Positions 1 to 64,000 of a DNA stretch of 64,000 bases are shown here, piece after piece. Each line of letters opens with the position of its first letter. Within the stretch, counting starts at the first letter, position 1. A program made the translations under genes and the position numbers. Below the pieces are notes generated by a model. The model was not told where the DNA came from, did no database searches, and saw nothing but the letters and a program-made list of their open reading frames with translations. Source of the stretch: Hymenobacter artigasi (GTDB taxonomy: Bacteria; Bacteroidota; Bacteroidia; Cytophagales; Hymenobacteraceae); contig NZ_JAAVTK010000001.1 of assembly GCF_012275535.1 (NCBI RefSeq), positions 372,001-436,000 of the forward strand, in the 5' to 3' direction.

Positions 1-1
1 T

Positions 2-2011
<2,010 letters not shown>

Positions 2012-2048
2012 CAGCCCCGGCCCGGCCAATGGCCGCAGCCCGACGGTA

Positions 2049-2216
2049 ATGCCCGTAACCTTTGGCGCCATGATTTCCCCTTTGCCCAGCCTGTACTTTG
2101 AGCACAATGCGGGCGAGGTGCTGACGGCCCCCGCCGGCGTTCTGCGCACATATCGCTCTTTTGATGATGAAGCGGCGGCCGTGCGCGGGCCGGCAGCGGC
2201 TCAATCGAACACGTAG
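2049..2216 (+). pseudogene. Short relic resembling the N-terminus of a STAS-like protein
   Basis: A 55-codon open frame starting MPVTFGAMISPLPSLYFEHN runs into the 3' end of the bestrophin gene on the other strand. The phrase SLYFEHNAGEVLTAPAGVL has the look of the first strands of small STAS-like proteins common in Hymenobacter-type genomes, two of which lie nearby at 3646-4507. The match is only to the start of such a protein and the frame then stops, so it is best read as a truncated remnant. It could also be chance coding. Confidence 0.3.
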
Positions 2217-3121
2217 CGGTGGGAGCGCGCCGGGGCCGGCGGCACGGGCTCGCCCACCATTTCCAGCAGGGAGGCCTCAATGGTGTGGCTCATGGTATTC
2301 AGGGCCAAATCATTGTCTTCCAACCCAAAAGGCTCCTCAATTTCGCGCATAATGGCATCCAGCGCCATAAACGTATAGCCCACGAAGGCCACGATGAGCG
2401 GCGTAATCCAGCCAGTGCTGTCCACCAGCCCGAATGGCAGCAGGAAGCAGTAGAGGTACACCGTGCGGTGCAGCAGCACGCTGTAGGTGTACGGAATGGG
2501 CGTGCTGGCCAGCCGCTCGCAGGCCCCCAGAATATCGGCGAGCTGGTTGAAATGGTGGTCGAAGGCCAGCTGGATGGTGGTATCGAGCTGGCCGGCTTCG
2601 CGGCCCTGCTGCACCCAGCGGCTCATGGCCAGCAGTAGCTGCACGGGCTGGAAGGTGGCCGCCCGCGTGGCCTCGGCCAGGGGCGCGGGCAGCAGGCGGG
2701 CTAGGTCGGGGCCGGCCTCGGTGCGCCGGAGCTGGTGCTTGAGCGCATAGGTGAAGGCGATGAGCAGCCGCACGAACGCCCGGGGCCCTGCCGCGCCCGC
2801 CGGCTGCCCGCTCAGCGTGAGGGCCTGCCGGGCCAGCGAGCGGGTGGTGTTCAGCAGCGCCCCCCACTGCTTGCGGCCCTCCCAGAAACGGTCGTAGCTG
2901 GCATTGTTATAAAAGCCCAGAAAGATGGCCAGCGTGAAACCGAACAGCGTGAAGGGCGCAGCACTTAGCGGCACTTTGTAGTAGGGCAGCTCTACGTGGG
3001 CGGCCACTACCGCCACAGAAAGCCCCAGCAGCACCAGCAGGCGCGGCAGTATCTGGGGCAGCACCGAGCCGTGCCAGGCCAAAAGCAGGCGAAACCAATT
3101 GTCTTTCTCACGAATAATCAT
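2201..3121 (-). CDS. Bestrophin-like chloride channel family protein
   Basis: A 306-residue membrane protein of the bacterial bestrophin (YneE) family, which form pentameric anion channels in the inner membrane. It opens with MIIREKDNWFRLLLAWHGSV, typical of the family, then has hydrophobic helices near residues 28-48 and 55-75 followed by the signature GFYNNASYDRFWEGRKQWG, and a late hydrophobic pair near 215-255. The conserved FGLEDNDLALN segment lies close to the C-terminus. The ATG at 3121 is chosen over one 14 codons upstream because family members begin at this MII and because the upstream stretch runs into a perfect palindrome. Family assignment is secure; ion selectivity cannot be read. 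Confidence 0.85.
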   Translation of the reverse strand: MIIREKDNWFRLLLAWHGSVLPQILPRLLVLLGLSVAVVAAHVELPYYKVPLSAAPFTLFGFTLAIFLGFYNNASYDRFWEGRKQWGALLNTTRSLARQALTLSGQPAGAAGPRAFVRLLIAFTYALKHQLRRTEAGPDLARLLPAPLAEATRAATFQPVQLLLAMSRWVQQGREAGQLDTTIQLAFDHHFNQLADILGACERLASTPIPYTYSVLLHRTVYLYCFLLPFGLVDSTGWITPLIVAFVGYTFMALDAIMREIEEPFGLEDNDLALNTMSHTIEASLLEMVGEPVPPAPARSHRYVFD

Positions 3122-3158
3122 GCCCGGTGTACGGGTGGCGCTACCCGGTGGCCACCCC

Positions 3159-3208
3159 CACAACGCAATCAGCCGCCCCCGGCAGCGGGAGCGGCTGATT
3201 GCGTTGTG
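3159..3208. repeat. Perfect 18-bp palindromic hairpin between two convergent-spaced genes
   Basis: CACAACGCAATCAGCCGC and its exact reverse complement are separated by 14 bases. It lies downstream of the coiled-coil lipoprotein gene and upstream of the bestrophin start, both on the minus strand. There is no T-tract on either side, so it is not a standard intrinsic terminator. Confidence 0.7.
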
Positions 3209-3221
3209 AGCGCAGGCACTA

Positions 3222-3524
3222 CTAGCGCCGGCGCGCCGGCGCGGTTTCGTAGCGAATGGTTTTCTTTTCCTCGGTTACCACGGTAGGACGTTCGCCGGCC
3301 CCTTTCTCTACGGCATCGGCTTGCTTTTCGAGGTCGTGGGCCTTGGCTTCGGCATCGGCCCGCACTTGCTTGGCATCGGCGCGGGCGCGCTCGGCGTCGG
3401 CTTTGGCCTGGGCCTCCACGGCATCCTGGCGGGCGCTGTCGGCCTGGCGTTGTTTTTCTTGTTCCTGGCTGCATCCGCCCAGCAGAAGGCCGGCGGCGAG
3501 CAAGTAAGTAAAGCGGCTAGTCAT
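3222..3524 (-). CDS. Small alanine/lysine-rich coiled-coil lipoprotein
   Basis: A 100-residue protein beginning MTSRFTYLLAAGLLLGGCSQ: a short hydrophobic signal ending in a lipobox (LLGGC), so it should be processed by signal peptidase II and anchored in a membrane. The remainder is a long charged helix rich in Ala, Lys, Glu and Asp (repeats such as QAKADAERARADAK), predicted as coiled coil and similar in style to YtxH/Lpp-like spacer lipoproteins. The start at 3524 places the signal peptide at the N-terminus; an upstream in-frame ATG would add 58 arginine/proline-rich residues and is rejected. No function can be assigned beyond periplasmic or outer-membrane structure. Confidence 0.75.
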   Translation of the reverse strand: MTSRFTYLLAAGLLLGGCSQEQEKQRQADSARQDAVEAQAKADAERARADAKQVRADAEAKAHDLEKQADAVEKGAGERPTVVTEEKKTIRYETAPARRR

Positions 3525-3645
3525 GGTGATAAGGCAGCGCTTGTGGCGCGGCATGAAAGTGAGCAGGTAGCGCGTGTACGGGGCACCGCGCCCAAATGTT
3601 AATTGCCGGGCAGCTGCTGGCCGGGCGCTCCCATCGCCGGCCCCA

Positions 3646-4056
3646 TCAGGCCAGCGAAAACTGCCGCAGCCATTGCTTCGCGTCCTCCATGTTCGCAAAC
3701 ATCTCGGCTTTGAAGGCCGTCAGCTGATGGTAGAAGGCCACGGCGGTGGCATCGGCCATCGACTCGCGCGTGGTGACCATGGCAAAATGGGTGAGGCCCG
3801 CCGCGGCGGCCTGGGGGGCCCAGGTGTTTATCACCCAATCGAGGGAATGCTCCCAGGAGCCCAGCACCGAGCGGGTATCGTTGAGCACGGCGTGGTAGCC
3901 CGACCCGGCCAATGCAGCCGTGTAGGCCGCCGCCCCGGTTCGGATGTTGTCGCTGGTGAGGTAGCCCATCCAGTTCACGTCAATCCAGCGGTCGGTGGGT
4001 ATCGGCTCTATGGTGATGTACGTTCGTCCGAGGGAGCTTCTTAGTTCTTGGCGCAT
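3646..4056 (-). CDS. STAS/SpoIIAA-like small cytosolic protein, copy 2
   Basis: A 136-residue soluble protein starting MRQELRSSLGRTYITIEPIP. The pattern of strand (YITIEP), helix, then VLNDTRSVLGSWEHSLDWV and a central FAMVTTRES strand is that of the STAS-like proteins widespread in Hymenobacter-type genomes, where the region after the VLNDTR-like strand often acts as a scaffold. It shares an overall plan with the adjacent upstream gene (4061-4507), ending in the same AxAWL-type helix (DAKQWLRQF versus AAKAWLAEV), so the two are tandem paralogs. Only 4 bases separate them, implying co-transcription. The function is not known. Confidence 0.65.
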   Translation of the reverse strand: MRQELRSSLGRTYITIEPIPTDRWIDVNWMGYLTSDNIRTGAAAYTAALAGSGYHAVLNDTRSVLGSWEHSLDWVINTWAPQAAAAGLTHFAMVTTRESMADATAVAFYHQLTAFKAEMFANMEDAKQWLRQFSLA

Positions 4057-4060
4057 AGCA

Positions 4061-4507
4061 CTAGGTGGTGGGGGTAATGGGTAGCACTTCGGCCAGCCAG
4101 GCTTTGGCGGCGGCCAGCGTGGGCAGGTAGCGGATGTGAAAGGTGTATTGCTCACTCTGCGTCACGTTGGTGACGTACTGGTTCACCGAAATCTTGCCAA
4201 ACACCGATTCGGCTTCCACAAAAGCCATGTAGCGCACGCCGGCCGCGTAGGCGCGGGGGTTCCAGTCGGTGTGCAGCCATTCCTGGTCGGCCGATTTCAC
4301 GGCGCCCAGGCCGTGCATATCGGCTATCCAGCCCACGGGGCCATCCTGCCGCCTGGTTTCGCTGATGTACTGGCGCAGGGTTTCATTCATGAGGTAGCGG
4401 AGCTGCTCGCTGTTGGCGAAGCCCGTCCACTGAATAATCGTACTCGGCACTTCAGAAGCCAGCTGAATGGCCCCGTACGATTCGGAGAGTAAGGTGGTAT
4501 CGCTCAT
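4061..4507 (-). CDS. STAS/SpoIIAA-like small cytosolic protein, copy 1
   Basis: A 148-residue soluble protein. Characteristic pieces are STIIQWTGFANSEQLRYLMN, then VGWIADMHGLGAVKSADQEW (equivalent to the VLNDTRSVLGSWEH region of its neighbour) and GVRYMAFVEAESVFGK. It is first in a probable two-gene transcript with the paralog at 3646-4056. No catalytic residues are evident. A possible -7 element (TATCTTTT) can be read on the minus strand about 30 bases upstream. Confidence 0.65.
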   Translation of the reverse strand: MSDTTLLSESYGAIQLASEVPSTIIQWTGFANSEQLRYLMNETLRQYISETRRQDGPVGWIADMHGLGAVKSADQEWLHTDWNPRAYAAGVRYMAFVEAESVFGKISVNQYVTNVTQSEQYTFHIRYLPTLAAAKAWLAEVLPITPTT

Positions 4508-4844
4508 AAGGCTCCCTCTACGGCGCTATTCCTAAAAAGATACAGCCACCTTTCCGGCTCCCGTAGTCCATCAAAAGCCGTTCAATCCGGCCCTATGGCC
4601 CCTGCCGCCGCCGGGCGCGGGCTACCACAATTACCAGCGGCGCGGCCGAAGCTCAGCCTTATTTTACGGCTCTGCCTGCCAATCAGGCGCTACCGGAAAC
4701 GGCAGCAGCCCGGTGCGCTTTAGCAGCGTTAGCCAGCGGCTCCCTCACCCGGCACCCGGCACCCGCCACACCGCCAGCCCCAGCGCCGGGCAGCAGCTGC
4801 CCAACCCCGAAGTCTACCTGCGGTAATAACCACGCACGGCGGCC
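4508..4844. other. 337-base intergenic gap
   Basis: The region between two minus-strand genes is rich in short GC tracts and contains the tandem words CCCGGCACCCGGCACCCG near 4748. Possible frames on the plus strand are short and of unconvincing composition. No gene, hairpin repeat or RNA was recognised. Confidence 0.4.
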
Positions 4845-5756
4845 CTACTGAGGCCCCAGATAAGCCGCCACATCCACGAGCCGGTAGGCCGGGTCGGTAC
4901 TGAAAATGCCCTGGAGCGACCCCAGATGCCGCACCCCAATTATCAGCAGCTGGCGGCTTTGGCGGGTGGCCAGCTGCGCGGCCACAATGTTGGAATACAC
5001 TTTCAGGTCGCGGTTGTACAGCACCGAGACAAACTCAGCGCCCACGTATTGGGGGTTGATGAAGGCCGCGTCCACCATCGGGTCGGGCTTCAGGGTACCG
5101 TTGGTGACGCGGGCGGCCGTGCGGTACACCAGCGTGTGCAACCCCTGAACCACGGCTGGACTATTAAGCGTGTGCAGGTACTGCGGCACCGTGGACGCAC
5201 CGGCCAGCAGCTGCTGGTCGATGGGGGCCGCAAAGGCGCGCCAGCGGGCGGTGGCCTGCTCGTACAGCTCGATGTTCTGGCCCTGATGCAGGATGCTTTG
5301 GGAGGTGCCGCCCGGCGCGTTCACGCACTGAATGCGCGCCAGCCCCAGGCGCTTGCCCAGCGCAAAGCCCAGCTGGTACACTTCGGAGCGGCCCCCGGGC
5401 AGGGTGTTCAGGTCCAGCTTGTCCTGGCGGTAGAGCTGGTACAGACTGTCGACCTGGCCTTGGCGCTCGGGCAGCTCTTCTACCAGAATACCATCGGGCC
5501 GGTAGCGCTGCAGCCGGTCGAGGGTGGTGGCAAGCTCGGCCTGGCGCCTGGGCGTGAGCACGTCCGAGTTCGGGTTATCGGCCTTGTATAGCTGCGCCAG
5601 ATGGTTGCAGCCAAGCAGCAGTATCGACGTCGGGGCCGGACTGGCTGCCGGGCCGGCCACCGGCCGGGTTTTGGTAGCGGTGCAGGCCGTCAGGCCCAGC
5701 AGCAGCCCAAGCAGGCTGGTAAAGCAACGTTGGTAGTTGCGGCCAGGCAGATTCAT
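4845..5756 (-). CDS. DUF5694 (TraB/GumN-like) lipoprotein
   Basis: A 303-residue protein with a signal and lipobox (LLGLLLGLTAC). The body begins with SILLLGCNHLAQLY and continues through DGILVEELPERQG and ends LLIIGVRHLGSLQGIF. The pairing of an early G-x-x-H segment, an E-E pair and a late G-x-x-H is the arrangement seen in TraB/PrgY and ChaN/EreA-like superfamily proteins, several of which are metal-dependent hydrolases; DUF5694 is the matching family. It would face the periplasm. The start at 5756 places the signal peptide correctly. Substrate unknown. Confidence 0.75.
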   Translation of the reverse strand: MNLPGRNYQRCFTSLLGLLLGLTACTATKTRPVAGPAASPAPTSILLLGCNHLAQLYKADNPNSDVLTPRRQAELATTLDRLQRYRPDGILVEELPERQGQVDSLYQLYRQDKLDLNTLPGGRSEVYQLGFALGKRLGLARIQCVNAPGGTSQSILHQGQNIELYEQATARWRAFAAPIDQQLLAGASTVPQYLHTLNSPAVVQGLHTLVYRTAARVTNGTLKPDPMVDAAFINPQYVGAEFVSVLYNRDLKVYSNIVAAQLATRQSRQLLIIGVRHLGSLQGIFSTDPAYRLVDVAAYLGPQ

Positions 5757-5847
5757 TCGATAGAAGCAGGTATAAGCTGGCCAAAGGTAGCCTACAGGGC
5801 CAAATGCCCCAGCTGCCATCAGCTGCCCAACTATCCTCCCGCTGCCC

Positions 5848-6019
5848 CCGGGGGCAAAGGCGGCTGGGGAAGCTTGTCATGCTGAGCGCAGCGAAGCATC
5901 CTCTCACCGCTGAACGAATCGTTGTAACGTGAGAGGATGCTTCACTGCGTTCAGCATGACACACGCCCCCACCCCCACCCCCGCCGCCCCCGGCGCGAAG
6001 CGGCTGAACGATGCGTCAG
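5848..6019. repeat. Composite repeat: GTCAT-type hairpin plus GCCGC module
   Basis: Hairpin core 5876-5960 has arms of about 35 bases opening GTCATGCTGAGCGCAGCGAA and closing with the complementary ATGAC end; the loop contains GAACGAATCG. It is followed at 5983-6019 by a second palindromic module (GCCGC, CCCCGGCGC, GAAGCGGC) that ends CTGAACGATGCGTCAG, a sequence repeated exactly at about 9602. A degenerate copy of the module precedes the hairpin at 5850-5866. Confidence 0.85.
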
Positions 6020-6370
6020 TTACTTCCCATGAGTAACCTCTAGGATGCGGCCGTCGCGTTTGCTTATCTCGATGTAAGCCACGCCGCCGTCCATACCCTT
6101 TGGTAAGAAGCCTTCCACTACCCACACGCCTTTGCTGTTCAGCGTAGCATGATACGGCTTTTCGCTCAGGACTCTCTTACCGTAGATGGGCAGCCAAACG
6201 GCTTCGGCGATGCGCTTTGCCGTAGCCGCATCAGGTACAAACCCGCCACTCGGCATGAAACTCGGCGATGCGGTGGGCTCTTGCGGCTCCGCCATTGCCG
6301 TTTGAGCATTGGCGCTGCTTGCCACTGTTAGCAACCCCACAATGAGCGAGAGAAAGACTTGCTGCTTCAT
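6020..6370 (-). CDS. NTF2-fold immunity-type secreted protein
   Basis: A 116-residue protein with a cleavable signal (MKQQVFLSLIVGLLTVASSA, then NAQ). The mature part contains FVPDAATAKRIAEAVWLPIYGK, VWVVEGFLP and AYIEISKRDGRILEVTHGK, which matches the NTF2 fold immunity protein domain found in polymorphic-toxin systems and in stand-alone YbbC/YhhH-like proteins. The start at 6370 is chosen because the signal begins there. No toxin gene is adjacent. The stop codon lies at the very edge of a repeat module (5983-6019). Whether it neutralises a toxin is unknown. Confidence 0.7.
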   Translation of the reverse strand: MKQQVFLSLIVGLLTVASSANAQTAMAEPQEPTASPSFMPSGGFVPDAATAKRIAEAVWLPIYGKRVLSEKPYHATLNSKGVWVVEGFLPKGMDGGVAYIEISKRDGRILEVTHGK

Positions 6371-6400
6371 ACCGCAAGCTACTGTCCCCAGCCCCACCCC

Positions 6401-6427
6401 CAGCCGCCCCCGGCGCGCCAGCGGCTG
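6401..6427. repeat. Solitary GCCGC palindromic module
   Basis: CAGCCGC, CCCCGGCGCGCCA, GCGGCTG forms a short palindrome identical in plan to the modules in the composite repeats at 5.9, 9.6 and 10.3-10.6 kb. It sits directly beside the broken DUF5615 copy. Confidence 0.6.
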
Positions 6428-6447
6428 GCGAAGCTTGGGGCTGTCGC

Positions 6448-6546
6448 TTAGCAGTGCGTCACCAGCAGCGTGGGCGATAGTTCCAGATACGAGTGCTGCG
6501 CGAACAGCTTCGTGAGCTACGGCAGCAACTGCCGGAAAAGCTCCAT
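6448..6546 (-). pseudogene. Degenerate 3' fragment of a DUF5615 (PIN-like) toxin gene
   Basis: Read on the minus strand the segment gives MELFRQLLP, an in-frame TAG, then LTKLFAQHSYLELSPTLLVT and a terminal HC. This is the C-terminal end of the intact gene at 9624-9998, whose last residues include LMKLFARHSYLELSRTLLVT. The stop replaces a Gln codon of the intact copy. The N-terminal two thirds are absent and no antitoxin remains. A GCCGC repeat module lies just downstream, as it does at the intact locus, so the fragment probably arrived with, or was left by, repeat-mediated duplication. Confidence 0.8.
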
Positions 6547-6676
6547 TATTTCGAACCGACTCCCGAATAGTTTCTCCCGCCCGGCATTTCGATTGAAATA
6601 AAAGGCATTTCGATTAAACCCACAGCTTTGGCAGTCAGGACCTTTGTTATCATCAACCAACCGAACCTATTTCCTG

Positions 6677-7651
6677 ATGAAAGCAGTAAGAATTCACGCA
6701 TTTGGCGGGCCGGAAGTCCTGCAAGTGGAAGAAACAGCGCGGCCGGTGCCAGCGGCCGACGAAATTCTCATTAAGCTGTATGCCAGCGGCGTAAACCCGG
6801 TCGACTGGGTGGTGCGGGAAGGCGGCAACGACGCGCTGCGGGCCTACCTGACCCTACCCATGACGCTGGGCTGGGATGCGGCCGGCGTGGTAGAGGAGCT
6901 GGGCAGCGCCGTCACCGGCTTCCGGAAAGGCGATGCCGTGTACGGCGAGCCCAACTTCCCCGGCGATGGCAGCTACGCCGAGTACTGCGCCGCCAAAGCC
7001 AGCCAGTTTGCCCTGAAGCCAAAGAGCCTTAGCTTTACCGAGGCGGCTGGGGTGCCGCTGGCCGGCCTCACGGCCTGGACGGCCCTCTTCGAGCACGGCA
7101 AGTTGCAGGCGGGCCAACGCGTCCTGATTCAGGGGGCCTCGGGTGGCGTGGGCGGTTTCGCCGTGCAGTTTGCCAAGGCCAAAGGCGCCTATGTCATCGG
7201 CACCGCCTCGGCGGGCAACCTGGACTACCTCCGGCAACTGGGGGCCGACGAGGTGATTGACTACCGCAGCCAGCAGTTTGAAGAGCTGGTGCGCGACCTG
7301 GACCTGGTGCTGGAAGCCTCGCCGCTGCGCGACAACGCCGAGCGCGTGAAAGCCATCTCGGTGCTGAAAAAAGGCGGCACCTTCGTCACCGTCAACACCG
7401 ATTTCCCCTTCGACGACGCGGTGCAGGCGGCCCTGGCCCGGCAGCAGGCCACGGGCGCGCTGGCGGCCAACCAGCCCCGGCAGGAGTGGCTGCAGGAAAT
7501 AGCCGGGCTGATTGACGCGGGCCAGGTGAAGGTGTTTATCAGCAAAGTGTACCCATTGGCGCAGGTGGCCGAGGCCCACCGCGAAAGCCAGACATGGCAC
7601 GTACAAGGCAAGTTGGTGCTGCAAATCCGCCCCGACGACGAGCCGGCATGA
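6677..7651 (+). CDS. NADP-dependent quinone oxidoreductase-like enzyme
   Basis: A 324-residue zinc-independent medium-chain dehydrogenase/reductase. MKAVRIHAFGGPEVLQVEET is the usual opening of the quinone oxidoreductase (QOR) group; VNPVDWVVREG and GWDAAGVVEELGSAV follow, and the Rossmann motif QGASGGVGGFAVQFAKAKGA lies near residues 153-172. The cysteine ligands of zinc alcohol dehydrogenases are missing, as expected for QOR-type enzymes. It should reduce quinones or enones in the cytosol with NADPH. The ATG at 6677 is preferred over one 11 codons upstream. Its stop overlaps the start of the AraC-type gene (ATGA), so the pair is translationally coupled. Confidence 0.85.
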   Translation: MKAVRIHAFGGPEVLQVEETARPVPAADEILIKLYASGVNPVDWVVREGGNDALRAYLTLPMTLGWDAAGVVEELGSAVTGFRKGDAVYGEPNFPGDGSYAEYCAAKASQFALKPKSLSFTEAAGVPLAGLTAWTALFEHGKLQAGQRVLIQGASGGVGGFAVQFAKAKGAYVIGTASAGNLDYLRQLGADEVIDYRSQQFEELVRDLDLVLEASPLRDNAERVKAISVLKKGGTFVTVNTDFPFDDAVQAALARQQATGALAANQPRQEWLQEIAGLIDAGQVKVFISKVYPLAQVAEAHRESQTWHVQGKLVLQIRPDDEPA

Positions 7652-8556
7652 GACGCTTCCGCACCATCAGCGAGTTTCACGAGTTTGTGCAGCTGCCCAA
7701 GCCCCAGCATCCGCTCCTGAGCGTGGTGGATGTGGGCACCGTGCCGCACCGGTACGGCGAAGAGCCGACGACAATGGTCTTCGATTTCTACTCCATCTCC
7801 GTGAAGCGCATGCACAATGTGAACGTGAAATACGGGCAGCATTCGTTCGATTTCAACGAAGGTGTGCTCTCGTTTATGGCGCCCAACCAGGTGTTCAGCA
7901 TGGCGGTGGCCGATGATGCCGAGGCCGTGGAAAAATCGGGGTGGGTGGTGTACCTCCACCCCGATTTTCTGTGGAACACGCCGCTGGCCAAAACCATCCA
8001 GCAGTACGATTTCTGGGACTATTCACTCAAGGAAGCCCTGTTTCTGTCGGCCAAGGAGGAGGCGGCCATTCTGAGCCTCGTCTTTGCCATCGAACAGGAG
8101 TACGCGTCCACCATCGACCGGTTCAGCAAGCAGATTATCGTGTCGCACCTCGAAAGCCTGCTGCACTACGCCGACCGGTTCTATAACCGCCAGTTCCTGA
8201 CCCGCGAAAAGGCCAACCACGAGGTGCTCGAACGCCTGGAAACCCTGCTGCAAACGCATTTCAACAGCCCGAACCTGCCCGAACACGGCCTGCCCACCGT
8301 CCAGTACGTGGCCGACTGCCTGCACCTCTCGCCCAAGTACCTTAGCAACCTGCTGCGCGTCCTCACCGGCCAAAACACCCAGCAGCACATTCACGCCATG
8401 CTGATAGCCAAAGCCAAGGAAAAGCTCTCAACCACTAGCCTCACCGTCAGCGAGATTGCCTACGGGCTGGGGTTCGAGCATTTGCAGTCGTTCAGCAAGC
8501 TGTTCAAAACCAAGACCAGCCTCTCGCCGCTAGAGTTCAGGGCGTCGTTTAATTGA
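7648..8556 (+). CDS. AraC-family transcriptional regulator
   Basis: A 302-residue regulator whose ATG overlaps the stop of the oxidoreductase gene by 4 bases. The N-terminal ~190 residues form a cupin-like sensing domain (HSFDFNEGVLSFMAPNQVFS). The C-terminal ~100 residues carry the two helix-turn-helix units of AraC/XylS proteins: VADCLHLSPKYLSNLLRVLT and VSEIAYGLGFEHLQSFSKLF, with the usual closing SPLEFR. It likely controls its own operon, including the oxidoreductase, in response to an unknown small molecule. A RAYT-type repeat begins 15 bases after its stop. Confidence 0.88.
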   Translation: MRRFRTISEFHEFVQLPKPQHPLLSVVDVGTVPHRYGEEPTTMVFDFYSISVKRMHNVNVKYGQHSFDFNEGVLSFMAPNQVFSMAVADDAEAVEKSGWVVYLHPDFLWNTPLAKTIQQYDFWDYSLKEALFLSAKEEAAILSLVFAIEQEYASTIDRFSKQIIVSHLESLLHYADRFYNRQFLTREKANHEVLERLETLLQTHFNSPNLPEHGLPTVQYVADCLHLSPKYLSNLLRVLTGQNTQQHIHAMLIAKAKEKLSTTSLTVSEIAYGLGFEHLQSFSKLFKTKTSLSPLEFRASFN

Positions 8557-8570
8557 AAACCAGATGGCCG

Positions 8571-8708
8571 GATGGCGCGGGCCTGCGGCCCGTGCCCACT
8601 ATTCGCAGGCCTCCGGCCTGCATTCGTTGAACGATACTCTACCGGCGCGAACGCCTGCGGGCCTGGAGGCCCGCCAATAGTTGGCACGGGCCACAGGCCC
8701 GCGCCATC
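8571..8708. repeat. RAYT-associated palindromic repeat, left copy
   Basis: A 138-base imperfect palindrome with ends GATGGCGCGGGCCTG and the complementary CAGGCCCGCGCCATC, enclosing two inner GC palindromes (CGCAGGCCTCCGGCCTGC and GCGGGCCTGGAGGCCCGC) and a central TTCGTTGAACGATACT. A second copy in the same orientation lies at 9272-9422, on the other side of the transposase gene. Confidence 0.88.
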
Positions 8709-8721
8709 GGGCAGTCTACCG

Positions 8722-9252
8722 CTACAGAAAGTCGCTTAGCGGCACCCCGCAATCCGGAAAGGCGCTGCTGAACGGGTAATGGTGGGCCTCATCCACCAAC
8801 CGGCTTTGCACGGGGTTCTGGTGGATGTAGTCCTGTTTTTGGCGCATCCAGGCCGTTGACTTCAGGTCGATGGGGTGGTTGCCGTCCTGCCAGAGCTTGA
8901 ACGCCTGGCCGTGGGGCCGGCCATAAAATTGCAGCAAGCGCAACAGCCAGTCGCGGCGGCTTTCCTGCGGGTGAGTTTCGATAAGCTCGTAAATCCGTTT
9001 GGCGGTGAAGCTCTTCAAATCGCGCAGCACATGGGCCAGCAGCAGGCCATCGGCTACATCGGCAATGAGGTGAACGTGGCTGGGCATGATGCAGAAGGCA
9101 TACACCCGCAACCCTTTGTGCCGGATGCAATACCGCAGGCTATCCAGAAACACGTCCGCGTAGTCGGGCCGGGTAAACACGTCAATCCAACCCACCACCG
9201 TCAGCGTCACAAAGAACAGCCCACCCTCATACGTTTTGTATTTCTCTGACAT
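8722..9252 (-). CDS. REP-associated tyrosine transposase (RAYT, Y1_Tnp)
   Basis: A 176-residue HUH-superfamily single-strand endonuclease. The metal-binding HUH motif is visible in AFCIMPSHVHLIADV, and the catalytic tyrosine helix in KQDYIHQNPVQSRLV, where the family consensus is YIHxNPV. Known RAYTs bind and nick palindromic REP sequences and are thought to spread them while staying single copy. The start at 9252 gives the usual MSEKYKTYEGGLFFVTLTVV opening; an upstream start inside the repeat is rejected. The gene is bracketed by two copies of a 138-151-base palindromic repeat, the arrangement called a REPtron. Confidence 0.92.
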   Translation of the reverse strand: MSEKYKTYEGGLFFVTLTVVGWIDVFTRPDYADVFLDSLRYCIRHKGLRVYAFCIMPSHVHLIADVADGLLLAHVLRDLKSFTAKRIYELIETHPQESRRDWLLRLLQFYGRPHGQAFKLWQDGNHPIDLKSTAWMRQKQDYIHQNPVQSRLVDEAHHYPFSSAFPDCGVPLSDFL

Positions 9253-9271
9253 CGGTAGCGTGGTAGCAGAT

Positions 9272-9422
9272 GATGGCGCGGGCCTGCGGCCCTTGCCCAC
9301 TATTCGCAGGCCTCCGGCCTGCAATCGTTGAACAATAGTAGCCGTATTTCCCCTACCGGCGCCAACGACTGCGGGCCTGGAGGCCCGCTAATAGTCGGCA
9401 CGGGCCGCAGGCCCGCGCCATC
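9272..9422. repeat. RAYT-associated palindromic repeat, right copy
   Basis: A 151-base copy of the element at 8571-8708 with the same end sequences and inner palindromes; the central region differs (ATCGTTGAACAATAGTAGCC plus a 13-base longer spacer). It starts 19 bases upstream of the transposase start codon. Confidence 0.88.
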
Positions 9423-9442
9423 GGCGCCTACTGCAAGCTCCC

Positions 9443-9617
9443 AGCGCAACAGCGGCTGAACGATACCTGTCATGCTGAGCGCAGCGAAGCATCTTCTCTC
9501 TGAAGAACGACTCGTTGCAACGTGAGAGGATGCTTCGCAAGCTCAGCATGACAGCCCCGCCCCCCCAACCCCACCCCCCGCTGCCCCGGCGCGAAGGCGG
9601 CTGAACGATGCGTCAGG
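9443..9617. repeat. Composite repeat: GCCGC half-module, GTCAT hairpin, GCCGC module
   Basis: A half-module ending GCGGCTGAACGATACCT at 9452-9468 runs straight into a GTCAT hairpin (9469-9552, loop GAACGACTCGTT), then C-rich spacer and a full module at 9578-9617 ending CTGAACGATGCGTCAG. The array touches the 3' end of the DUF5615 toxin gene. Confidence 0.85.
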
Positions 9618-9623
9618 TTCTGC

Positions 9624-9998
9624 CTAGCGGTGCGTCACCAGCAGCGTGCGCGACAATTCCAGGTACGAGTGACGCGCGAACAGCTTCATTAGCTGCGGCA
9701 GAAACTCCTGGAAAAGCGCCAATAAATCGTTCGTACTGATGTTGCCCGTCGACACGAGCAGCAGCTTGTAGGGCTGGCCGTGGAGCAGGAAGCTGTTCAC
9801 GAAGTCGGCGTCTTTGGTGATGACGATGCGTTGCTCCGCCATCGAGAGCCGGGTGATGCTGCCGTCCTGCGTCTGGTTGGCCGCCGGCAGGTCGAGGGTG
9901 TGCAGGCAGTCGCAGCCGGTGTGAAAGGCCAGAAAATCGGCCAACCGTTTCGGCAGCTGCGCATCGACCAGAAACCGCAGCGGCTCGGCGGGGCTCAC
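9624..9998 (-). CDS. DUF5615 PIN-like toxin
   Basis: A 124-residue protein with a GTG start that overlaps the antitoxin stop by 4 bases (GTGA). FLVDAQLPKRLADFL carries the first PIN-domain aspartate, and VITKDADFVNSFLL the later acidic residues typical of DUF5615, a short PIN-like family regarded as the toxin (likely RNase) partner of DUF433 proteins. The residue order and length fit the family. A decayed copy of its last 33 codons is present at 6448-6546. Confidence 0.85.
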   Translation of the reverse strand: MSPAEPLRFLVDAQLPKRLADFLAFHTGCDCLHTLDLPAANQTQDGSITRLSMAEQRIVITKDADFVNSFLLHGQPYKLLLVSTGNISTNDLLALFQEFLPQLMKLFARHSYLELSRTLLVTHR

Positions 9999-10240
9999 GA
10001 CGCCAGCCGGAAGATGGACCGCACTTGCAGCATATCGGCCGCGTAGGCCTGGCAGGCGCGCAGGTCCTCGGCCTCCAAATCGGGGTAGTCGGCCAGGATT
10101 TCGGCTTCCGTCATGCCGGAGGCCAGGTATTCGAGCACGTTTTGCACGGGGTAGCGCAAGCCGCGCACCGTGGGCTGCCCGTGGCAGATGTTCGGGTCGA
10201 TGGTAATGCGCGGGTGGGCGGTGGAGCGAGGCGTTTCCAT
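9995..10240 (-). CDS. DUF433 antitoxin
   Basis: An 81-residue DUF433 protein: RITIDPNICHGQPTVRGLRY followed by VLEYLASGMTEAEILADYPD and LEAEDLRACQAYAADML. In this family the P-x-C-x-G-x-P-x-I/V-x-G loop and the winged-helix-like helices form a small DNA-binding antitoxin. It is first in a coupled two-gene operon with the DUF5615 toxin. Autoregulation is expected by analogy with other type II pairs. Repeat arrays flank the pair on both sides. Confidence 0.85.
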   Translation of the reverse strand: METPRSTAHPRITIDPNICHGQPTVRGLRYPVQNVLEYLASGMTEAEILADYPDLEAEDLRACQAYAADMLQVRSIFRLAS

Positions 10241-10283
10241 GCAGCTAAGATACGCCCGGCCCCACGGCCTCCAACCCCACCCC

Positions 10284-10590
10284 AGCCGCGCCCGGGGCGA
10301 AGCGGCTAAGGACGCCTGTCATGCTGAGCCGGCGAAGCATCCTCTCGCCGCAGAACGAATCGTGGCACCGTGAAAGGATGCTTCGCCGGCTCAGCATGAC
10401 AGCCCCAACACCACCCCAGCCGCCCCAGGCGCGAAGCGGCTGAACGAAACCTGTCATGCTGAGCGCAGCGAAGTATCCTCTCGCCGCAGAACGACTCGTT
10501 GTAACGTGATAGGATGCTTCGCTGCGCTCAGCATGACAAGCCCGCTCCCACCGGCCCCCACCCCCGCCGCCCCCGGCGCGCCAGCGGCTG
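10284..10590. repeat. Alternating array of GCCGC modules and GTCAT hairpins
   Basis: Order: module (10284-10307), hairpin (10318-10400, arms with GAGCCGGCGAAGC), module (10418-10450 ending CTGAACGAAACCT), hairpin (10453-10537, arms with GAGCGCAGCGAAG), module (10566-10590). The two hairpins share the loop core CGCCGCAGAACGA but have different matched arm sequences. The whole separates the antitoxin start from the AlbA_2 gene end. Confidence 0.88.
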
Positions 10591-10675
10591 AGAGAAGCTG
10601 AGCGTTTCTTACAATTCCGCGTGAGCTTCCTTAAAAACAAACCAGCGGCTATCGGGGGCGGCAGCGGCTGGAGTT

Positions 10676-12535
10676 TCAACTCGTAGCAGTATATGCCTGA
10701 TGCGGGTGCGTTGGATTATCTGCTTTGGTATATGCTAGCTTACCTGCAACCACCATACTTGCAAGATGAGTTGCTTGCAGAGCCTCACGGCTTCGATGAA
10801 AGAGTATAGCAAGCTCGCCAGCAGTATATGGTCTAACTCTGCACAGGTCTAGAATGACCTCCTGAATAATTGTAGACTTAGCTCTCCTTCCAATTCTATT
10901 AACCTTCGCTTTGAGTTCTTCTCCTAATTCTAGCATTAGGTTTTGTACTTGTATGGGTAGCTCGCGGCCTTGTATAGGTAGCTGCCCCCCTTGTATGGGT
11001 AGCTTACCCGCTTGTATGGATAGCTCATGCATCTCCGTGGGTAGTTGCTCATTGATGAATGAAGCTCCCGGCATATAATATGTTGCTGCTCCTTGTCCCT
11101 TCATCTCCAGTAGGCCAGAGGTTCGCATAGCGCGTAAGTCGCGGCTGGCAGTCAACGTGTCTACACCGCTTAACTGCCGATAACCAGCATTGTCAACAGC
11201 ACCTGTTTCACGCAAGTAGATTAGAACATTTTTTTGAGCTTCATTCAAGTTGTAAGATGCGAAAAGAGAAAGCCACTGCAGGTCGCTTGGACTCAAAAAA
11301 TGCTGAAGCAGTAAACGTGTCACAAAACGGTCCCCGCGTCGGTCAGATTCAAAAGTTGGCGGGGCAAATCCTGCCTCTTGCATTAGGCGGCGCATGGTGC
11401 GAATGCCGCTACCCTTGGTCTCGGCAGTATTGGTCTCATGAAATACAGCCGCCAAATGGGGATTTCTGTTTTCAGAACCGGGCTCTCCCAACTGCTCTTC
11501 TGCTTTAAGCGAATAGCCTGGATTAATAATCTCAAGGCGATTATTGTATCTGATAACTTGCACCGGGCTATGCTTCTTATACGAACGGTGCATCACGGCA
11601 TTAACGATTGCCTCACGCAAAACACGAGTAGATAATCTTGGTGTCTCAGCCTGTACTTCTCCTTCTCTTAAAACGAATCCACGAGGCAAATCATCAATAA
11701 TGGTGTCCTGTACGCGCTGTACCAATTGTAACAATGGGCCACGCATGTCAACAACATGCGAAAACCGCTCATCCGGATTTTCTACCCACTCCTTGCCAGG
11801 CACCCTGATATAATCAACTCGTGTCATCGGAAGCAGGCGACGTATTGCCTGACGTGTTCCAAAAAGCAGCAAGCCCGTGATTGTTGGGAAACGCTCACCT
11901 CCTACCAGTACGGTTGCGGAAAGGCTAGCGAGTAGCTCTTCATCATTCCATTGCAACTCTTCAGCTGATGCATTTACTTTTTCTCTCGCTCTCCGGTAAG
12001 CCGCGACAGAATCTGCATCAATGTCTTCTAAGACTGCACCCGAAATGACTGTTTTATCAAACGACTCTGCGCGCCGTTCTCCAAAGAACACTGCCATATC
12101 ATCCTCTGTGCAATGATGGTCAGTAGGCCCGATTCTTCGATATGCGCCTCGAGGCAACCCCAGATTCGGGAAGAAAACTGGTTTTTCTGATGCAGATGCT
12201 TCCGGCACGCTTACACCAATTACAACTTTTCCTCTGAACACTGCCGAATTGATTTGCGGGCGAACAGGGACATTAAACATTGTAGCGCATTTTGTGGCAA
12301 TCTCCTGCCCCAGCTTATCAGGGTCGGGTACACCAACCGGCTGATATGATGGGAAAAGGTTGTTTTCATCCCGGACCAAGCCCAACAGGATTATTCCACC
12401 ACCCAAGTTTGGTTCGTTGGCAAACGCACATACCGATTCCATAAACGACTTATCAATCCCACTTCCTTGCTTGGCTTCAAGGCGACTGTTTTCATCAGTT
12501 GTGTTTAGTTGTTGGATTAGGGCTGCAATGTCCAT
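10676..12535 (-). CDS. AlbA_2 (Schlafen-type) ATP-binding protein with repeat-containing C-terminal region
   Basis: A 619-residue protein. Residues ~15-140 match the AlbA_2/Schlafen divergent AAA-4 domain (RLEAKQGSGIDKSFMESVCA, then GGIILLGL). Residues ~300-400 match the ATP-binding C-terminal domain of the RecG-like putative regulators (TRVLREAIVNAVMHRSYKKH, then ETKGSGIRTM). A winged-helix follows (VLIYLRETGAVDNAGYRQLS). Residues ~500-525 hold four copies of a (E/K/Q)LPIQ(G/A) repeat encoded by 21-base units at about 10957-11030, and the end forms another helical DNA-binding-like segment. The gene is visibly richer in A+T than its neighbours, which suggests acquisition. Relatives are called transcriptional regulators; some Schlafen-type proteins act in phage defence. 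Role here not established. Confidence 0.8.
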   Translation of the reverse strand: MDIAALIQQLNTTDENSRLEAKQGSGIDKSFMESVCAFANEPNLGGGIILLGLVRDENNLFPSYQPVGVPDPDKLGQEIATKCATMFNVPVRPQINSAVFRGKVVIGVSVPEASASEKPVFFPNLGLPRGAYRRIGPTDHHCTEDDMAVFFGERRAESFDKTVISGAVLEDIDADSVAAYRRAREKVNASAEELQWNDEELLASLSATVLVGGERFPTITGLLLFGTRQAIRRLLPMTRVDYIRVPGKEWVENPDERFSHVVDMRGPLLQLVQRVQDTIIDDLPRGFVLREGEVQAETPRLSTRVLREAIVNAVMHRSYKKHSPVQVIRYNNRLEIINPGYSLKAEEQLGEPGSENRNPHLAAVFHETNTAETKGSGIRTMRRLMQEAGFAPPTFESDRRGDRFVTRLLLQHFLSPSDLQWLSLFASYNLNEAQKNVLIYLRETGAVDNAGYRQLSGVDTLTASRDLRAMRTSGLLEMKGQGAATYYMPGASFINEQLPTEMHELSIQAGKLPIQGGQLPIQGRELPIQVQNLMLELGEELKAKVNRIGRRAKSTIIQEVILDLCRVRPYTAGELAILFHRSREALQATHLASMVVAGKLAYTKADNPTHPHQAYTATS

Positions 12536-12549
12536 ATCAAGCTTGTAGC

Positions 12550-12586
12550 AAAAATCCCTGCCGCATAGCGAGAAGCGGCAGGGATT
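12550..12586 (-). terminator. Intrinsic terminator after nrdA
   Basis: AATCCCTGCCGC pairs with GCGGCAGGGATT across a 10-base loop. On the minus strand the stem is followed by TTTTTGC, as expected for termination of the nrd transcript. Confidence 0.8.
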
Positions 12587-12619
12587 ATTCTTGTTGTCAA
12601 TTTATCTTTCAACAAACCC

Positions 12620-15001
12620 TTACGACCCACACGCCTCGCAGGCGTCCGGGTTATCCAGGGAGCAACTCATGTCGCTTTGGTTTTGCTCCACTAGGGCCAT
12701 GGGCTCCAGGGTTTCGGCGGCTTGCTTTTCCACCGTGAACTTGATGGCGTCGGCGGCGGCTTTGGTGCGCAGGTAGTACATGCCGGTTTTCAGGCCGCGC
12801 TTCCAGCTGTGGAAGTGCATGCTGGTGAGCTTGCCGAAGTTCACGTTTTGCACGTGCAGGTTCAGGCTCTGGCTCTGGCAGATGTAGGCCCCGCGGTCGG
12901 CGGCCTGGTCGATGATGCGGCGCTGCGAAATCTCCCACACCGTCTTGTACAGGTCCTTGATGTGCTGCGGAATGCGGGCAATGCCCTGCACCGAGCCGTT
13001 GGCCGCGATGATTTCCTGCTTCATCGCGTCGTTCCACAGGCCCAGGGCCACCAGGTCCTTCAGCAGGTGCTTGTTCACCACCATAAACTCGCCGCTGAGC
13101 ACGCGGCGCACGTAAATGTTGCTCGTGTAGGGCTCAAACGACTCGTTGTTGCCCAGAATCTGGGCGGTGCTGGCCGTGGGCATGGGCGCCACCAGCAGCG
13201 AGTTGCGGGCCCCGTGCTTCACCACCTCGGCGCGCAGGCTTTCCCAGTCCCAGCGGCCCGAGTCGGGCGTCACGTTCCAGAGGTCGAACTGGAACTTGCC
13301 CTGGCTCAGGGGCGAGCCGGGGAAGGTTTCGTAGTGCCCGTCTTTGATGGCGAGGTCCTTCGAGGCCGTCATGGCCGCGAAGTAGATGGTTTCGAAAATG
13401 TCCTTGTTCAGGCCGCAGGCCTCGTCGCTCTCGAAGGGCATGCGCAGGGCAATAAACGTGTCGGCCAGGCCCTGCACGCCCAGCCCGATGGGCCGGTGGC
13501 GGAAGTTCGACTTCTGCGTTTCGGGCACCGGGTAGTAGTTCACGTCAATCACCTTGTTCAGGTTCAGCGTGGCCTGGTAGGTCACCTCGTACAGCTTGTC
13601 GTGGTCGAAGGTGGTGTTGCCCTTGGCGTCCGTCACGAGGTAGCGGGGCAGTGCCAGCGAGGCCAGGTTGCACACCGCGATTTCGTCCTTGTCGGTGTAC
13701 TCAATAATCTCGGTGCACAGGTTCGAGCTCTTAATCGTGCCCAGGTTTTGCTGGTTCGATTTGCCGTTGGCCGCGTCCTTAAACAGCATGTAGGGCGTAC
13801 CCGTCTCCGTCTGGCTTTCCAGAATGGCAAACCACAATTCCTGCGCCTTGATGGTCTTGCGGCCCCGGCCTTCGCGCTCGTACTTCAGGTACAGCTTCTC
13901 GAACTCCGGGCCCCAGGCCGTGTCCATGCCCGGGCACTCGTGGGGGCACATCAGCGTCCAGTCGCCGTTTTCCTCCACGCGCTTCATGAACAAGTCGGGC
14001 GTCCAGAGGGCGTAAAACAAGTCGCGGGCGCGCATTTCCTCCTTGCCGTGGTTCTTTTTCAGGTCCAGGAATTCGAAAATATCGGCGTGCCAGGGCTCCA
14101 GGTAGATGGCGAACGCACCCTTGCGCTTCCCGCCGCCCTGGTCCACGTAGCGGGCCGTGTCGTTGAACACCTTCAGCATGGGCACCAGCCCGTTCGAGTT
14201 GCCGTTCGTGCCTTTGATGTAGGAGCCCGTGGCCCGCACATTGCTCACCGACAGCCCGATGCCGCCGGCCGACTGCGAAATCAGCGCGCAGTTCTTCAGC
14301 GTGTCATAAATGCCATCGATGGAGTCGTCCTTCATCGTCAGCAGGAAGCAGCTCGACATCTGCGGCTTCGGCGTGCCCGCGTTGAACAGCGTGGGCGTAG
14401 CGTGGGTAAACCACCGCTCGCTCAGCAGGTTGTAGGTTTTGATAACCGAGTCGATATCATCCTTGTGGATGCCCACCGACACGCGCATCAGCATGTGCTG
14501 GGGCCGCTCCACCACCTTGCCCTCCAGGCGCAGCAGGTACGAGCGCTCCAGCGTCTTGAAGCCGAAGAAGTCGTAGTTGTAGTCCCGGTCATAAATAATA
14601 GCCGAGTCCAGGGTGTGGGCATTCTTATGAATCACCTCCCACACATCGGTGGCGAGCAGCGAAGCGTTGTCGCCGTTCTTGGGGTCTTCGTAGGTGTACA
14701 GCCGCTTCATGGTTGAAGAGAAGGACTTCGACGTCACCTTGTGCAGGTTGCTCACCGCAATGCGGGCCGCCAGAATGGCGTAGTCCGGGTGCTTGGTGGT
14801 GAGCGAGGCGGCCGTTTCGGCGGCCAGGTTGTCGAGCTCCACGGTGGTCACGCCGTCGTAGATGCCGTCAATCACCTTCATGGCCACCGCAATAGGCGAC
14901 ACGAAATCCATGTTCAGCCCGTAGCAGAGCTTCTCAATGCGGGCGGTTACCTTGTCGAACTTGACGGATTCGCGGCGGCCGTCGCGTTTAATTACTAGCA
15001 T
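12620..15001 (-). CDS. nrdA: Ribonucleoside-diphosphate reductase, alpha subunit
   Basis: A 793-residue class Ia large subunit that reduces NDPs to dNDPs with the NrdB radical. The N-terminal ~90 residues form an ATP-cone ([20 protein letters not shown]), so dATP feedback is expected. Catalytic features include SSCFLL near residue 215, NLCTEI near 427 (N-x-C-x-E radical site) and [17 protein letters not shown]. The extreme C-terminus DACEACGS carries the CxxC pair that is re-reduced by thioredoxin or glutaredoxin. The start at 15001 ([12 protein letters not shown]) is where the ATP-cone begins; the 45 upstream residues lack homology-like character. It is downstream of nrdB on the same strand, but 1 kb of repeats and a GIY-YIG gene intervene. 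Confidence 0.95.
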
Positions 15002-15256
15002 ACCAGTAGTGTTTTGGTGTGGGTTTTTGCTTATAGAAAGTAGCCGGCGCGGCACGGGGCCGGCGGCAAGTCGTTCATTCAGTAGTGAAAGGGTAGAGCG
15101 GAGGGCAGCGGGCTGTGGCGGCCCGGGAGTATTCAATCCCGGAAATTACCGCCTGGGTTTTCGAAGGGCAAGGAAAAAATGGGGAAGTTTTCCACATACC
15201 GCCAAACGGGCCCGCCCGGCCGCTTTTCACAAAACACCAGCTTCGTACCCACGTCT
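15002..15256. other. Leader region upstream of nrdA
   Basis: About 255 bases between the nrdA start and the first repeat. It has C/A-rich minus-strand sequence and no convincing gene, hairpin or TAnnTTTG element. It could hold a separate nrdA promoter if the repeats block read-through from nrdB. Confidence 0.35.
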
Positions 15257-15435
15257 GTCATGCTGACGAAGGAAGCATCCTCTCCGCTGAACCAATGCCT
15301 CCCTGTCATGCTGACGAAGGAAGCATCCTCTCCCCGACGAACGGTTCGTTGGGGCGTGATAGGATGCTTCGCAGGCTCAGCATGACAGGAACCGGTCGTT
15401 CAGCGGGGAGAGGATGCTTCCTTCGTCAGCATGAC
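15257..15435. repeat. Nested pair of GTCAT hairpins (left of GIY-YIG gene)
   Basis: An outer left arm at 15257-15292 (GTCATGCTGACGAAGGAAGC and CGCTGAAC) pairs with an outer right arm at 15398-15435. Between them sits a complete hairpin at 15305-15386, with its own loop ACGAACGGTTCGTT. The arrangement is what insertion of one element into the loop of another would give. It ends 14 bases before the GIY-YIG stop codon. Confidence 0.85.
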
Positions 15436-15449
15436 AGGGAGGCACGCCA

Positions 15450-15734
15450 TCAATAGGACGTCAGAATCTCCCGTTCTGGGTTAACTGATTCAATCAGCGC
15501 ATCTTTCTTCGCCCTCGTCCAGCCCTTCAGTTCTTTCTCCCGCGCAATGGCGTAAGCAATATCCCCAAACTGGTCAGCATACAGCAAGTGGTAGCAGAAG
15601 TAGCGGCCGGCAAAGGTCTTAGCATCTCCCCGGTTGTCGTAGTGCTGCGCCAGCCGGCAGTTTAGGCTACCCGTCACCCCGATGTACAGCACAGTTTTAG
15701 CCGGATTGGTCGTGATGCAAACGAAGTAAGCCAT
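15450..15734 (-). CDS. GIY-YIG domain endonuclease bracketed by hairpin repeats
   Basis: A 94-residue single-domain GIY-YIG protein of the small excision-nuclease-like group. MAYFVCITTNPAKTVLYIGV carries the two strands that hold the GIY and YIG motifs, NCRLAQHYDNRG holds the conserved arginine helix, and AREKELKGWTRAKKDALIES contains the metal-binding glutamate helix (E-K-E-L-K-x-W) typical of this subfamily. It has no additional DNA-binding domain. The gene is on the same strand as, and between, nrdB and nrdA. Arms of the GTCAT hairpin family lie 14 bases from its stop and 8 bases from its start, so gene and repeats look like one unit. The biological role of these small proteins is not known. 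Confidence 0.85.
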   Translation of the reverse strand: MAYFVCITTNPAKTVLYIGVTGSLNCRLAQHYDNRGDAKTFAGRYFCYHLLYADQFGDIAYAIAREKELKGWTRAKKDALIESVNPEREILTSY

Positions 15735-15742
15735 ACCTGTCT

Positions 15743-15963
15743 GTCATGTTGAGCGCAGCGAAACATCCTATCCCCGCCCCCTGTCATGCTGACGAAGGAA
15801 GCATCCTCTCACCGGTGAACATTCTCACCTGTCATGCTGAGCTTGCGAAGCATCCTCTCACGCCCCAACGAATCGTGCGGCGGTGAGAGGATGCTTCGCA
15901 GGCTCAGCATGACAGGAATTGGTCGTGCGGCGGTGAGAGGATGCTTCGCAGGCTCAGCATGAC
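15743..15963. repeat. Cluster of GTCAT hairpin arms (right of GIY-YIG gene)
   Basis: Three left-type arms (15743, 15783 and 15831) are followed by two right-type arms ending at 15913 and 15963. The complete hairpin is 15831-15913 (loop CCCCAACGAATCGTGCGG). The last ~43 bases are a direct duplication of the preceding right arm (15872-15914 and 15922-15964). The left-most arm has a variant (GTCATGTTGAGCGC, then AACATCC). Confidence 0.85.
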
Positions 15964-15993
15964 AGACGTTAGACAAACGCTGAATGGTATTCC

Positions 15994-16953
15994 CTAGAAG
16001 TCTTCGTCGAGCGAAAACACGTTGTCGTTGCGCTCGCTCATCACGCCAGCCTTCTGGTACTCGGCTACGCGCTTCTCGAAGAAGTTGGTTTTGCCCTGCA
16101 CCGAAATCATTTCCATGAAGTCGAAGGGATTCGTAGCGTTGTAAATCTTGGCGCAGCCGAGGGACACCAGCAGGCGGTCGGCCACAAACTCGATGTACTG
16201 GGCCATCGTCTTGGCGTTCATGCCAATCAGGCTTACGGGCAGCGCGTCGGTCACGAACTCCTGCTCGATGCGCACGGCGTCGGCGATGATGCTTTGCACC
16301 CGCGCCTCGGGCAGCTTGTTTTGCAGGTAGCTGTAGAGCAGGCAGGCGAAATCGCAGTGCAGCCCCTCATCGCGCGAAATCAGCTCGTTCGAGAACGTGA
16401 GGCCGGGCATCAGGCCGCGCTTCTTCAGCCAGAAAATGGAGCAGAACGAGCCCGAGAAGAAGATGCCCTCCACAGCCGCAAAGGCGATAAGGCGCTCGGC
16501 AAAGTTTTCGGAATTAATCCACTTTAGCGCCCACTCGCCTTTTTTCTGCACGGCAGGCACGGTTTCGAGGGCGTTGAAGAGGTAGTCTTTCTCCTTGGGG
16601 TCTTTGATGTAGGTGTCAATCAGCAGCGAATAGGTCTCGCTGTGAATATTTTCCATCATAATCTGGAAGCCGTAGAAGCAGCGCGCCTCGGGCATCTGCA
16701 CCTCCTGCATGAAGTTCACGGCCAAGTTCTCATTCACAATGCCATCGGAGGCCGCGAAGAAGGCCAGCACGTGCTTGATGAAGTGGCGCTCGTTGTCGTT
16801 CAGGTTGTTCCAGTCTTTCTGGTCCTGGCTCAGGTCGATTTCTTCGGCCGTCCAGAAAGAAGCCTGCGACTTCTTATAATACTGCCACACCTCATCGTTC
16901 TGGATGGGGAAAAGCACGAAGCGGTTGGGGTTTTCGGCGAGGAGCGGCTCCAT
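15994..16953 (-). CDS. nrdB: Ribonucleoside-diphosphate reductase, beta subunit
   Basis: A 319-residue ferritin-like radical subunit. Iron ligands are visible in order: [29 protein letters not shown] with ENIHSE (E-x-x-H), and [14 protein letters not shown] then [13 protein letters not shown] (E-x-x-H). The radical-bearing tyrosine is expected in the ARCFYGFQ region. It forms the class Ia holoenzyme with NrdA (12620-15001). The end FSLDEDF is the usual acidic tail that binds the large subunit. It precedes nrdA in transcription order. A -7 element TATATTTG lies about 110 bases upstream and a DnaA-box pair about 280 bases upstream. Confidence 0.95.
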
Positions 16954-17064
16954 AATATTTCGGGGTATTGTTGGCGGTTTTCAGCGTGGAAGACGGCAGG
17001 CTAACCCGCATGTTCGGGCAGATGTTTGGCTCAAACGCCAGAAATGCAGCCAGCCTTCCGACAC

Positions 17065-17072
17065 CAAATATA
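17065..17072 (-). promoter_or_regulatory. Candidate nrdB -7 promoter element
   Basis: On the minus strand the bases read TATATTTG, a perfect TAnnTTTG Bacteroidota -7 element, about 110 bases upstream of the nrdB ATG. A TTG lies upstream but at 16 rather than 19-21 bases, so the -33 box is weak. Confidence 0.5.
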
Positions 17073-17233
17073 AGCCCGCAAGCCAGGCCAATTGCCCACC
17101 CGATTAGCTTTTTTATTCACTCTTTTTTAGCTAAGCCCACATTTTTTTCAGGTCCTTTGCAGCAACTTTTGCCTTATTTATTAGCTGAACTGAAAGGAGA
17201 AATCTTCTTCAAAATCAGTCATTTCACTGCCAC

Positions 17234-17258
17234 TTATCCACATTATCACTGTGGATAA
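17234..17258. promoter_or_regulatory. Inverted pair of perfect DnaA boxes
   Basis: TTATCCACA at 17234-17242 and TGTGGATAA at 17250-17258 are both exact matches to the strict DnaA box and face each other across 7 bases. In E. coli DnaA binds upstream of nrdAB and controls it; similar control here is inference. Confidence 0.65.
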
Positions 17259-17398
17259 ACCTACTTGTCCCCAAACCGGCCAATTTACGGGTCGATTTAC
17301 CCCATTTTTTAATCTTAGCTTAATCTGCGCTCCGTTCACGCGGAGGCCCTTTTGGGACGGCTGACCCCAGCCAGCCAATGATGATTAAGAACTTAGGG

Positions 17399-17430
17399 TT
17401 TGCATTTCCCGAATCAAAGTCGTACTTTTG
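17399..17430 (+). promoter_or_regulatory. Bacteroidota-type promoter of rplU
   Basis: TTTG at 17399-17402, 20 bases, then TACTTTTG at 17423-17430: a full match to the TTTG/TAnnTTTG consensus. Transcription should begin about 5-7 bases later, leaving a leader of about 27 bases before the rplU ATG. Confidence 0.8.
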
Positions 17431-17462
17431 CCTTCCCATTTCAGAAAAACCCGCGAAAGCTG

Positions 17463-17768
17463 ATGTACGCAATTGTTAACATAGCTGGCCAGCAGACCAA
17501 GGTTGAGGCCAACAAATTCGTTTACGCTCACAAACTGGCCGGCAACGTTGGCGACGTCGTAACGCTGGGCAACGCCCTGCTGACCGATGACAACGGCACC
17601 ATTACCGTTGGTGCTCCCGAGCTGAGCGTAGCCGTAACCGGCACTATCCTCGCCCATGTAAAAGGCGACAAAGTCCTGGTATTCAAAAAGAAGCGCCGTA
17701 AAGGCTACCAGAAGATGAACGGCCACCGCCAGTCGTTCACGAAAGTAATGATTAACAGCATCGGCTAA
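17463..17768 (+). CDS. rplU: 50S ribosomal protein L21
   Basis: A 101-residue L21 beginning MYAIVNIAGQQTKVEANKFV, a near-universal L21 start, and containing GAPELSVAVTGTILAHVKGD and the basic VFKKKRRKGYQKMNGHRQSF stretch that contacts 23S rRNA. The ATG at 17463 is chosen by this family start rather than a TTG/ATG 21 codons upstream, which would precede the mapped -7 box. It is the first gene of the rplU-rpmA operon, separated from rpmA by an AT-rich inverted repeat. Confidence 0.96.
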   Translation: MYAIVNIAGQQTKVEANKFVYAHKLAGNVGDVVTLGNALLTDDNGTITVGAPELSVAVTGTILAHVKGDKVLVFKKKRRKGYQKMNGHRQSFTKVMINSIG

Positions 17769-17778
17769 GGCCGAAGTT

Positions 17779-17870
17779 GAATTATAAATTTTGAGTTATA
17801 AATTATAAATTAACTGATAATTTCAGTTGATGAATTAATTCAAAATTTATAATTTATAATTTATAATTCC
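17779..17870. repeat. AT-rich inverted repeat between rplU and rpmA
   Basis: Left arm 17779-17811 is made of TTATAAATT words and the right arm 17837-17870 of AATTTATAA words, about 33 bases each, around a 25-base centre with TGATAATTTCAGTTGATGAA. It is a purely A+T stem, unlike the coding sequence on either side. Its right end is 9 bases from the rpmA ATG. Confidence 0.8.
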
Positions 17871-17878
17871 CCAAAAAC

Positions 17879-18154
17879 ATGGCTCACAAGAAAGGTGTCG
17901 GCTCGTCCAACAACGGCCGCGAATCGCATTCCAAACGTCTCGGCGTGAAAATTTTCGGTGGTCAGGCTCTCGTAGCTGGCAACATCATCGTGCGTCAGCG
18001 CGGCACGGCCCACCACCCCGGTGCCAACGTTGGCATGGGCAAGGACCACACGCTGTTCGCGCTCGTTGACGGCGAAGTGCAGTTCCGCAAGGGCCGCAAA
18101 GACCGTTCGTTCGTAACAGTTATTCCCCGCGAAGTAGTATCGGTTCCGGCTTAA
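17879..18154 (+). CDS. rpmA: 50S ribosomal protein L27
   Basis: A 91-residue L27 starting [20 protein letters not shown]. The glycine/serine N-terminus that reaches the peptidyl-transferase centre is present, as are [20 protein letters not shown] and [20 protein letters not shown]. There is no N-terminal cleaved extension as found in Firmicutes. It is co-transcribed with rplU in almost all bacteria and is followed by a strong terminator. Confidence 0.96.
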
Positions 18155-18175
18155 TTGCCTGTCCCTTCATACTAG

Positions 18176-18206
18176 AAAAGGCTGCCCCGAAAGAGGCAGC
18201 CTTTTC
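18176..18206 (+). terminator. Intrinsic terminator after rpmA
   Basis: AAAAGGCTGCC and GGCAGCCTTTT pair across CCGAAAGA, followed by CTGCG. An 11-bp stem with A/T flanks, 22 bases after the rpmA stop. Confidence 0.85.
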
Positions 18207-18267
18207 TGCGTTGGGGTAGTCGCAGGAGTGGGAGCGGCTATACTTATAGCCTATCCCAATAGGCGCT

Positions 18268-18373
18268 AAAGAGCACGTCATGCAGAGCGGAGCGAAGCAT
18301 CTTTACTGCAACGGTAAATCTGATTACTTGCGCGGTAAAGATGCTTCGCCCCGCTCTGCATGACGTGCTCTTT
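18268..18373. repeat. GTCAT-type hairpin, CATCTTTAC subtype
   Basis: Arms of 39 bases with one mismatch: the left begins AAAGAGCACGTCATGCAGAG and ends CGAAGCATCTTTAC; the right is its complement. The loop has AACGGTAAATCTGATTACTT. It ends 10 bases before the stop of the adjacent minus-strand gene. Confidence 0.88.
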
Positions 18374-18382
18374 GAATGGTTC

Positions 18383-19084
18383 TTAGCGCCGGCTTTGGCG
18401 GGAGCTATGCGGCTGGTTCACGAGGTACACGCGCAGGTTGAGTTGGGCGGCCACGTCCCACGGCGGGCGCACGGCGGCATCGGTGGTGTAAGCCGGCGGA
18501 GCCTGAATGCCCAGGCCGGCGTTCAAATCGTAGAGCAGGCGGCGGCCCGGCCCCCGGTGTTGCGTACCGCAGAGCACAAACACGCCGGGCGTGAAGCGGG
18601 CCGAGGGCCGGGCTTTGCGGCCGCGCCCGCGCACGGCCAGCTGGGAGAGTTCGGCGGTGCCTTCCAGAGCCAGGTAATTGCCCCAGGGGTGGGCGCTGCT
18701 GGCTTCGTTGAAGTAGTAGCGGGTACCCACGCTCACATCGGTGGTAGGCGTGGGCAGGGCGGCAGCCCCACGGCGGCCCCATGGGGCGCGGCCGGCCGAT
18801 ATGTCGGCTTCGGCCAGCGCGTAGAGGCTGAAATGGGGCTTCAACCGGTATTCGATGCCAAAGGATGAGGGCAGCACCACCTGCCAGGTGCCGCTGGTAC
18901 CGGGCAGGCAAAATAGATGCGTGAGCCGCATTCCGGCTTTGAGGGTCAGCTTGGGCTGCGTAGGCGCGGCCGGCAGTGCCGGCACCGACTGAGCGAGGGC
19001 CGTTTGGGCATGGGCCACGCCGGTGAAACCGGCGGGCAGGCTGGCGCTCAATACCAACGTCCTTAAAATACGGGCTGCCAACAT
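18383..19084 (-). CDS. Secreted beta-barrel-like protein of unknown function
   Basis: A 233-residue protein with a signal peptide (LVLSASLPAGFTGVAHAQ). The mature part alternates short amphipathic strands, for example LTLKAGMRLTHLFCLP, GIEYRLKPHFSLYALAEADI, TDVSVGTRYYFNEASSAHPW and AAQLNLRVYLVNQ, and repeatedly shows the aromatic girdle residues of outer-membrane barrels. It resembles the outer-membrane proteins of about 200 residues common in Bacteroidota, but no family is recognised. Two internal glycine/proline loops are unusually long. Confidence 0.6.
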   Translation of the reverse strand: MLAARILRTLVLSASLPAGFTGVAHAQTALAQSVPALPAAPTQPKLTLKAGMRLTHLFCLPGTSGTWQVVLPSSFGIEYRLKPHFSLYALAEADISAGRAPWGRRGAAALPTPTTDVSVGTRYYFNEASSAHPWGNYLALEGTAELSQLAVRGRGRKARPSARFTPGVFVLCGTQHRGPGRRLLYDLNAGLGIQAPPAYTTDAAVRPPWDVAAQLNLRVYLVNQPHSSRQSRR

Positions 19085-19286
19085 GGATATGCGGAGAATT
19101 TACCTGAAAGGCGCAGAAAGCAGTTTAACCGCAATGGCTTTAACCTTAATTTTCAGCGGTTAAGCAATATCGGGCTTAATCGGTGATTGTCCAACTACCG
19201 CTGGCTGAGCAGCGCGAATCGGCAGGCCGAAGCGCATAAATTCCATCTGAAAGTGGGCCGGCAGCTACGGGTGCCGCTGTGGCAGC

Positions 19287-20060
19287 TTACTGCACCGGCA
19301 CCAGCGGGTAGAGCACCGGCTTGCTGGGGCTGGCATCCAGCTCCAGGCTGGTGATTTGGATGTTGAGCAGGTAGAGGCCGTCTTCGACTTCATCGGGCAC
19401 GAAGATGAGCTCGGTGATGGTGGCTTCGCGGCGGGGCTGGGCGGGATACTGCCAGAAGGCGTGGTGGGCCAGGAGCTGGCCGGCGTCTTCTTCGCGGTCT
19501 ACGCTGGGGAGGTCGAGCAGGAAGTGTTGGACGTTGTTTTCGGCCAGCCACTCGGCCAGGGCGGGCTCGGTGTAGGTGGGGTTGGTGCCGGAGTAGTGGC
19601 GCTGGCGCTTGGCCGCGTCGTTGGGCAGGGTGCGGAGGACGAGGGCCTCGGCAATGGCGCGGTCGGGCTGGGCCATGAGGGCGGCCTGCACGTCGGCGAG
19701 CATTACCACGAGGTCGCCGTTGGGCTGGGGTGCCGGGGCTACGCTCACCAGCCGGGCCACGAACAGGAAGCGGCGCAGGCACTGGTTGAGCGTAATGGCC
19801 GGGTCGGGCGAGATGTGGCCGTAGCACTCGGTGTGCGTGCCGTTGCCGTGCGGCGTGACGTGGATGCGCTGGTAGTTGGTGCTGCCGCCCAGCGCCACGC
19901 TCCCCACAAAGCTGCCCACCCGAATGGTATCGAACTGCACGGGCTCGGCCCAGAAGCAGTTTACCTGGTCGTCGCCGGGTTTTAAGGGTAGCGAAATGTC
20001 GATGGGCGCGGCGGGGTCGTAGGAGTACTGGCGGCCGGCAAAGGGGAAGGTGGGTTGCAT
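19287..20060 (-). CDS. Cyclase family (kynurenine formamidase-like) hydrolase
   Basis: A 257-residue protein of the cyclase superfamily (PF04199). The metal motif HxxGTHxD/E is seen as HVTPHGNGTHTECYGHI, where the terminal acidic residue is Glu. DISLPLKPGDDQVNCFWAEP is the usual N-terminal strand, and HFLLDLPSVDREEDAG matches the late D-x-x-S-x-D region. Family members hydrolyse N-formylkynurenine or related amides and esters. The MQPTFPFAGR start at 20060 is used; the upstream extension is encoded by a repeat. Substrate not predictable. Confidence 0.78.
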   Translation of the reverse strand: MQPTFPFAGRQYSYDPAAPIDISLPLKPGDDQVNCFWAEPVQFDTIRVGSFVGSVALGGSTNYQRIHVTPHGNGTHTECYGHISPDPAITLNQCLRRFLFVARLVSVAPAPQPNGDLVVMLADVQAALMAQPDRAIAEALVLRTLPNDAAKRQRHYSGTNPTYTEPALAEWLAENNVQHFLLDLPSVDREEDAGQLLAHHAFWQYPAQPRREATITELIFVPDEVEDGLYLLNIQITSLELDASPSKPVLYPLVPVQ

Positions 20061-20088
20061 GAGGCAGGATGGATTGCGCGGGAAATTC

Positions 20089-20133
20089 TCGCAGAGGTAC
20101 GCAGAGGAAAACGCGGAGGTACGCAGAGCGCTA
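20089..20133. repeat. Solitary CGCAGAGG repeat arm
   Basis: Tandem words CGCAGAGGTACGCAGAGG, AACGCGGAGG, TACGCAGAGCGCTA just upstream of the cyclase gene. The same vocabulary forms the arms around the GxxExxY gene at 36.9-37.4 kb; only one arm is present here. Confidence 0.65.
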
Positions 20134-20203
20134 ACTGCCTGAATTTTAATCAAAAGTCAGTTCAGGCACTTTGTAATCAATTGTTGTACAGGATTATGTT
20201 TGC

Positions 20204-20866
20204 TCAGCATGATGCTTCGGTAGCAGCGGCCAGCTTATTCAGAATCTGGCTGATTTCGGCAGCGCGGCTGATGATGATGAGGTGGCCGCCCGGCAGCGGG
20301 TACTGGCTGTGCGTGGCTCCGTTGGGCAGTAGCCGGTCGGTGGTGCCGTGGATGCGGATGGCGGGCGGGGTGGCCCGCCCCGGCCATTGCAACAGCCGCG
20401 CAATGGCCCACCGCGTGAAAGGAAGGTCGGTATCGCGCAGAATCTGGCGCAGCAACTCGTAGTCGCGGCCATTTTTCACCCCAAAAAACCATTGGGCCAC
20501 GCGAGGCAGCCGGGGCAGGAGTTGTGGCGGCACCAGATGGTACAGGCCAGTGGCGCGGGCCAGCCACCCCAGCCAGGGCAGCTCTGCGGGCCCCGTGAAG
20601 CTGGAAACCAATACAACCCGCGCCAACGGCCGTAGCTGCGCTACTTCCAGGGCCAGCACGCCGCCGAAGGAAACGCCGACCAGCCAGCAGGCCTGCCCCT
20701 CGGGTACCGCAGCCGCCAGGCGGGCCGCGTAGGCCGGGAGCAATTCGGCCGGGCCTTGCGGCGGCAGCCAGCGCAAGACGTGTACTTCGCCTTGCAAACG
20801 CAAAAACTGAAACACCCGCTCATCGGCCCCCAGACCGGGAATGAGGTAGAAGACGGGCGCGGCCAC
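20204..20866 (-). CDS. Alpha/beta hydrolase
   Basis: A 220-residue hydrolase with a GTG start (VAAPVFYLIPGLGADERVFQ) placed just after the upstream gene's stop. It shows the oxyanion-loop PGLGADERVF, the nucleophile elbow GVSFGG (G-x-S-x-G) near residue 83, an acidic residue in IHGTTDRLLP near 178 and a catalytic-type His in LPGGHLIII near 198. It is a small compact member without a lid insertion. The spacing to the upstream gene (8 bases) suggests an operon. The substrate is unknown. Confidence 0.75.
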   Translation of the reverse strand: MAAPVFYLIPGLGADERVFQFLRLQGEVHVLRWLPPQGPAELLPAYAARLAAAVPEGQACWLVGVSFGGVLALEVAQLRPLARVVLVSSFTGPAELPWLGWLARATGLYHLVPPQLLPRLPRVAQWFFGVKNGRDYELLRQILRDTDLPFTRWAIARLLQWPGRATPPAIRIHGTTDRLLPNGATHSQYPLPGGHLIIISRAAEISQILNKLAAATEASC

Positions 20867-20874
20867 GGCGGGGG

Positions 20875-21309
20875 CTAGGTATCGAGGCGCACGAACACGC
20901 CTTCGAGGTAGAAGATGTTGTGCGGCTGCGGGTCGTCGGGGTCGTCGTCGTCCAGCTCGCCGTCCTCGGTGGCGGGATAGGTCACGGACAGTTTCAGGGC
21001 CACGCTGGGCAGGGGCACGGGCGGCTGGTCGTCGGAATTGAATTCGAGCAGTGCGGGCCAGTTGGCGGCGGCCAGGGCGTCGGCTACTTCTTCTTGGAGG
21101 GCTTCGGCACGGGTGTGCGCGAGGTTGAGGAGGGTATCGAGGGCCTTGAAGGGCAGCGCGAGGTGGAAGAAATGGGTATCGTTGTCGAAAAACGTGGTGG
21201 CCCACACGGTCACGTCGTCGGTATTATCGAAGACGATAGCCACGACATGAATCTGCTCCACGAAGAAGTCGGCGTCGTCGGCAATGCTGTCGCTCAGTAG
21301 TTTGACCAC
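20875..21309 (-). CDS. Acidic hypothetical protein
   Basis: A 144-residue soluble, very acidic protein (for example EDGELDDDDPDDPQPHN). It starts MVKLLSDSIADDADFFVEQI, has VVAIVFDNTDDVTVWATTFF and ends IFYLEGVFVRLDT. No motif or family is recognised. It lies 8 bases upstream of the hydrolase gene on the same strand. Its start codon abuts the inverted repeat at 21304-21466, so any promoter must be within or beyond that repeat. Confidence 0.6.
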   Translation of the reverse strand: MVKLLSDSIADDADFFVEQIHVVAIVFDNTDDVTVWATTFFDNDTHFFHLALPFKALDTLLNLAHTRAEALQEEVADALAAANWPALLEFNSDDQPPVPLPSVALKLSVTYPATEDGELDDDDPDDPQPHNIFYLEGVFVRLDT

Positions 21310-21466
21310 AGATTAGACCACAGATTTAACGGATTTCAACGGATGAAACGGATTTTTTGTGGTTCGGCACAAATGTAAAGCGAAGGCATTAAGTCCGGTC
21401 AGTTGAAACCACAAAAAGCCGTTTCATCCGTTGAAACCAGCTTAATCCGTATTCAAATCCGTGGTC
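21304..21466. repeat. ACCACAGATT-type inverted repeat overlapping the hemW 3' end
   Basis: Left arm 21304-21364 (GACCACAGATTTAACGGATT words, then GTGGTT) and right arm 21405-21466 (AACCACAAA, GTTTCATCCGTTGAAACC, ATCCGTGGTC) are about 60 bases each and imperfectly complementary. The hemW stop codon is inside the right arm. Confidence 0.85.
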
Positions 21467-22593
21467 TGGAACAGCTCCAGCGTGATGTGGTCGGCCAGGA
21501 GCTTGCCCGCGTCGGTCAAGGTAAGCACTTCGTTTTGGATAGTGGCCCAGCCGCTGGCTTGCAGCTCGGCGAGGTAGGCGGCGCGGGTGGCGGGCAGGTC
21601 GAGGCCGTGGTGGGTGCGCAGGTGGGCCAGGTCGCAGCCCCGGGCGGTGCGCAGGGTGGTGAGCAGGTACTCGTTGGCGCGGTCGGTGGCGCTGAGCTGG
21701 TCGAGGGTCACGGGCACTTCGCCGCGCTCGAGCACGGCGGCCACGTACTGCGGGTTGTTGGCGAGGGTGAACTGGCGGTTCTGGCCGTCGTAGCTGTGGG
21801 CGCTGGGCCCGAGGCCGAGGTAGGGCACCCCACGCCAGTAGTTGGCATTGTGGCGGCTCTCGCGGCCGGGCTGGCAGAAATTGCTGATTTCGTATTGCGT
21901 GTAGCCGTGGACGCGCATGGCCGCCAGCAGCATTTCAAACTGCGTGGCCACAAACTCATCGGGCGCGGGCTTGAAGGTGCCCTTCTGTAACCGGTGCCCG
22001 AAGGCCGTGCCCGGCTCAATGGTGAGCGCATAGGCCGAAACGTGCGGCACCCCCAGCGCAAAGGCATTGGCTAGGTCGGCCTCCCAGATGTGGTGGCCGG
22101 GCGCGGGCACCCCGTATATCAGGTCGATGGAAATGTTCTCGAAGCCCGCATCCTGCGCCCGGCGCACGGCGGTTGTCGATTCTTCAGCGGTATGGGCGCG
22201 GTTCATCATCCGCAGGTGCGGCTCGTAGAAGCTTTGCAGGCCGATGCTGAGGCGGTTGATACCGGCCCCGGCCAGCTCGCGCAGCTTGGCGGCGCTAAGG
22301 TCGTCGGGGTTGGCTTCGAGGGTGATTTCGGCCTGCGGCGAAACCGCGAAGTGGTGGTGAATGGCCGCAAAAATCTGCGCCAGCTCATCGGCCGTGAGCA
22401 GGGAAGGCGTGCCGCCGCCGAAGTAGATGGTTTCCAGCGCCACGCCCGCGCCGAGGTAATCGCGCCGCAGCTCAATTTCCCGGAAGATGGCCTCGACCAG
22501 GCGGCTTTTCAACCCAAGCGAAGTGCTGAAGTGGAAATCGCAGTAGTGGCAGGCCTGCTTGCAGAAAGGGATGTGGAGATAAAGACCGGCCAT
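21442..22593 (-). CDS. hemW: Radical SAM protein HemW (heme chaperone; formerly CPO-like)
   Basis: A 383-residue radical SAM protein. GLYLHIPFCKQACHYCDFHF carries the CxxxCxxC cluster motif (with the extra HemW pattern C-x3-C-x2-C-D-F); TIYFGGGTPSLL is the SAM-binding GGTP; the HemW C-terminal domain follows with NYWRGVPYLGLGPSAHSYDG. HemW binds heme and delivers it to haemoproteins; it is distinct from HemN. The MAGLYLHIPFC start at 22593 is preferred over an ATG 5 codons upstream. The last residues (TTDLNTD) are encoded by the repeat arm, so the natural end has been replaced. Confidence 0.9.
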   Translation of the reverse strand: MAGLYLHIPFCKQACHYCDFHFSTSLGLKSRLVEAIFREIELRRDYLGAGVALETIYFGGGTPSLLTADELAQIFAAIHHHFAVSPQAEITLEANPDDLSAAKLRELAGAGINRLSIGLQSFYEPHLRMMNRAHTAEESTTAVRRAQDAGFENISIDLIYGVPAPGHHIWEADLANAFALGVPHVSAYALTIEPGTAFGHRLQKGTFKPAPDEFVATQFEMLLAAMRVHGYTQYEISNFCQPGRESRHNANYWRGVPYLGLGPSAHSYDGQNRQFTLANNPQYVAAVLERGEVPVTLDQLSATDRANEYLLTTLRTARGCDLAHLRTHHGLDLPATRAAYLAELQASGWATIQNEVLTLTDAGKLLADHITLELFQTTDLNTD

Positions 22594-22616
22594 GTTTTCA
22601 GTTAACAATGAGCAGT

Positions 22617-22753
22617 TATACTCGTCTCGAAGTAGGGTGCGGGGCCTGCCCCCGCCCGTCGTTGAACGGTATCGTTAAAACAGTGCGAACGACGGGCGGG
22701 GGCAGGCCCCGCACCCTACTTCGCTTTTCGCAAGCTACTTCGTGACGAGTATA
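22617..22753. repeat. Perfect 34-bp GC inverted repeat with outer TATACTCGT arms
   Basis: Inner arms 22630-22663 and 22688-22721 are exactly complementary (AAGTAGGGTGCGGGGCCTGC, then CCCCGCCCGTCGTT). Outer 9-base arms TATACTCGT/ACGAGTATA lie at 22617-22625 and 22745-22753. The loop includes GAACGGTATCGTTAAAACAG. It resembles RAYT-type REPs but has no transposase beside it. Confidence 0.88.
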
Positions 22754-22888
22754 ACAGTGAACCCGATTTGTATACAGAGGTGCCCGCTCAGACCACAAAG
22801 ATACCGCCTGACTACACGACAGGGCGCAACTTTATCCGGGGGGCTACCTTCGGGAAATTAAACGCTGGCTTTCGCGTTGTGCTTCCGA

Positions 22889-24745
22889 ATGATGAGGTTT
22901 CTACTGCGCTTTTGGGTACTGACGCTGCTGCTGGCTGGCCTGAGCAGCCCGGCCGCCCACGCCCAAACGCCCAGCCTCGACCCCAACGTGCCCAACCAGC
23001 CCGGCCTGGCCACCCCTACCCTGCCGCCCCGCGCCACGCCGGCCTCGGCTGCCGCCACGCGCCGGGTGCAGGCCCACCCGCGCCTGCTAGTGCTGGAAAC
23101 CGAAGCCGCCGACCGGCCGGTGCTGCGCCGCTACAAGGTGCGGGCCAGCGTGCCCGACTCCCTCAGTGCGCTGCGCGCGGTGCGGGAGCTGGTGCTGGGC
23201 CTGCAAGGCGATGCCTACCTCACGGCCTCGGCCGATGAGCTGCACTGGAGCCGCGATACCGTGCGGGTGCGCCTGTACGTGGGCGAGCAGTTCCGCTGGG
23301 CCTACCTGCACAACGGCAACCTCGGCGATGGCCTGCTGACCCGCGCCGGCTACCGCGAAAAGTTCTTCCGGGGCACGCCTTTTGTGCCCGAAGACTGGGT
23401 GAAGCTGCAGGAGCGCATCCTGACCGAAGCCGAAAACCAGGGCTTCCCCTTTGCCACGGTCGGCCTCGATTCCATTCACCTGAACGGACACGACATTTCG
23501 GGCCGCGTGGTGCTAAAGCGTGGCCGCGTGGTGGTGTTCGACTCGCTCCAGATTTTGGGCAACAGCAAGACCAAGAAGCGTTTCCTGACCAAATACCTCC
23601 AGATTTTTCCCGGCCAGCCCTTCAGCCAGCAGCGCGTGGCCGCCGCCGCCCAGCTGCTGCGCCAGCTGCCCTACCTGAAGCTGCGCGCCGAGCCCGAAGT
23701 GCGCTTCGCCCTGGGCCGGGCGCGGGTGTACCTGCTGCTCGACGACCGGCCGAGCAACCAGTTCGACGCCATTGTGGGCATCCTGCCGAACGCCAACGCC
23801 AGCCAGACCGGTGTGCAGTTCACCGGCGACGTCACCATCAACCTGCGCAACATCAAGGGCGGCGGCAAGCAGCTGGGCCTGCAATGGCGCAAAACCGACG
23901 CCATCTCGCAGCTGCTCGATGCGCAGTACGTGCACCCCAATTTCTTCGGCACGCCGCTGGAAGTGTCGGCCACGTTCAACCTCTACAAGCAAAACGAGGC
24001 GTTCACCACCACCCGGCCCCGCTTGCAGGTTACCTACCCCACGGCGCGGGCGGGCCGCATCAGCTTCTTTGCCGAGCAGCGGGCCTCGTTTGTTGATGCG
24101 CTGAAAGACACCACAGTACTGCCCGCCAACCTCGATTCGCAGTACAATTCCTACGGCTTGTCCTACGCCTGGGCCAACCTGGATGACCTGTTTTTTCCGC
24201 ACCGGGGCAGCCTGCTGAATGTGCAGTCGGCGCTGGGCACCAAAACCATCACCAAAAATGCCCAGCTGCGGCCCGAGCTGTACGCGGGCATCCCGCTCAG
24301 CTCCACGCAGTACTCGTTCGGGCTGCGCGCCGAGCGCTACTTCCCGGTGAAGCGGGCGGGCGTGCTGCTGCTGCGCCTGCGGGGCGAGGGCCTGCTCAAT
24401 TCGCGCCTTTTTGTCAACGACCTGTTCCGGCTGGGCGGCCTCAATTCGTTGCGCGGCTTCAATGAAAACCAGTTCTATACCAGTTCCTACGCCGTGGCTA
24501 CGGCCGAGTTCCGGCAGTTCATCGGGCCCGATTCCTACGCGTTTCTGTTTGCCGACCAGGCCTACCTGCGCCACGATATCGACAATGACCGGTTCAATGA
24601 CCAGCCCACCGGCGTGGGCGCAGGCCTGAGCTTCCGCACGGCGGCGGGGTTGTTTCAGTTCGTGTACTCGGTAGGCCGGGCTAATAATCAGGTATTTGAG
24701 CTAAAATCCTCCAAAATTCACTTTGGTCTGACCAGCCGGTTTTAA
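22889..24745 (+). CDS. BamA/TamA-family outer membrane protein
   Basis: A 618-residue surface-antigen-like protein. A signal peptide (residues ~1-30, ending AAHAQ) is followed by a disordered proline-rich stretch and POTRA-like folds around residues 60-290 (RYKVRASVPDSL, LKRGRVVVFDSLQILGNSKT, FPGQPFSQQRVAAAAQLLRQ). The C-terminal ~300 residues form a beta barrel with LGGLNSLRGFNENQFYTSS, matching the conserved RGF loop of Omp85 proteins. It lacks the usual five POTRA count and is shorter than BamA, so it is more likely a TamA/ShlB-like or accessory Omp85. The second ATG at 22892 is an equally possible start. Confidence 0.82.
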   Translation: MMRFLLRFWVLTLLLAGLSSPAAHAQTPSLDPNVPNQPGLATPTLPPRATPASAAATRRVQAHPRLLVLETEAADRPVLRRYKVRASVPDSLSALRAVRELVLGLQGDAYLTASADELHWSRDTVRVRLYVGEQFRWAYLHNGNLGDGLLTRAGYREKFFRGTPFVPEDWVKLQERILTEAENQGFPFATVGLDSIHLNGHDISGRVVLKRGRVVVFDSLQILGNSKTKKRFLTKYLQIFPGQPFSQQRVAAAAQLLRQLPYLKLRAEPEVRFALGRARVYLLLDDRPSNQFDAIVGILPNANASQTGVQFTGDVTINLRNIKGGGKQLGLQWRKTDAISQLLDAQYVHPNFFGTPLEVSATFNLYKQNEAFTTTRPRLQVTYPTARAGRISFFAEQRASFVDALKDTTVLPANLDSQYNSYGLSYAWANLDDLFFPHRGSLLNVQSALGTKTITKNAQLRPELYAGIPLSSTQYSFGLRAERYFPVKRAGVLLLRLRGEGLLNSRLFVNDLFRLGGLNSLRGFNENQFYTSSYAVATAEFRQFIGPDSYAFLFADQAYLRHDIDNDRFNDQPTGVGAGLSFRTAAGLFQFVYSVGRANNQVFELKSSKIHFGLTSRF

Positions 24746-24956
24746 GCCAACAACTATCGGGCAGGTCGCATAATTGCGCCATTCCGTCTGGAAATTCAGG
24801 CGAAATCCCCACTCCCGGCCAGCTTGGCGGGAATTAAAAAAGTTCCCCAAAAACACCGCCAATGTGACTGACATTCAGCGCAGATAAGCCCCGATTCAGA
24901 TTGGTACATCATTTGTAATAGCAAGTCCGAAGCCGCTCTAAAGCCGGCCCCTTGCC

Positions 24957-25343
24957 ATGAAACTTATCAGCTCGAAATTCATCCATAGCATTGCCCCTCA
25001 GCTCGACCTACTCAACACCATTGGTGGTGGGGTGGCCCAGCCGCAGCTCCGCGTAGACCAGCACCCAAAAGGCGTGATTGTACGCGTGGCCATGCCCACT
25101 GTAACCGCCGACAGCTTTCGCGTAGTGCTCAACCAGCAGAAGCTCACCGTCTTCGGTGAGTACCGCCACGAGCCCGACGACGAGTTGGCCGCCCCGCTGT
25201 TCGTGCAGACCCTGGACCTGCCCGCCAACCTCGACGTGGGCCGCATCGATGCCATTCACGAAGGCCAGGAGCTGCGGGTCCGCATTCCGTTCCTGAACCC
25301 AGATGGCCGGCAGCGTGAAATCGACATCAAGCGCAACGAGTAG
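24957..25343 (+). CDS. Hsp20/alpha-crystallin-like small heat shock protein
   Basis: A 128-residue protein with an alpha-crystallin-like core: PQLRVDQHPKGVIVRVAMPT, FRVVLNQQKLTVFGEYRH and LPANLDVGRIDAIHEGQELR, followed by IPFLNPDGRQREIDI, where the usual I-x-I/V C-terminal motif is weak. It should bind unfolding proteins as an oligomeric holdase in the cytosol. The N-terminus is short. It is a single-gene unit with a terminator at 25509-25532. Confidence 0.78.
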   Translation: MKLISSKFIHSIAPQLDLLNTIGGGVAQPQLRVDQHPKGVIVRVAMPTVTADSFRVVLNQQKLTVFGEYRHEPDDELAAPLFVQTLDLPANLDVGRIDAIHEGQELRVRIPFLNPDGRQREIDIKRNE

Positions 25344-25422
25344 AGCCAACCGTCACGAGAGCCGGCGGCCAATCATCGGCCGCCGCCTCCGTGGCTGCTC
25401 CTCACCACCGCTTTTTATAACG

Positions 25423-25475
25423 CCGGGACCGACCGGCACCGCAGTCCACTGATATTGCCGGGACCGACCGGCCGA
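25423..25475. repeat. Direct repeat of GCCGGGACCGACCGG
   Basis: GCCGGGACCGACCGGC occurs twice, about 36 bases apart (near 25422 and 25457). A GC hairpin (GGCGGCC, AATCAT, GGCCGCC) lies just upstream at 25363-25382. No gene recognised. Confidence 0.5.
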
Positions 25476-25508
25476 AAACAACCAAATTTCCGGGTTTTAA
25501 CTCTTGAG

Positions 25509-25532
25509 CCACCGCCCACAGCGGTGGTTTTT
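25509..25532 (+). terminator. Intrinsic terminator after the Hsp20 gene
   Basis: CCACCGC, CCACA, GCGGTGG followed by TTTTTC. It is 165 bases after the stop codon. Confidence 0.65.
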
Positions 25533-25537
25533 CTCTG

Positions 25538-25708
25538 GACCACTGATTAGCACGGATTTTAGCGGATTTCACGGATTTTGTAGTCGATTGCAGTCCCAGG
25601 GACCAATCAAAAAGGCTCGCCAAATGGCGAGCCTTTTTCGTATTTAATGGATTGATGGCCGACTACAAAATCCGTGAAATCAGCTAAAATCCGTGCTAAT
25701 CAGTGGTC
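25538..25708. repeat. ACCACTGATTAG-type inverted repeat with a terminator in the loop
   Basis: Left arm 25538-25586 and right arm 25661-25708 (both with GACCACTGATTAGCACGGAT and ATCCGTGAAATC-type words) are about 48 bases and nearly complementary. The loop holds a strong hairpin at 25609-25639. The stop codon of the next minus-strand gene lies inside the right arm. Confidence 0.85.
25609..25639. terminator. Bidirectional hairpin terminator in the repeat loop
   Basis: AAAAAGGCTCGCC and GGCGAGCCTTTTT are perfectly complementary around AAAT. Because the 5' flank is A-rich and the 3' flank is T-rich it can work in either direction; on the minus strand it serves the gene at 25696-26028. Confidence 0.8.
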
Positions 25709-26028
25709 TCGAATAAAGGGATAATCAGCACGAAGCTCATCAGCACGGCCAGGTAAAACCAGCCCATCATCTGGCTGCGGTAGCGGCGCGGCAGGCGGTT
25801 GCTGAGCACCAGCATGGCCGCGATGACCAGGGTGAGGTGCGCCACAAAAAACACCATCGTCTTCACCCAATTGCTCACAATGGTGTTTTCGGGTTGGTTC
25901 TGGTTGGCTTCGCCCAGGCCCGAGGTGAGGAACTGCAGGCCGTAGAAGGCCACGGTTTCGAAGGCAATGAAGAGCCCCAGGCCCGCCAGCAGCGCCGGCC
26001 CGGACGATTTTTCGGAGACGTCGGCCAT
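25696..26028 (-). CDS. Small integral membrane protein
   Basis: A 110-residue protein with three likely membrane helices: ALLAGLGLFIAFETVAFYGL, VFFVAHLTLVIAAMLVLSNR and GWFYLAVLMSFVLIIPLF. The C-terminal FETTD is encoded inside a repeat arm. No family is recognised. The VF530-type gene is 5 bases upstream on the same strand, so the two are probably co-transcribed. Confidence 0.6.
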   Translation of the reverse strand: MADVSEKSSGPALLAGLGLFIAFETVAFYGLQFLTSGLGEANQNQPENTIVSNWVKTMVFFVAHLTLVIAAMLVLSNRLPRRYRSQMMGWFYLAVLMSFVLIIPLFETTD

Positions 26029-26033
26029 GATGC

Positions 26034-26309
26034 TTACGGGCGGGGGCGGCCCTGCACTTCCGCGCTGCGGGCCTTGATGTACAGCTCCTCGACCTTTGTA
26101 CGGGCCCAGGGCGTGCGGCGCAAAAACGTGAGGCTGGACTTGATGCTGGGGTTGTCGGCGAAGCAGTTCATGCGCAGGCGCTCATCGAGCTCGGGCCACC
26201 CGTAGGCGGCCACGAGGTACTCCAGAATCTGCGCCAGCTTCACGCCGTGCAGTTCGCTGATGAGGTGGCCGGTTTCGTCGCGGGCATCGGCGGCGCGGAG
26301 GAAAGACAT
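26034..26309 (-). CDS. VF530 family (DUF2132) small protein
   Basis: A 91-residue protein of the VF530 family: LHGVKLAQILEYLVAAYGWP, then RMNCFADNPSIKSSLTFLRR and TPWARTKVEELYI are the diagnostic segments. A structure of a Vibrio homolog suggests a helical double-stranded DNA-binding protein, but a cellular role is not established. The start at 26309 (MSFLRAADARDETG) is chosen because the conserved part begins close behind it; a longer form would overlap the divergent gene. Confidence 0.8.
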   Translation of the reverse strand: MSFLRAADARDETGHLISELHGVKLAQILEYLVAAYGWPELDERLRMNCFADNPSIKSSLTFLRRTPWARTKVEELYIKARSAEVQGRPRP

Positions 26310-26386
26310 AGGCGAATTTGGGGGGCTGAAAGCACAAAGTTCGCGAAAAGCCGGGGCCCGGCGCACGATGGCGCCCGGCGCGGCGT

Positions 26387-26394
26387 TATTTTTG
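26387..26394 (+). promoter_or_regulatory. Candidate -7 element for the GH25 gene
   Basis: TATTTTTG lies 12 bases upstream of the ATG at 26407, which would give a leader of only about 7 bases. No TTG is found at the usual -33 distance. Confidence 0.45.
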
Positions 26395-26406
26395 GAGCCA
26401 TTGCCT

Positions 26407-27264
26407 ATGCCGCCACTGTCCAGCACCGCTTCTGTTGCCCCACCCGCCGCCCGACGGCGGCCGTGGCGGCGCGGCCTGCTGGCTGCCGTTTTGCTGGCCC
26501 TGCTGCTGGGCGGCACCTACTACCTGCGCCACCAGGTGCAGCTGAATCGCTACGCCCGCCGGGCCTGGGCCACATTTACTAAGAATGGCCTCACCGGCCG
26601 CGAGAAAACCCCGTTGCTGGCCGGCTACTCCGTGCACGGCATCGACGTTTCGTCGTACCAGGGCCGTATCGACTGGCCCGAGGTGGCCCGCAACCGGGTA
26701 CGGTTTGCCTTCATCAAAGCCAGCGAGGGCGCTACGCTGCGCGACCCGCGCTTTGCCCGCAATTGGCGCGAGGCCCGCAAAGCTGGGGTGCTCTGTGGGG
26801 CCTACCACTACTTCCTACCCAGCCGCGACGGCAAGCTGCAGGCCGATTTATTTGCTAAAATAGTCCCCCTCGCCCCCGGCGACCTGCCGCCCGTGCTCGA
26901 CGTGGAAGCCGCCAATTTCCACGACGTGGCTGTGTTGCGGCGCGAGGTGGCCCGCTGGCTGCGCCTCATCGAGGCGCACTACGGCGTGCGACCCATCCTC
27001 TATTCCAACCACAGCTTCTACAAGCGCCACCTCGCCGGGCACTTCGACGACTACCCGCTTTGGCTGGCCCACTACGAAGTGGAGCGCCCCACCCTGCCCC
27101 CCAGCAAGTGGATAATCTGGCAGCACTCCGACGAGGCCTACGTGCCTGGCATTCGCGGCGTGGTCGATTTCAACGTTTTCAAGGGCAATTTTGAGTCTTT
27201 GCAGGCTTTGCGCATTCCGGCCACCGGGCCGTCGCAGCCGGCCCGCGCTGGCAAGGCCAAATAA
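26407..27264 (+). CDS. GH25 family lysozyme (muramidase)
   Basis: A 285-residue membrane-anchored protein. A hydrophobic segment (GLLAAVLLALLLGGTYYLRH) near residues 24-43 follows a basic N-terminus, so it is a signal anchor. The GH25 domain starts at YSVHGIDVSSYQGRIDWPEV near residue 75 (DxSxYQG motif with a catalytic-type Asp) and continues with AFIKASEGA, GAYHYF and PPVLDVEAAN, where D and E are the catalytic acids. It should cleave beta-1,4 links of peptidoglycan in the periplasm. ATG 26407 is used because upstream sequence is rich in Arg and lies before the -7 element. Confidence 0.85.
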   Translation: MPPLSSTASVAPPAARRRPWRRGLLAAVLLALLLGGTYYLRHQVQLNRYARRAWATFTKNGLTGREKTPLLAGYSVHGIDVSSYQGRIDWPEVARNRVRFAFIKASEGATLRDPRFARNWREARKAGVLCGAYHYFLPSRDGKLQADLFAKIVPLAPGDLPPVLDVEAANFHDVAVLRREVARWLRLIEAHYGVRPILYSNHSFYKRHLAGHFDDYPLWLAHYEVERPTLPPSKWIIWQHSDEAYVPGIRGVVDFNVFKGNFESLQALRIPATGPSQPARAGKAK

Positions 27265-27312
27265 AAAAGCCGCCCGGCCCATCACTCCGCAAGGAAGGTG
27301 GACCGGGCGGCT
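27264..27312 (-). terminator. Terminator for the Met/Lys-rich gene
   Basis: GCCGCCCGG pairs with CCGGGCGGC. The minus-strand reading ends in TTTTTTAT, so it terminates transcripts coming from 27562, and it abuts the stop codon of the convergent GH25 gene. Confidence 0.7.
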
Positions 27313-27331
27313 GGCCCGCAAGTTGCAAAAA

Positions 27332-27562
27332 CTACATTTTGCCCTTGGTCATCTTGCCGCTGTTCATTTTGCCGCTGTGCATTTTGCCACCTTTGGCTTC
27401 CATCTTGTTCTCTTTCATCTCCATCTTCTTGGTCTCCATTTTCTCTTCCGATTTGGATTCCATTTTGCCATCCTTGGCCATCGGCTTAGTACCTTGAGCA
27501 CTGGCATTGAAGCAGCAGGTAGCAAAAGCGAGGGCGGCTACGATTTTGAGGGACTTGTTCAT
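27332..27562 (-). CDS. Small secreted Met/Lys-rich repeat protein
   Basis: A 76-residue protein: a signal (MNKSLKIVAALAFATCCFNA, SAQ) then a low-complexity tail with repeated K-M dipeptides every three to five residues (GKMESKSEEKMETKKMEMKE). The spacing and Met/Glu/Lys composition resemble the small pentapeptide-MXKDX-like secreted proteins found in many bacteria, where Met-rich tails may bind copper or silver ions; this is a resemblance, not evidence of function. Two cysteines lie in the signal. Confidence 0.65.
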   Translation of the reverse strand: MNKSLKIVAALAFATCCFNASAQGTKPMAKDGKMESKSEEKMETKKMEMKENKMEAKGGKMHSGKMNSGKMTKGKM

Positions 27563-27631
27563 GGGTTTGTTTGAAAAAATTGGTTATGAGAGAATTACGG
27601 CCGAAAGGTTATCACCGAAAATAAAGGTTGG

Positions 27632-28069
27632 ATGAAGTTGAATAGACAAGCCAAAATTCTGCACCTCGGGGTGTTACCCCTTTTGTTTCTGCTGGTCCTG
27701 GTGCTGGCTTCCTGCGGCAGCAGCCACAGCGTGAGCAAGGGCACAAAGGGCGCACGGGGCACTACCCAGTCGGGCCTGGGCTCTTACTACGCCGACAAGT
27801 TCAACGGCCGGCCCACCGCCAGCGGCAGCACCTACCGCCCCGGCCAGATGACCGCCGCCCACAACACGTTGCCCTTCGGCACGCTCATCCGCGTCACCAA
27901 TACCCGCAACGGCCGCTCCGTCGACGTGACCGTGACCGACCGCGGCCCGCACACCAAAGGCTACATCGTGGATGTGTCGCGCCGCGCCGCCGTGCAGCTC
28001 GATATCATCCAGGCCGGGGTAGTGCCGGTGCAGGTCACTGTCATCCGCGAAGCCGCCGACAATCATTAG
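27632..28069 (+). CDS. RlpA-like septal ring lipoprotein
   Basis: A 145-residue lipoprotein (LLVLVLASCGSS lipobox) with an RlpA/double-psi barrel domain. It shows GSYYADKFNGRPTASG, FGTLIRVTNTRNGRSVDVTV and DRGPHTKGYIVDVSRRAA, including the Asp of the DRGP motif needed for lytic transglycosylase activity in active homologs. There is no SPOR domain. It is expected to cleave denuded glycan at the septum in the periplasm, or act as a structural homolog. It is a complete single-domain protein. Confidence 0.85.
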   Translation: MKLNRQAKILHLGVLPLLFLLVLVLASCGSSHSVSKGTKGARGTTQSGLGSYYADKFNGRPTASGSTYRPGQMTAAHNTLPFGTLIRVTNTRNGRSVDVTVTDRGPHTKGYIVDVSRRAAVQLDIIQAGVVPVQVTVIREAADNH

Positions 28070-28126
28070 GCCGCTGGCCCTTTTTCACTTCTCAATCGTT
28101 CACCCCACCCCACCGGCCTCCCTGCC

Positions 28127-28324
28127 ATGAACATCCGCAAAAAAGTAACCTGGACGCTCCCGCCCGCCACCAACCGCTACGCCGCCCTCGACCTATGGGT
28201 GCCCGCCGCCGAAGACGAAGACTGGTCCGATGATGAAATCCAGTACGTCATCACCGAAGTAGTGGAAGCCGAAACCGATGCCGCCGGCCTCGAAATCCTG
28301 GCTTGGTACAGCAAAATCGTGTAG
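28127..28324 (+). CDS. Small hypothetical protein
   Basis: A 65-residue acidic protein beginning MNIRKKVTWTLPPATNRYAA and ending AAGLEILAWYSKIV. Coding-like composition and a terminator 35 bases downstream support it. No motif is recognised. Confidence 0.5.
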   Translation: MNIRKKVTWTLPPATNRYAALDLWVPAAEDEDWSDDEIQYVITEVVEAETDAAGLEILAWYSKIV

Positions 28325-28359
28325 CGGCAATCAATCCGGCTATTTATCAGGACACTACA

Positions 28360-28405
28360 CCGCCTTCCACTTGCTATTGAAGCAAGCCTGGAGGGCGGCT
28401 TTTTT
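28360..28405 (+). terminator. Intrinsic terminator
   Basis: CCGCCTTCCACTTGCT pairs with AGCAAGCCTGGAGGGCGG (one bulge and one mismatch) and is followed by CTTTTTT. Confidence 0.75.
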
Positions 28406-28526
28406 ACGTCCATTGGTGCAAAGCAGGGTAATACCCGGAGATAGGCGATACCTGCCAATAAAACTTTGCAACTATTTTTTATTTATAAATCAATTTTTAA
28501 ATAGTTTATTAAATAATATTTAATTG

Positions 28527-28534
28527 TATTTTTG
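28527..28534 (+). promoter_or_regulatory. Candidate -7 element for the hydrolase-like gene
   Basis: TATTTTTG in an AT-rich island (28463-28535), about 65 bases before the ATG at 28601. No perfect -33 element is present. Confidence 0.5.
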
Positions 28535-28600
28535 ACTTGTAAGCATTCATAAAAGTGCTGTTACGCTGCCTGATTCTGCAAAACATATTCAATCAATACA

Positions 28601-29827
28601 ATGACCAACAAGCACTTACTGCCGTCGTTCATTGTCCTGTTAATGGTATGCCTGCTGAATCCAGCCCCGGTTCAGGCAGCTCCGGTTGAAACCCGCGAGG
28701 CACCCGCCTACAAAACCGAGCAGATACATGTGAGCAGCCCCAGCAGTCCCGCGCCCGAAATAGGCCTGGGCGGCACTCTTCGCACTCCCTGGGGCGCGGG
28801 TCCTTTTCCGGCCATTGTGCTGCTCCCCGATGTGCATTCTCCCGCCCCGGCTGCGGATGACTATAGCCTGCTGAATGCCCTGGCCGACTACCTTACCCGG
28901 CAGGGCGTGGCCGTGTTGCGCCTCGATGACCGGGGCACCGGCCACTCAGTGGGAGTGGCCGCCGCTACCTCGGGCACCCAATTGGTGGCCGATGCCCAAT
29001 CGGCCATGGCCTACCTGCGGGCCCGGCCGGGCATCGACCCGTTGCGCGTGGGCCTGCTGGGCCACGGCGAAGGGGCCAACGTGGCTTTGCTGGCCGGGGC
29101 ACAAGCCGCCGCGCCAGCTTTCCTGGTAGCATTAGGGGCAGCCGGTGTGAATGGGCAGGAGCTGCTGGCCCGGCAAACCTCACTGGTGAACCAGCCCGGC
29201 GAGCCCGATACGGCCCAAATTGCCTGGGCTGCCCAAGTAGCGCGGGCAATGAACGCGGCCCGGCACGAAGCCAAAAAGCTGCTGGCCACCGGGGCCAACC
29301 CCGCCCAAACTCAGCTCCGAATTGCCCAGGAGCAGTTGCGCCTCACCACCGAAGCCCGCAAGCGCAACGACGCGCTGTATAAGCGCCAGTACGCGCTGCT
29401 CGAAATCATCCGTCAGACGGCCGACAATGCCCAGGCGCAGGCCATCGTGGCCAACATGCTGAAACAGATTTATCCGGCGCTGAGCCCGGCGGCGGCGCAG
29501 GCCCGCGCCGGCCAGCTCACCAGCCCGTGGTACCGTACCTTCCTCACGTTCAACCCGCAGGCGGAGCTGGCCAAGGTGGCCTGCCCCACCCTGCTCCTGC
29601 ACGGCACCGCCGACACGCAGGTGCCCCTGGCCGCTAACCTGCCGGCCCTGGAAAAAGGGCTCAAAACCAATAAGCGCGTGAATGTGCAGAAGCTGGACGG
29701 CCTGAACCACGAGTTTCAGGCTCCCCTCAGCGAGCAGGCATTGGCAGCCGGCACCACCGTGCGCCCCACGGCCGCTACCGACGCGCTCGAAACCGTGGGC
29801 GAGTGGGTGATGCAGCAGGTGAAATAA
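28601..29827 (+). CDS. Secreted alpha/beta hydrolase-like protein lacking the nucleophile Ser
   Basis: A 408-residue protein with a signal peptide (FIVLLMVCLLNPAPVQAA). It has the alpha/beta hydrolase frame typical of secreted Bacteroidota esterases: LRLDDRGTGHSVG (usual DDRG), HGTADTQVP for the acid and GLNHEFQ for the base. At the nucleophile elbow the family GHSEGG is read as LLGHGEGANVALL, so the serine is Gly. A helical insertion of about 130 residues rich in Ala, Gln and Arg precedes the last strands. The fold call is firm; activity is doubtful, and it could be a binding protein. Confidence 0.8.
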   Translation: MTNKHLLPSFIVLLMVCLLNPAPVQAAPVETREAPAYKTEQIHVSSPSSPAPEIGLGGTLRTPWGAGPFPAIVLLPDVHSPAPAADDYSLLNALADYLTRQGVAVLRLDDRGTGHSVGVAAATSGTQLVADAQSAMAYLRARPGIDPLRVGLLGHGEGANVALLAGAQAAAPAFLVALGAAGVNGQELLARQTSLVNQPGEPDTAQIAWAAQVARAMNAARHEAKKLLATGANPAQTQLRIAQEQLRLTTEARKRNDALYKRQYALLEIIRQTADNAQAQAIVANMLKQIYPALSPAAAQARAGQLTSPWYRTFLTFNPQAELAKVACPTLLLHGTADTQVPLAANLPALEKGLKTNKRVNVQKLDGLNHEFQAPLSEQALAAGTTVRPTAATDALETVGEWVMQQVK

Positions 29828-29840
29828 CCGGCACCATCTG

Positions 29841-30218
29841 CTATTGCTGAGCCGTTGGGAATGCGCGCATAGCCTCGCGCAGCCAGCATCCGGCCAAAGC
29901 CGCCAGCCCACCTACCAGCCCCGCTACGATACCCGCCACCAGCACCAGCACCACCGGGGAGCCACCCAGCGGCAGCAGCTGCGCCACGCGGTGCGCCAGC
30001 AAGCCGTCGTTCTGGTAGGCCAGCCAAGCGGCCGGCAACACCCAGCTCAGGCCGCCCCCGCTAAAGCCCGCCCAAAAGGCCACCCGGCCCGTGGGCGCAA
30101 TGGCCAGCCCTACCACAAACGCCACCACGGCCAGGCTCCACCACGGCAGGTCCAGCTGCACGGCCGAGGCCAGCACGAGAATGAGAATCGGTAAAAGCCA
30201 GGGGTTGCGCCAGTTCAT
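29841..30218 (-). CDS. Small membrane protein
   Basis: A 125-residue, highly hydrophobic protein: MNWRNPWLLPILILVLASAV, then WSLAVVAFVVGLAIAPTGRV, an aromatic pair of helices, and a final glycine-rich helix VLVAGIVAGLVGGLAALAGC. Four helices are likely. No family is recognised. ATG 30218 is chosen because the upstream frame is repeat-derived. Confidence 0.6.
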   Translation of the reverse strand: MNWRNPWLLPILILVLASAVQLDLPWWSLAVVAFVVGLAIAPTGRVAFWAGFSGGGLSWVLPAAWLAYQNDGLLAHRVAQLLPLGGSPVVLVLVAGIVAGLVGGLAALAGCWLREAMRAFPTAQQ

Positions 30219-30265
30219 ATAGGCAAAGTAACGCAGTGGCGGCAATAAAAGAACATCTATAAAAG

Positions 30266-30373
30266 GACCGTCATGCCGAGCGCAGCTGAGGCATCTCGCG
30301 TGTGGCAGTAACTCAATCGGTTGGATTACTACCACCCGCAAGATGCCTCGGCTGCGCTCGGCATGACGTCCTC
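30266..30373. repeat. GTCAT-type hairpin, GCATCTCGC subtype
   Basis: Arms open AGGACCGTCATGCCGAGCGC and close GCGCTCGGCATGACGTCCT. The loop reads CAGTAACTCAATCGGTTGGA. The AGATGCCTCGGCTG subtype arms also occur at 43.9 and 45.4 kb. Confidence 0.85.
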
Positions 30374-30393
30374 TTATGCCTCAAGCTGCTCGC

Positions 30394-31056
30394 TCAAGCT
30401 GCTGCCAACACCTCCGGGTCATTATTCGCCGGCGAGTTTACCCGTTTGCTGATGACGTATTCCCGCATGACGGCCGCGTCGTAGGGCAGCAGGAGCTGCT
30501 GGTGAGCTGCCAGCCCCAGACCATCATCGAGCCAGGCGTGCTCGGCGGCGCGGGTGGGCAGGATGACGGGCATGCGGTTGTGGATATTGGCCATCAGCGC
30601 GTTGGGCTCGGTGGTGATGATGGTAAAGGTGGGGTGCAGCTCGCCGGTGGCGCGGTCCAGCCACTCGTCCCAGAGGCCGGCGAAGGCGAAGGGCTGCTCG
30701 TCGCGCAGTAGAATGCGGTGCGGCACCTTGCCGGCGGGCGTGGCCTGCCATTCAAAAAAGCTGTCGGCCAGCACCAGGCAGCGCCGCCGCCCCAGCAGTT
30801 GCCGGAAACTGGGCTTTTCGGCCAGCGTTTCGGCCCGGGCATTGATGGGCTTGGGGCCGGCGCCTGGGTCTTTGCTCCAACTGGGCACCAAGCCCCAGCT
30901 CAGCAGCTGAATCTGGCCGGGGGCGGCATTGGTGATGATGGGCAGCCGCTGCGAGGGCGCGGCATTGTAGGTAGTAGGCGCGGGCTCGGTGAACTTGGCG
31001 TCGAAGCGCTTTTCAGCAGCGGGCGCGGGGGCGATGAAGGTATAGCGACCACACAT
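30394..31056 (-). CDS. SOS response-associated peptidase/abasic-site DNA crosslinker (YedK/HMCES)
   Basis: A 220-residue SRAP protein. It begins MCGRY, so after Met removal Cys2 is free to form the thiazolidine crosslink with abasic sites in single-stranded DNA. Other family residues are YNAAPSQRLPII, LSWGLVPSW, NARAETLAEKPSF, the Glu of FEWQ and the His of HNRMPVIL. It protects abasic sites at replication forks. Length and all motifs are normal. It is a monocistronic gene between two hairpin repeats. Confidence 0.92.
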   Translation of the reverse strand: MCGRYTFIAPAPAAEKRFDAKFTEPAPTTYNAAPSQRLPIITNAAPGQIQLLSWGLVPSWSKDPGAGPKPINARAETLAEKPSFRQLLGRRRCLVLADSFFEWQATPAGKVPHRILLRDEQPFAFAGLWDEWLDRATGELHPTFTIITTEPNALMANIHNRMPVILPTRAAEHAWLDDGLGLAAHQQLLLPYDAAVMREYVISKRVNSPANNDPEVLAAA

Positions 31057-31090
31057 GGCGGGGTAGTGGGTTGATGGGTTGATGAAAACC

Positions 31091-31198
31091 GGCTGTCATC
31101 CTGAACGCAGTGAAGGACCTTATCACGCTCGGACGAGTCGTTTATACGACAATCGTTCAAGCGTGATAAGGTCCTTCACTGCGTTCAGGATGACAGCC
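31091..31198. repeat. GTCAT-type hairpin, CCTTATCAC subtype
   Basis: Arms of about 39 bases: GGCTGTCATCCTGAACGCAG and TGAAGGACCTTATCACGCT against the matching complement at 31160-31198. The loop includes ACGAGTCGTTTATACGACAA, itself a small palindrome, then CGTTCAA. Confidence 0.88.
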
Positions 31199-31226
31199 AA
31201 AAAATTTCCGCCCCTATCCCCCGTCC

Positions 31227-32879
31227 TTATGCCTTGTACAGCAGCTCGTAGTACTCGCGGGCCATACGGCCGGACTCAAACTCGGGCTCCACGTCCTTCA
31301 TGGCGGTTTTCACCACTTTCAGGAAGTTTTTGGGCTGGTCGTAGTAGAGCGGCAATACGCTGTTTTCGAGCACGTCGAGCAGGGCGGTGGCTTCGGAATC
31401 GTCCTTCACGTTGTCAGGCAGGGTCACGTCCACAATCGGAATGAGGAAGCCGTTTTCGCCGTCGCGGCAGAATTCGGGAATCCAGCCGTCGGCGATGCTC
31501 AGGTTCACGCTGGCGTTCATGGCGGCGGTCATGCCGCTGGTGCCGCTGGCTTCGCGCGGGAAGCGGGGCGTGTTCAGCCAGATGTCGGAACCCTTTTTGA
31601 GAGCAGCCGACAGGCCCAGCTCGTAGCCCGTCAGTACGGCGCAGTTCTTCAGACCAGCCGTGCGCTTGATGATTTCATTAAACAACGCCACCGCGCCGAA
31701 GTCCTTCGGGTAGGGCTTGCCGGCCCAAATCATCTGAATCGGGTGCTTGGCGCTGCTGGCCAGCTCCACGAAGCGCTCGAAGTGGCGCAGAATGAGGTCG
31801 GCGCGCTTGTAGGCAGCAAAGCGGCGGGCCCACACAATGGTGATAACATTGGGGTCGAACACGTTGCCGGTCTGGTCGGCCACAATCTTGAACAGGTCCT
31901 TTTTCAGCTCCTGCTTGCGGGCCAGCAGGGCGGCGTCGTCCTTGGCCTTGAGGGCGGCGGCCAGCTGCGGGTCGCGCCAGTAGCTGCCGTTCTGGCTGTT
32001 GGTGATGGGGATGATGGGGCAGATGCCCTCGTAGTGGCCCCACATTTCGTTGGCAACGGTGCCGTGCACCTTGCTCACGGCGTTGGCCTTACGGGCGAAG
32101 CGCAGCGCGGTGAGGGTGTAGTTGAGCGTATCGCCGTGGCCGATGCGGGCCACGCGGCGCACTTCCTCTTCGGGCACGCTGCCGAAAAAGGTCATGTCGG
32201 TGAGCAGCTTCATGGGGCGCTCCTCGTTGCCGGCCAGCTCGGGGGTGTGCGTCGTGAACACGAGGCGCTTCTGCACCTCGGCCAGGTCGCGGCCGTGCTT
32301 TTCGTAGAGGTAGAACGCCAGCGGCAGGCCGTGGCCCTCGTTAAGGTGGTACACGTCGGTTTTGCGCCCGAGCTCATCGAGCAGCTTGCCACCGCCCACG
32401 CCCAGCAGGATGCTCTGGGCCACGCGGGCCGCCGAGTCCGGGTCGTAGAGGTGGTGCGAGATGGTGCGCGAGAGGTAGTCGTTTTCGGGAATATCGGTGG
32501 TCAGGAAGAACATCGGCACCGTGCCGAACACCTCCGGGGCCAGGTATAGCGCCTTCACCTGCACATCGGCCCCGTGGATGGTGATGGGGAAGATGATGCC
32601 CGTGTCCTCCAGAAAGGAGTAGTGCTTGTGGCGGAACTCGGCGCGCATGCTCTGCTCGGCGTCGCGGTCCTGGTCGTAGTAACCGAACGTCCACAGGATG
32701 CTGATGCCCACCAGGTTCTGCTTCAGCTCGAAGCCCGAGCGCATGTGCGAGCCAGCCAGGAAGCCCAGGCCGCCGGAGTAGGTTTTCAGGGCCTGGTCGA
32801 CGGCGAACTCCATCGAGAAATACGCGGCAGCCGTCTTGTACTTGGCGGCGGGCGTGTAGGGTTTAAAAGTGAAAGCCAT
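31227..32879 (-). CDS. Alpha-glucan family phosphorylase (GT35)
   Basis: A 550-residue short-form glucan phosphorylase. It begins with YFSMEFAVDQALKTYSGGLG and continues through LNEGHG, FTTHTPE and WARRFAAYKRADLI, and shows the active-site loop EASGTSGMTAAMN near residues 443-455. The enzyme should release glucose 1-phosphate from storage glucan or maltodextrin. In canonical GT35 enzymes the equivalent of Thr451 is the PLP-binding Lys; Thr here may be a trait of this subgroup, and alternative cofactor use is possible. It is monocistronic, divergent from the secreted glucan cluster. Confidence 0.85.
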   Translation of the reverse strand: MAFTFKPYTPAAKYKTAAAYFSMEFAVDQALKTYSGGLGFLAGSHMRSGFELKQNLVGISILWTFGYYDQDRDAEQSMRAEFRHKHYSFLEDTGIIFPITIHGADVQVKALYLAPEVFGTVPMFFLTTDIPENDYLSRTISHHLYDPDSAARVAQSILLGVGGGKLLDELGRKTDVYHLNEGHGLPLAFYLYEKHGRDLAEVQKRLVFTTHTPELAGNEERPMKLLTDMTFFGSVPEEEVRRVARIGHGDTLNYTLTALRFARKANAVSKVHGTVANEMWGHYEGICPIIPITNSQNGSYWRDPQLAAALKAKDDAALLARKQELKKDLFKIVADQTGNVFDPNVITIVWARRFAAYKRADLILRHFERFVELASSAKHPIQMIWAGKPYPKDFGAVALFNEIIKRTAGLKNCAVLTGYELGLSAALKKGSDIWLNTPRFPREASGTSGMTAAMNASVNLSIADGWIPEFCRDGENGFLIPIVDVTLPDNVKDDSEATALLDVLENSVLPLYYDQPKNFLKVVKTAMKDVEPEFESGRMAREYYELLYKA

Positions 32880-33350
32880 TTATTGAAGGGTAAGGCGTGG
32901 GCCGGGGCCCACGCCAAAATGGAAATTTCGGGTTGAGAAAAAGGAGCGCAGCCCCAAAGGCCACTTCCATTGAAAGCGCAAGGTCCGAAGCATTCCGGAA
33001 AAATCGCAACCCCCTGATATTGAGGCACGACTTACGCAAACGTTAGCATTTGGCCCAACGCCTACACTGTCAAGGCAATATCAGCCAGCGCTTTACTACC
33101 AAATTTTCTTCGCGGCCGGCACAAAGAGCCAGTTTCTCAGTTCCGTAGCCCTGCTTTCGTCTTGCCAACAGCTCAGCCCATTCACATACCCAAACTCAAA
33201 GATGAATAAATAATGAATTTTTAAATTATAACAATATTTTTTCTGATATTAATAAAATCGACCGCAGGAAAAGGTGTTTAATTGATGATACTTCAAAAAA
33301 TGCCACAATCTTTTAACACACATTATTGCAATTGCCCCTGCTGACTACTC
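32880..33350. other. Divergent intergenic region upstream of the glucan cluster
   Basis: About 470 bases, AT-rich between 33200 and 33340, with no convincing gene. The minus-strand side should hold the phosphorylase promoter but no TAnnTTTG was found near it. Confidence 0.5.
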
Positions 33351-33358
33351 TAGCTTTG
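33351..33358 (+). promoter_or_regulatory. Candidate -7 element for the beta-sandwich lipoprotein
   Basis: TAGCTTTG with TTG upstream at 33326 (22-base spacing), 35 bases before the ATG. An acceptable if imperfect Bacteroidota promoter. Confidence 0.5.
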
Positions 33359-33393
33359 GGGCTTTGTTACCAACATTTAACCCATTGCATCCC

Positions 33394-34836
33394 ATGCGTC
33401 TGACACTTTCTGTTCGCTACATGGTGGCCCCCTTGCTGGGCGCTATCCTGTTTGCCGGCTGTTCAAAATCGGAGCTTACCCCGGAGGCCCCGGCGGCGGC
33501 CACCGCGTTGCAAAACGTGTCGGCACCGGGCTTCCCCGAAGGATTTGAAACGGGCACCAAAACGGCTTACACCGCGGGCAGCGTCACCCTGGGCTCGGGC
33601 TCGTGGACGCTGAACGATGCCCTCATCGGCAATACGACATCCGATGCCCACACCGGCACCTGGTCGGCCCGCGTGCGCAATAGCGGCATGCTGAGCATGA
33701 ACTTCGACCTGACCGGCGGCGCGGGCGTGGTCACGGTGGGCCACGCCCTCTATGGCACCGATGCCAGCGGCACCTGGGAGCTGTGGGCCAGCGGCAACAG
33801 CGGCAGCAGCTACGCCAAAGTGGGCAGCACCATCACCACCAGCAGCACCGCGCTCAGCACGGCTTCCTTCACGGTAAACCTGGCCGGCACCGTGCGCCTG
33901 CAGGTGCGCAAAACCGACGGCAGCACCAACCGACTGAACTTTGATAACATTACCGTGGAAAGCTACAGCGGCGGCGGCGGCACACCTCCTCCTACCGGCA
34001 GCAAGAAATTCCTGTTCGATGCCAGCCATGCCGAAACGGCCGGCAACGCCGACTGGGTGCTGGATGTAGATGCCGGCGTGGTGCCGCGCTACCCCACGCC
34101 AGCCGCGTCGGGCATCACGGCCAGCACGCCGGAAACTTACTGGACGGCCGCCCTCTCCTCGTGGGGCGTGGCCCTGGTGAAGCTGGGCAACTCGGTGGAG
34201 AACCTGCCTACGGGCACGGCCATCACCTACGGCAATGCCTCGAACCCCCAGGATTTGGCCAACTACAACGTATTTGTGGTAGATGAGCCCAACACGCTGT
34301 TCACGGCTACTGAGAAAACGGCCATCATCAACTTCGTGAAAAACGGCGGTGGCCTGTTCATGATTTCCGACCACACCATCTCGGACCGCAACAACGACGG
34401 CTACGATTCGCCCGCCATCTGGAACGATTTGATGACCAACAACACGGTGCAGGCCAACCCCTTCGGCTACAGCATCGCCCTCACCAACATTTCGGAAACC
34501 ACCAGCAATGTGCTGGCCAGCAGCACCAACCCCATCCTGAACGGTTCGCAGGGTGCCGTGACGCAACTCAAGTTCTCGAACGGCGCCACGATGACCAAAA
34601 CCACGGGCTCGCAGGCCACGCCGCTGGTTTGGCAGACTACCGCCAGCCAGGGCAACACCAACATCATGCTGATGAGCAGCACCTACGGCACGGGCCGCGT
34701 GGTGTGCATCACCGACTCGTCGCCGGCCGACGATGGCACCGGCAGCCCCGGCAACACCGTGTACCCCGGCTGGACTGAAATCGCCAGCCACGCCAAGCTG
34801 CACCTCAACGCCTCGCTCTGGCTCGCCCAGCAGTAG
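33394..34836 (+). CDS. Secreted lipoprotein with beta-sandwich and GATase-like domains
   Basis: A 480-residue lipoprotein (LLGAILFAGCSKSE lipobox at about residue 22). Residues ~45-200 form a beta-sandwich typical of surface carbohydrate-associated modules (GSGSWTLNDALIGNTTSDAH, then LNFDNITVESYSGGGG). A Gly/Pro linker is followed at ~210-480 by a domain with FLFDASHAETAGNADWVLDV, VFVVDEPNTLF, FVKNGGGLFMISDHTI and VVCITDSSPADDG, which resembles the class-I glutamine amidotransferase-like GldG/DUF4350 or ThuA folds. Its place at the head of an alpha-glucan cluster suggests a surface role in glucan use, but this is inference. Confidence 0.65.
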   Translation: MRLTLSVRYMVAPLLGAILFAGCSKSELTPEAPAAATALQNVSAPGFPEGFETGTKTAYTAGSVTLGSGSWTLNDALIGNTTSDAHTGTWSARVRNSGMLSMNFDLTGGAGVVTVGHALYGTDASGTWELWASGNSGSSYAKVGSTITTSSTALSTASFTVNLAGTVRLQVRKTDGSTNRLNFDNITVESYSGGGGTPPPTGSKKFLFDASHAETAGNADWVLDVDAGVVPRYPTPAASGITASTPETYWTAALSSWGVALVKLGNSVENLPTGTAITYGNASNPQDLANYNVFVVDEPNTLFTATEKTAIINFVKNGGGLFMISDHTISDRNNDGYDSPAIWNDLMTNNTVQANPFGYSIALTNISETTSNVLASSTNPILNGSQGAVTQLKFSNGATMTKTTGSQATPLVWQTTASQGNTNIMLMSSTYGTGRVVCITDSSPADDGTGSPGNTVYPGWTEIASHAKLHLNASLWLAQQ

Positions 34837-34864
34837 TAAGCTTTATCGCTGCATTTGAATGGTG

Positions 34865-34898
34865 AAAGCCCGCTCCCGGATTTGGGGGCGGGCTTTTT
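34865..34898 (+). terminator. Intrinsic terminator after the lipoprotein gene
   Basis: AAAGCCCGCTCCC pairs with GGGGGCGGGCTTT (one mismatch), followed by TTTTTCG, 28 bases after the stop. Confidence 0.8.
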
Positions 34899-34974
34899 CG
34901 TGGGCTTGCTATGGGCAAAAAATATATTCCAAAAGTGGAAACGGTTGCGCATCAGCGCCCTTCCGGGAATGCCG

Positions 34975-34982
34975 TACTTTTG
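34975..34982 (+). promoter_or_regulatory. Candidate -7 element for the GH13 gene at 35014
   Basis: TACTTTTG, 31 bases before the ATG. A GTTG is seen 28 bases upstream, outside the usual spacing. Confidence 0.5.
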
Positions 34983-35013
34983 GTCCTACGGTTGTTTTTG
35001 CGCTCTTTTTACT

Positions 35014-36903
35014 ATGAAATTCCCACCCTTTTTGCTGGCTGCGGCGGTGCTGCTGCTGCCCTTTTCATCATCCGCCACGACTGGCCCGGCCAGCCCGGCA
35101 GCAGGGCCCAACGCTACTGCCAAAGCCGCCCCGGCCGTCCGCATCGACCCCACTTACTGGTGGGTGGGCATGAAGAACCCAAAGCTGCAGCTGCTGGTGA
35201 ACGCGCCCGGCATTGGGAACACAATGGCTATTCTGGCTGCCTATCCGGGCGTGACCATTGAGAGCCAGCAAAAGCTGGAGAGTGCCAATTACCTCATCAT
35301 TAATCTGATTATTGCCCCCGCTACCAAGCCCGGCCTGCTGAAGCTGGGGCTGAAAAGCGGCAACACCTACCGCCCCTACACCTACGAGCTGCGCGCCCGC
35401 AACACCGACCCGCAGCGCACGCAGGGCCTCACGCAGGCCGACTTTATCTACATGCTGATGCCGGACCGGTTCTCGAACGGCGACCCGAAGAACGACGTGG
35501 TGAAGGGCACCCGCGTGAACCACATCGCCCGCGACTCGATGTACGCCCGCCACGGCGGCGACCTGCGCGGCATTCAGAACCACTTTGACTACTTTAAGAA
35601 GCTGGGGGCCACGGCCATCTGGCCCACGCCGGTCATCGAAAACGACATGCCCAAGGCCAGCTACCACGGCTACGCGGTGACGGACTGCTACAAAATTGAC
35701 CCGCGCTACGGCACCAACGCCGAGTACCAGCAATTTGTGAAAGCGGCCCACGCCGACGGCCTGAAAGTGGTGCAGGACATCGTGCTCAACCACTGGGGCA
35801 GCTACCACCACCTATTCCTGGATAAGCCGGCGGCCGACTGGTTCCACGCCTTCCCCACCTTCACGCGCAGCAACTACAACGCCTTCGCCCTGAACGACCC
35901 CTACGGCTCGAAGCGCGACTACACCTTGTTTAATGATGGCTGGTTTGATACCACCATGCCCGATGTGAACCAGGGCAACCCACTAGTGGCCACTTACATC
36001 ATCCAGAACTTTCTGTGGTGGGTGGAATCGACGGGTATCGATGGGTATCGCATTGACACCTACCCCTATTCCGAGCCAAATTTCCTGATGGCCTGGGGCA
36101 AGGCCATTGCCGACGAATACCCCAAGCTGGCGCAGTTCGGCGAAGCCTGGGAGGGCACCGAGGCCGAGCAGGCCTTCTTCGCCCAGAACATTCTGCCGCC
36201 GGTGAATGGCTTTAAATCGAACCTGCCTGGCGTGTTGGATTTTCAAATCAGCTTCGCGATTTCGGACGCGCTCAAAACCGAAAACGGCGACCTGAGCAAG
36301 CTCTACCACGCCCTACAGGGCGACTGGCTGTACGTGGATGCCACCCGCAACGTGCCCTTCCTCGACAACCACGACATGAGCCGCTTCTACTCGGTGATTG
36401 GGGAGGACTTTGGCAAGTTCAAAACCGGTATTGCCTGGCTGCTCACCCTGCGCGGCACGCCCCAGCTCTACTACGGCACCGAGGTGCTGATGAAGAACTT
36501 CTCGAACCCCGACGGCAAGGTGCGCGAGGACTTCCCCGGCGGGTTTGCGGGGGATAAAACCGACTATTTTTCGGCACGGCCGGGCCAGGCCGGTGAGGCG
36601 TTCGATTACGTGAGCAAGCTGGCTTTGTATCGCAAGGCGCACCCCGTGTTGAGCTCCGGCAAGCTGATGCAGTTTATCCCGCAGGATGGGGTGTACACAT
36701 ACTTCCGGTACGACGATGGCGCATGCGTCATGATTATTGCCAACAACACCAAGGACGAGAAGAAAGTGGACGGAACGCGGTTTGCGGAGCGGTTTGCCGG
36801 GTTTTCGTCGGGCGTGGAGGTAGTGAGCGGGGCGGTGATTTCGGATTTGAATACTTTGCGGGTGCCGGCCCACACGGCCTGGGTGGTGGAATTACGGAAG
36901 TAA
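35014..36903 (+). CDS. Secreted GH13 alpha-amylase/neopullulanase (SusA-like)
   Basis: A 629-residue enzyme with a signal peptide (PPFLLAAAVLLLPFSSSA) and a cyclomaltodextrinase N-terminal domain (IDPTYWWVGMKNPKLQLLVN). GH13 motifs in order: VVQDIVLNH (~265), GIDGYRIDTYPY (~344, catalytic Asp), FGEAWEG (~376, acid/base Glu) and FLDNHDMSR (~451, transition-state Asp). A beta-rich C-domain follows. It should cleave starch or maltodextrin in the periplasm or at the surface. The start at 35014 places the signal at the N-terminus. It is followed by a GxxExxY gene only 47 bases downstream. Confidence 0.92.
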   Translation: MKFPPFLLAAAVLLLPFSSSATTGPASPAAGPNATAKAAPAVRIDPTYWWVGMKNPKLQLLVNAPGIGNTMAILAAYPGVTIESQQKLESANYLIINLIIAPATKPGLLKLGLKSGNTYRPYTYELRARNTDPQRTQGLTQADFIYMLMPDRFSNGDPKNDVVKGTRVNHIARDSMYARHGGDLRGIQNHFDYFKKLGATAIWPTPVIENDMPKASYHGYAVTDCYKIDPRYGTNAEYQQFVKAAHADGLKVVQDIVLNHWGSYHHLFLDKPAADWFHAFPTFTRSNYNAFALNDPYGSKRDYTLFNDGWFDTTMPDVNQGNPLVATYIIQNFLWWVESTGIDGYRIDTYPYSEPNFLMAWGKAIADEYPKLAQFGEAWEGTEAEQAFFAQNILPPVNGFKSNLPGVLDFQISFAISDALKTENGDLSKLYHALQGDWLYVDATRNVPFLDNHDMSRFYSVIGEDFGKFKTGIAWLLTLRGTPQLYYGTEVLMKNFSNPDGKVREDFPGGFAGDKTDYFSARPGQAGEAFDYVSKLALYRKAHPVLSSGKLMQFIPQDGVYTYFRYDDGACVMIIANNTKDEKKVDGTRFAERFAGFSSGVEVVSGAVISDLNTLRVPAHTAWVVELRK

Positions 36904-36920
36904 TTCGTTCTTTAACTCTT

Positions 36921-36960
36921 AGCCCGCAGAGGGCGCTGAAGTTTACGCAGATGACGCAGA
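36921..36960 (+). repeat. Left inverted-repeat arm of the GxxExxY unit
   Basis: 40 bases beginning AGCCCGCAGAGGGCGCTGAA and ending ACGCAGATGACGCAGA. It matches the complement of the right arm at 35 of 40 positions. The ATG of the GxxExxY gene lies inside it. Confidence 0.88.
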
Positions 36961-37385
36961 AGCACGAGAATGATATTTCCTTCTTGATTAGGAAGGGCGC
37001 TTTCAATATTCACCAAGCGCTGGGGCCAGGGCTATTGGAATCGGTATACGAAATGTTATTGGCGCACGAATTGCGAAAATTTGGATTGGAAGTTCAGACT
37101 CAGGTAGCATTACCGGTTGTGTACGATGGGCTGAAACTGGAAAATGGATTTCGCATCGACCTGCTGGTCGAAAACAAAGTAGTAGTTGAACTGAAATCCG
37201 TCGAAACACTGCTTGAGGTGCATCACATACAACTGCTTACTTATCTGAAACTCTCGGGTCATAAGCTTGGCTTACTCATCAATTTCAACGTGCCTCTCAT
37301 TAAAAGCGGCATTTTCCGCAAAGTGAACGGCTTAGAAGAACAATCTGCGTCATCTGCGCTAACCTCTGCGCCTTCTGCGGGCTAA
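36951..37385 (+). CDS. GxxExxY-motif PD-(D/E)XK nuclease-like protein inside inverted repeats
   Basis: A 144-residue protein with the namesake motif G-x-x-E-x-x-Y in GPGLLESVYE (residues ~25-34). The core GFRIDLLVENKVVVELKS carries D...E-x-K of PD-(D/E)XK nucleases, followed by HHIQLLTYLKLSGHKLGLLI. The fold belongs with the PDDEXK_3 group; nuclease activity is not proven. The start codon and the first three residues (MTQ) derive from the left repeat arm, and the last ~14 codons and the stop derive from the right arm, so the gene exactly fills the repeat unit. It interrupts the glucan cluster, between an alpha-amylase and an SDR gene. Confidence 0.85.
   Translation: MTQKHENDISFLIRKGAFNIHQALGPGLLESVYEMLLAHELRKFGLEVQTQVALPVVYDGLKLENGFRIDLLVENKVVVELKSVETLLEVHHIQLLTYLKLSGHKLGLLINFNVPLIKSGIFRKVNGLEEQSASSALTSAPSAG
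37344..37383 (-). repeat. Right inverted-repeat arm of the GxxExxY unit
   Basis: The complement of the left arm with five mismatches, reading TCTGCGTCATCTGCGCTAAC on the plus strand. It overlaps the C-terminal codons of the nuclease-like gene. Confidence 0.88.
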
Positions 37386-37399
37386 AAACAGTAAGAACA

Positions 37400-38107
37400 A
37401 TGACCAACCTCACCAACCAAGTTGCCATCGTCACCGGCGCAAGCCGCGGCATCGGCCAGGCCATCGCGCTACTTCTCGCCCAGCAGGGAGCCACCGTAGT
37501 AGCCGTAGCCCGCAGCGAGCAGGAACTGAGCGAAATCACCCAGCAAACCCAGGGCCTAGGCATCGTCGCCGATGTTTCGAACGAAGCCGACGCCCAGCGC
37601 ATCATCGAGGAAACCCTGCGCCACTACGGCCGGCTCGACGTCCTCATCTGCAATGCCGGCGTGGGCTCGTTTGCCGAGCTGGAAAACTTCAGCGCCGCCG
37701 AGTGGGACCGGATTTTCGATACCAACGTGAAGGGCACCTTCCTGCTGTGCAAGGCCGCCGTGCCCCACTTCAAAGCCCGGAAGAAAGGCCATATCGTGGG
37801 CATCACCTCCGACGTGGCCAAGCGCACCTTCGCCCACGGCACGGCCTACGGAGCCAGCAAATTTGCCCAGGATGCCGTGCTGGCCAGCCTGCGCAAGGAA
37901 GTGCGCCCGCACGGCATCAAGGTGAGCACCATTTACCCCGGGCTGGTCGATACCTTCTTCAACGACACCACGCCCGGCAGTGCCGAGGCCGTGCAAACCC
38001 ACCTCCGCCCCGCCGACGTAGCTCAGGCCGTGTGCTACGTGCTCGAAGCCCCCGCCCATGTAGTGGTAGATGAGCTCATGCTACACCCCCTCACGCAGGA
38101 ATGGTAG
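37400..38107 (+). CDS. Short-chain dehydrogenase/reductase (SDR)
   Basis: A 235-residue SDR. VAIVTGASRGIGQAIALLLA holds TGxxxGIG for NAD(P); LDVLICNAGVGSFAELENFS has NAG; GITSDVAKRTFAHGTAYGAS with the following KFAQDA supplies the S and Y-x-x-x-K of the active site. Its coenzyme preference leans to NADP because of VARSEQEL after the second strand. The substrate is not known. It begins 17 bases after the right repeat arm and was probably separated from the amylase gene by the insertion. Confidence 0.88.
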   Translation: MTNLTNQVAIVTGASRGIGQAIALLLAQQGATVVAVARSEQELSEITQQTQGLGIVADVSNEADAQRIIEETLRHYGRLDVLICNAGVGSFAELENFSAAEWDRIFDTNVKGTFLLCKAAVPHFKARKKGHIVGITSDVAKRTFAHGTAYGASKFAQDAVLASLRKEVRPHGIKVSTIYPGLVDTFFNDTTPGSAEAVQTHLRPADVAQAVCYVLEAPAHVVVDELMLHPLTQEW

Positions 38108-38116
38108 CCGATTTAA

Positions 38117-38207
38117 GGGTTGAGTGTTAAGGGTTGAATGTTGAGTTAGCAATTGTTTCACACCATACCATCCACTCAACATTCAACCCTCAACATTCAA
38201 AACTCCC
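38117..38207. repeat. TTGAATGTTGAG-type inverted repeat
   Basis: Left arm 38118-38147 (GGGTTGAGTGTTAAGGGTTG, then AATGTTGAG) pairs imperfectly with right arm 38173-38207 (ACTCAACATTCAACCCTCAA). It sits 16 bases upstream of the next ATG. Confidence 0.75.
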
Positions 38208-38222
38208 TTATCTTGCCGCATC

Positions 38223-40046
38223 ATGAAAAAACTGTTGCTGGCCGGCGGCCTCCTCTCTTTAGCTGCTTTCTCGTTGCCTCACCCGCCCGTGAATAAGAAA
38301 CATCCCCAGGCCACCGACCCCAACACCACCGCCGAAGTCCCGAAGGATAATAAGCTCGTCATCTACCAATTGATGACGCGCCTGTTTGGCAACAAGGTGG
38401 CCCTGAACAAGCCCTACGGCACCATCAGCGAGAACGGCTGCGGCAAGTTCAACGACATCACCGACAAGGCCCTCGACGAAATTAAAGCCTTGGGGGTGAG
38501 CCATGTGTGGTACACCGGCGTAATTGAGCACGCCACCATGACGGACTACACCAGCGCCGGCATCCCGGCCGACGATGCCGACGTGGTGAAGGGCCGCGCC
38601 GGCTCGCCCTACGCCATCAAGGACTACTACGACGTGGCCCCCGACCTGGCCGTGACGGTGAAAAACCGCATGTCGGAGTACGAAGCCCTCATCAAGCGCA
38701 CCCACGACCACGGCCTGAAGGTGCTGATGGACTTCATCCCCAACCACGTGGCGCGTTCCTATAAGTCGGATGCCAAGCCGTTGGGGGTGATTGACCTGGG
38801 CGCGACCGATGACAAAACCAAGGCCTTCGTGCCCAACAACAACTTCTACTACCTGCCCGGCAAGGCCTTCGTGGTGCCTGCCAACTACAACCCGCTCGGC
38901 CCGCTGAAAGGCCCCCGCGAAGACGGCAAGTATTTCGAAATGCCCGCCAAGGCCACCGGCAACGACGTATTCACGGATGCGCCGAGCGTGAACGACTGGT
39001 TCGAAACCGTGAAGCTGAACTACGGCGTGGACTATGTGAACGGCCGCCAAACGCACTTCGAGGCCGTGCCCGATACCTGGACGAAGATGCGCGACATCCT
39101 CGTGTTCTGGGCCGGTAAGAACGTGGATGGTTTCCGCTGCGACATGGTGGAGATGGTGCCCGTCGAGTTCTGGGCCTGGGTAATTCCGGAGCTGAAAAAG
39201 GTGAAGCCCGACCTCGTGTTCATCGGCGAAGCCTACAACCCCAGGGAATACCGCACCTACCTGGAGAAGGGCCATTTCGACTTTCTGTATGACAAAGTGG
39301 GCCTGTACGACGACCTGCGCAAGCTGATGCGCCAGGAAGGCACCACCGAGGACATTACCAAAGTATGGAAGGAGGAAAGCAACGGCTTCTCCTCGCACAT
39401 GCTGCGCTTCCTGGAAAACCACGACGAGCAGCGCATCGCCAGCAAGGATTTTGCCACTGACCCGCGCCGCGCCATTCCGGCCATGGCCGTGACGGCTACG
39501 CTGGCCAGCGGCCCGGTCATGCTCTACTTCGGGCAGGAAGTGGGCGAGCCCGCCAACGGCGTCGAAGGCTTCAGCAGCGAAGACGGCCGCACCAGCATCT
39601 TCGACTACTGGGGCGTGCCCGAGCATCAGAAGTGGCTGAACCAGGGCAAGTTCGACGGCGGCAAGCTCAGCCCCGAGCAGAAAAGCCTGCGCGACTACTA
39701 CCGCCGCCTCCTCACCCTCACCAGCACCAGCGAGGCCATCCGCAAAGGCCGCTTCTACGAGCTGCAGGATGCCAACAACCTGGGCAAGGAGTACAACCAG
39801 CGCCATCTCTACACCTACCTGCGCTACACCGACAAGCAGCGGCTGCTCATCGTGGTCAATTTCAGCGCCGATAAAACCTACAAGCCCGTCCTCACCATCC
39901 CGGCCGATGCCATGACGGCCATGGGCTTGAGCACCAAGAAATTCTATACTTACACCGACCTGCTCGGTGAGGGTGAGCCCCGCAACGCCCTCAATGTGAC
40001 GCTGGCCCCGCTATCGGCGCATATTTTTGAGCTAAAGTCCCGGTAA
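38223..40046 (+). CDS. Secreted GH13 family alpha-glucan hydrolase
   Basis: A 607-residue GH13 enzyme with a signal peptide (KKLLLAGGLLSLAAFSLP). LVIYQLMTRLFGNK begins the barrel; catalytic motifs are VLMDFIPNHV (~175), NVDGFRCDMVEM (~305, nucleophile Asp), FIGEAYNP (~335, acid/base Glu) and FLENHDEQR (~400). It has a long insert after the first motif (ATDDKTKAFVPNNNFYYLPG). A C-terminal beta domain ends LAPLSAHIFELKSR. It should act on maltodextrins next to the GH13 at 35014 and feed the transporter downstream. A near-consensus -7 (TATCTTGC) lies 7 bases before the ATG. Confidence 0.9.
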   Translation: MKKLLLAGGLLSLAAFSLPHPPVNKKHPQATDPNTTAEVPKDNKLVIYQLMTRLFGNKVALNKPYGTISENGCGKFNDITDKALDEIKALGVSHVWYTGVIEHATMTDYTSAGIPADDADVVKGRAGSPYAIKDYYDVAPDLAVTVKNRMSEYEALIKRTHDHGLKVLMDFIPNHVARSYKSDAKPLGVIDLGATDDKTKAFVPNNNFYYLPGKAFVVPANYNPLGPLKGPREDGKYFEMPAKATGNDVFTDAPSVNDWFETVKLNYGVDYVNGRQTHFEAVPDTWTKMRDILVFWAGKNVDGFRCDMVEMVPVEFWAWVIPELKKVKPDLVFIGEAYNPREYRTYLEKGHFDFLYDKVGLYDDLRKLMRQEGTTEDITKVWKEESNGFSSHMLRFLENHDEQRIASKDFATDPRRAIPAMAVTATLASGPVMLYFGQEVGEPANGVEGFSSEDGRTSIFDYWGVPEHQKWLNQGKFDGGKLSPEQKSLRDYYRRLLTLTSTSEAIRKGRFYELQDANNLGKEYNQRHLYTYLRYTDKQRLLIVVNFSADKTYKPVLTIPADAMTAMGLSTKKFYTYTDLLGEGEPRNALNVTLAPLSAHIFELKSR

Positions 40047-40139
40047 CAACGCCCGTTTATTCGGGTAAATCATTAAATTTAACGTCCATACTGCGCTCAT
40101 TTCCAGGGCACATATCCCACACCTCTCTTCCTACTCCAC

Positions 40140-41555
40140 ATGGCTGCTCCCACCGCCGTCGCCACTTCCAGTACCCGCGAAAAACCCCGGCTTAGCTTCT
40201 GGCAAATCTGGAACATGAGCTTCGGCTTCCTCGGCATTCAGTTCGGCTTTGCGCTGCAAAACAGCAACATGAGCCGGATTTTTGAAACCATGGGGGCCAA
40301 GACCGACGAAATTGCCTTCCTCTGGCTGGCCGCGCCCATCACGGGCCTGCTGGTGCAGCCCGTCATCGGCTACCTCTCGGACCGCACCTGGAGCCCGCGC
40401 TGGGGCCGCCGCCGGCCGTACTTCTTCGTGGGAGCCCTGCTGGCCTCGCTGGCGCTCATCGTGATGCCCAACGTGACGGCCCTGTGGATGGCCGCCGGCA
40501 TGCTCTGGATTCTCGATTCGAGCATCAATATTTCCATGGAGCCCTTCCGGGCGCTGGTCGGCGATTTGCTGCCCTCGCAGCAGCGCACCACCGGCTTCGG
40601 GGCCCAAACGTTTTTCATCGGTGTAGGGGCCATCGTGGGCTCGTCGCTGCCCTGGATGTTTGCCAACTGGTTCGGCGTTTCCAACACGCCCGAGCCCGGC
40701 CACATCTCGCTTTCACTGAAATATGCCTTCTACGTGGGCGGCCTGGTGTTCTTCCTGGCCGTGCTCTGGACCATCATCCGCACCAAGGAATACCCGCCCG
40801 AAAACCTGGCCGAGTTCGAGGCCGAAAAGGCCCGCACCGCCGGCTTCGCCAACGGCCTGAAAGAATCGTTCGACGGCATTTTCCACATGCCCAAAACCAT
40901 GCGCCAGCTGGCCGTGGTGCAGTTCTTCTCGTGGTTCGCGCTGTTCTCGATGTGGATTTACACCACGCAGGCCGTTACCAGCCATATTTTCCACACCACC
41001 GATACCGCTTCGGCCCTCTACAACAAGGGCGGCGACTGGGTGGGCGTGTGCTTCTCGGTGTACAACGGCTTGTCGGCGGTGGTGGCGCTGCTGCTGCCCG
41101 TGGTGGCCCGCGCCACCAGCCGGCGCTTCACCCACATGCTGGCCCTGGTGATGGGCGGCGTGGGACTGATTTCGATTTACTTCATTCAGGATTACCACTA
41201 CATTCTGATTTCGATGGTGGGCGTGGGCATTGCCTGGGCCAGCATCCTGAGCGTGCCCTACGCCATGCTGGCCGGCGCGCTGCCGTCCAACAAAATGGGC
41301 TACTACATGGGCGTGTTCAACTTCTTCATCGTGATTCCGCAGGGCGTGGCCGGCCTGATTCTGGGGCCGCTGACGAAGCATGTTTTCCACGACCAGCCCA
41401 TCTTCACGCTGGTGCTCGGCGGCATTTCCATGATAATGGCGGGCCTGCTGACCCTGCGCGTGCACGACGCCGACGACATCCGCCTGCCCGCCGAAGCCGA
41501 GTCGGCCGAAACCCTGAGCTACGATGCCCTGGCTCCCGCCAACCCGCAGGTGTAG
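40140..41555 (+). CDS. SLC45-like MFS sugar transporter
   Basis: A 471-residue, 12-helix major facilitator of the GPH/SLC45-like type (MFS_1/MFS_2-like). WNMSFGFLGIQFGFALQNSN and GYLSDRTWSPRWGRRRPYFF hold the conserved DRTWSRWGRRRP loop of this group, which includes maltose and sucrose carriers. The C-terminal half contains SVPYAMLAGALPSNKMGYYM, and the end is a short cytosolic tail. The link to two secreted GH13 enzymes supports maltose or maltooligosaccharide uptake; substrate is inferred. A terminator follows. Confidence 0.85.
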   Translation: MAAPTAVATSSTREKPRLSFWQIWNMSFGFLGIQFGFALQNSNMSRIFETMGAKTDEIAFLWLAAPITGLLVQPVIGYLSDRTWSPRWGRRRPYFFVGALLASLALIVMPNVTALWMAAGMLWILDSSINISMEPFRALVGDLLPSQQRTTGFGAQTFFIGVGAIVGSSLPWMFANWFGVSNTPEPGHISLSLKYAFYVGGLVFFLAVLWTIIRTKEYPPENLAEFEAEKARTAGFANGLKESFDGIFHMPKTMRQLAVVQFFSWFALFSMWIYTTQAVTSHIFHTTDTASALYNKGGDWVGVCFSVYNGLSAVVALLLPVVARATSRRFTHMLALVMGGVGLISIYFIQDYHYILISMVGVGIAWASILSVPYAMLAGALPSNKMGYYMGVFNFFIVIPQGVAGLILGPLTKHVFHDQPIFTLVLGGISMIMAGLLTLRVHDADDIRLPAEAESAETLSYDALAPANPQV

Positions 41556-41573
41556 CTTTTATTCCTGAACGCC

Positions 41574-41609
41574 AAAAGGCCCGTTTCTTCAGCAGAAACG
41601 GGCCTTTTT
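41574..41609 (+). terminator. Intrinsic terminator after the transporter gene
   Basis: AAAAGGCCCGTTTC and GAAACGGGCCTTTT pair around TTCAGCA, followed by TCG. A 14-bp perfect stem. Confidence 0.88.
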
Positions 41610-41632
41610 CGTTGGATTATAAACCTGACAAA

Positions 41633-42937
41633 TCAGCTTTTGATAATCATCTCGGCCACTTCACGGCCGGTGGCCAGGGCCGCGTTCAGTGAGGGATAGG
41701 ATGTCCAGTCGCCGCAGCGGTAGAGGGTTTCGGCCAGTTTCAGGGGCTGTTCTACGGGCTGGCCGGGCAGGTACACCGGCAGCGCCGTGGGGATGCGGTA
41801 GCTGCGCAGGTGCTCCCACTGGCGGGCGGCTGGCCCAAACCAGGCGGCCAGCTCCTCGCGCAGGCGGGCAGTAAGCTCTTCTTCGCTGAGGCTGCGCTCG
41901 CCGTGGGTGCTCACCGATATCAGCGAGCGGCCGGCGGGGGCGTACGCGCCGCTCACATCGGCGGGGAAGGCCACGTTGTGAGCCAGGGCACTGGGGCCGG
42001 CGTTCAGGCGCAGCAGCTTATCGTTGCGGCCCGGCGAATGGCCGCCGGGCGTGGCAAAGTAGGTGCAGGTGGTGAGGCGGGCCGCTGTGGGAAAGGTGGC
42101 GTTCTGGGCCGTGAGGCTGTCGTCGGGGTTACCGCTGCGGCCGGCCAGCAGGCGCAGGGTGCTCAGGCCATCGGTGGCCAGCACCACGGCCGAGCCATGT
42201 AATACCTGGCCCGTGGTGAGGCGCACCTGCGTGCCATCGACCACGCCCGCCACCGGCGAGTTAAGGCGCACCGTGCCGGCGGGCAGGCGGGCCACCAGCT
42301 GCTCGGGCAGCTGCTGCATGCCCAGGGCGGGCACGGCCGCCTCGCCGGTCACAAACTGCTGGAATACGAACTCGAAGAAATTGCTGGCCGTAGTCAGTTC
42401 CCTGTCCAGGAAAACGCCGCCGAAAAACGGTTTGAAAAACGCGTTTATCATCTGCTCGCTCCAGCCGTAGCGTTGCAGGAAGGTGAGGGTATCGGTGGCC
42501 GGGCGGGCCAGCAATTCCTCGGGCGTGTATTTCAGCAAGTGCCTCACCAGACTGAGGATGCGCAGCTTATCGGGCAGCGTCCCAATTGGCGAAATAAGCG
42601 CCGAAAATGCCGCCAGCGGGGCTTGCAAGGGGTTTTGCAAGGTAGTTTCACGCCCATCGGCCAGCCGGATTACGGCCCCGGAGCGGAAGCTTTTCAAGTT
42701 GAGCGCGCTATAATCGAAAATGCGCCGGGCCTCGGGGTAGTTGGTGAGCATCACCTGAAAGCCCCGGTCGAGCCGGAAGCCTTCGGGCGTGATATCGGTC
42801 CGCACGCGGCCGCCCACGGCATCGGCCGCTTCGAGCACGAGCACGGCGTGGCCGGCGCGGTGTAGCCAGGTGGCGCAGGCCAGCCCGGCCATGCCCGCCC
42901 CGATGATGATAACGGGGTTAGAATCAGAGGAAGTCAT
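41633..42937 (-). CDS. FAD-dependent amine oxidase/phytoene-desaturase-like protein
   Basis: A 434-residue flavoprotein. PVIIIGAGMAGLACATWLHR is the FAD-binding GxGxxG motif with the acidic end of the second strand (VLEAADAVGGRV). It continues like protoporphyrinogen-oxidase and phytoene-desaturase-like oxidoreductases: FFKPFFGGVFLDRELTTASN, and the C-terminal flavin motif YRCGDWTSYPSLNAALATGR. Substrate and product are unknown. It is a single gene, convergent to the transporter. Confidence 0.82.
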   Translation of the reverse strand: MTSSDSNPVIIIGAGMAGLACATWLHRAGHAVLVLEAADAVGGRVRTDITPEGFRLDRGFQVMLTNYPEARRIFDYSALNLKSFRSGAVIRLADGRETTLQNPLQAPLAAFSALISPIGTLPDKLRILSLVRHLLKYTPEELLARPATDTLTFLQRYGWSEQMINAFFKPFFGGVFLDRELTTASNFFEFVFQQFVTGEAAVPALGMQQLPEQLVARLPAGTVRLNSPVAGVVDGTQVRLTTGQVLHGSAVVLATDGLSTLRLLAGRSGNPDDSLTAQNATFPTAARLTTCTYFATPGGHSPGRNDKLLRLNAGPSALAHNVAFPADVSGAYAPAGRSLISVSTHGERSLSEEELTARLREELAAWFGPAARQWEHLRSYRIPTALPVYLPGQPVEQPLKLAETLYRCGDWTSYPSLNAALATGREVAEMIIKS

Positions 42938-43046
42938 AATTGAGTAGCAAACAGAATTTCGCGCAGCTTGCTCCGCATTTCACGGCGCGTGGCGCGAAAG
43001 GTTGGGCTAATTGAGGTTATAACGGAGTGACGTTTTTCAAGCGTCT

Positions 43047-43147
43047 GTCATCCAGCGCTTGCGAAGGACCTTATCACGCCTGAACGGTACGCAGTAATCT
43101 CCAACGATGTGAATGTGATAAGGCCCTTCGCGGCGCTCAGGATGATA
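43047..43147. repeat. GTCAT-type hairpin, degenerate CCTTATCAC subtype
   Basis: GTCATCCAGCGCTTGCGAAG ending ACCTTATCAC faces GTGATAAGGCCCTTCGCGGC. Several mismatches between arms mark an older copy. The loop contains CTGAACGGTACGCAGTAA. Confidence 0.75.
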
Positions 43148-43185
43148 GTAATTCACAACCAACACAAATGACCCTAAAGCTGCTT

Positions 43186-43875
43186 TTAAAACAGCTTGGG
43201 CATCTTGTGCTCCTTCCATTTCTTGCGGGTCTTCATCGTCCAGAACTCGGCCACGCCGTTGCGTTGCAGGCTGAGCTGCCAGGCCGCCATGGGCTGGCCC
43301 AGCTTATACCCGGTGGCCTGGTCCTGCGGGAATTTCTGCTTGATAAGGGCGTAATCAGCCGCCGCAATATCCTTCCCCACTTCGCCGTGGCAGCGCAGGC
43401 ACAGCTGGTTATTCAGCACAATGGGCCGCTGGTAAAAGAATACTTCCTGCGACAGCCGCTTGATGGTGCGCACCGTATCGGGCCGCATTTCCTCGGCCAG
43501 CAGCGGGGCCTGGCTGGCGGGATTGCGGGGCCGCTCGCTCACGCGGTGGGCCGTGGCCTTGAGCACGCCGGCCAGGGAATCGACGGAGCGGTAGGTTTCG
43601 GGCCGGCAAAAAGCTATGGCGCGGGCCACGCCCCCGGCGGCCAGCTCGCGGGCCAGGGTGCGGCGCAGCAGCGAGTCGGCGGTGGCCGTGAGGGAATCGC
43701 CGGCCCAGCGGGTGGCGTGCAGCAGGTCGTTGGGCATAATGCGCTTCACCTCCCAGTTTTCGGCCTCAATACCGATGCGCTTGCTGTCTTTGAGGTGCTC
43801 CACCTGGTCGGGGCGGCAGGCGGTGAAAGCCAGGGCCAGCGCTGGCAGTGCAATTTTATACAGCAGATTTTTCAC
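43186..43875 (-). CDS. DUF3365 c-type haem lipoprotein
   Basis: A 229-residue lipoprotein starting with GTG at 43875 (VKNLLYKIALPALALAFTAC, lipobox). The body contains a DUF3365 (Tll0287-like) sensor/haem domain, with VARAIAFCRPETYRSVDSLA, KRLSQEVFFYQRPIVLNNQL and a single CLRCHGEVG haem c motif (CxxCH), and it closes with QLSLQRNGVAEFWTMKTRKK. Related domains bind haem and sense NO or redox state in the periplasm. An upstream ATG would need 36 extra residues encoded partly by a hairpin repeat, so it is rejected. Confidence 0.75.
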   Translation of the reverse strand: MKNLLYKIALPALALAFTACRPDQVEHLKDSKRIGIEAENWEVKRIMPNDLLHATRWAGDSLTATADSLLRRTLARELAAGGVARAIAFCRPETYRSVDSLAGVLKATAHRVSERPRNPASQAPLLAEEMRPDTVRTIKRLSQEVFFYQRPIVLNNQLCLRCHGEVGKDIAAADYALIKQKFPQDQATGYKLGQPMAAWQLSLQRNGVAEFWTMKTRKKWKEHKMPKLF

Positions 43876-43921
43876 GGGTAAAAGATTTCTTGAACACAAC
43901 GCTGCAAAAGCACCGCAAAAT

Positions 43922-44035
43922 ACCGTCATGCCGAGCGCAGCCGGGGCATCTCGCGTGCCACTACTAATCAATGCTGTTATCACGATTAAGATACTATGGC
44001 ACGCGAGATGCCTCGGCTGCGCTCGGCATGACGGT
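43922..44035. repeat. GTCAT-type hairpin, GCATCTCGCG subtype
   Basis: Arms begin TACCGTCATGCCGAGCGCAG and end GCTCGGCATGACGG. The loop includes ACTACTAATCAATGCTGTTA. It ends about 15 bases before the thrC stop. Confidence 0.85.
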
Positions 44036-44049
44036 CTTCATTGAAACCC

Positions 44050-45345
44050 TTACATCAGGTAGGCTTTCAACTCTTCGTAGTTAACCGCCAGCGGCACACT
44101 TCGTTTAGCCCGCCCCTGCAAGGCCTGCACCACGGCCGGCAGCTCAATGGCCCGGCCCAGGATGGGCTCCACCACGTCGGGGAACTTCACGGGGTGCGCC
44201 GTGGCCAGAATCAGGCCCGCTGTGCCCGCGTGTTGGGCCTGATAGCGGCGCAGTGCCGTGTAGGCCACGGCCCCGTGCGGGTCGAGCAGATAATCGTCGT
44301 GCTCCCACACCTGCCGGATGGCGGCCACCGTATCGGCGTCGCTCACGGTATCGGCACCGAGGGCGGCGCGCAGCTTATTCAGGTCATTATCAAATAGCTC
44401 CAGAATGCGCACAAAGTTGCTGGGGTTGCCCACGTCCATGGCGTTGGAGAAGGTGGGCACGGCCGGCCGGGGCTCGTAGGTACCCGTGCGCAGGTAGGCG
44501 GGCACCGGCTCGTTGGCGTTGCAGGCCGCGATGAAATGCCCCAATCCCAGCCCCGAGGCCTGGGCCAGCAGCCCCGCGCACAGGTTGCCGAAGTTGCCGC
44601 TCGGCACCGCCACCACCGGCGCGGGTGCCCCCGCCGGCCACTGCTGCATGGCAAAGCAGTAGTACAGCTGCTGCGGCAGCCACCGCGCCACGTTGATGGA
44701 GTTAGCCGACGTGAGGAAGCGCCGCTGGGCCAGTTCGGGGTCCAGAAAAGCTTGTTTCACCAGTGCCTGGCAGTCGTCGAAAGTGCCGCTCACTTCCAGC
44801 GCCGTAATGTTCTGGCCCAGGGTGGTGAGCTGCTGCTCCTGCACGGGGCTCACCTTGCCTTTGGGGTAGAGTATCACCACTTCCACGCCCGGCACGCCCA
44901 GAAAGCCGCTGGCCACGGCCCCGCCGGTATCGCCGGAGGTGGCCACCAGTACGGTCACGGGCGGCGTGTCGCCGTGCTGGGCGAAGTAGCCCAGGCAGCG
45001 GCTCATAAACCGCGCCCCCACGTCCTTAAACGCTAAAGTAGGCCCATGAAACAGCTCCAGCGCCGACACGCCCGCCACCACCGGCACCAGCGGAAACTCA
45101 AAGTCCACCGCCTCGGCGCAGATGCGCTGCAAGTCGGCCTCGGCAATGGTGCTGCCCACGTAAGGCCGCATCACATTGAATGCCACGGTGGCCTTGCTCA
45201 GGCTACGCAATTCGCGCCGGAAATCCGCAGAGAATTTCGGGATGCTTTCGGGGAAATAAAGGCCGCCATCCGGAGCCTGCCCGGTGATGGTGGCCGTGCG
45301 GAAATCAACCAGCGGCGACTGGTGGCGGAGGCTGTAGTATTTCAT
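44050..45345 (-). CDS. thrC: Threonine synthase
   Basis: A 431-residue PLP enzyme converting O-phosphohomoserine to threonine. It starts MKYYSLRHQSPLVDFRTATI; the PLP lysine is in GPTLAFKDVGARFMSRCLGY; ATSGDTGGAVASGFLG and SANSINVARWLPQQLYY are diagnostic of the ThrC type with N-terminal extension. It is the last gene of the thr operon. A GTCAT hairpin separates it from thrB. Confidence 0.95.
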   Translation of the reverse strand: MKYYSLRHQSPLVDFRTATITGQAPDGGLYFPESIPKFSADFRRELRSLSKATVAFNVMRPYVGSTIAEADLQRICAEAVDFEFPLVPVVAGVSALELFHGPTLAFKDVGARFMSRCLGYFAQHGDTPPVTVLVATSGDTGGAVASGFLGVPGVEVVILYPKGKVSPVQEQQLTTLGQNITALEVSGTFDDCQALVKQAFLDPELAQRRFLTSANSINVARWLPQQLYYCFAMQQWPAGAPAPVVAVPSGNFGNLCAGLLAQASGLGLGHFIAACNANEPVPAYLRTGTYEPRPAVPTFSNAMDVGNPSNFVRILELFDNDLNKLRAALGADTVSDADTVAAIRQVWEHDDYLLDPHGAVAYTALRRYQAQHAGTAGLILATAHPVKFPDVVEPILGRAIELPAVVQALQGRAKRSVPLAVNYEELKAYLM

Positions 45346-45375
45346 ATTGTTGATTGTCCAATGGCGAAAGCAAGA

Positions 45376-45473
45376 ACGTCATGCCGAGCGCAGCCGAGGC
45401 ATCTCGCTCGCATCGTTGCGGCGATTAGATTACTGCGGCACGCGAGATGCCTCGGCTACGCTCGGCATGACGT
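45376..45473. repeat. GTCAT-type hairpin between thrB and thrC
   Basis: Arms AACGTCATGCCGAGCGCAGC/CGAGGCATCTCG and the complement GATGCCTCGGCTACGCTCGG, ending ATGACGT. The loop contains TCGTTGCGGCGATTAGATTA. Confidence 0.88.
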
Positions 45474-45492
45474 CCTTTTTGTTATCTAAAAC

Positions 45493-46425
45493 CTAGTCCT
45501 CCTCAACCACCCGCGCCCCCGTGGTCCCCACCGGCCCCACGTATACGTTGCACGCAATGCCCAACTCCGCAAATACCCCACCCATTGCCGCGCCCACGGC
45601 CTGCGCCGTGGCCTCCGTCCGGTTCAGCATAAAAATCGACGGTCCCGAGCCCGAGATACCCCCGCCAATGGCACCGGCCGCCAGCGCCCGCGTCCGCGCC
45701 TCGGCCAGACCGGGGATGAGCGGCAGCCGCGCCGGCTCCACAATGTAGTCGTCGAGCGAGCGGCCGATGAGGTCGTAATCGGCCATCATAAACCCGGCTA
45801 CCAGCCCGGCCACGTTGGCCCACTGGCGCACGGCCAAGCCCAGCGGCACCGTGGCCGGCAGCACCTTGCGCGAGTCGCTGGTTTTCAGCTCAATCTGCGG
45901 ATGCACCACGGCCACCCATAGCGGCGGCGCGGGCAGGGCAATGATATCAATGGCCGGCTCCAACGCCCGCACCACCGTGAAACCGCCGAAAATGGCCGGC
46001 GCGATGTTATCGGCGTGGCGCGCGCCGGAGGCCACGGCCTCCCCTTCCATTGCAAAATCCACGAGCTGCATTTTGCTGAAGCAGTTGCCCAGCAGGGCAT
46101 TAGCTGCTACCACCGCGCCGGCCGCGCTGGCCGCGCTGCTGCCCACGCCGCTGCCCGGCTTGATGCCTTTGGTGATTTCCAGCTCGAAGCCCATTTCCTC
46201 CGGCACCTGCTTCAGCAGCGCCAGCAGGGCCACGCCGGCCACGTTGCGGGCAGGGTCGGTGGGCAGGTTATAGGGGTCGAGGTGCTGGATGCGGACGCCC
46301 GGCGTGGCGCTGCGCGTGAGGCGAATGGTATCGTAGGGCGCGGCCAGGGCCAGGCCAAATACATCGAAGCCGCAGCCTAGGTTGGAGAGCGTGGCGGGGG
46401 AATGAACGAGAACGGAATCAGGCAT
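45493..46425 (-). CDS. thrB: Homoserine kinase
   Basis: A 310-residue GHMP kinase phosphorylating homoserine. The N-terminus is VHSPATLSNLGCGFDVFGLA; the ATP loop is GIKPGSGVGSSAASAAGAVV; the third motif is GGGISGSGPSIFMLNR. It acts between ThrA and ThrC in threonine synthesis. An AT-rich inverted repeat is upstream and a hairpin repeat is downstream. Confidence 0.95.
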   Translation of the reverse strand: MPDSVLVHSPATLSNLGCGFDVFGLALAAPYDTIRLTRSATPGVRIQHLDPYNLPTDPARNVAGVALLALLKQVPEEMGFELEITKGIKPGSGVGSSAASAAGAVVAANALLGNCFSKMQLVDFAMEGEAVASGARHADNIAPAIFGGFTVVRALEPAIDIIALPAPPLWVAVVHPQIELKTSDSRKVLPATVPLGLAVRQWANVAGLVAGFMMADYDLIGRSLDDYIVEPARLPLIPGLAEARTRALAAGAIGGGISGSGPSIFMLNRTEATAQAVGAAMGGVFAELGIACNVYVGPVGTTGARVVEED

Positions 46426-46431
46426 TATGTT

Positions 46432-46516
46432 GAATTAAGAATTAACAATTAAGAATCAGGAATGCCCGGCACCCTTCATCACCCAATTCTTAATTCTCAA
46501 TTGTTAATTGTTAATT
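46432..46516. repeat. AT-rich inverted repeat between thrA and thrB
   Basis: Left arm 46432-46460 (GAATTAAGAATTAACAATTA, then AGAATC) and right arm 46485-46516 (AATTCTTAATTCTCAATTGT, then TAATTG) are about 30 bases each around a GC core of 24 bases. Confidence 0.78.
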
Positions 46517-46519
46517 AAA

Positions 46520-48961
46520 TCAAAGCCTTGCGGCGCGGATAATATCTGCGAATACCCCCGAGGCCGTGACCTCCGCGCCGGCTCCCGCGCCTTTCACCAC
46601 CAGCGGCTGGTCGGCGTAGCGGTCAGTGTAGAACAGCACCACGTTGTCCTTGCCGCGCAGGTCGTACAAGTCGTGGCCGGGCGCTACGGTTTGCAGGCCC
46701 ACGGCGGCGTGGCCGTCGGCGTAGCGGGCCACGAATTTCAGGCGCTTGCCGGCCGCTGTGGCGGCATCGTATAACGCTTTAAAGTGGCTTTCATGGGCGG
46801 CCATCTGGGTGTAAAAGGCTTCCACATCGCCTTCGAGACAGGCAGGCGGCAGGAAGGTTTCAATTTCAATATCTGCCATTTCCATCACCTGGCCGGCCTC
46901 CCGGGCCAGAATCAGGATTTTGCGGGCCACGTCGGAGCCGCTCAGGTCGAGGCGCGGGTCGGGCTCGGTGTAGCCTTCGGCCTGGGCCTGGCGCACCACC
47001 TCGGCATAGGGCCGGGTGCCGTCGTAGTTGTTAAACACGAAATTGAGCGTGCCCGAGAGCACCGCTTCCATGCGCTGCACCACGTCGCCGCTGCGCGTGA
47101 GGTCGTTCAGCGTACCGATGATGGGGAGAGCCGCGCCCACGTTTGTTTCAAACAAGTAGCTGGCGTTGAACTCCTTCGACAGGCTTTTGAGGCGGGCGTA
47201 GTGCGCGTATTCCGACGACGCGGCCACCTTATTACAGGCCACGATGGCCACGCTTTTCGCCAGCAAATTGGCGTAGATGCCGGCGGCGGCCGGGTTGGCC
47301 GTCACGTCCACGAAGATGGAATTACGCAGGTTGCGGGCAATGATGAGTTGGGTGAACTCCTCCAGCGTCTGGGCTGGGGCTTGCGCCAGCTCTTCGGGCC
47401 AGGCAGTGAGGTCGAGGCCGTTTTCATCCACCAGGCAGTGGCGGCTGTTGGCAATGGCCACCACGCGCACCTGCAAGCCCAGCTTTTCGAGCAGGTGGGC
47501 CTGCTGCCGCGCCAGCTGTTCCAGCAGCTTGCTGCCCACGTTGCCGGGCCCGAGAATAAACAGGTTCACCTGCTTCTTGGTGGCTTCAAAAAACGCCTCG
47601 TGCAGCACGTTGATGGCCTTGCGCACATCGGCTGCCCGAATCACGGTCGAAATGTTCTTCTCCGAAGCGCCCTGCGCGATGGCCCGGATGTTCACCCCAT
47701 TCTGCCCCAGCGCCCCAAATAGCTTGCCGCTGATGCCGGGGTGGTTCTTCATGTTTTCGCCCACCAGCGCCACGATGGCGAGGTCTTTTTCGGGCCGCAA
47801 CGGCTCGATGCGGCCGGCCGCGATTTCCGTGGCAAACTCCTCATCCACGGCCACTTGGGCGGGCGCGGCATCCGGCGTATTTACGCCCACGCAAATGGAA
47901 TGCTCGGAAGAGCTTTGGGTAATGAGAATCACGTTGATGCGCTCGCGGGCCAGGGCCTCAAACAGCCGCTTCGAGAAGCCGGGGATGCCCACCATGCCGC
48001 TGCCTTCCAGATTCAGCAGCGTGAGGTTGCCGATACTGGAGATGCCCTGCACCACGGCCGGCGTGCGCGGCGGCTCCACTTCCACCAGCGTGCCGTATTC
48101 GTCGGGGGCGAAGGTATTTTTAATCCAGAGCGGAATCCCGCGCTGCATGACGGGCTGAATCGTAGGCGGATAGAGCACCTTGGCCCCGAAGTGCGACAGC
48201 TCCATGGCCTCCTGATACGAGATATGCGCAATGGGCCGGGCGCTGCGCACGAGGCGCGGGTCGGCGGTCATCATGCCGCTCACATCGGTCCAGATTTCGA
48301 GCTTCTCCGCATCCAGCGCGGCGGCCAGAATCGCCGCCGTGTAGTCGGAGCCGCCCCGGCCCAGCGTGGTGGTGGTGCCATGAGCATCGGCGGCAATGAA
48401 GCCGGGCACAACCCAAATTTTAGCAGGGTTTTGGGTCTTGAAGTCAGCTACTTGTTTTTGAGTCGTTGCCATATCCACTTCGGCCATGCCGAAGCGGGAA
48501 TTGGTGCGAATGAGCTGCCGGGCATCGGCCCACACGGTGGCCTGGCCCTGCACTTTAGCCACGGCCGCAATGAGGTGCGACGAGAGCAGCTCGCCGTAGC
48601 TCATGAGCTTATCCAGGGTGCGGGTTGACAGTTCGCCCAAGGCAAAAATGCCGTTGCACAGGCTGGTTATCTCCCCAAACTGGCTTACCAGCTGGCCTTC
48701 CGGCCCGCTATGCGTGGCGGGCAGCAGCTCCTGCACGGCCGTGCGGTGGCGGGCGGCTAGCTGCAGCAGGGTGTCGCGGTAGCCCGCGTCGCCGGCGGCA
48801 GCGGCGCGGCCCGCGCCAATCAGCGCATCGGTGGTCCCACCCAGCGCCGACACGACCATTACAACTGGCCCGCGCTCAGCAGCCGTGGCCACAATGGCCA
48901 ACGACTTGCGGATATTCTCGGCGGAGGCCACCGACGTGCCTCCAAATTTCAACACTTGCAT
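46520..48961 (-). CDS. thrA: Bifunctional aspartate kinase/homoserine dehydrogenase
   Basis: An 813-residue fusion. The aspartokinase half starts MQVLKFGGTSVASAENIRKS, with ADARQLIRTN, then GRGGSDYTAAILAAALDAEK and two ACT-type regulatory segments (NLTLLNLEGSGMVGIPGFSK). The homoserine dehydrogenase half begins near residue 465 with VNLFILGPGNVGSKLLEQLA (NADP fold), contains DVTANPAAAGIYANLLAKSV and NKVAASSEYAHY, and a late GSDVARKILILAREAG. It commits aspartate to threonine. The ATG at 48961 matches the family start; 71 further upstream residues are rejected. Confidence 0.94.
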   Translation of the reverse strand: MQVLKFGGTSVASAENIRKSLAIVATAAERGPVVMVVSALGGTTDALIGAGRAAAAGDAGYRDTLLQLAARHRTAVQELLPATHSGPEGQLVSQFGEITSLCNGIFALGELSTRTLDKLMSYGELLSSHLIAAVAKVQGQATVWADARQLIRTNSRFGMAEVDMATTQKQVADFKTQNPAKIWVVPGFIAADAHGTTTTLGRGGSDYTAAILAAALDAEKLEIWTDVSGMMTADPRLVRSARPIAHISYQEAMELSHFGAKVLYPPTIQPVMQRGIPLWIKNTFAPDEYGTLVEVEPPRTPAVVQGISSIGNLTLLNLEGSGMVGIPGFSKRLFEALARERINVILITQSSSEHSICVGVNTPDAAPAQVAVDEEFATEIAAGRIEPLRPEKDLAIVALVGENMKNHPGISGKLFGALGQNGVNIRAIAQGASEKNISTVIRAADVRKAINVLHEAFFEATKKQVNLFILGPGNVGSKLLEQLARQQAHLLEKLGLQVRVVAIANSRHCLVDENGLDLTAWPEELAQAPAQTLEEFTQLIIARNLRNSIFVDVTANPAAAGIYANLLAKSVAIVACNKVAASSEYAHYARLKSLSKEFNASYLFETNVGAALPIIGTLNDLTRSGDVVQRMEAVLSGTLNFVFNNYDGTRPYAEVVRQAQAEGYTEPDPRLDLSGSDVARKILILAREAGQVMEMADIEIETFLPPACLEGDVEAFYTQMAAHESHFKALYDAATAAGKRLKFVARYADGHAAVGLQTVAPGHDLYDLRGKDNVVLFYTDRYADQPLVVKGAGAGAEVTASGVFADIIRAARL

Positions 48962-49269
48962 CGCAGTTTCTGGTTGGTAAGGAGGTACCGCTTGGGTGGG
49001 AGGTGCGAAACCAGAATAGTTTGAAAGCCTGAACGGGAACGCCCGGAGGCGCCAAAAACGCTGTTTGGCAGGGTGAGCACCGCGCCGGAATAGCCTTGCT
49101 ACTCCATTGCCCGGTCCCGGCCACGCCCAAACAGACGGGCGCAATGTAGGGCGCGGCGCGGCCATTTCCCGCATCCATTCAGCGGTTTATTCGGGGTGCC
49201 GGCCCGCCGATGGCCTTCGCCTGTCAAATCCCGCGAACCAACGTGCTGAATAGCGGTGTTTAGAATCCG
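48962..49269. other. Divergent region between thrA and prfA
   Basis: About 308 bases with no convincing gene and no inverted repeat. A possible leader peptide for thr attenuation was looked for and not found: no short frame is rich in Thr or Ile codons. Confidence 0.5.
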
Positions 49270-49277
49270 TATCTTTG
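49270..49277 (+). promoter_or_regulatory. Candidate -7 element of prfA
   Basis: TATCTTTG, 30 bases before the ATG. No TTG at the -33 distance. Confidence 0.5.
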
Positions 49278-49307
49278 CCCACTATCTGATTATTTCCCGA
49301 ACACCCG

Positions 49308-50381
49308 ATGCTCGATAAACTAGAAGCCATCAACCAGCGCTACGAAAACGTCAACGAAGAGCTGATGCAGCCCGACGTGATGTCGGACCTGAAGCGCTAC
49401 AAATCCCTGAACAAGGAATACAAGGACCTGGGCAAGATTGTGGTGCAGTATCGCAACTACCAGCAGGTGCTCAGCAACATCGAAAATGCCCGCGAAGTGG
49501 TGGCCACCGAAAAAGACCAGGACTTCCGCGAAATGGCCAAGGCTGAGCTCGATGAGCTGATGCCCGAGCAGGAGCGCCTCGAAGTGCTCATCAAAGACCT
49601 GCTGCTGCCCAAGGACCCCAACGACTCCAAGGACGTTATTATGGAAATCCGGGCCGGCGCGGGCGGCGACGAAGCCGCCATTTTTGCCGGCGACCTGCAG
49701 CGTATGTACATGCGCTTCGCTGAAAAGCAAGGCTGGAAAATGGAGCTCATTGACGCCATGGAAGGCACTGCCGGCGGCTACAAGGAAATCATCGTGGCCG
49801 TGCGCGGCGAGGATGTGTACGGCAAGCTGAAGTTTGAAAGTGGCGTGCACCGCGTGCAGCGCGTACCGGCCACCGAAACCCAGGGCCGCATCCACACCAG
49901 CGTGGCCTCCATCGTGGTGATTCCTGAAGTAGAGGAATTCGACGTGGAGCTTAACATGGGCGATATCCGCAAGGACTATTTCTGCTCCAGCGGCCCCGGC
50001 GGCCAGTCGGTGAATACGACGTACTCGGCCGTGCGCCTCACCCACTTGCCCTCCGGCCTCGTGGCCCAGTGCCAGGACCAGAAATCGCAGCTCAAAAACT
50101 TCGACAAAGCCCTGGCCGTGCTCCGCTCCCGCGTGTACGATATGGAGCTGGCCAAGAAGAACGAAGCCGACGGCATCGTGCGCAAAAGCATGATTGGTGG
50201 CGGTGACCGTTCCGATAAAATCCGCACCTATAACTACCCCCAGGGCCGCGTAACCGACCACCGCATCGGCTACACGGTGTATAACCTGGCCAGCGTGATG
50301 GAAGGCAACGTCGACGATTTCGTGGAGCAGCTCCGCATCGCCGAAAGCGCCGAGCGCCTGCAGGAAGGCGTGACGAAGTAA
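49308..50381 (+). CDS. prfA: Peptide chain release factor 1
   Basis: A 357-residue class I release factor recognising UAA and UAG. Visible features are MEIRAGAGGDEAAIFAGDLQ in domain 2, and CSSGPGGQSVNTTYSAVRLT with the GGQ motif near residue 231 that triggers peptide release. The tripeptide anticodon PAT region is seen as RVPATETQGRIHTS (P-A-T). The PAT motif specifies RF1 rather than RF2. The protein ends in the usual LADD-like region. Function is certain. Confidence 0.97.
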   Translation: MLDKLEAINQRYENVNEELMQPDVMSDLKRYKSLNKEYKDLGKIVVQYRNYQQVLSNIENAREVVATEKDQDFREMAKAELDELMPEQERLEVLIKDLLLPKDPNDSKDVIMEIRAGAGGDEAAIFAGDLQRMYMRFAEKQGWKMELIDAMEGTAGGYKEIIVAVRGEDVYGKLKFESGVHRVQRVPATETQGRIHTSVASIVVIPEVEEFDVELNMGDIRKDYFCSSGPGGQSVNTTYSAVRLTHLPSGLVAQCQDQKSQLKNFDKALAVLRSRVYDMELAKKNEADGIVRKSMIGGGDRSDKIRTYNYPQGRVTDHRIGYTVYNLASVMEGNVDDFVEQLRIAESAERLQEGVTK

Positions 50382-50407
50382 TTAGAAGTAAGATGCGAAG
50401 AGCGGAC

Positions 50408-50612
50408 ACTCCCCTCCTTACCAAGGAGGGGAGTTTTTGCGAAGCAAAAACGGGGGTGGTTGTGGGCGTTGAACGACTGATGTTGAACAATACCGCCCTT
50501 CACACCCGCACTTCCCTAAACATACTCATTTCCCAACGCCCAGCGTTCAACGCCCACAACCACCCCAGCGCCCGCTTCGCGGCCGCGTCCCCTCCTTGGT
50601 AAGGAGGGGAGT
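50408..50612. repeat. ACTCCCCTCCTTA-type inverted repeat
   Basis: Each side holds a small hairpin (CCCCTCCTTACCAAGGAGGG at 50411 and CCCCTCCTTGGTAAGGAGGG at 50590) plus a GTGGTTGTGGGCGTTGAACG / CGTTCAACGCCCACAACCAC pair. The left side carries an extra GCGAAGCAAAAACGGGG. It ends 20 bases before the next ATG. Confidence 0.8.
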
Positions 50613-50631
50613 TGACCGCCCAACGCCCTCT

Positions 50632-52188
50632 ATGCGCCACTTCTTCCCGCTGTTTCTGGTCCTGAGTTGCCTGCTCACCCTCCTGCCCGGCTGCGAGCCG
50701 AAGGAAGATTTGGTGCAAACCTCCGGCAGCCTGGCATTTGCCACCGACACGGTGAAGTTTGACACGGTGTTTACCACCATCCAGACGGTGACGAAACGGC
50801 TGTGGGTGTACAACCGCAACAGCGGCGCGGTGAAAACCGACGTGAGCCTGGCCGGCAAGCTGGGTTCCACGTACTCGCTGATTATCAATGGCGATGCCGG
50901 CGCTACCATCAGCGGCATCACCATCCGGGGCAACGACAGCCTGCTGGTACTGGTGCGCGCCGTGCTCGGCGATAACGGCAAAGACAAGCCTTTCCTGCTG
51001 GAAGACCAGGTGAATTTCCGCACCAACGGCAACGAGCAGAACGTGAAGGTGATAGCCTTCGGCCAAAACGCTTATTTCCACCGGGGCGACTACATCACGG
51101 CCAGCACTATTTGGCGCACGGATAAGCCCCACGTCATCATCAATGCCAACCGGGTGCTGACGGCAGGCCAAGCTCCCGTTTCATTCGGGGTGCTGGTGGG
51201 CCAGGGAATCACGCTGACTATTTCCAAAGGTGCCCGCATTTACGCCCACGCCGGCTCCTACCTGCAGGTGAATGGCACGCTGCGGGTGAACGATGATTTC
51301 GCACCGAATTCCGGCGCGACCGATACGGTAAAGGCCACCAACGCCAACATCGTGCGCTTCCAGGGCGACCGGCTGGAGCCGTTTTACGCCGACATTCCCA
51401 GCCAGTGGGGCGGCATCATTTTCAGCAGCACCAGCCGCAACAACAGCATCCGCTACACCGAAATCAAGAACGCCACGTTCGGCGCGCTGCTTTACAACCG
51501 CGACGGCCTGATGCCCCGCCCTACCCTGGCGCTGAATAACACCGTTTTTCGCAACATCTCGGGCTCCAACGTTTCCTTCGCCAATGCCAACCCCGGCACC
51601 GGCGGCGGCGTCATCAGCTATTCCGGCGATGTGGTAGCCACCAACTGCCTTTTCACCAACTGCGGCGAATATGCGATGGTGGGCATCGGCGGCACCTACG
51701 ATTTGAACTTCTGCACCATTGCCAACTACACGCCGGCCTTTCGGCGCGAAACGTCCTCCCTCACGTTCACCAACGTAGACGACGCCCTGAAATCCCCGCC
51801 AAGACTGCCCACCAGCGTCACCATTCGCAATTCCATTGTGTGGGGCTCTTTCGAGGACGAACTTTATTTGCAGAACAATGGCGACCCCACGTTCACGTTC
51901 AGCATCCTGAATTCACTGCTGCGCACCAAGGAGTACGGCGCTGCTTCGGACGCTACCGGCACCCCCGGCCTGGCCTTTCCCACCCGCTTCAATATTGTCA
52001 ACGTCGACCCGCTGTTTGTCCGCACGTCGCTCAGCAGCAGCCGGCCCGACTACACCCTGCAAGCCACCTCGCCGGCTACCGCGCCGCGCCGCGCCAAAGC
52101 CACTGGCTCTACCACGCCCCCCCGCGACCTTATCAACCTGCCGCGCAACCTGACATTCCCCAGCCTGGGGGCCTACGAGCACAAGTAG
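50632..52188 (+). CDS. Right-handed beta-helix lipoprotein
   Basis: A 518-residue lipoprotein (LLTLLPGCEPK lipobox near residue 22). After a beta-sandwich-like stretch (KRLWVYNRNSGAVKTDVSLA) the rest is a parallel beta-helix with repeated N-x-I/V-x rungs: NSIRYTEIKNATFGALLYN, NNTVFRNISGSNVSFANAN, ATNCLFTNCGEYAMVGIGG and RNSIVWGSFEDELYL. It ends with a Pro-rich SLGAYEHK tail of the kind that closes secreted right-handed helix proteins. Possible polysaccharide or surface binding; no lyase residues are identifiable. Confidence 0.78.
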   Translation: MRHFFPLFLVLSCLLTLLPGCEPKEDLVQTSGSLAFATDTVKFDTVFTTIQTVTKRLWVYNRNSGAVKTDVSLAGKLGSTYSLIINGDAGATISGITIRGNDSLLVLVRAVLGDNGKDKPFLLEDQVNFRTNGNEQNVKVIAFGQNAYFHRGDYITASTIWRTDKPHVIINANRVLTAGQAPVSFGVLVGQGITLTISKGARIYAHAGSYLQVNGTLRVNDDFAPNSGATDTVKATNANIVRFQGDRLEPFYADIPSQWGGIIFSSTSRNNSIRYTEIKNATFGALLYNRDGLMPRPTLALNNTVFRNISGSNVSFANANPGTGGGVISYSGDVVATNCLFTNCGEYAMVGIGGTYDLNFCTIANYTPAFRRETSSLTFTNVDDALKSPPRLPTSVTIRNSIVWGSFEDELYLQNNGDPTFTFSILNSLLRTKEYGAASDATGTPGLAFPTRFNIVNVDPLFVRTSLSSSRPDYTLQATSPATAPRRAKATGSTTPPRDLINLPRNLTFPSLGAYEHK

Positions 52189-52204
52189 ATTGTTAAGTAC
52201 TGGT

Positions 52205-52336
52205 GCAGAAGGAAGCGTACGCTCCGGTCTGACCGCTCTAGGCGGTCTGACCGGTTGTCGTTAAACCGAAATCGCTGGTGCTTCAACCGGTCTGACCGCC
52301 TAGGGCGGTCAGACCGGAGCATACGCCTCCTTCTGC
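52205..52336. repeat. GGTCTGACCG-type 52-base inverted repeat
   Basis: Left arm 52205-52256 and right arm 52285-52336 agree at 48 of 52 positions. Within each arm GGTCTGACCG occurs twice around CTAGG, so each arm is itself palindromic. It lies 16 bases after a stop codon. Confidence 0.88.
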
Positions 52337-52463
52337 CCAAATAATTAATATCTTGACAATTAACGATGTATGGACGCATTTTTGCGTCTTATCGTTGAAC
52401 GATACGGGCGGGGGTTTATTCACCGATGAAACGCAGAGCAGCGTTTCTACACCGTTCAAACAG

Positions 52464-53045
52464 CTACTCCACCCGCCCGGCCGCCGAATAGTGCAGCGTG
52501 TCGAACAGCACCAGCTTCTGGGTGCCCACCACTTTGTAGGTACGCAGCTGGCCATTTTCCAGCTCCACGCGCAGCTGCTTTTGCGCCGAAAACAGCGGGT
52601 TGTTCTGGATAATAGTAGCCGCGATTTCCTGCGGTACCGCGCCCTGCTGCACCACCGTCAGGCTGGCCACGGGCGCATTGGGCTGGCCCGGCCGGCGCGT
52701 GTAGGTTCGGCGCAGGCGGCCATCGGGCAGCGCCACCGAATCCACGGCGTAGGCCCCGCGTAGGGCGGCTTTGTTGATGTCGGCCTGGAAGAAAATCTGG
52801 AGCTCATCGTTCCATTTCACGGCGGGCACGCGCACGGTTTCGGGCGCGTTGCCGCGCAGGCTGACGTGCTTGGTCACGGCCGCGTGGCGCTGCTCCAGCT
52901 GCGCTACCTGCTGCGTGAGCAGGCCTTTCACATCGAAATACAGCGGCTGGCGGGCAGCGGGCGCGGCCGGACCGGCATCGCCGCAGCCGGCCAGCAGCAC
53001 TACGCCCACAGCCCACCCGCCTATTGCCAGGCCGCGCTTACGCAT
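52464..53045 (-). CDS. Lipoprotein of unknown function
   Basis: A 193-residue lipoprotein (AVGVVLLAGCGDAG lipobox). The mature domain starts YFDVKGLLTQQVAQLEQRHA and includes VKWNDELQIFFQADINKAAL, then RVELENGQLRTYKVVGTQKL. The strand-rich pattern is unassigned. Its start overlaps the gpmI 3' end by 8 bases on the same strand, so the two are coupled and probably co-transcribed. Confidence 0.7.
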   Translation of the reverse strand: MRKRGLAIGGWAVGVVLLAGCGDAGPAAPAARQPLYFDVKGLLTQQVAQLEQRHAAVTKHVSLRGNAPETVRVPAVKWNDELQIFFQADINKAALRGAYAVDSVALPDGRLRRTYTRRPGQPNAPVASLTVVQQGAVPQEIAATIIQNNPLFSAQKQLRVELENGQLRTYKVVGTQKLVLFDTLHYSAAGRVE

Positions 53046-54582
53046 TCGCAGGAGTGTTGGGCCGAAGCATGCTCAGGCCCGTCATCTCGGCCGGCTTGGG
53101 CACGCCCATCAGCTCCAGAATGGTGGGGGCTAGGTCGCCGAGCTTGCCATCGGCCAGGGTGCCAGGGTAGTCGTTGTCGGCCAGAATGCAGGGCACCAGG
53201 TTGGTGGTGTGCGCGGTATTCGGCGAGCCATCCTCGTTGCGCATGAACTCGGCATTGCCGTGGTCGGCAATGATAATGCTGGCGTAGCCAGCCGCCAACG
53301 CGGCTTCTACCACGGCACGGGCGCAGGCATCAGTCGTTTCCACGGCTTTCACCACGGCCTCGAACACGCCGGTGTGGCCCACCATATCAGGGTTGGCGAA
53401 GTTAAGCACTATAAAATCAGCCGATTTGGCCTGCAGCTCCGGTATCAGGGCATCGCGCAGCTCGGCGGCACTCATTTCCGGTTGCAGGTCGTAGGTCGCT
53501 ACTTTGGGCGAGGCCCGCAGGATGCGCGTTTCACCGGCAAACTCCGTTTCCCGGCCGCCCGAGAAGAAGAACGTGACGTGCGGGTACTTCTCCGTTTCGG
53601 CAATGCGAATCTGGGTTTTGCCGTGGGCCGCCAGCACTTCGCCGAGGGTGTTATTCAGGTTGTCCTTCTCAAAAATGGGCGTCACGCCCACGAAGGTGTC
53701 GTCGTAGTTTGTCAGGGTGAGGTAATGCAGGTTGAGGCGCTGCATCTGGAAGGCGTGCATGTCCTCCTGCGTTAGCACTTCCGTAATTTCGCGGCCCCGG
53801 TCGGTGCGGAAGTTGAAGCACAGCACCACGTCGCCGTCCTCAATAGTGGCCAGCGGCTGGCCGTCGGCCCCGGTCTTCACGATGGGCTTCAGGAACTCAT
53901 CCGTCACGCCGTCCTTGTACTGCTCCTGAATGGTTTGAATCAGGTTTTGCGAGGGCGTGCCGATACCGTTCACCAGCAGGTCGTAGGCCACCTTCACGCG
54001 CTCCCAGCGGCGGTCGCGGTCCATGGCGTAGTAGCGGCCCACCACCGAGGCGATTTTGGCCCCGCTGCGCACTATCGACTCTTCCAGCTCGTTCACGAAG
54101 CGCACGCCGCTCTTGGGGTCGGTGTCGCGGCCATCGGTGAAGGCGTGCACGAACACGCGCCGCACGCCCGCCTCGTGGGCAACGGTGCAGAGCGCCTTCA
54201 CATGGTCGATGTGCGAGTGCACGCCGCCATCGGAAAGCAAACCAATAAGGTGCAGGGGCTTATCATTGGCAATGGCATACTCAAAGGCTTTCACCAGCGC
54301 GGGCATCTGGCCCAGCTTGCGCTCCCGGATGGACTTGCCGATGCGCACCAGCTCCTGGTTCACCACGCGGCCGGCCCCGATGTTCATGTGGCCCACTTCG
54401 GAGTTACCCATCTGGCCCTCGGGCAGGCCCACGGCCTCGCCCGAGGCTTGCAGCGTGCTGTGCGGAAACCGCTGCAACAGCTCGTGAAAGAACGGCGTAC
54501 TAGCCGCATCTACTGCCGAAACTGCCGTATTCGGGGCAATGCCCCATCCATCCAGAATTACCAATAATACCTGCTTACTCAT
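53038..54582 (-). CDS. gpmI: Phosphoglycerate mutase, 2,3-bisphosphoglycerate-independent
   Basis: A 514-residue iPGM that interconverts 3- and 2-phosphoglycerate. VLLVILDGWG opens the metal domain, and PEGQMGNSEVGHMNIGAGRV holds the nucleophile serine near residue 62. Later metal ligands are visible in FVHAFTDGRDTDP and IIADHGNAEFM. Manganese-dependent family. The ATG lies 4 bases after a TATCTTTG -7 element, so the transcript is probably leaderless. Confidence 0.94.
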   Translation of the reverse strand: MSKQVLLVILDGWGIAPNTAVSAVDAASTPFFHELLQRFPHSTLQASGEAVGLPEGQMGNSEVGHMNIGAGRVVNQELVRIGKSIRERKLGQMPALVKAFEYAIANDKPLHLIGLLSDGGVHSHIDHVKALCTVAHEAGVRRVFVHAFTDGRDTDPKSGVRFVNELEESIVRSGAKIASVVGRYYAMDRDRRWERVKVAYDLLVNGIGTPSQNLIQTIQEQYKDGVTDEFLKPIVKTGADGQPLATIEDGDVVLCFNFRTDRGREITEVLTQEDMHAFQMQRLNLHYLTLTNYDDTFVGVTPIFEKDNLNNTLGEVLAAHGKTQIRIAETEKYPHVTFFFSGGRETEFAGETRILRASPKVATYDLQPEMSAAELRDALIPELQAKSADFIVLNFANPDMVGHTGVFEAVVKAVETTDACARAVVEAALAAGYASIIIADHGNAEFMRNEDGSPNTAHTTNLVPCILADNDYPGTLADGKLGDLAPTILELMGVPKPAEMTGLSMLRPNTPANA

Positions 54583-54586
54583 GCCG

Positions 54587-54594
54587 CAAAGATA
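54587..54594 (-). promoter_or_regulatory. Candidate gpmI -7 element next to the start codon
   Basis: TATCTTTG on the minus strand, then CGGC, then ATG. The expected transcription start falls at or next to the A of ATG, implying a leaderless mRNA. No clear -33 TTG at 19-21 bases. Confidence 0.6.
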
Positions 54595-54753
54595 CGGCGG
54601 ACCCGCGCCTCTGGTTGAAATTTTCTACCTTCGTGCCCGCTTTAAATCCGGGTTCTTTTCAGCCGTTTGCCGGCCTGCTCCACCCCTTTTAGCACTTACT
54701 GGCACCATTTTCGCTTTACTCTCTTCGCGTATGACGCACTTATTACCCTTATA

Positions 54754-55155
54754 ATGAAACGCTATTTAATTAGGACTCTATTCATCGGATGGCTGTTCCT
54801 GCTCGGCTCTGTGGCGGCTCACGCGCAGGCCGATAACCTCGGGGCCGTTCGGTCGGCGTTGCGTAATGGCTCCTCCCGCGAGCTGTCGCAATATTTTGCC
54901 GCTACCGTTGAGATTGGTTTCGATGGCGATAAGCAGGGATATAACGCTACGCAGGCCGAAATCGTCATCAAAGATTTTTTCGGTAAAAATGCTCCCAGCA
55001 GCTTTGAGTTTATTCATCAGGGCGAAAGCCAGGAGCACATTCAGTACGCCATTGGCCGCTATGCGGGCCGCAATGGCACCTACCGCGTCTTTGTGAAGCT
55101 CAAGCCCTCGCGCGGCGCGCCGGTGATTGACACGCTGGATTTCACGAAAGAATAA
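54754..55155 (+). CDS. DUF4783 secreted protein
   Basis: A 133-residue protein with a signal peptide (IRTLFIGWLFLLGSVAAHAQ). The mature domain (ADNLGAVRSALRNGSSRELS, then FGKNAPSSFEFIHQGESQEH and YAIGRYAGRNGTYRVFVKLK) matches DUF4783, a small NTF2-like fold found with lipid- or hydrophobic-ligand-binding partners in Bacteroidota. The start at 54754 gives a good signal. It is followed at once by a terminator and then nadC. Function unknown. Confidence 0.78.
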   Translation: MKRYLIRTLFIGWLFLLGSVAAHAQADNLGAVRSALRNGSSRELSQYFAATVEIGFDGDKQGYNATQAEIVIKDFFGKNAPSSFEFIHQGESQEHIQYAIGRYAGRNGTYRVFVKLKPSRGAPVIDTLDFTKE

Positions 55156-55158
55156 GCT

Positions 55159-55189
55159 AAGCCCCAACCCCACAGGTTGGGGCTTTTTT
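55159..55189 (+). terminator. Intrinsic terminator after the DUF4783 gene
   Basis: AAGCCCCAACC, CCACA, GGTTGGGGCTT then TTTT: perfect 11-bp stem. Confidence 0.88.
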
Positions 55190-55218
55190 GTGGGCTTTCG
55201 CCACCGCCGCAAGGGCCG

Positions 55219-55226
55219 TACCTTTG
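55219..55226 (+). promoter_or_regulatory. Candidate nadC -7 element next to the start codon
   Basis: TACCTTTG, then CGCC, then GTG: the same 4-base spacing seen at gpmI. A TTTC lies 19 bases upstream of the -7 box. Confidence 0.6.
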
Positions 55227-55230
55227 CGCC

Positions 55231-56103
55231 GTGCAAACTATCTCTGCTCCCTATTCCTATCTCACGCCCGAGGCGCTGACCACCTTCATCCGCACGGCTT
55301 TGGCCGAGGATGTGGGCGACGGCGACCATTCGGCCCTGGCTTCCATTCCGGCCGCCGCGCGCAACCGCGCCCACCTGCTGGTGAAGGGCGAAGGCATGCT
55401 GGCCGGCATGGCCCTGGCCCCGCTCATTTTTGCGGAAGTAGATACCTCGCTGACGATGACGCCCCTGCTCGCCGACGGCGACCTGGTGAAGCACGGCGAC
55501 ATCGCCTTCACCGTGGAAGGCCCGGCCCGCAGCATCCTCACCGCCGAGCGCCTGGTGCTCAACTGCATGCAGCGCATGAGCGGCATTGCCACCTACACGG
55601 CGCACCTCAATACGCTGCTGGCCGGCACCCATGCCCGGCTGCTCGACACGCGCAAGACCACGCCCAATTTCCGCCTCTGCGAAAAGTGGGCCGTGCTGAT
55701 TGGCGGCGGCGTGAACCACCGCTACGGCCTGTTCGACATGATTATTCTCAAGGATAACCACGTCGATTACGCGGGCGGCATTGCGCAGGCCATTGCGGCT
55801 ACGCACGCCTACCTCACGCAGACCGGCCGGCAACTGCCCATCGAAATCGAAACCCGCTCACTCGATGAAGTGCAGCAGGCACTGGACGCGGGCGGCATCG
55901 ACCGCATTATGCTCGACAACATGGCCCCCGAGCAGCTGCGCGAAGCCGTGGAGCTCATCGCCGGCCGCTTTCCCACGGAAGCCAGCGGCGGCATCACCGA
56001 AAAAACCATTGCCGAAGTAGCCCGCACCGGGGTCGACTACATTTCGGTGGGTGCCCTCACGCACTCCGTCAAAAGCCTGGACTTGAGCCTGAAAGCATAT
56101 TAA
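55231..56103 (+). CDS. nadC: Nicotinate-nucleotide diphosphorylase (carboxylating)
   Basis: A 290-residue quinolinate phosphoribosyltransferase making nicotinate mononucleotide. The GTG at 55231 gives the normal length. Characteristic motifs: LAEDVGDGDHSALASI, NCMQRMSGIATYTAHLN, LLDTRKTTPNFRLCEKWAVL, GGGVNHRYGLFDMIILKDNH and DRIMLDNM. The downstream gene begins 117 bases later, after an inverted repeat. A leaderless start is likely from the position of the -7 box. Confidence 0.92.
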   Translation: MQTISAPYSYLTPEALTTFIRTALAEDVGDGDHSALASIPAAARNRAHLLVKGEGMLAGMALAPLIFAEVDTSLTMTPLLADGDLVKHGDIAFTVEGPARSILTAERLVLNCMQRMSGIATYTAHLNTLLAGTHARLLDTRKTTPNFRLCEKWAVLIGGGVNHRYGLFDMIILKDNHVDYAGGIAQAIAATHAYLTQTGRQLPIEIETRSLDEVQQALDAGGIDRIMLDNMAPEQLREAVELIAGRFPTEASGGITEKTIAEVARTGVDYISVGALTHSVKSLDLSLKAY

Positions 56104-56107
56104 TTCG

Positions 56108-56213
56108 GTGCTTGGTTAGTGGTGCCTAGTGCTTGGCCAGAGAAAACAACGCTTTTTACCCCTTCTGGCCAGTTCCGACAACCAAGCACCAAGCACCAAC
56201 AACAAAGCACCAA
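56108..56213. repeat. TGGTGCTTGG-type inverted repeat
   Basis: Left arm GGTGCTTGGTTAGTGGTGCC (56108-56137) faces right arm CCAAGCACCAAGCACCAACA (56182-56213). The arms consist of imperfect direct CAAGCACCA words. Confidence 0.75.
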
Positions 56214-56220
56214 CAACCCC

Positions 56221-56853
56221 ATGAACCAACCAAATCAACGCGGCGGCGGTGGCGGCTTCCGCCAGTCCCAGCAGGCTCCGTCGCTGGCCATTCGCACCAA
56301 GAAAACCCAGCTCACCACCGATACCTACACCAAGATGGTGATGGGCGAAGTGTGGAAGAAAGATTGGGTGTACGCCCTCATTCCGTTTGCGCTGGGGCTG
56401 CTGCCGGCCATTTTTGTGCACTCCTGGTGGTGGATTGTGCTGGCCGTGGTGCTCACCATCCTGTTTGTGCTGTTCCGCTCGGCGCAGGTAACGGGCGTGA
56501 CCCAGATGGAGCAGAGCAAGCCCCTGTTTGAGCGCATGGCGTTTGAGATGGACAACAAGCAGCTGTTGCTGCGCGTGGGCCCCGAAAAAGAGGGCAAAGC
56601 CATGCAGCTGACCTGGGACATGATTGGCCGCGTTCGCCGCGACGTCGATGCCTACGTACTGTACCTCAAGCCCGGCACGCCGCCGGAGGGCATGGCTGCC
56701 TGGCGCCTGTGGCTGGCGCGCACGTTCGATGTGCCGGTGTTTTTACATTTGCCTTTCAAAATTTTCAACGCCGATAACGACCGTCGATTGTTTGAATCGA
56801 TGCTGCGCCGCAAAAACCTGTTGCCAGCCGAGGCCGGCGCAGCTACCGTATAA
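56221..56853 (+). CDS. YcxB-like membrane protein
   Basis: A 210-residue protein. It starts with a disordered Gln/Gly tail (NQPNQRGGGGGFRQSQQAP), then two adjacent membrane helices (YALIPFALGLLPAIFVHSWW, WIVLAVVLTILFVLFRS) and a cytosolic PH-like YcxB domain (GVTQMEQSKPLFERMAFEMD, YVLYLKPGTPPEG, FDVPVFLHLPFKIFNADNDR). The family role is not known. ATG 56221 follows the repeat arm directly, so the upstream frame is repeat sequence. Confidence 0.7.
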   Translation: MNQPNQRGGGGGFRQSQQAPSLAIRTKKTQLTTDTYTKMVMGEVWKKDWVYALIPFALGLLPAIFVHSWWWIVLAVVLTILFVLFRSAQVTGVTQMEQSKPLFERMAFEMDNKQLLLRVGPEKEGKAMQLTWDMIGRVRRDVDAYVLYLKPGTPPEGMAAWRLWLARTFDVPVFLHLPFKIFNADNDRRLFESMLRRKNLLPAEAGAATV

Positions 56854-56880
56854 ATTTCAACCCCTGCTAATTTTACTTCG

Positions 56881-57246
56881 ATGAAATTGACCTCCACCCT
56901 GTTGCTGGCTGTTTCCGCCGCTACTTTGGCCCTTACTTCCTGCAGCAGCGAGCCCTCCGACTGGCGCCCCGACGAAAAAGTATCGGTCGACATGGTAGCC
57001 CCCGGCACCCGCGATACCGAAAACTTTGACAAATCGGTGCCGAATGCCTCCATCGAAAACGCCGACTCGCCGCTCATCAAGGCCGCTAAAGGCGAAACCG
57101 CAGAGAATGCCGAAGCACATCCGGCAGCCGAGGCGGCCATGTCGGCCAACGCTGAGGAAGGCATGCGCAAGCGCGGCAAAATGAACGACGCCGGCAAATC
57201 GGGCCAGGCCGACACGGCCGAAAACGGCCACCAAATCCAGCGCTAA
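56881..57246 (+). CDS. Small lipoprotein, low complexity
   Basis: A 121-residue lipoprotein (SAATLALTSCSSEPS lipobox). The rest is acidic and Ala/Glu/Asn-rich without a recognisable fold, ending ENGHQIQR. It starts 27 bases after the YcxB-like gene, so it may be co-transcribed. Function unknown. Confidence 0.65.
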   Translation: MKLTSTLLLAVSAATLALTSCSSEPSDWRPDEKVSVDMVAPGTRDTENFDKSVPNASIENADSPLIKAAKGETAENAEAHPAAEAAMSANAEEGMRKRGKMNDAGKSGQADTAENGHQIQR

Positions 57247-57333
57247 GGCGCACGGCTCATTAGATTATTATCGTTTGGGTGGCAGCTCTGCCCGCCGGCT
57301 GGCGGTAGCAGGGCTGCCGCTTTGCGTCTTTTC

Positions 57334-57423
57334 AGAATGAAGAATGAGGAATGAAGAATGAGGAATTGACGCACATGCTGACAATTCCTCATTCTTCATT
57401 CCTCATTCTTCATTCCTCATTCT
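57334..57423. repeat. GAATGAGGAATGAAG-type inverted repeat
   Basis: Left arm 57334-57368 (AGAATGAAGAATGAGGAATG, then AAGAATGAGG) and right arm 57382-57423 are complementary over about 34 bases; each arm is itself a tandem of GAATGA words. It ends 7 bases before the ZIP start. Confidence 0.85.
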
Positions 57424-57429
57424 TTCTGT

Positions 57430-58176
57430 ATGGGGTTTGCAATTTTTCTGCTGTTGCTCACGGTGTTGGGCGCGGGCGCGGCGGCCGCCTGGGTGCCGGT
57501 GGCGCGGGGCGGGCAGTGGCTGAAGCCGCTGCTGGCCTTCAGCGGGGCGTATCTGTTCACGCTCACGGTCACGCACATTCTGCCCGAGGCGCTGCAGCTG
57601 CTACCCGAGCACCCTACACGGGTGGGCTACTGGGTATTGGCGGGCTTTTTTGGGCAGCTGCTACTGGAGGTGCTCTCGCAGGGCGTGGAGCACGGACACG
57701 TGCACGCCGAAACCGGCCACGGGCACGACGCCGTGGGCCGGGTGCCTTTTCTACTGCTGGCGGCTCTGGTGGTGCACTCGTTTCTGGAAGGCAGCATTCT
57801 GGTGCACACGCCGGAAGTGGGCGATATCAGCCGGAATTTCTACGCCATTGTGGTGGGCGTGGCGCTACACCACATGCCGGCGGCCTTTGCGCTGGCCACC
57901 CTGCTGCGGCTGCGGCTGGGCAGCTTCCGGCGGGTGTGGCCGGGCCTGCTGATTTTCGCGCTGGCCTCGCCAATCGGCATCATTTTCAGCAACTACGTGG
58001 TGCTTGCGCAGCTGCTGAGCAGTGGCTGGTACGCGGCGCTGCTGGGCCTGGTGGCGGGCAATTTTCTGCACGTTTCGACCACCATCCTGTTTGAAACCAG
58101 CCCCGAGCATCGCCTCAACTGGCCCAAGCTGGCCGCTACGCTGGCGGGGCTGCTGCTGGCGCTGGCCGTGGCATGA
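57430..58176 (+). CDS. ZIP family metal transporter
   Basis: A 248-residue integral membrane protein with about eight helices. TLTVTHILPEAL carries the first HxxxE-like metal motif, LLLAALVVHSFLEGSILVHT and VGVALHHMPAAFALATLL the ZIP signature histidines of helices 4 and 5, and the cytosolic loop VEHGHVHAETGHGHDA is His-rich. It is expected to carry zinc or other divalent ions into the cytosol. It lies immediately behind an inverted repeat, with no promoter-like box recognisable. Confidence 0.88.
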   Translation: MGFAIFLLLLTVLGAGAAAAWVPVARGGQWLKPLLAFSGAYLFTLTVTHILPEALQLLPEHPTRVGYWVLAGFFGQLLLEVLSQGVEHGHVHAETGHGHDAVGRVPFLLLAALVVHSFLEGSILVHTPEVGDISRNFYAIVVGVALHHMPAAFALATLLRLRLGSFRRVWPGLLIFALASPIGIIFSNYVVLAQLLSSGWYAALLGLVAGNFLHVSTTILFETSPEHRLNWPKLAATLAGLLLALAVA

Positions 58177-58780
58177 GCGACGCTGTAGGCTAAAGGTGCG
58201 TAAGGGCGTATTCGAAATGCAATTGCCATTTCGCTTTTACATGCTGTGAATGGTGGTTTGCAGAACGTAAAAGGGTTGCCTTATTTAAAGCACTGTTTTG
58301 CTGAACAGAACGGTAGACTTCTTTTTCAACCTGTCGGCACTACTTTATGGCCTTTGATTTTTCTTATTCTACCCGTGCAAGGACGTGTCCAGCACATGGT
58401 GCAAATCGGCCCGCAGCGTGACGGCGCCGGCAATTAAAAGTGATTGCCTGGTAAAATACTGACAAAGCACCAGTTAACCGCGCGAATGGTCAGTAACAAC
58501 GCGCAGCCAACCAAGCTCAGTGCGCGGCGGAGGGAAGGAAAACCAGTCATGGGACGGCAGGAAAAAAGTGGAGTGAGGCTTTTGGGCAAGTTTTGGCAGG
58601 AAAAAGCGCCGGCGACGGCCCAAGTTACGAAAAAGTACCGCGCCGGCCGCGCCCCGGAGGGCAGCAAAAAGCTACCTCTTTCCCGAGACTTGTCCGGTAA
58701 GAGATGTTATGTCAAGCTGTCTATCAGTAGCAAGTGCGCCATCCTTGCCCTTTGCATTTTCTTACTGACGCAGGCTTCTT
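58177..58780. other. 600-base gene-poor region
   Basis: The stretch between the ZIP and cbpM genes holds no convincing gene. Open frames exist on both strands, including one of 116 codons from 58444, but none has a motif, a credible start or coding-like third positions. Parts (58500-58700) are purine-rich on the plus strand, with AAAAAGTG and GGAAAAAGCGCCGGCG words. A structured RNA cannot be excluded; no known RNA was recognised. Confidence 0.4.
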
Positions 58781-59110
58781 TTAGCCCTCAATAGTCAAAA
58801 CCTCCCCACCGCCCAGCAGGAAATCCTCTAGCTGCCGCGCCCGGGCAGTTTCGCGGGCCAGGCTGGCTTGCAGGTGCACCAGCCGCTGGCGCATGGCCAG
58901 AATGATGTCGAGCGCCTCGGGGGCCAGGCCCAGCTCGTGGTGCAGGCGGGCGAGGCGCGGCAGGTCGTCGGGCTCGTCGACGATGACGGTTTCGGGCGCG
59001 GGCGCGGCGCGGAGCAGACCGGCTTGCAGGAAGTCGCGCAAGTCGGCCGGGGCCAGGCCGTAGCGCACCGAGCATTCCTGGAAAGTGAGCGTGATGAAGG
59101 TTGCTTCCAT
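58781..59110 (-). CDS. cbpM: Chaperone modulator CbpM
   Basis: A 109-residue MerR-like helical protein of the CbpM family. It begins EATFITLTFQECSVRYGLAP, has the helix-turn-helix-like region RYGLAPADLRDFLQAGLL and the DLPRLARLHHELGLAPEALD segment, and ends with a basic coiled coil (QRLVHLQASLARETARARQL). CbpM proteins bind and inhibit the J-domain of CbpA. It is the second gene of a cbpA-cbpM operon, 33 bases after cbpA. Confidence 0.85.
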   Translation of the reverse strand: MEATFITLTFQECSVRYGLAPADLRDFLQAGLLRAAPAPETVIVDEPDDLPRLARLHHELGLAPEALDIILAMRQRLVHLQASLARETARARQLEDFLLGGGEVLTIEG

Positions 59111-59143
59111 GATGAATAAGACGATGGGTTGGGCTTCAGGTTC

Positions 59144-60091
59144 CTACTCGGCAGCGCGCAAGTCGGCCAACTGTTGAATCAGCTCTTTTTCTGGTTCGGT
59201 GAGGTTCTGGGGCAAGGCTATGGTGAGGCGCAGGTAGAGGTCGCCGAACTGGCCGTCCTTTTTATACACCGGAAAGCCCTTGCCACGCAGGCGCAGGCGG
59301 GTGCCGTTGGCCGTTTCGGGTTTGAGCTTGATTTTGACGGAGCCGCTGAGGGTTTCCACCGTTTGCTCGCCGCCCAGCAGGGCCTTGTACATGCTCACGG
59401 GCACGTCCTGGGTGAGGTCGTCGCCGGTGCGGGCGTAACGGGCATCGGGCCGAATGCGGAAGGTGATGAGCAGCGCGCCGTTGGGGCCGCCGTTGCGGCC
59501 GGGGCCGCCCTGGTCGCGCAGGCGGATGGTCTGGCCGTCGGCCACGCCGGGCGCAATGGTCAGGCGCAGGTTTTTGCCATTCACCGTGATGGTGCGCGGG
59601 CCGCCGTGGTAGGCTTCCTCCAGGCTCATTTCCAGCTCGGCCTGGTAGTCGCCTCCCGCGCCGGGGCGGGTGCCACCGGCGCGCCGGCCGCCGCCGCCCC
59701 CCATGTTGCCGAAGAGCGAACCGAAGAAATCCGAGAAATCCTCGCCTTCGCCAAACGGATTGCCGCCCCCACCCTGGCCGCCCTGGCCCTGGGTGTACTG
59801 GCTCCAGTCGAAGCCACCGCCGGGCTGGCCGCCGCGGCCCGCGCCGCCGCCGGGCTGCTGCTGGTAGCGCTGCCAGTCGGCCCCAAACTGGTCGTATTTC
59901 TTCCGCTTCTCGGGGTCGCTGAGGACTTCGTTGGCTTCGTTGATTTCCTTGAACTTCTGCTCCGCGCCCTGGTCGTTGGGGTTCACATCGGGGTGGTGCT
60001 GGCGGGCGAGCTTGCGGTACGCCTTCTTGATTTGTTCGGGCGTGGCGGTTTTATCTACTCCCAGCGCCTTGTAATAGTCTTTGTAATCCAC
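59144..60091 (-). CDS. cbpA: DnaJ-like co-chaperone CbpA
   Basis: A 315-residue J-domain protein with a GTG start ([20 protein letters not shown] in codons, Met in the protein). The HPD motif is in [20 protein letters not shown]; a Gly/Phe-rich region follows ([20 protein letters not shown]), and two substrate-binding C-domains begin near residue 150 ([20 protein letters not shown]). There are no zinc-finger cysteines, so it is CbpA-type (class II) rather than DnaJ. It stimulates DnaK and is held in check by CbpM. Confidence 0.88.
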
Positions 60092-60397
60092 TTGAAGAGG
60101 GGGAAATGCGATGGAATTATTCGTCGTTCATTGGCAGCTGCGAAAGCGGCCGGCGGCGGCCCGCACTGCAAATTCATCATTTACCAGCCAATTTCCGCCG
60201 CTGACAATTTTACGCGGCGCATTACGTTACCGCCCATCGGCTCTCGTATGGTGAGGTGGGGCAGCGAAGAAACGGGGACGCTTGGTTTTCGGCATCAAAA
60301 TTGGGTATGCTAGCTGAACGAAAGCGCCAACAGAATGTTGACTTTCCAACCCCTCCATCCCAGAGCCAATTTTGCACTCCCCGGGAACATAATACAA
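60092..60397. other. Divergent region between cbpA and the signal-peptide gene at 60482
   Basis: About 306 bases. No gene or inverted repeat is recognised. No heat-shock-type element could be identified for cbpA. Confidence 0.5.
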
Positions 60398-60427
60398 TTG
60401 GCATTTTCCGAAAAAGCCTTATATTTG
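60398..60427 (+). promoter_or_regulatory. Bacteroidota-type promoter upstream of the 60482 gene
   Basis: TTG at 60398-60400, 19 bases, then TATATTTG at 60420-60427: an exact fit to the TTG/TAnnTTTG consensus. The leader would be about 48 bases. Confidence 0.8.
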
Positions 60428-60481
60428 TATATTGAATGCATTTATCGTTGCGCTTTTCCTTATTCTATTTTTAACCTTTCC

Positions 60482-60985
60482 ATGAAAATCAAGAATCTAT
60501 CCTTCGGTGTTTTTGCGTTGGCTTTTCTAAATATTGCCGCAGCGCAGGCTCAAACGGCCCGCCCGGGCCGTGTGCAGCCCAAGCCGCGCGTAGCCGCATC
60601 GGCCATCGAGGGAATCAAGGATGGCATTTCGATGCAAAAGGGCCGCACCGTGCTCACCGAGCTCGGCATTAGCAACCCGCTTACGGCTGATAAAAAGCTG
60701 GTTAACGGCACCATCATCACCCCGGCCGGCATTGTAACGACGCCCGACGGCACCACCACTCAAATTACGGAGGGCGACTACGTTTCGCTCACCGGCCGGG
60801 TAACGAGCCGGCGGGCCATTGCCGACGCCGACAGCATTGCCAAAGTCATGGTCTTCGATGCCAAATACCCCGGCAAGCGCAAGAAAATGGAGGCCGAAGC
60901 CGAGCGCAAAGCCAAAGACAAAGCCAAGCGCGAAGAAGAAAAAGCCAAGGCCAAGGCCAAAGCCGAAAAGAAGAAGAAAAAGTAG
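60482..60985 (+). CDS. Secreted protein with DUF6799-like domain and Lys-rich tail
   Basis: A 167-residue protein with signal (NLSFGVFALAFLNIAAAQAQ). The centre (VNGTIITPAGIVTTPDGTTT, then ITEGDYVSLTGRV) is of a kind repeated in secreted proteins of Hymenobacter-like bacteria; it resembles DUF6799. The C-terminal ~35 residues are a highly basic Lys/Ala/Glu helix ending in six Lys. No enzymatic motif is present. It has the best promoter in this region. Confidence 0.65.
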   Translation: MKIKNLSFGVFALAFLNIAAAQAQTARPGRVQPKPRVAASAIEGIKDGISMQKGRTVLTELGISNPLTADKKLVNGTIITPAGIVTTPDGTTTQITEGDYVSLTGRVTSRRAIADADSIAKVMVFDAKYPGKRKKMEAEAERKAKDKAKREEEKAKAKAKAEKKKKK

Positions 60986-60999
60986 CCCCCGCGCTGCCC

Positions 61000-61047
61000 A
61001 ACGCCAAAGCGCCGCTGCCCTCGAATGGGAAGCGGCGCTTTTGCGTT
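61000..61047 (+). terminator. Hairpin after the DUF6799-like gene
   Basis: AACGCCAAAGCGCCGCT and AGCGGCGCTTTTGCGTT pair with one mismatch around 14 bases. Only a short T-run is present in the stem, so terminator strength is uncertain. Confidence 0.65.
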
Positions 61048-61108
61048 GTTGGAAAGGTTCGGAGCGCCGGCCACCTATCTTTCGGGGCCACATGCCGTAT
61101 TGCCGCCC

Positions 61109-62473
61109 ATGCTCTTTTATACTGTGATGAAACCGCTGGTGCAGGTTGCGCTGCGGGTCTTTTTCCGCCGCATTGAGGTGCGGCACCCCGAACGCCTGCA
61201 CCTGCCGGGCCCGCTGCTGCTGGCCGGCAACCACCCCAACACCCTCATGGACCCGCTGCTGGCGGCCGTGAACCGCCGCCAGCCCATCGCCTTTCTGGCC
61301 AAAAGCACGTTTTTCAGCAATCCCATCGCGCGGGCCATCATGCAATCGGGCAACTCCATTCCCATCTACCGGGCGCAGGACGCGGGCACCGGCGGCCCCG
61401 TCACGCCCGAGCAGCGGGCGGCCCAGAACGAGGCCACCTTCGGCCGCTGCTACGACTATCTGGGCCAGGGCGGCACCATCATGATTTTTCCCGAAGGCAC
61501 CAGCGTGAGCGAGCGCCGCCTGCGGCCCCTCAAAACCGGCGCGGCCCGCATTGCGCTGGGAGCCGAGGCCCGGCACGGGTTCAAGCTGGGCCTGAAAGTG
61601 GTGCCGGTAGCCACTAATTACTTCGACCCCAGCAAGTTTCGCTCGGACGTGCTGCTGAACGTGGCCCCGCCCATCATCGTAGCCGACTATGCCGCTGCCT
61701 ACGCCCGCGACCCCGACGTGGCCGCCGACCAGCTCACCGAGGCCATTCGGGTGGCGCTGGAACGCCGCCTAGTCATCACCCGCGACGCGGCCGAGGACAC
61801 CTTCGTGCAACAGATTGAGCGCACCTTCGGCGACCACCTCAACCCTGATGACGACCCCGACACCCTCTACGACAATTTCCTACTGAGCCGCACCCTGCTG
61901 CAAGCCCTGCCCTGGGCCGAGCAGCACTTCCCCGAGCGCCTCACCGCCGCCCGCGCGCAGTTTGCCGCCTATCTGGCCGACCTGCGCCGCCACAACCTCA
62001 GCGATGCCGCTCTGGAAAGCCAGCGGCGCGGCTCCGTGGTGAGCCTGCTCAACCTGGTGCTGGGTGCGCCGGTGTGGCTGTATGGCATGATTAACAACTA
62101 CTTGCCCTATATCCTGCCCTCGGCCGTAGCTAAACGGGCTACCAAGGACGTGGAGTTTGTGGCCCCCATCATGCTGGTGATGGGCATGCTGACTTTCCCG
62201 CTGGCCTACGTGCTGCAGGCAGCGGCCGTGCAGCACTACCTCACCCATGACTGGCGGCTGACGGCGCTGTATGTTCTCAGCCTGCCCCTCACCGGTTTTT
62301 ATGCCCTGAGCTACTGGAATACGCTGGAAGCCCGCCTGCGGCGGCTGCGGGCGGCCCGCTTTTTCCGGCGTACGCCAGCCGTGGGCGCAGCGCTATTACA
62401 GCAACGCGCCGCATTACTAACCGAGCTGGAAGATGCCCGGATGGCGTATCTAACCGCCCGGGCGGAGGCCTGA
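61109..62473 (+). CDS. Lysophospholipid/glycerol-phosphate acyltransferase family
   Basis: A 454-residue membrane-associated acyltransferase. LLAGNHPNTLMDPLLAAVNR holds the catalytic H-x5-D, and GGTIMIFPEGTSVSERRLRP the FPEGT substrate motif. The C-terminal ~200 residues add four hydrophobic helices (LNLVLGAPVWLYGMINNYL, IMLVMGMLTFPLAYVL, LTALYVLSLPLTGFYALSYW), as in Gpt2/Sct1-like relatives. It probably acylates glycerol 3-phosphate or lysophosphatidate in the inner membrane. A second ATG at 61127 is also possible. Confidence 0.82.
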   Translation: MLFYTVMKPLVQVALRVFFRRIEVRHPERLHLPGPLLLAGNHPNTLMDPLLAAVNRRQPIAFLAKSTFFSNPIARAIMQSGNSIPIYRAQDAGTGGPVTPEQRAAQNEATFGRCYDYLGQGGTIMIFPEGTSVSERRLRPLKTGAARIALGAEARHGFKLGLKVVPVATNYFDPSKFRSDVLLNVAPPIIVADYAAAYARDPDVAADQLTEAIRVALERRLVITRDAAEDTFVQQIERTFGDHLNPDDDPDTLYDNFLLSRTLLQALPWAEQHFPERLTAARAQFAAYLADLRRHNLSDAALESQRRGSVVSLLNLVLGAPVWLYGMINNYLPYILPSAVAKRATKDVEFVAPIMLVMGMLTFPLAYVLQAAAVQHYLTHDWRLTALYVLSLPLTGFYALSYWNTLEARLRRLRAARFFRRTPAVGAALLQQRAALLTELEDARMAYLTARAEA

Positions 62474-62474
62474 A

Positions 62475-63788
62475 TCAGGCCGGCAGCAGCGCGCCGGCCA
62501 GCAGCGCCACGGCAATGATGACCACGCTGGGCACCTTTTCCCAAAGCAGCAGCAGGAACGTGGCCCCCACCAGCAGCGGGTTCAGGGGCAGCGAATCGAT
62601 GGGGCCGAGGTGAAACGGCAGCTCCAGCAGGCGGTCGGGCAGCGGGTGGTAGAGCAGGAAGGTGGCCGCGCACACCAGCCCCGCGCTCACGGCGTTGATG
62701 CCCTCCAGCGACGCCTGCACCACCCGGTACTGCCGCAGCCGGTCCCAGAAGCGAATCACGAAGAAGATGAGAAACGTGCCCGGCAGGAAGATACCCGCCG
62801 CGCCCACCAGCGCCCCCAGCACCTGCATGCCAGGGCCGCCCACCGGCCGCATGGCCAGCGCCCCGATATAGGCCGCGATAGAAAAATTAGGCCCCGGCAT
62901 GGCCTGCACCAGCCCCAGGCCCGACAAAAACTCCGTGCTCGTGAGGTAATGCTTGAACTCCACGAACTCGGCATACAGCAACGGGGCCAGCACCTGCCCG
63001 CCCCCGAACACCAGCGAGCCGTTGCGGTAGAAATTCTCGAACAGCCGCACCGGCAGCAGCTGCGTGTAGTGCCCCAGCACGGCTGCCCCCACCAGAATGC
63101 CAAACCACAGCACAAAATTGGCCCATTCCACGCGCAGCGGCTTTTTCTCCTGAATGATGGCATGCTTGCGGTAGCGCACCGTGGTTACGGCCCCGCCGGC
63201 CAGCAGCAGCAGCGGCAGCATCCAAGGCAGCTGGAAAAAGTAGGCCATCATGGCGGCAGCCACCATCAGCCCCACGGCCGTTTTGGTATGAATGACCTTC
63301 TCCGCAATCTTGTACGCCGAGAACGCCACAAAGCCCACCGCCACCGGCTGCACAAACTGCACTAGTGCCGCCACCCGGGCCGGGTCGAGGTGGCTCAGGG
63401 CGAGGGCGGCCAGCGTCATCAGCGTCACGGACGGGGCCATCCAGACCAGCAGCGTGAGGTAGGCCAGGTTGGGCCCGCCCAGCCGAAAACCGATAACGGT
63501 AATAGTTTGGGTGGACGTGGGCCCCGGCAGCAGCGCGCACAACGCCTGCAATTCCAGCAGCTCAGGCGTGCTGATGTAGCGCCGCTTATCCACCAGCAGC
63601 CGGAAAAACATGGCCAGATGCGCCTGTGGTCCGCCAAAGGCCGTGAGGGCCAGCACGGCCACATCCTTCAGAAAAATAATGCCCCGCACCCGCCGCGTGC
63701 GCTTGCCCGAGCGCCGCGGGGGCGGCGTGAGGGAAACAGCAGCGGCGGGGTGCGGGGCAGGGCTATTGGTTGGGGGCAATGGTGTCAT
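62475..63788 (-). CDS. Two-domain chromate transporter (CHR family)
   Basis: A 437-residue membrane protein with two homologous CHR halves, each opening with a GGxxAH-like or equivalent element (LALTAFGGPQAHLAMFFRLL and NGSLVFGGGQVLAPLLYAEF) and a PGPTSTQ/PGPNFSI loop. Family members export chromate or move sulfate-like anions. It probably confers chromate tolerance, but the direction of transport is inferred from family. The ATG falls inside the terminal GTCAT of a hairpin repeat; a GTG at residue 34 is an alternative start nearer to the conserved sequence. Confidence 0.85.
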   Translation of the reverse strand: MTPLPPTNSPAPHPAAAVSLTPPPRRSGKRTRRVRGIIFLKDVAVLALTAFGGPQAHLAMFFRLLVDKRRYISTPELLELQALCALLPGPTSTQTITVIGFRLGGPNLAYLTLLVWMAPSVTLMTLAALALSHLDPARVAALVQFVQPVAVGFVAFSAYKIAEKVIHTKTAVGLMVAAAMMAYFFQLPWMLPLLLLAGGAVTTVRYRKHAIIQEKKPLRVEWANFVLWFGILVGAAVLGHYTQLLPVRLFENFYRNGSLVFGGGQVLAPLLYAEFVEFKHYLTSTEFLSGLGLVQAMPGPNFSIAAYIGALAMRPVGGPGMQVLGALVGAAGIFLPGTFLIFFVIRFWDRLRQYRVVQASLEGINAVSAGLVCAATFLLYHPLPDRLLELPFHLGPIDSLPLNPLLVGATFLLLLWEKVPSVVIIAVALLAGALLPA

Positions 63789-63880
63789 GCAGAGCGCAGC
63801 GAAGCATCTTTACCTCATTAGTAAACCAATTGATTGGATTGCATTGTGCGGTAAAGATGCTTCGCTGCGCTCTGCATGAC
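63784..63880. repeat. GTCAT-type hairpin, CATCTTTAC subtype
   Basis: Arms open GTCATGCAGAGCGCAGCGAA and end GCATCTTTAC, the same subtype as the copy at 18.3 kb. The loop includes CATTAGTAAACCAATTGATT. It overlaps the start of the chromate transporter gene. Confidence 0.88.
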
Positions 63881-63895
63881 AATACTGCCAAAGGC

Positions 63896-64000
63896 TTACT
63901 TCTTCTTCAGGCCCAGCTCAATCAGGCGCTCGTTCAGAAACTCGCCGGCCGTGATGTCGGCCTCTTTCTTGGGGTTGTCGGGCGTGACGCAGTGCTCCAG
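63896..64000 (-). CDS. 3' end of an unrecognised gene, runs off the window
   Basis: The last 34 codons of a minus-strand gene: LEHCVTPDNPKKEADITAGE, then FLNERLIELGLKKK and TAA. Helical, charged and coding-like, ending 15 bases from a hairpin repeat. The family cannot be identified from this tail. Confidence 0.65.
   Translation of the reverse strand: MEHCVTPDNPKKEADITAGEFLNERLIELGLKKK

Follow-up and report, generated by a model that had tools for sequence, protein, structure and literature searches.

REP-type palindromic repeats tagged with CGTC have been described as carrying a 5′ unpaired CGTC, TGTC or CCTC tag, a stem of 8–9 bp starting from AT, a loop of 4–5 nucleotides and a tail near CCA; they were reported to lack a dedicated transposase, with no mechanism of spread established (Di Nocera, De Gregorio and Rocco 2013, PMC3733652). 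The window analyzed here, a 64,000-nucleotide stretch of the genome of Hymenobacter artigasi, contains nine GTCAT-tagged units arranged in two clusters around a small GIY-YIG gene, within positions 15257–15963 (Table 1). An initial sequence-only reading had placed a 94-residue GIY-YIG gene between nrdB and nrdA with repeat arms 8 bases from its start and 14 bases from its stop. Both claims held, the first by Pfam matches on the gene and its two neighbors, the second by the tag that starts at 15743 and the unit that ends at 15435.

The window protein is a member of the GIY-YIG nuclease superfamily by domain and by active-site residues; nuclease activity itself is inferred. It has Y17, G19, R27, H31, E66 and N85, which include what we take to be the catalytic Tyr, Arg, His, Glu and Asn with roles assigned from I-TevI, and it has K76 at a position that separates hairpin types. 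In an alignment of 52 sequences G19, R27, H31 and N85 are invariant and Y17 and E66 nearly invariant. The predicted fold is confident (pLDDT 94.5), and its best solved match in a structure search is the UPF0213 protein 1zg2 (E 1.2e-3), followed by SLX1, UvrC and I-TevI, all with E > 0.1. In a sequence search the solved UPF0213 members 1zg2 and 1ywl match best. No curated NCBIfam model reaches the window protein, PADLOC returned only marginal matches (E 0.018 and 0.043), and 41 of the 52 family members match a group I intron endonuclease model, weakly.

The sequence-only reading had also noted about ten other sites in the window that carry the repeats without the gene. This count held at ten, and the assignment of all of them to the same repeat family required correction, as several classes are present: four pairs of the window-gene class, three of the class of paralogue L002, two of the class of paralogue L003 and one of the CCT..GGACC class. 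Allowing up to one mismatch, the window contains 19 copies of CTGTCATGCTGA, compared with 0.23 expected and a maximum of 2 over 100 shuffles. The term hairpins used in that reading needs care, since strong folding belongs to inverted pairs (four in the window, −31 to −52 kcal/mol, z −7.9 to −14.3), whereas single GA-type units fold weakly (five units, −2.3 to −3.3 kcal/mol, z between −1.6 and 0.4). The stretch 15257–15330, which is not an inverted pair, gives −10.4 kcal/mol with z −1.8. Across the host genome one hairpin pattern occurs 165 times on the plus strand and 168 times on the minus strand, and its reversed pattern 0 times. A Y1 gene with GC-rich palindromes of its own also lies in the window, some 6 kb away from the GIY-YIG gene, which places two REP systems side by side.

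Table 1. Genes and repeat features of the window, with positions counted from its first nucleotide.
Feature	Position	Strand	Remarks
Head-to-head pair	5876..5960	.	Window-gene class
Y1_Tnp (RAYT-like) gene	8722..9252	-	Pfam
Head-to-head pair	9469..9552	.	Window-gene class
Head-to-head pair	10318..10400	.	Window-gene class
Head-to-head pair	10451..10537	.	Window-gene class, one varied arm
nrdA, ribonucleotide reductase large chain	12620..15001	-	Pfam
GTCAT unit, downstream cluster	15257..15279	+	GCT class
GTCAT unit, downstream cluster	15305..15327	+	Inside inverted arms 15296-15343 / 15397-15444 (48 nt, 96% complementary)
GTCAT unit, downstream cluster	15363..15386	-	
GTCAT unit	15413..15435	-	End 14 nt from stop codon
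Small GIY-YIG nuclease gene, 94 aa	15450..15734	-	Pfam GIY-YIG (PF01541), E 5.8e-9; nuclease activity inferred
GTCAT unit	15743..15767	+	GTT variant; start 8 nt from start codon
GTCAT unit, upstream cluster	15783..15805	+	
GTCAT unit, upstream cluster	15831..15854	+	Inside inverted arms 15828-15871 / 15873-15916 (44 nt, 89%); pair -46.6 kcal/mol, z -14.3
GTCAT unit, upstream cluster	15890..15913	-	
GTCAT unit, upstream cluster	15940..15963	-	Outer end of cluster
nrdB, ribonucleotide reductase small chain	15994..16953	-	Pfam
Head-to-head pair	18277..18364	.	GCA..TTTACC class (that of paralogue L003)
Head-to-head pair	30270..30367	.	GCC..TCGCG class (that of paralogue L002)
Head-to-head pair	31095..31194	.	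CCT..GGACC class
Head-to-head pair	43925..44032	.	GCC..TCGCG class; missing or of other class at this place in relatives
Head-to-head pair	45378..45471	.	GCC..TCGCG class; likewise variable in relatives
Head-to-head pair	63784..63880	.	GCA..TTTACC class (that of paralogue L003)

The host genome has six GIY-YIG matches, which are UvrC, a long DEDD-exonuclease/UvrC-like protein and four small genes. All four small genes are wrapped in GTCAT hairpins, in four variants, and one of these genes is broken by a stop. No hairpin was detected in the 3.2 kb loci of UvrC and the DEDD-exonuclease/UvrC-like protein of this genome, and E. coli yhbQ has no adjacent hairpin, the single detector match in 6 kb lying about 1.7 kb away. 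The host genome contains 169 CCT..GGACC hairpins, yet this class adjoins none of its four small GIY-YIG genes.

A profile built from three of the small GIY-YIG proteins of this genome (E 1e-8) gave 104 protein matches in 53 of 61 Hymenobacter genomes, corresponding to 103 loci, with one to four matches per gene-bearing genome. With a strict detector, 85 of the 103 loci have hairpins nearby, and 69 have them on both sides. Among the 18 loci that it missed 12 were inspected, and all 12 have variants that differ in the first stem pair or the tag. A relaxed detector found hairpins near all 103, on both sides in 88; this detector was set after inspection, its first version reaching 90/103 before it was widened for the GCA class, and the complete count is descriptive. 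At L258 (G034) and in several other genus rows, GIY-YIG copies with internal stops are still flanked by hairpins, indicating that the partner gene decays. The L001 element contains a second small ORF (1793–2119, minus strand, 109 aa) without a Pfam match, which is present in 4 of the 103 loci.

The hairpins are not confined to the vicinity of these genes. One hairpin pattern is present in all 61 genomes at 26–1003 copies (reversed pattern, 0–2), and because this compares with one to four gene matches per genome, the great majority of pairs are without the gene. Eight of the 61 genomes have no gene match and yet contain 52–329 hairpins, counted with four patterns. The absence of the gene rests on searches at E 1e-8 and at E 1e-3, the latter lacking a positive control within these eight genomes, of which one is 82% complete. 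Hairpins are fewer in the eight gene-less genomes (median 219 vs 300, p 0.026), which is compatible with their being relics and does not prove it.

Hairpin class follows the protein clade. Stem class requires 17 changes on the tree of the 103 genus proteins, compared with at least 50 in global shuffles and a minimum of 37 (mean 47.8; 0/2000) in shuffles within genomes, and tail class requires 29 compared with at least 47. More than one stem class is present in 27 of the 33 genomes that have several small GIY-YIG genes. Since flanks are syntenic in 237 of 503 pairs of genus loci, inheritance of whole loci explains part of this co-segregation, and a second test was therefore made with genome-wide counts of four hairpin patterns. 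Each pattern is more abundant where the matching clade occurs: TGC (median 56 in 12 genomes with the clade vs 2 in 49 without, p 2.8e-5), TCC (44 in 8 vs 6 in 53, p 6.7e-4), CCT (41 in 24 vs 12 in 37, p 0.0031) and GNN (209 in 39 vs 130 in 22, p 0.03). One of the 12 non-matching combinations falls below p 0.05 (TCC clade with CCT hairpins, p 0.017). The tests are uncorrected for phylogeny or for their number, and the counts take in the hairpins beside the genes. Clade labels are from the protein tree, with the CCT clade taken whole (27 rows including window-like genes).

The association extends well beyond the genus. In the host phylum 126 of 247 genomes have a protein match, and hairpins lie at most 500 nt from the gene in 24 of 27 fetched loci, on both sides in 20. 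Among 32 plasmid records with a relative, the 14 loci fetched all have tagged palindromes within about 500 nt as judged by eye, the tag being GTCAT in 10 and a variant in 4 and the stem varying with taxon. An Azospirillum plasmid has a small GIY-YIG gene and its hairpins between sufB and sufC, and the flanks of a small GIY-YIG locus in Shinella resemble, by eye, the same junction; these two loci are L087 (2989–3282) and L091 (3001–3342).

The broadest set comprises the best 80 loci, selected by protein, from a scan of genome contigs that gave at least 589 stretches, at least 581 of them encoding relatives, and spans at least 29 phyla with six loci lacking a phylum assignment. The query alignment was itself made from loci found by protein, several of which were already known to bear hairpins, and L146 also belongs to the genus set. 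Because the best 80 lie close to the query, the broad claim covers a query-near subfamily and not every small GIY-YIG protein. In DNA at most 500 nt from the gene, compared with DNA more than 2 kb away, GTCAT ranks first of 512 5-mers (531 seen, 162.5 expected) and TGTCAT first of 2080 6-mers (387 seen, 49.4 expected). A hairpin lies at most 300 nt from the gene in 72 of the 80 loci, on both sides in 59, compared with 69 of 396 control ORFs in the same loci. Hairpin density is 5.27 per kb near the gene and 0.20 per kb beyond 2 kb. A paired arm accompanies 276 of 540 near GTCAT tags and a reversed arm 9 of 540; the corresponding numbers for far tags are 130 and 34 of 1339. Orientation beside the gene tends inward (left side, 80 plus and 41 minus; right side, 85 minus and 47 plus). 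Eight loci were missed by the strict detector, and of these six have variants by eye, one is ambiguous and one is truncated by a contig end.

The suggestion first made for the window, that small GIY-YIG proteins could be the partner of GTCAT hairpins, is thus supported as an association in the genus, the phylum and at least 29 phyla and by class-by-class matching. The further suggestion that the enzyme spreads or processes the hairpins is supported in its associative part only, and spreading, processing and mere inhabiting remain undistinguished. Abundant hairpins in the absence of the gene family had been named as a refuting observation, and this is partly met by the eight gene-less Hymenobacter genomes.

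Two hairpin forms occur beside these genes, and one of them is the published CGTC form. In the 94 loci made up of the broad set and the 14 plasmid loci, the detector used found the long form only in 30, the GA form only in 50, both in 1 and neither in 13, so that 31 loci carry long-stem hairpins of the form published for CGTC-REPs. The 83 long hairpins have a C/TGTC tag, a stem of 8 bp (67) or 9 bp (16) that is AT-initial in all 83, a loop of 4 or 5 in 78 and a CCA tail in 57. The window units have TGTC before AT and meet the tag criterion of CGTC REPs, and the repeats of the window and of its genome, present in many copies and mostly as head-to-head dimers, meet the criterion of copy number and arrangement. 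Their stem of 5 bp followed by GA steps and tails such as CATCC or CATCT do not meet the criterion for stem, loop and tail. The window repeats are related to the CGTC REP superfamily and are not members of it. Hairpin form changes three times on the cross-phylum protein tree, compared with a minimum of 16 and a mean of 24.6 in shuffles. W occupies position 74 (L081 numbering) in 29 of the 30 long-stem loci and in 1 of 52 others (Fisher 7e-20), a value that overstates the evidence because the forms cluster on the tree. Twelve of the 94 loci were set aside as unlabelled for this test, and its 52 others differ slightly from the 51 loci labelled GA.

Among 30 fetched nrdB junctions (59 genomes have nrdB; best matches were taken first, the window included) the GIY-YIG gene is present in 7. 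All nine gene-bearing junctions, two of which were added because they bear the gene, have hairpins, and a repeat pair is present in 1 of the 23 without the gene. No clean empty site was found at nrdB–nrdA. Neither an insertion boundary nor a target duplication can be read at nrdB–nrdA because close relatives have unrelated DNA there. At the spaces flanking the window gene at 44050–45345, nine genomes inspected of 34 with a match differ in hairpin class or have none. In L306, L308 and L309 the spaces orthologous to these are filled by GGAACGCGCC palindromes and CTCTCC..GGAGAG repeats. Repeat pairs are variable at fixed places, and the mechanism of this variability is not thereby shown.

A flush target duplication is found at 2 of 86 repeat pairs compared with a background of 4 of 86, and the classical criterion for an IS or MITE is not met. 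A complementary run of at least 6 beyond the tags occurs in 11 of the 86 pairs (background 2). On the left side of repeat pairs such as that at 18277–18364 A tends to prevail, and on the right side T, as if the pairs lay within terminators. In a filtered test the DNA shared by non-syntenic copies ends at the repeat on the downstream side in 92 of 233 cases (chance 9%); on the upstream side it does so in 5 of 46 (chance 6%), and a boundary there is unsupported.

These data demonstrate that gene and hairpin are associated and co-segregate class by class, that cognate copy numbers correlate with the matching clade, that pairs vary at orthologous positions and that active-site residues are conserved. 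A partnership between small GIY-YIG proteins and GTCAT hairpins is well supported. The explanation that we favor, with moderate confidence, is that gene and repeats form a two-part replicator of the REP/partner type, in which the GIY-YIG nuclease is the dedicated partner and probably the mobilizer; binding, cleavage and copying driven by cleavage are inferred. In this view each nuclease clade would pair with its own hairpin, defined by an unpaired GTC tag and an AT-initial stem with a body that is either a full stem of 8–9 bp or a stem of 5 bp followed by GA steps. Acting on its own repeat in extruded or single-stranded form, the nuclease would introduce a nick at the tag or close by, as may be proposed for a superfamily in which the relative SLX1 is structure-selective. 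Host replication or repair may then copy the repeat pair to a new intergenic site, sometimes with the gene in between. Covalent strand-transfer intermediates are not known from GIY-YIG enzymes, and for this reason the copying would rest on host enzymes. Against the mobilizer reading stand the gene-less genomes with hairpins, the lack of target duplication and of a clean empty site, the unsupported upstream boundary, the weak folding of single units and the absence of observed cleavage, binding or movement.

On a bolder reading the evidence does not lean clearly to either side. It holds that, in at least 29 phyla, stand-alone GIY-YIG nucleases mobilize the entire CGTC/GTCAT REP superfamily through structure-specific cleavage and host copying without a transposase, and that the enzymes diversified together with their hairpins, K/R or W at position 76 of the window protein marking the form.

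The main rival is a homing parasite, in which the nuclease cuts REP pairs that already exist and a copy of its gene enters the break, becoming flanked by the halves of the pair, while the repeats spread by other means. In its favor, the hairpins next to the gene show a tendency to point inward, homing endonucleases also use the GIY-YIG fold, with the weak intron endonuclease matches noted above (41/52), and class matching and cognate correlation would equally be expected of a gene that survives only where targets abound. Insertion of the gene into its own recognition site, as in a homing endonuclease, has the inward tendency in its favor and the lack of a clean empty site against it. Against the rival as a whole, no other spreader was found, Y1/RAYT genes being flanked at 2 of 30 loci (other transposase families lay outside the comparison), and pairs without the gene far outnumber genes. 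We regard this rival as unlikely.

A second alternative, likewise unlikely, is a domesticated host nuclease that resolves cruciforms or trims repeat transcripts and lies near repeats by chance or for regulation. Weak structural matches do include SLX1, a branched-DNA nuclease, the tendency of repeat pairs to A on one side and T on the other is terminator-like, and E. coli YhbQ bears the annotation DNA damage response nuclease. However, a housekeeping enzyme needs no adjacency to its substrate, yet most of the genes here adjoin hairpins. In addition, no copy was detected in 8 of 61 genomes, several rows have stops, and several divergent clades occur per genome.

It is very unlikely that RAYT/IS200-type transposases move the repeats with the GIY-YIG gene as a passenger. 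Y1_Tnp matches are present in 43 of the 61 genus genomes, and the window Y1 gene, which was outside the fetched sample, has a GTCAT pair that starts about 145–220 nt away. However, GTCAT hairpins lie near 2 of 30 Y1 loci fetched one per genome from the 43 genomes, one of these being a probable chance hit, compared with the 85 (strict) or 103 (relaxed) of 103 GIY-YIG loci. GTCAT hairpins are also present in the 18 genomes that lack a Y1 match, and the window Y1 gene is bordered more closely by GC-rich palindromes of its own. Chance or site preference, by which small mobile genes land in repeat-rich intergenic DNA, draws on the hairpins being common and intergenic and on the 69 of 396 control ORFs that have one near, and is all but excluded by the 72 of 80 loci and by class matching within genomes (0/2000 shuffles).

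If the favored two-part replicator is correct, it would constitute a second, independently evolved REP-partner system beside RAYT/REP. The recurrent pairing of gene and hairpin across phyla points to a missing partner of a large bacterial repeat family. With a cognate enzyme of unrelated fold beside CGTC-type repeats in many phyla, the question of their spread becomes directly testable with small proteins and short oligonucleotides. The open-access literature searched contained no paper connecting GIY-YIG proteins with REP repeats, and one in print elsewhere is not excluded.

Small GIY-YIG proteins of the UPF0213/YhbQ type share size, fold and active-site residues with the window protein and differ in that E. 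coli yhbQ lacks an adjoining hairpin. GIY-YIG homing endonucleases of the I-TevI type share the catalytic fold, as a weak match; unlike them, the window gene has no visible intron and no separate DNA-binding domain in its 94 residues, and the DNA associated with it is a multi-copy hairpin. CGTC-tagged REPs (PMC3733652) have the same tag, stem, loop and tail as the hairpins of the 31 long-form loci, but were described without a dedicated transposase, whereas here they adjoin GIY-YIG genes; the window repeats differ in belonging to a second form, in which the stem is 5 bp long, GA steps follow and the tail is another one. With RAYT/REP (REPtron, REPIN) this system shares many short tagged palindromes, mostly in inverted pairs, a low-copy partner gene flanked by them, and the presence in one genome of several partner clades that each have a repeat class of their own. 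The tag here is GTC before AT and not the GTAG of RAYT/REP. The partner is a GIY-YIG protein (PF01541) unrelated to the HUH tyrosine transposase (PF01797), so that membership is not met, and, unlike RAYT, the GIY-YIG fold is not known to have strand-transfer chemistry. The parallel to RAYT/REP with an unrelated enzyme fold, which the sequence-only reading had drawn, therefore holds as an analogy, in the flanked gene and in the clade-specific repeat classes.
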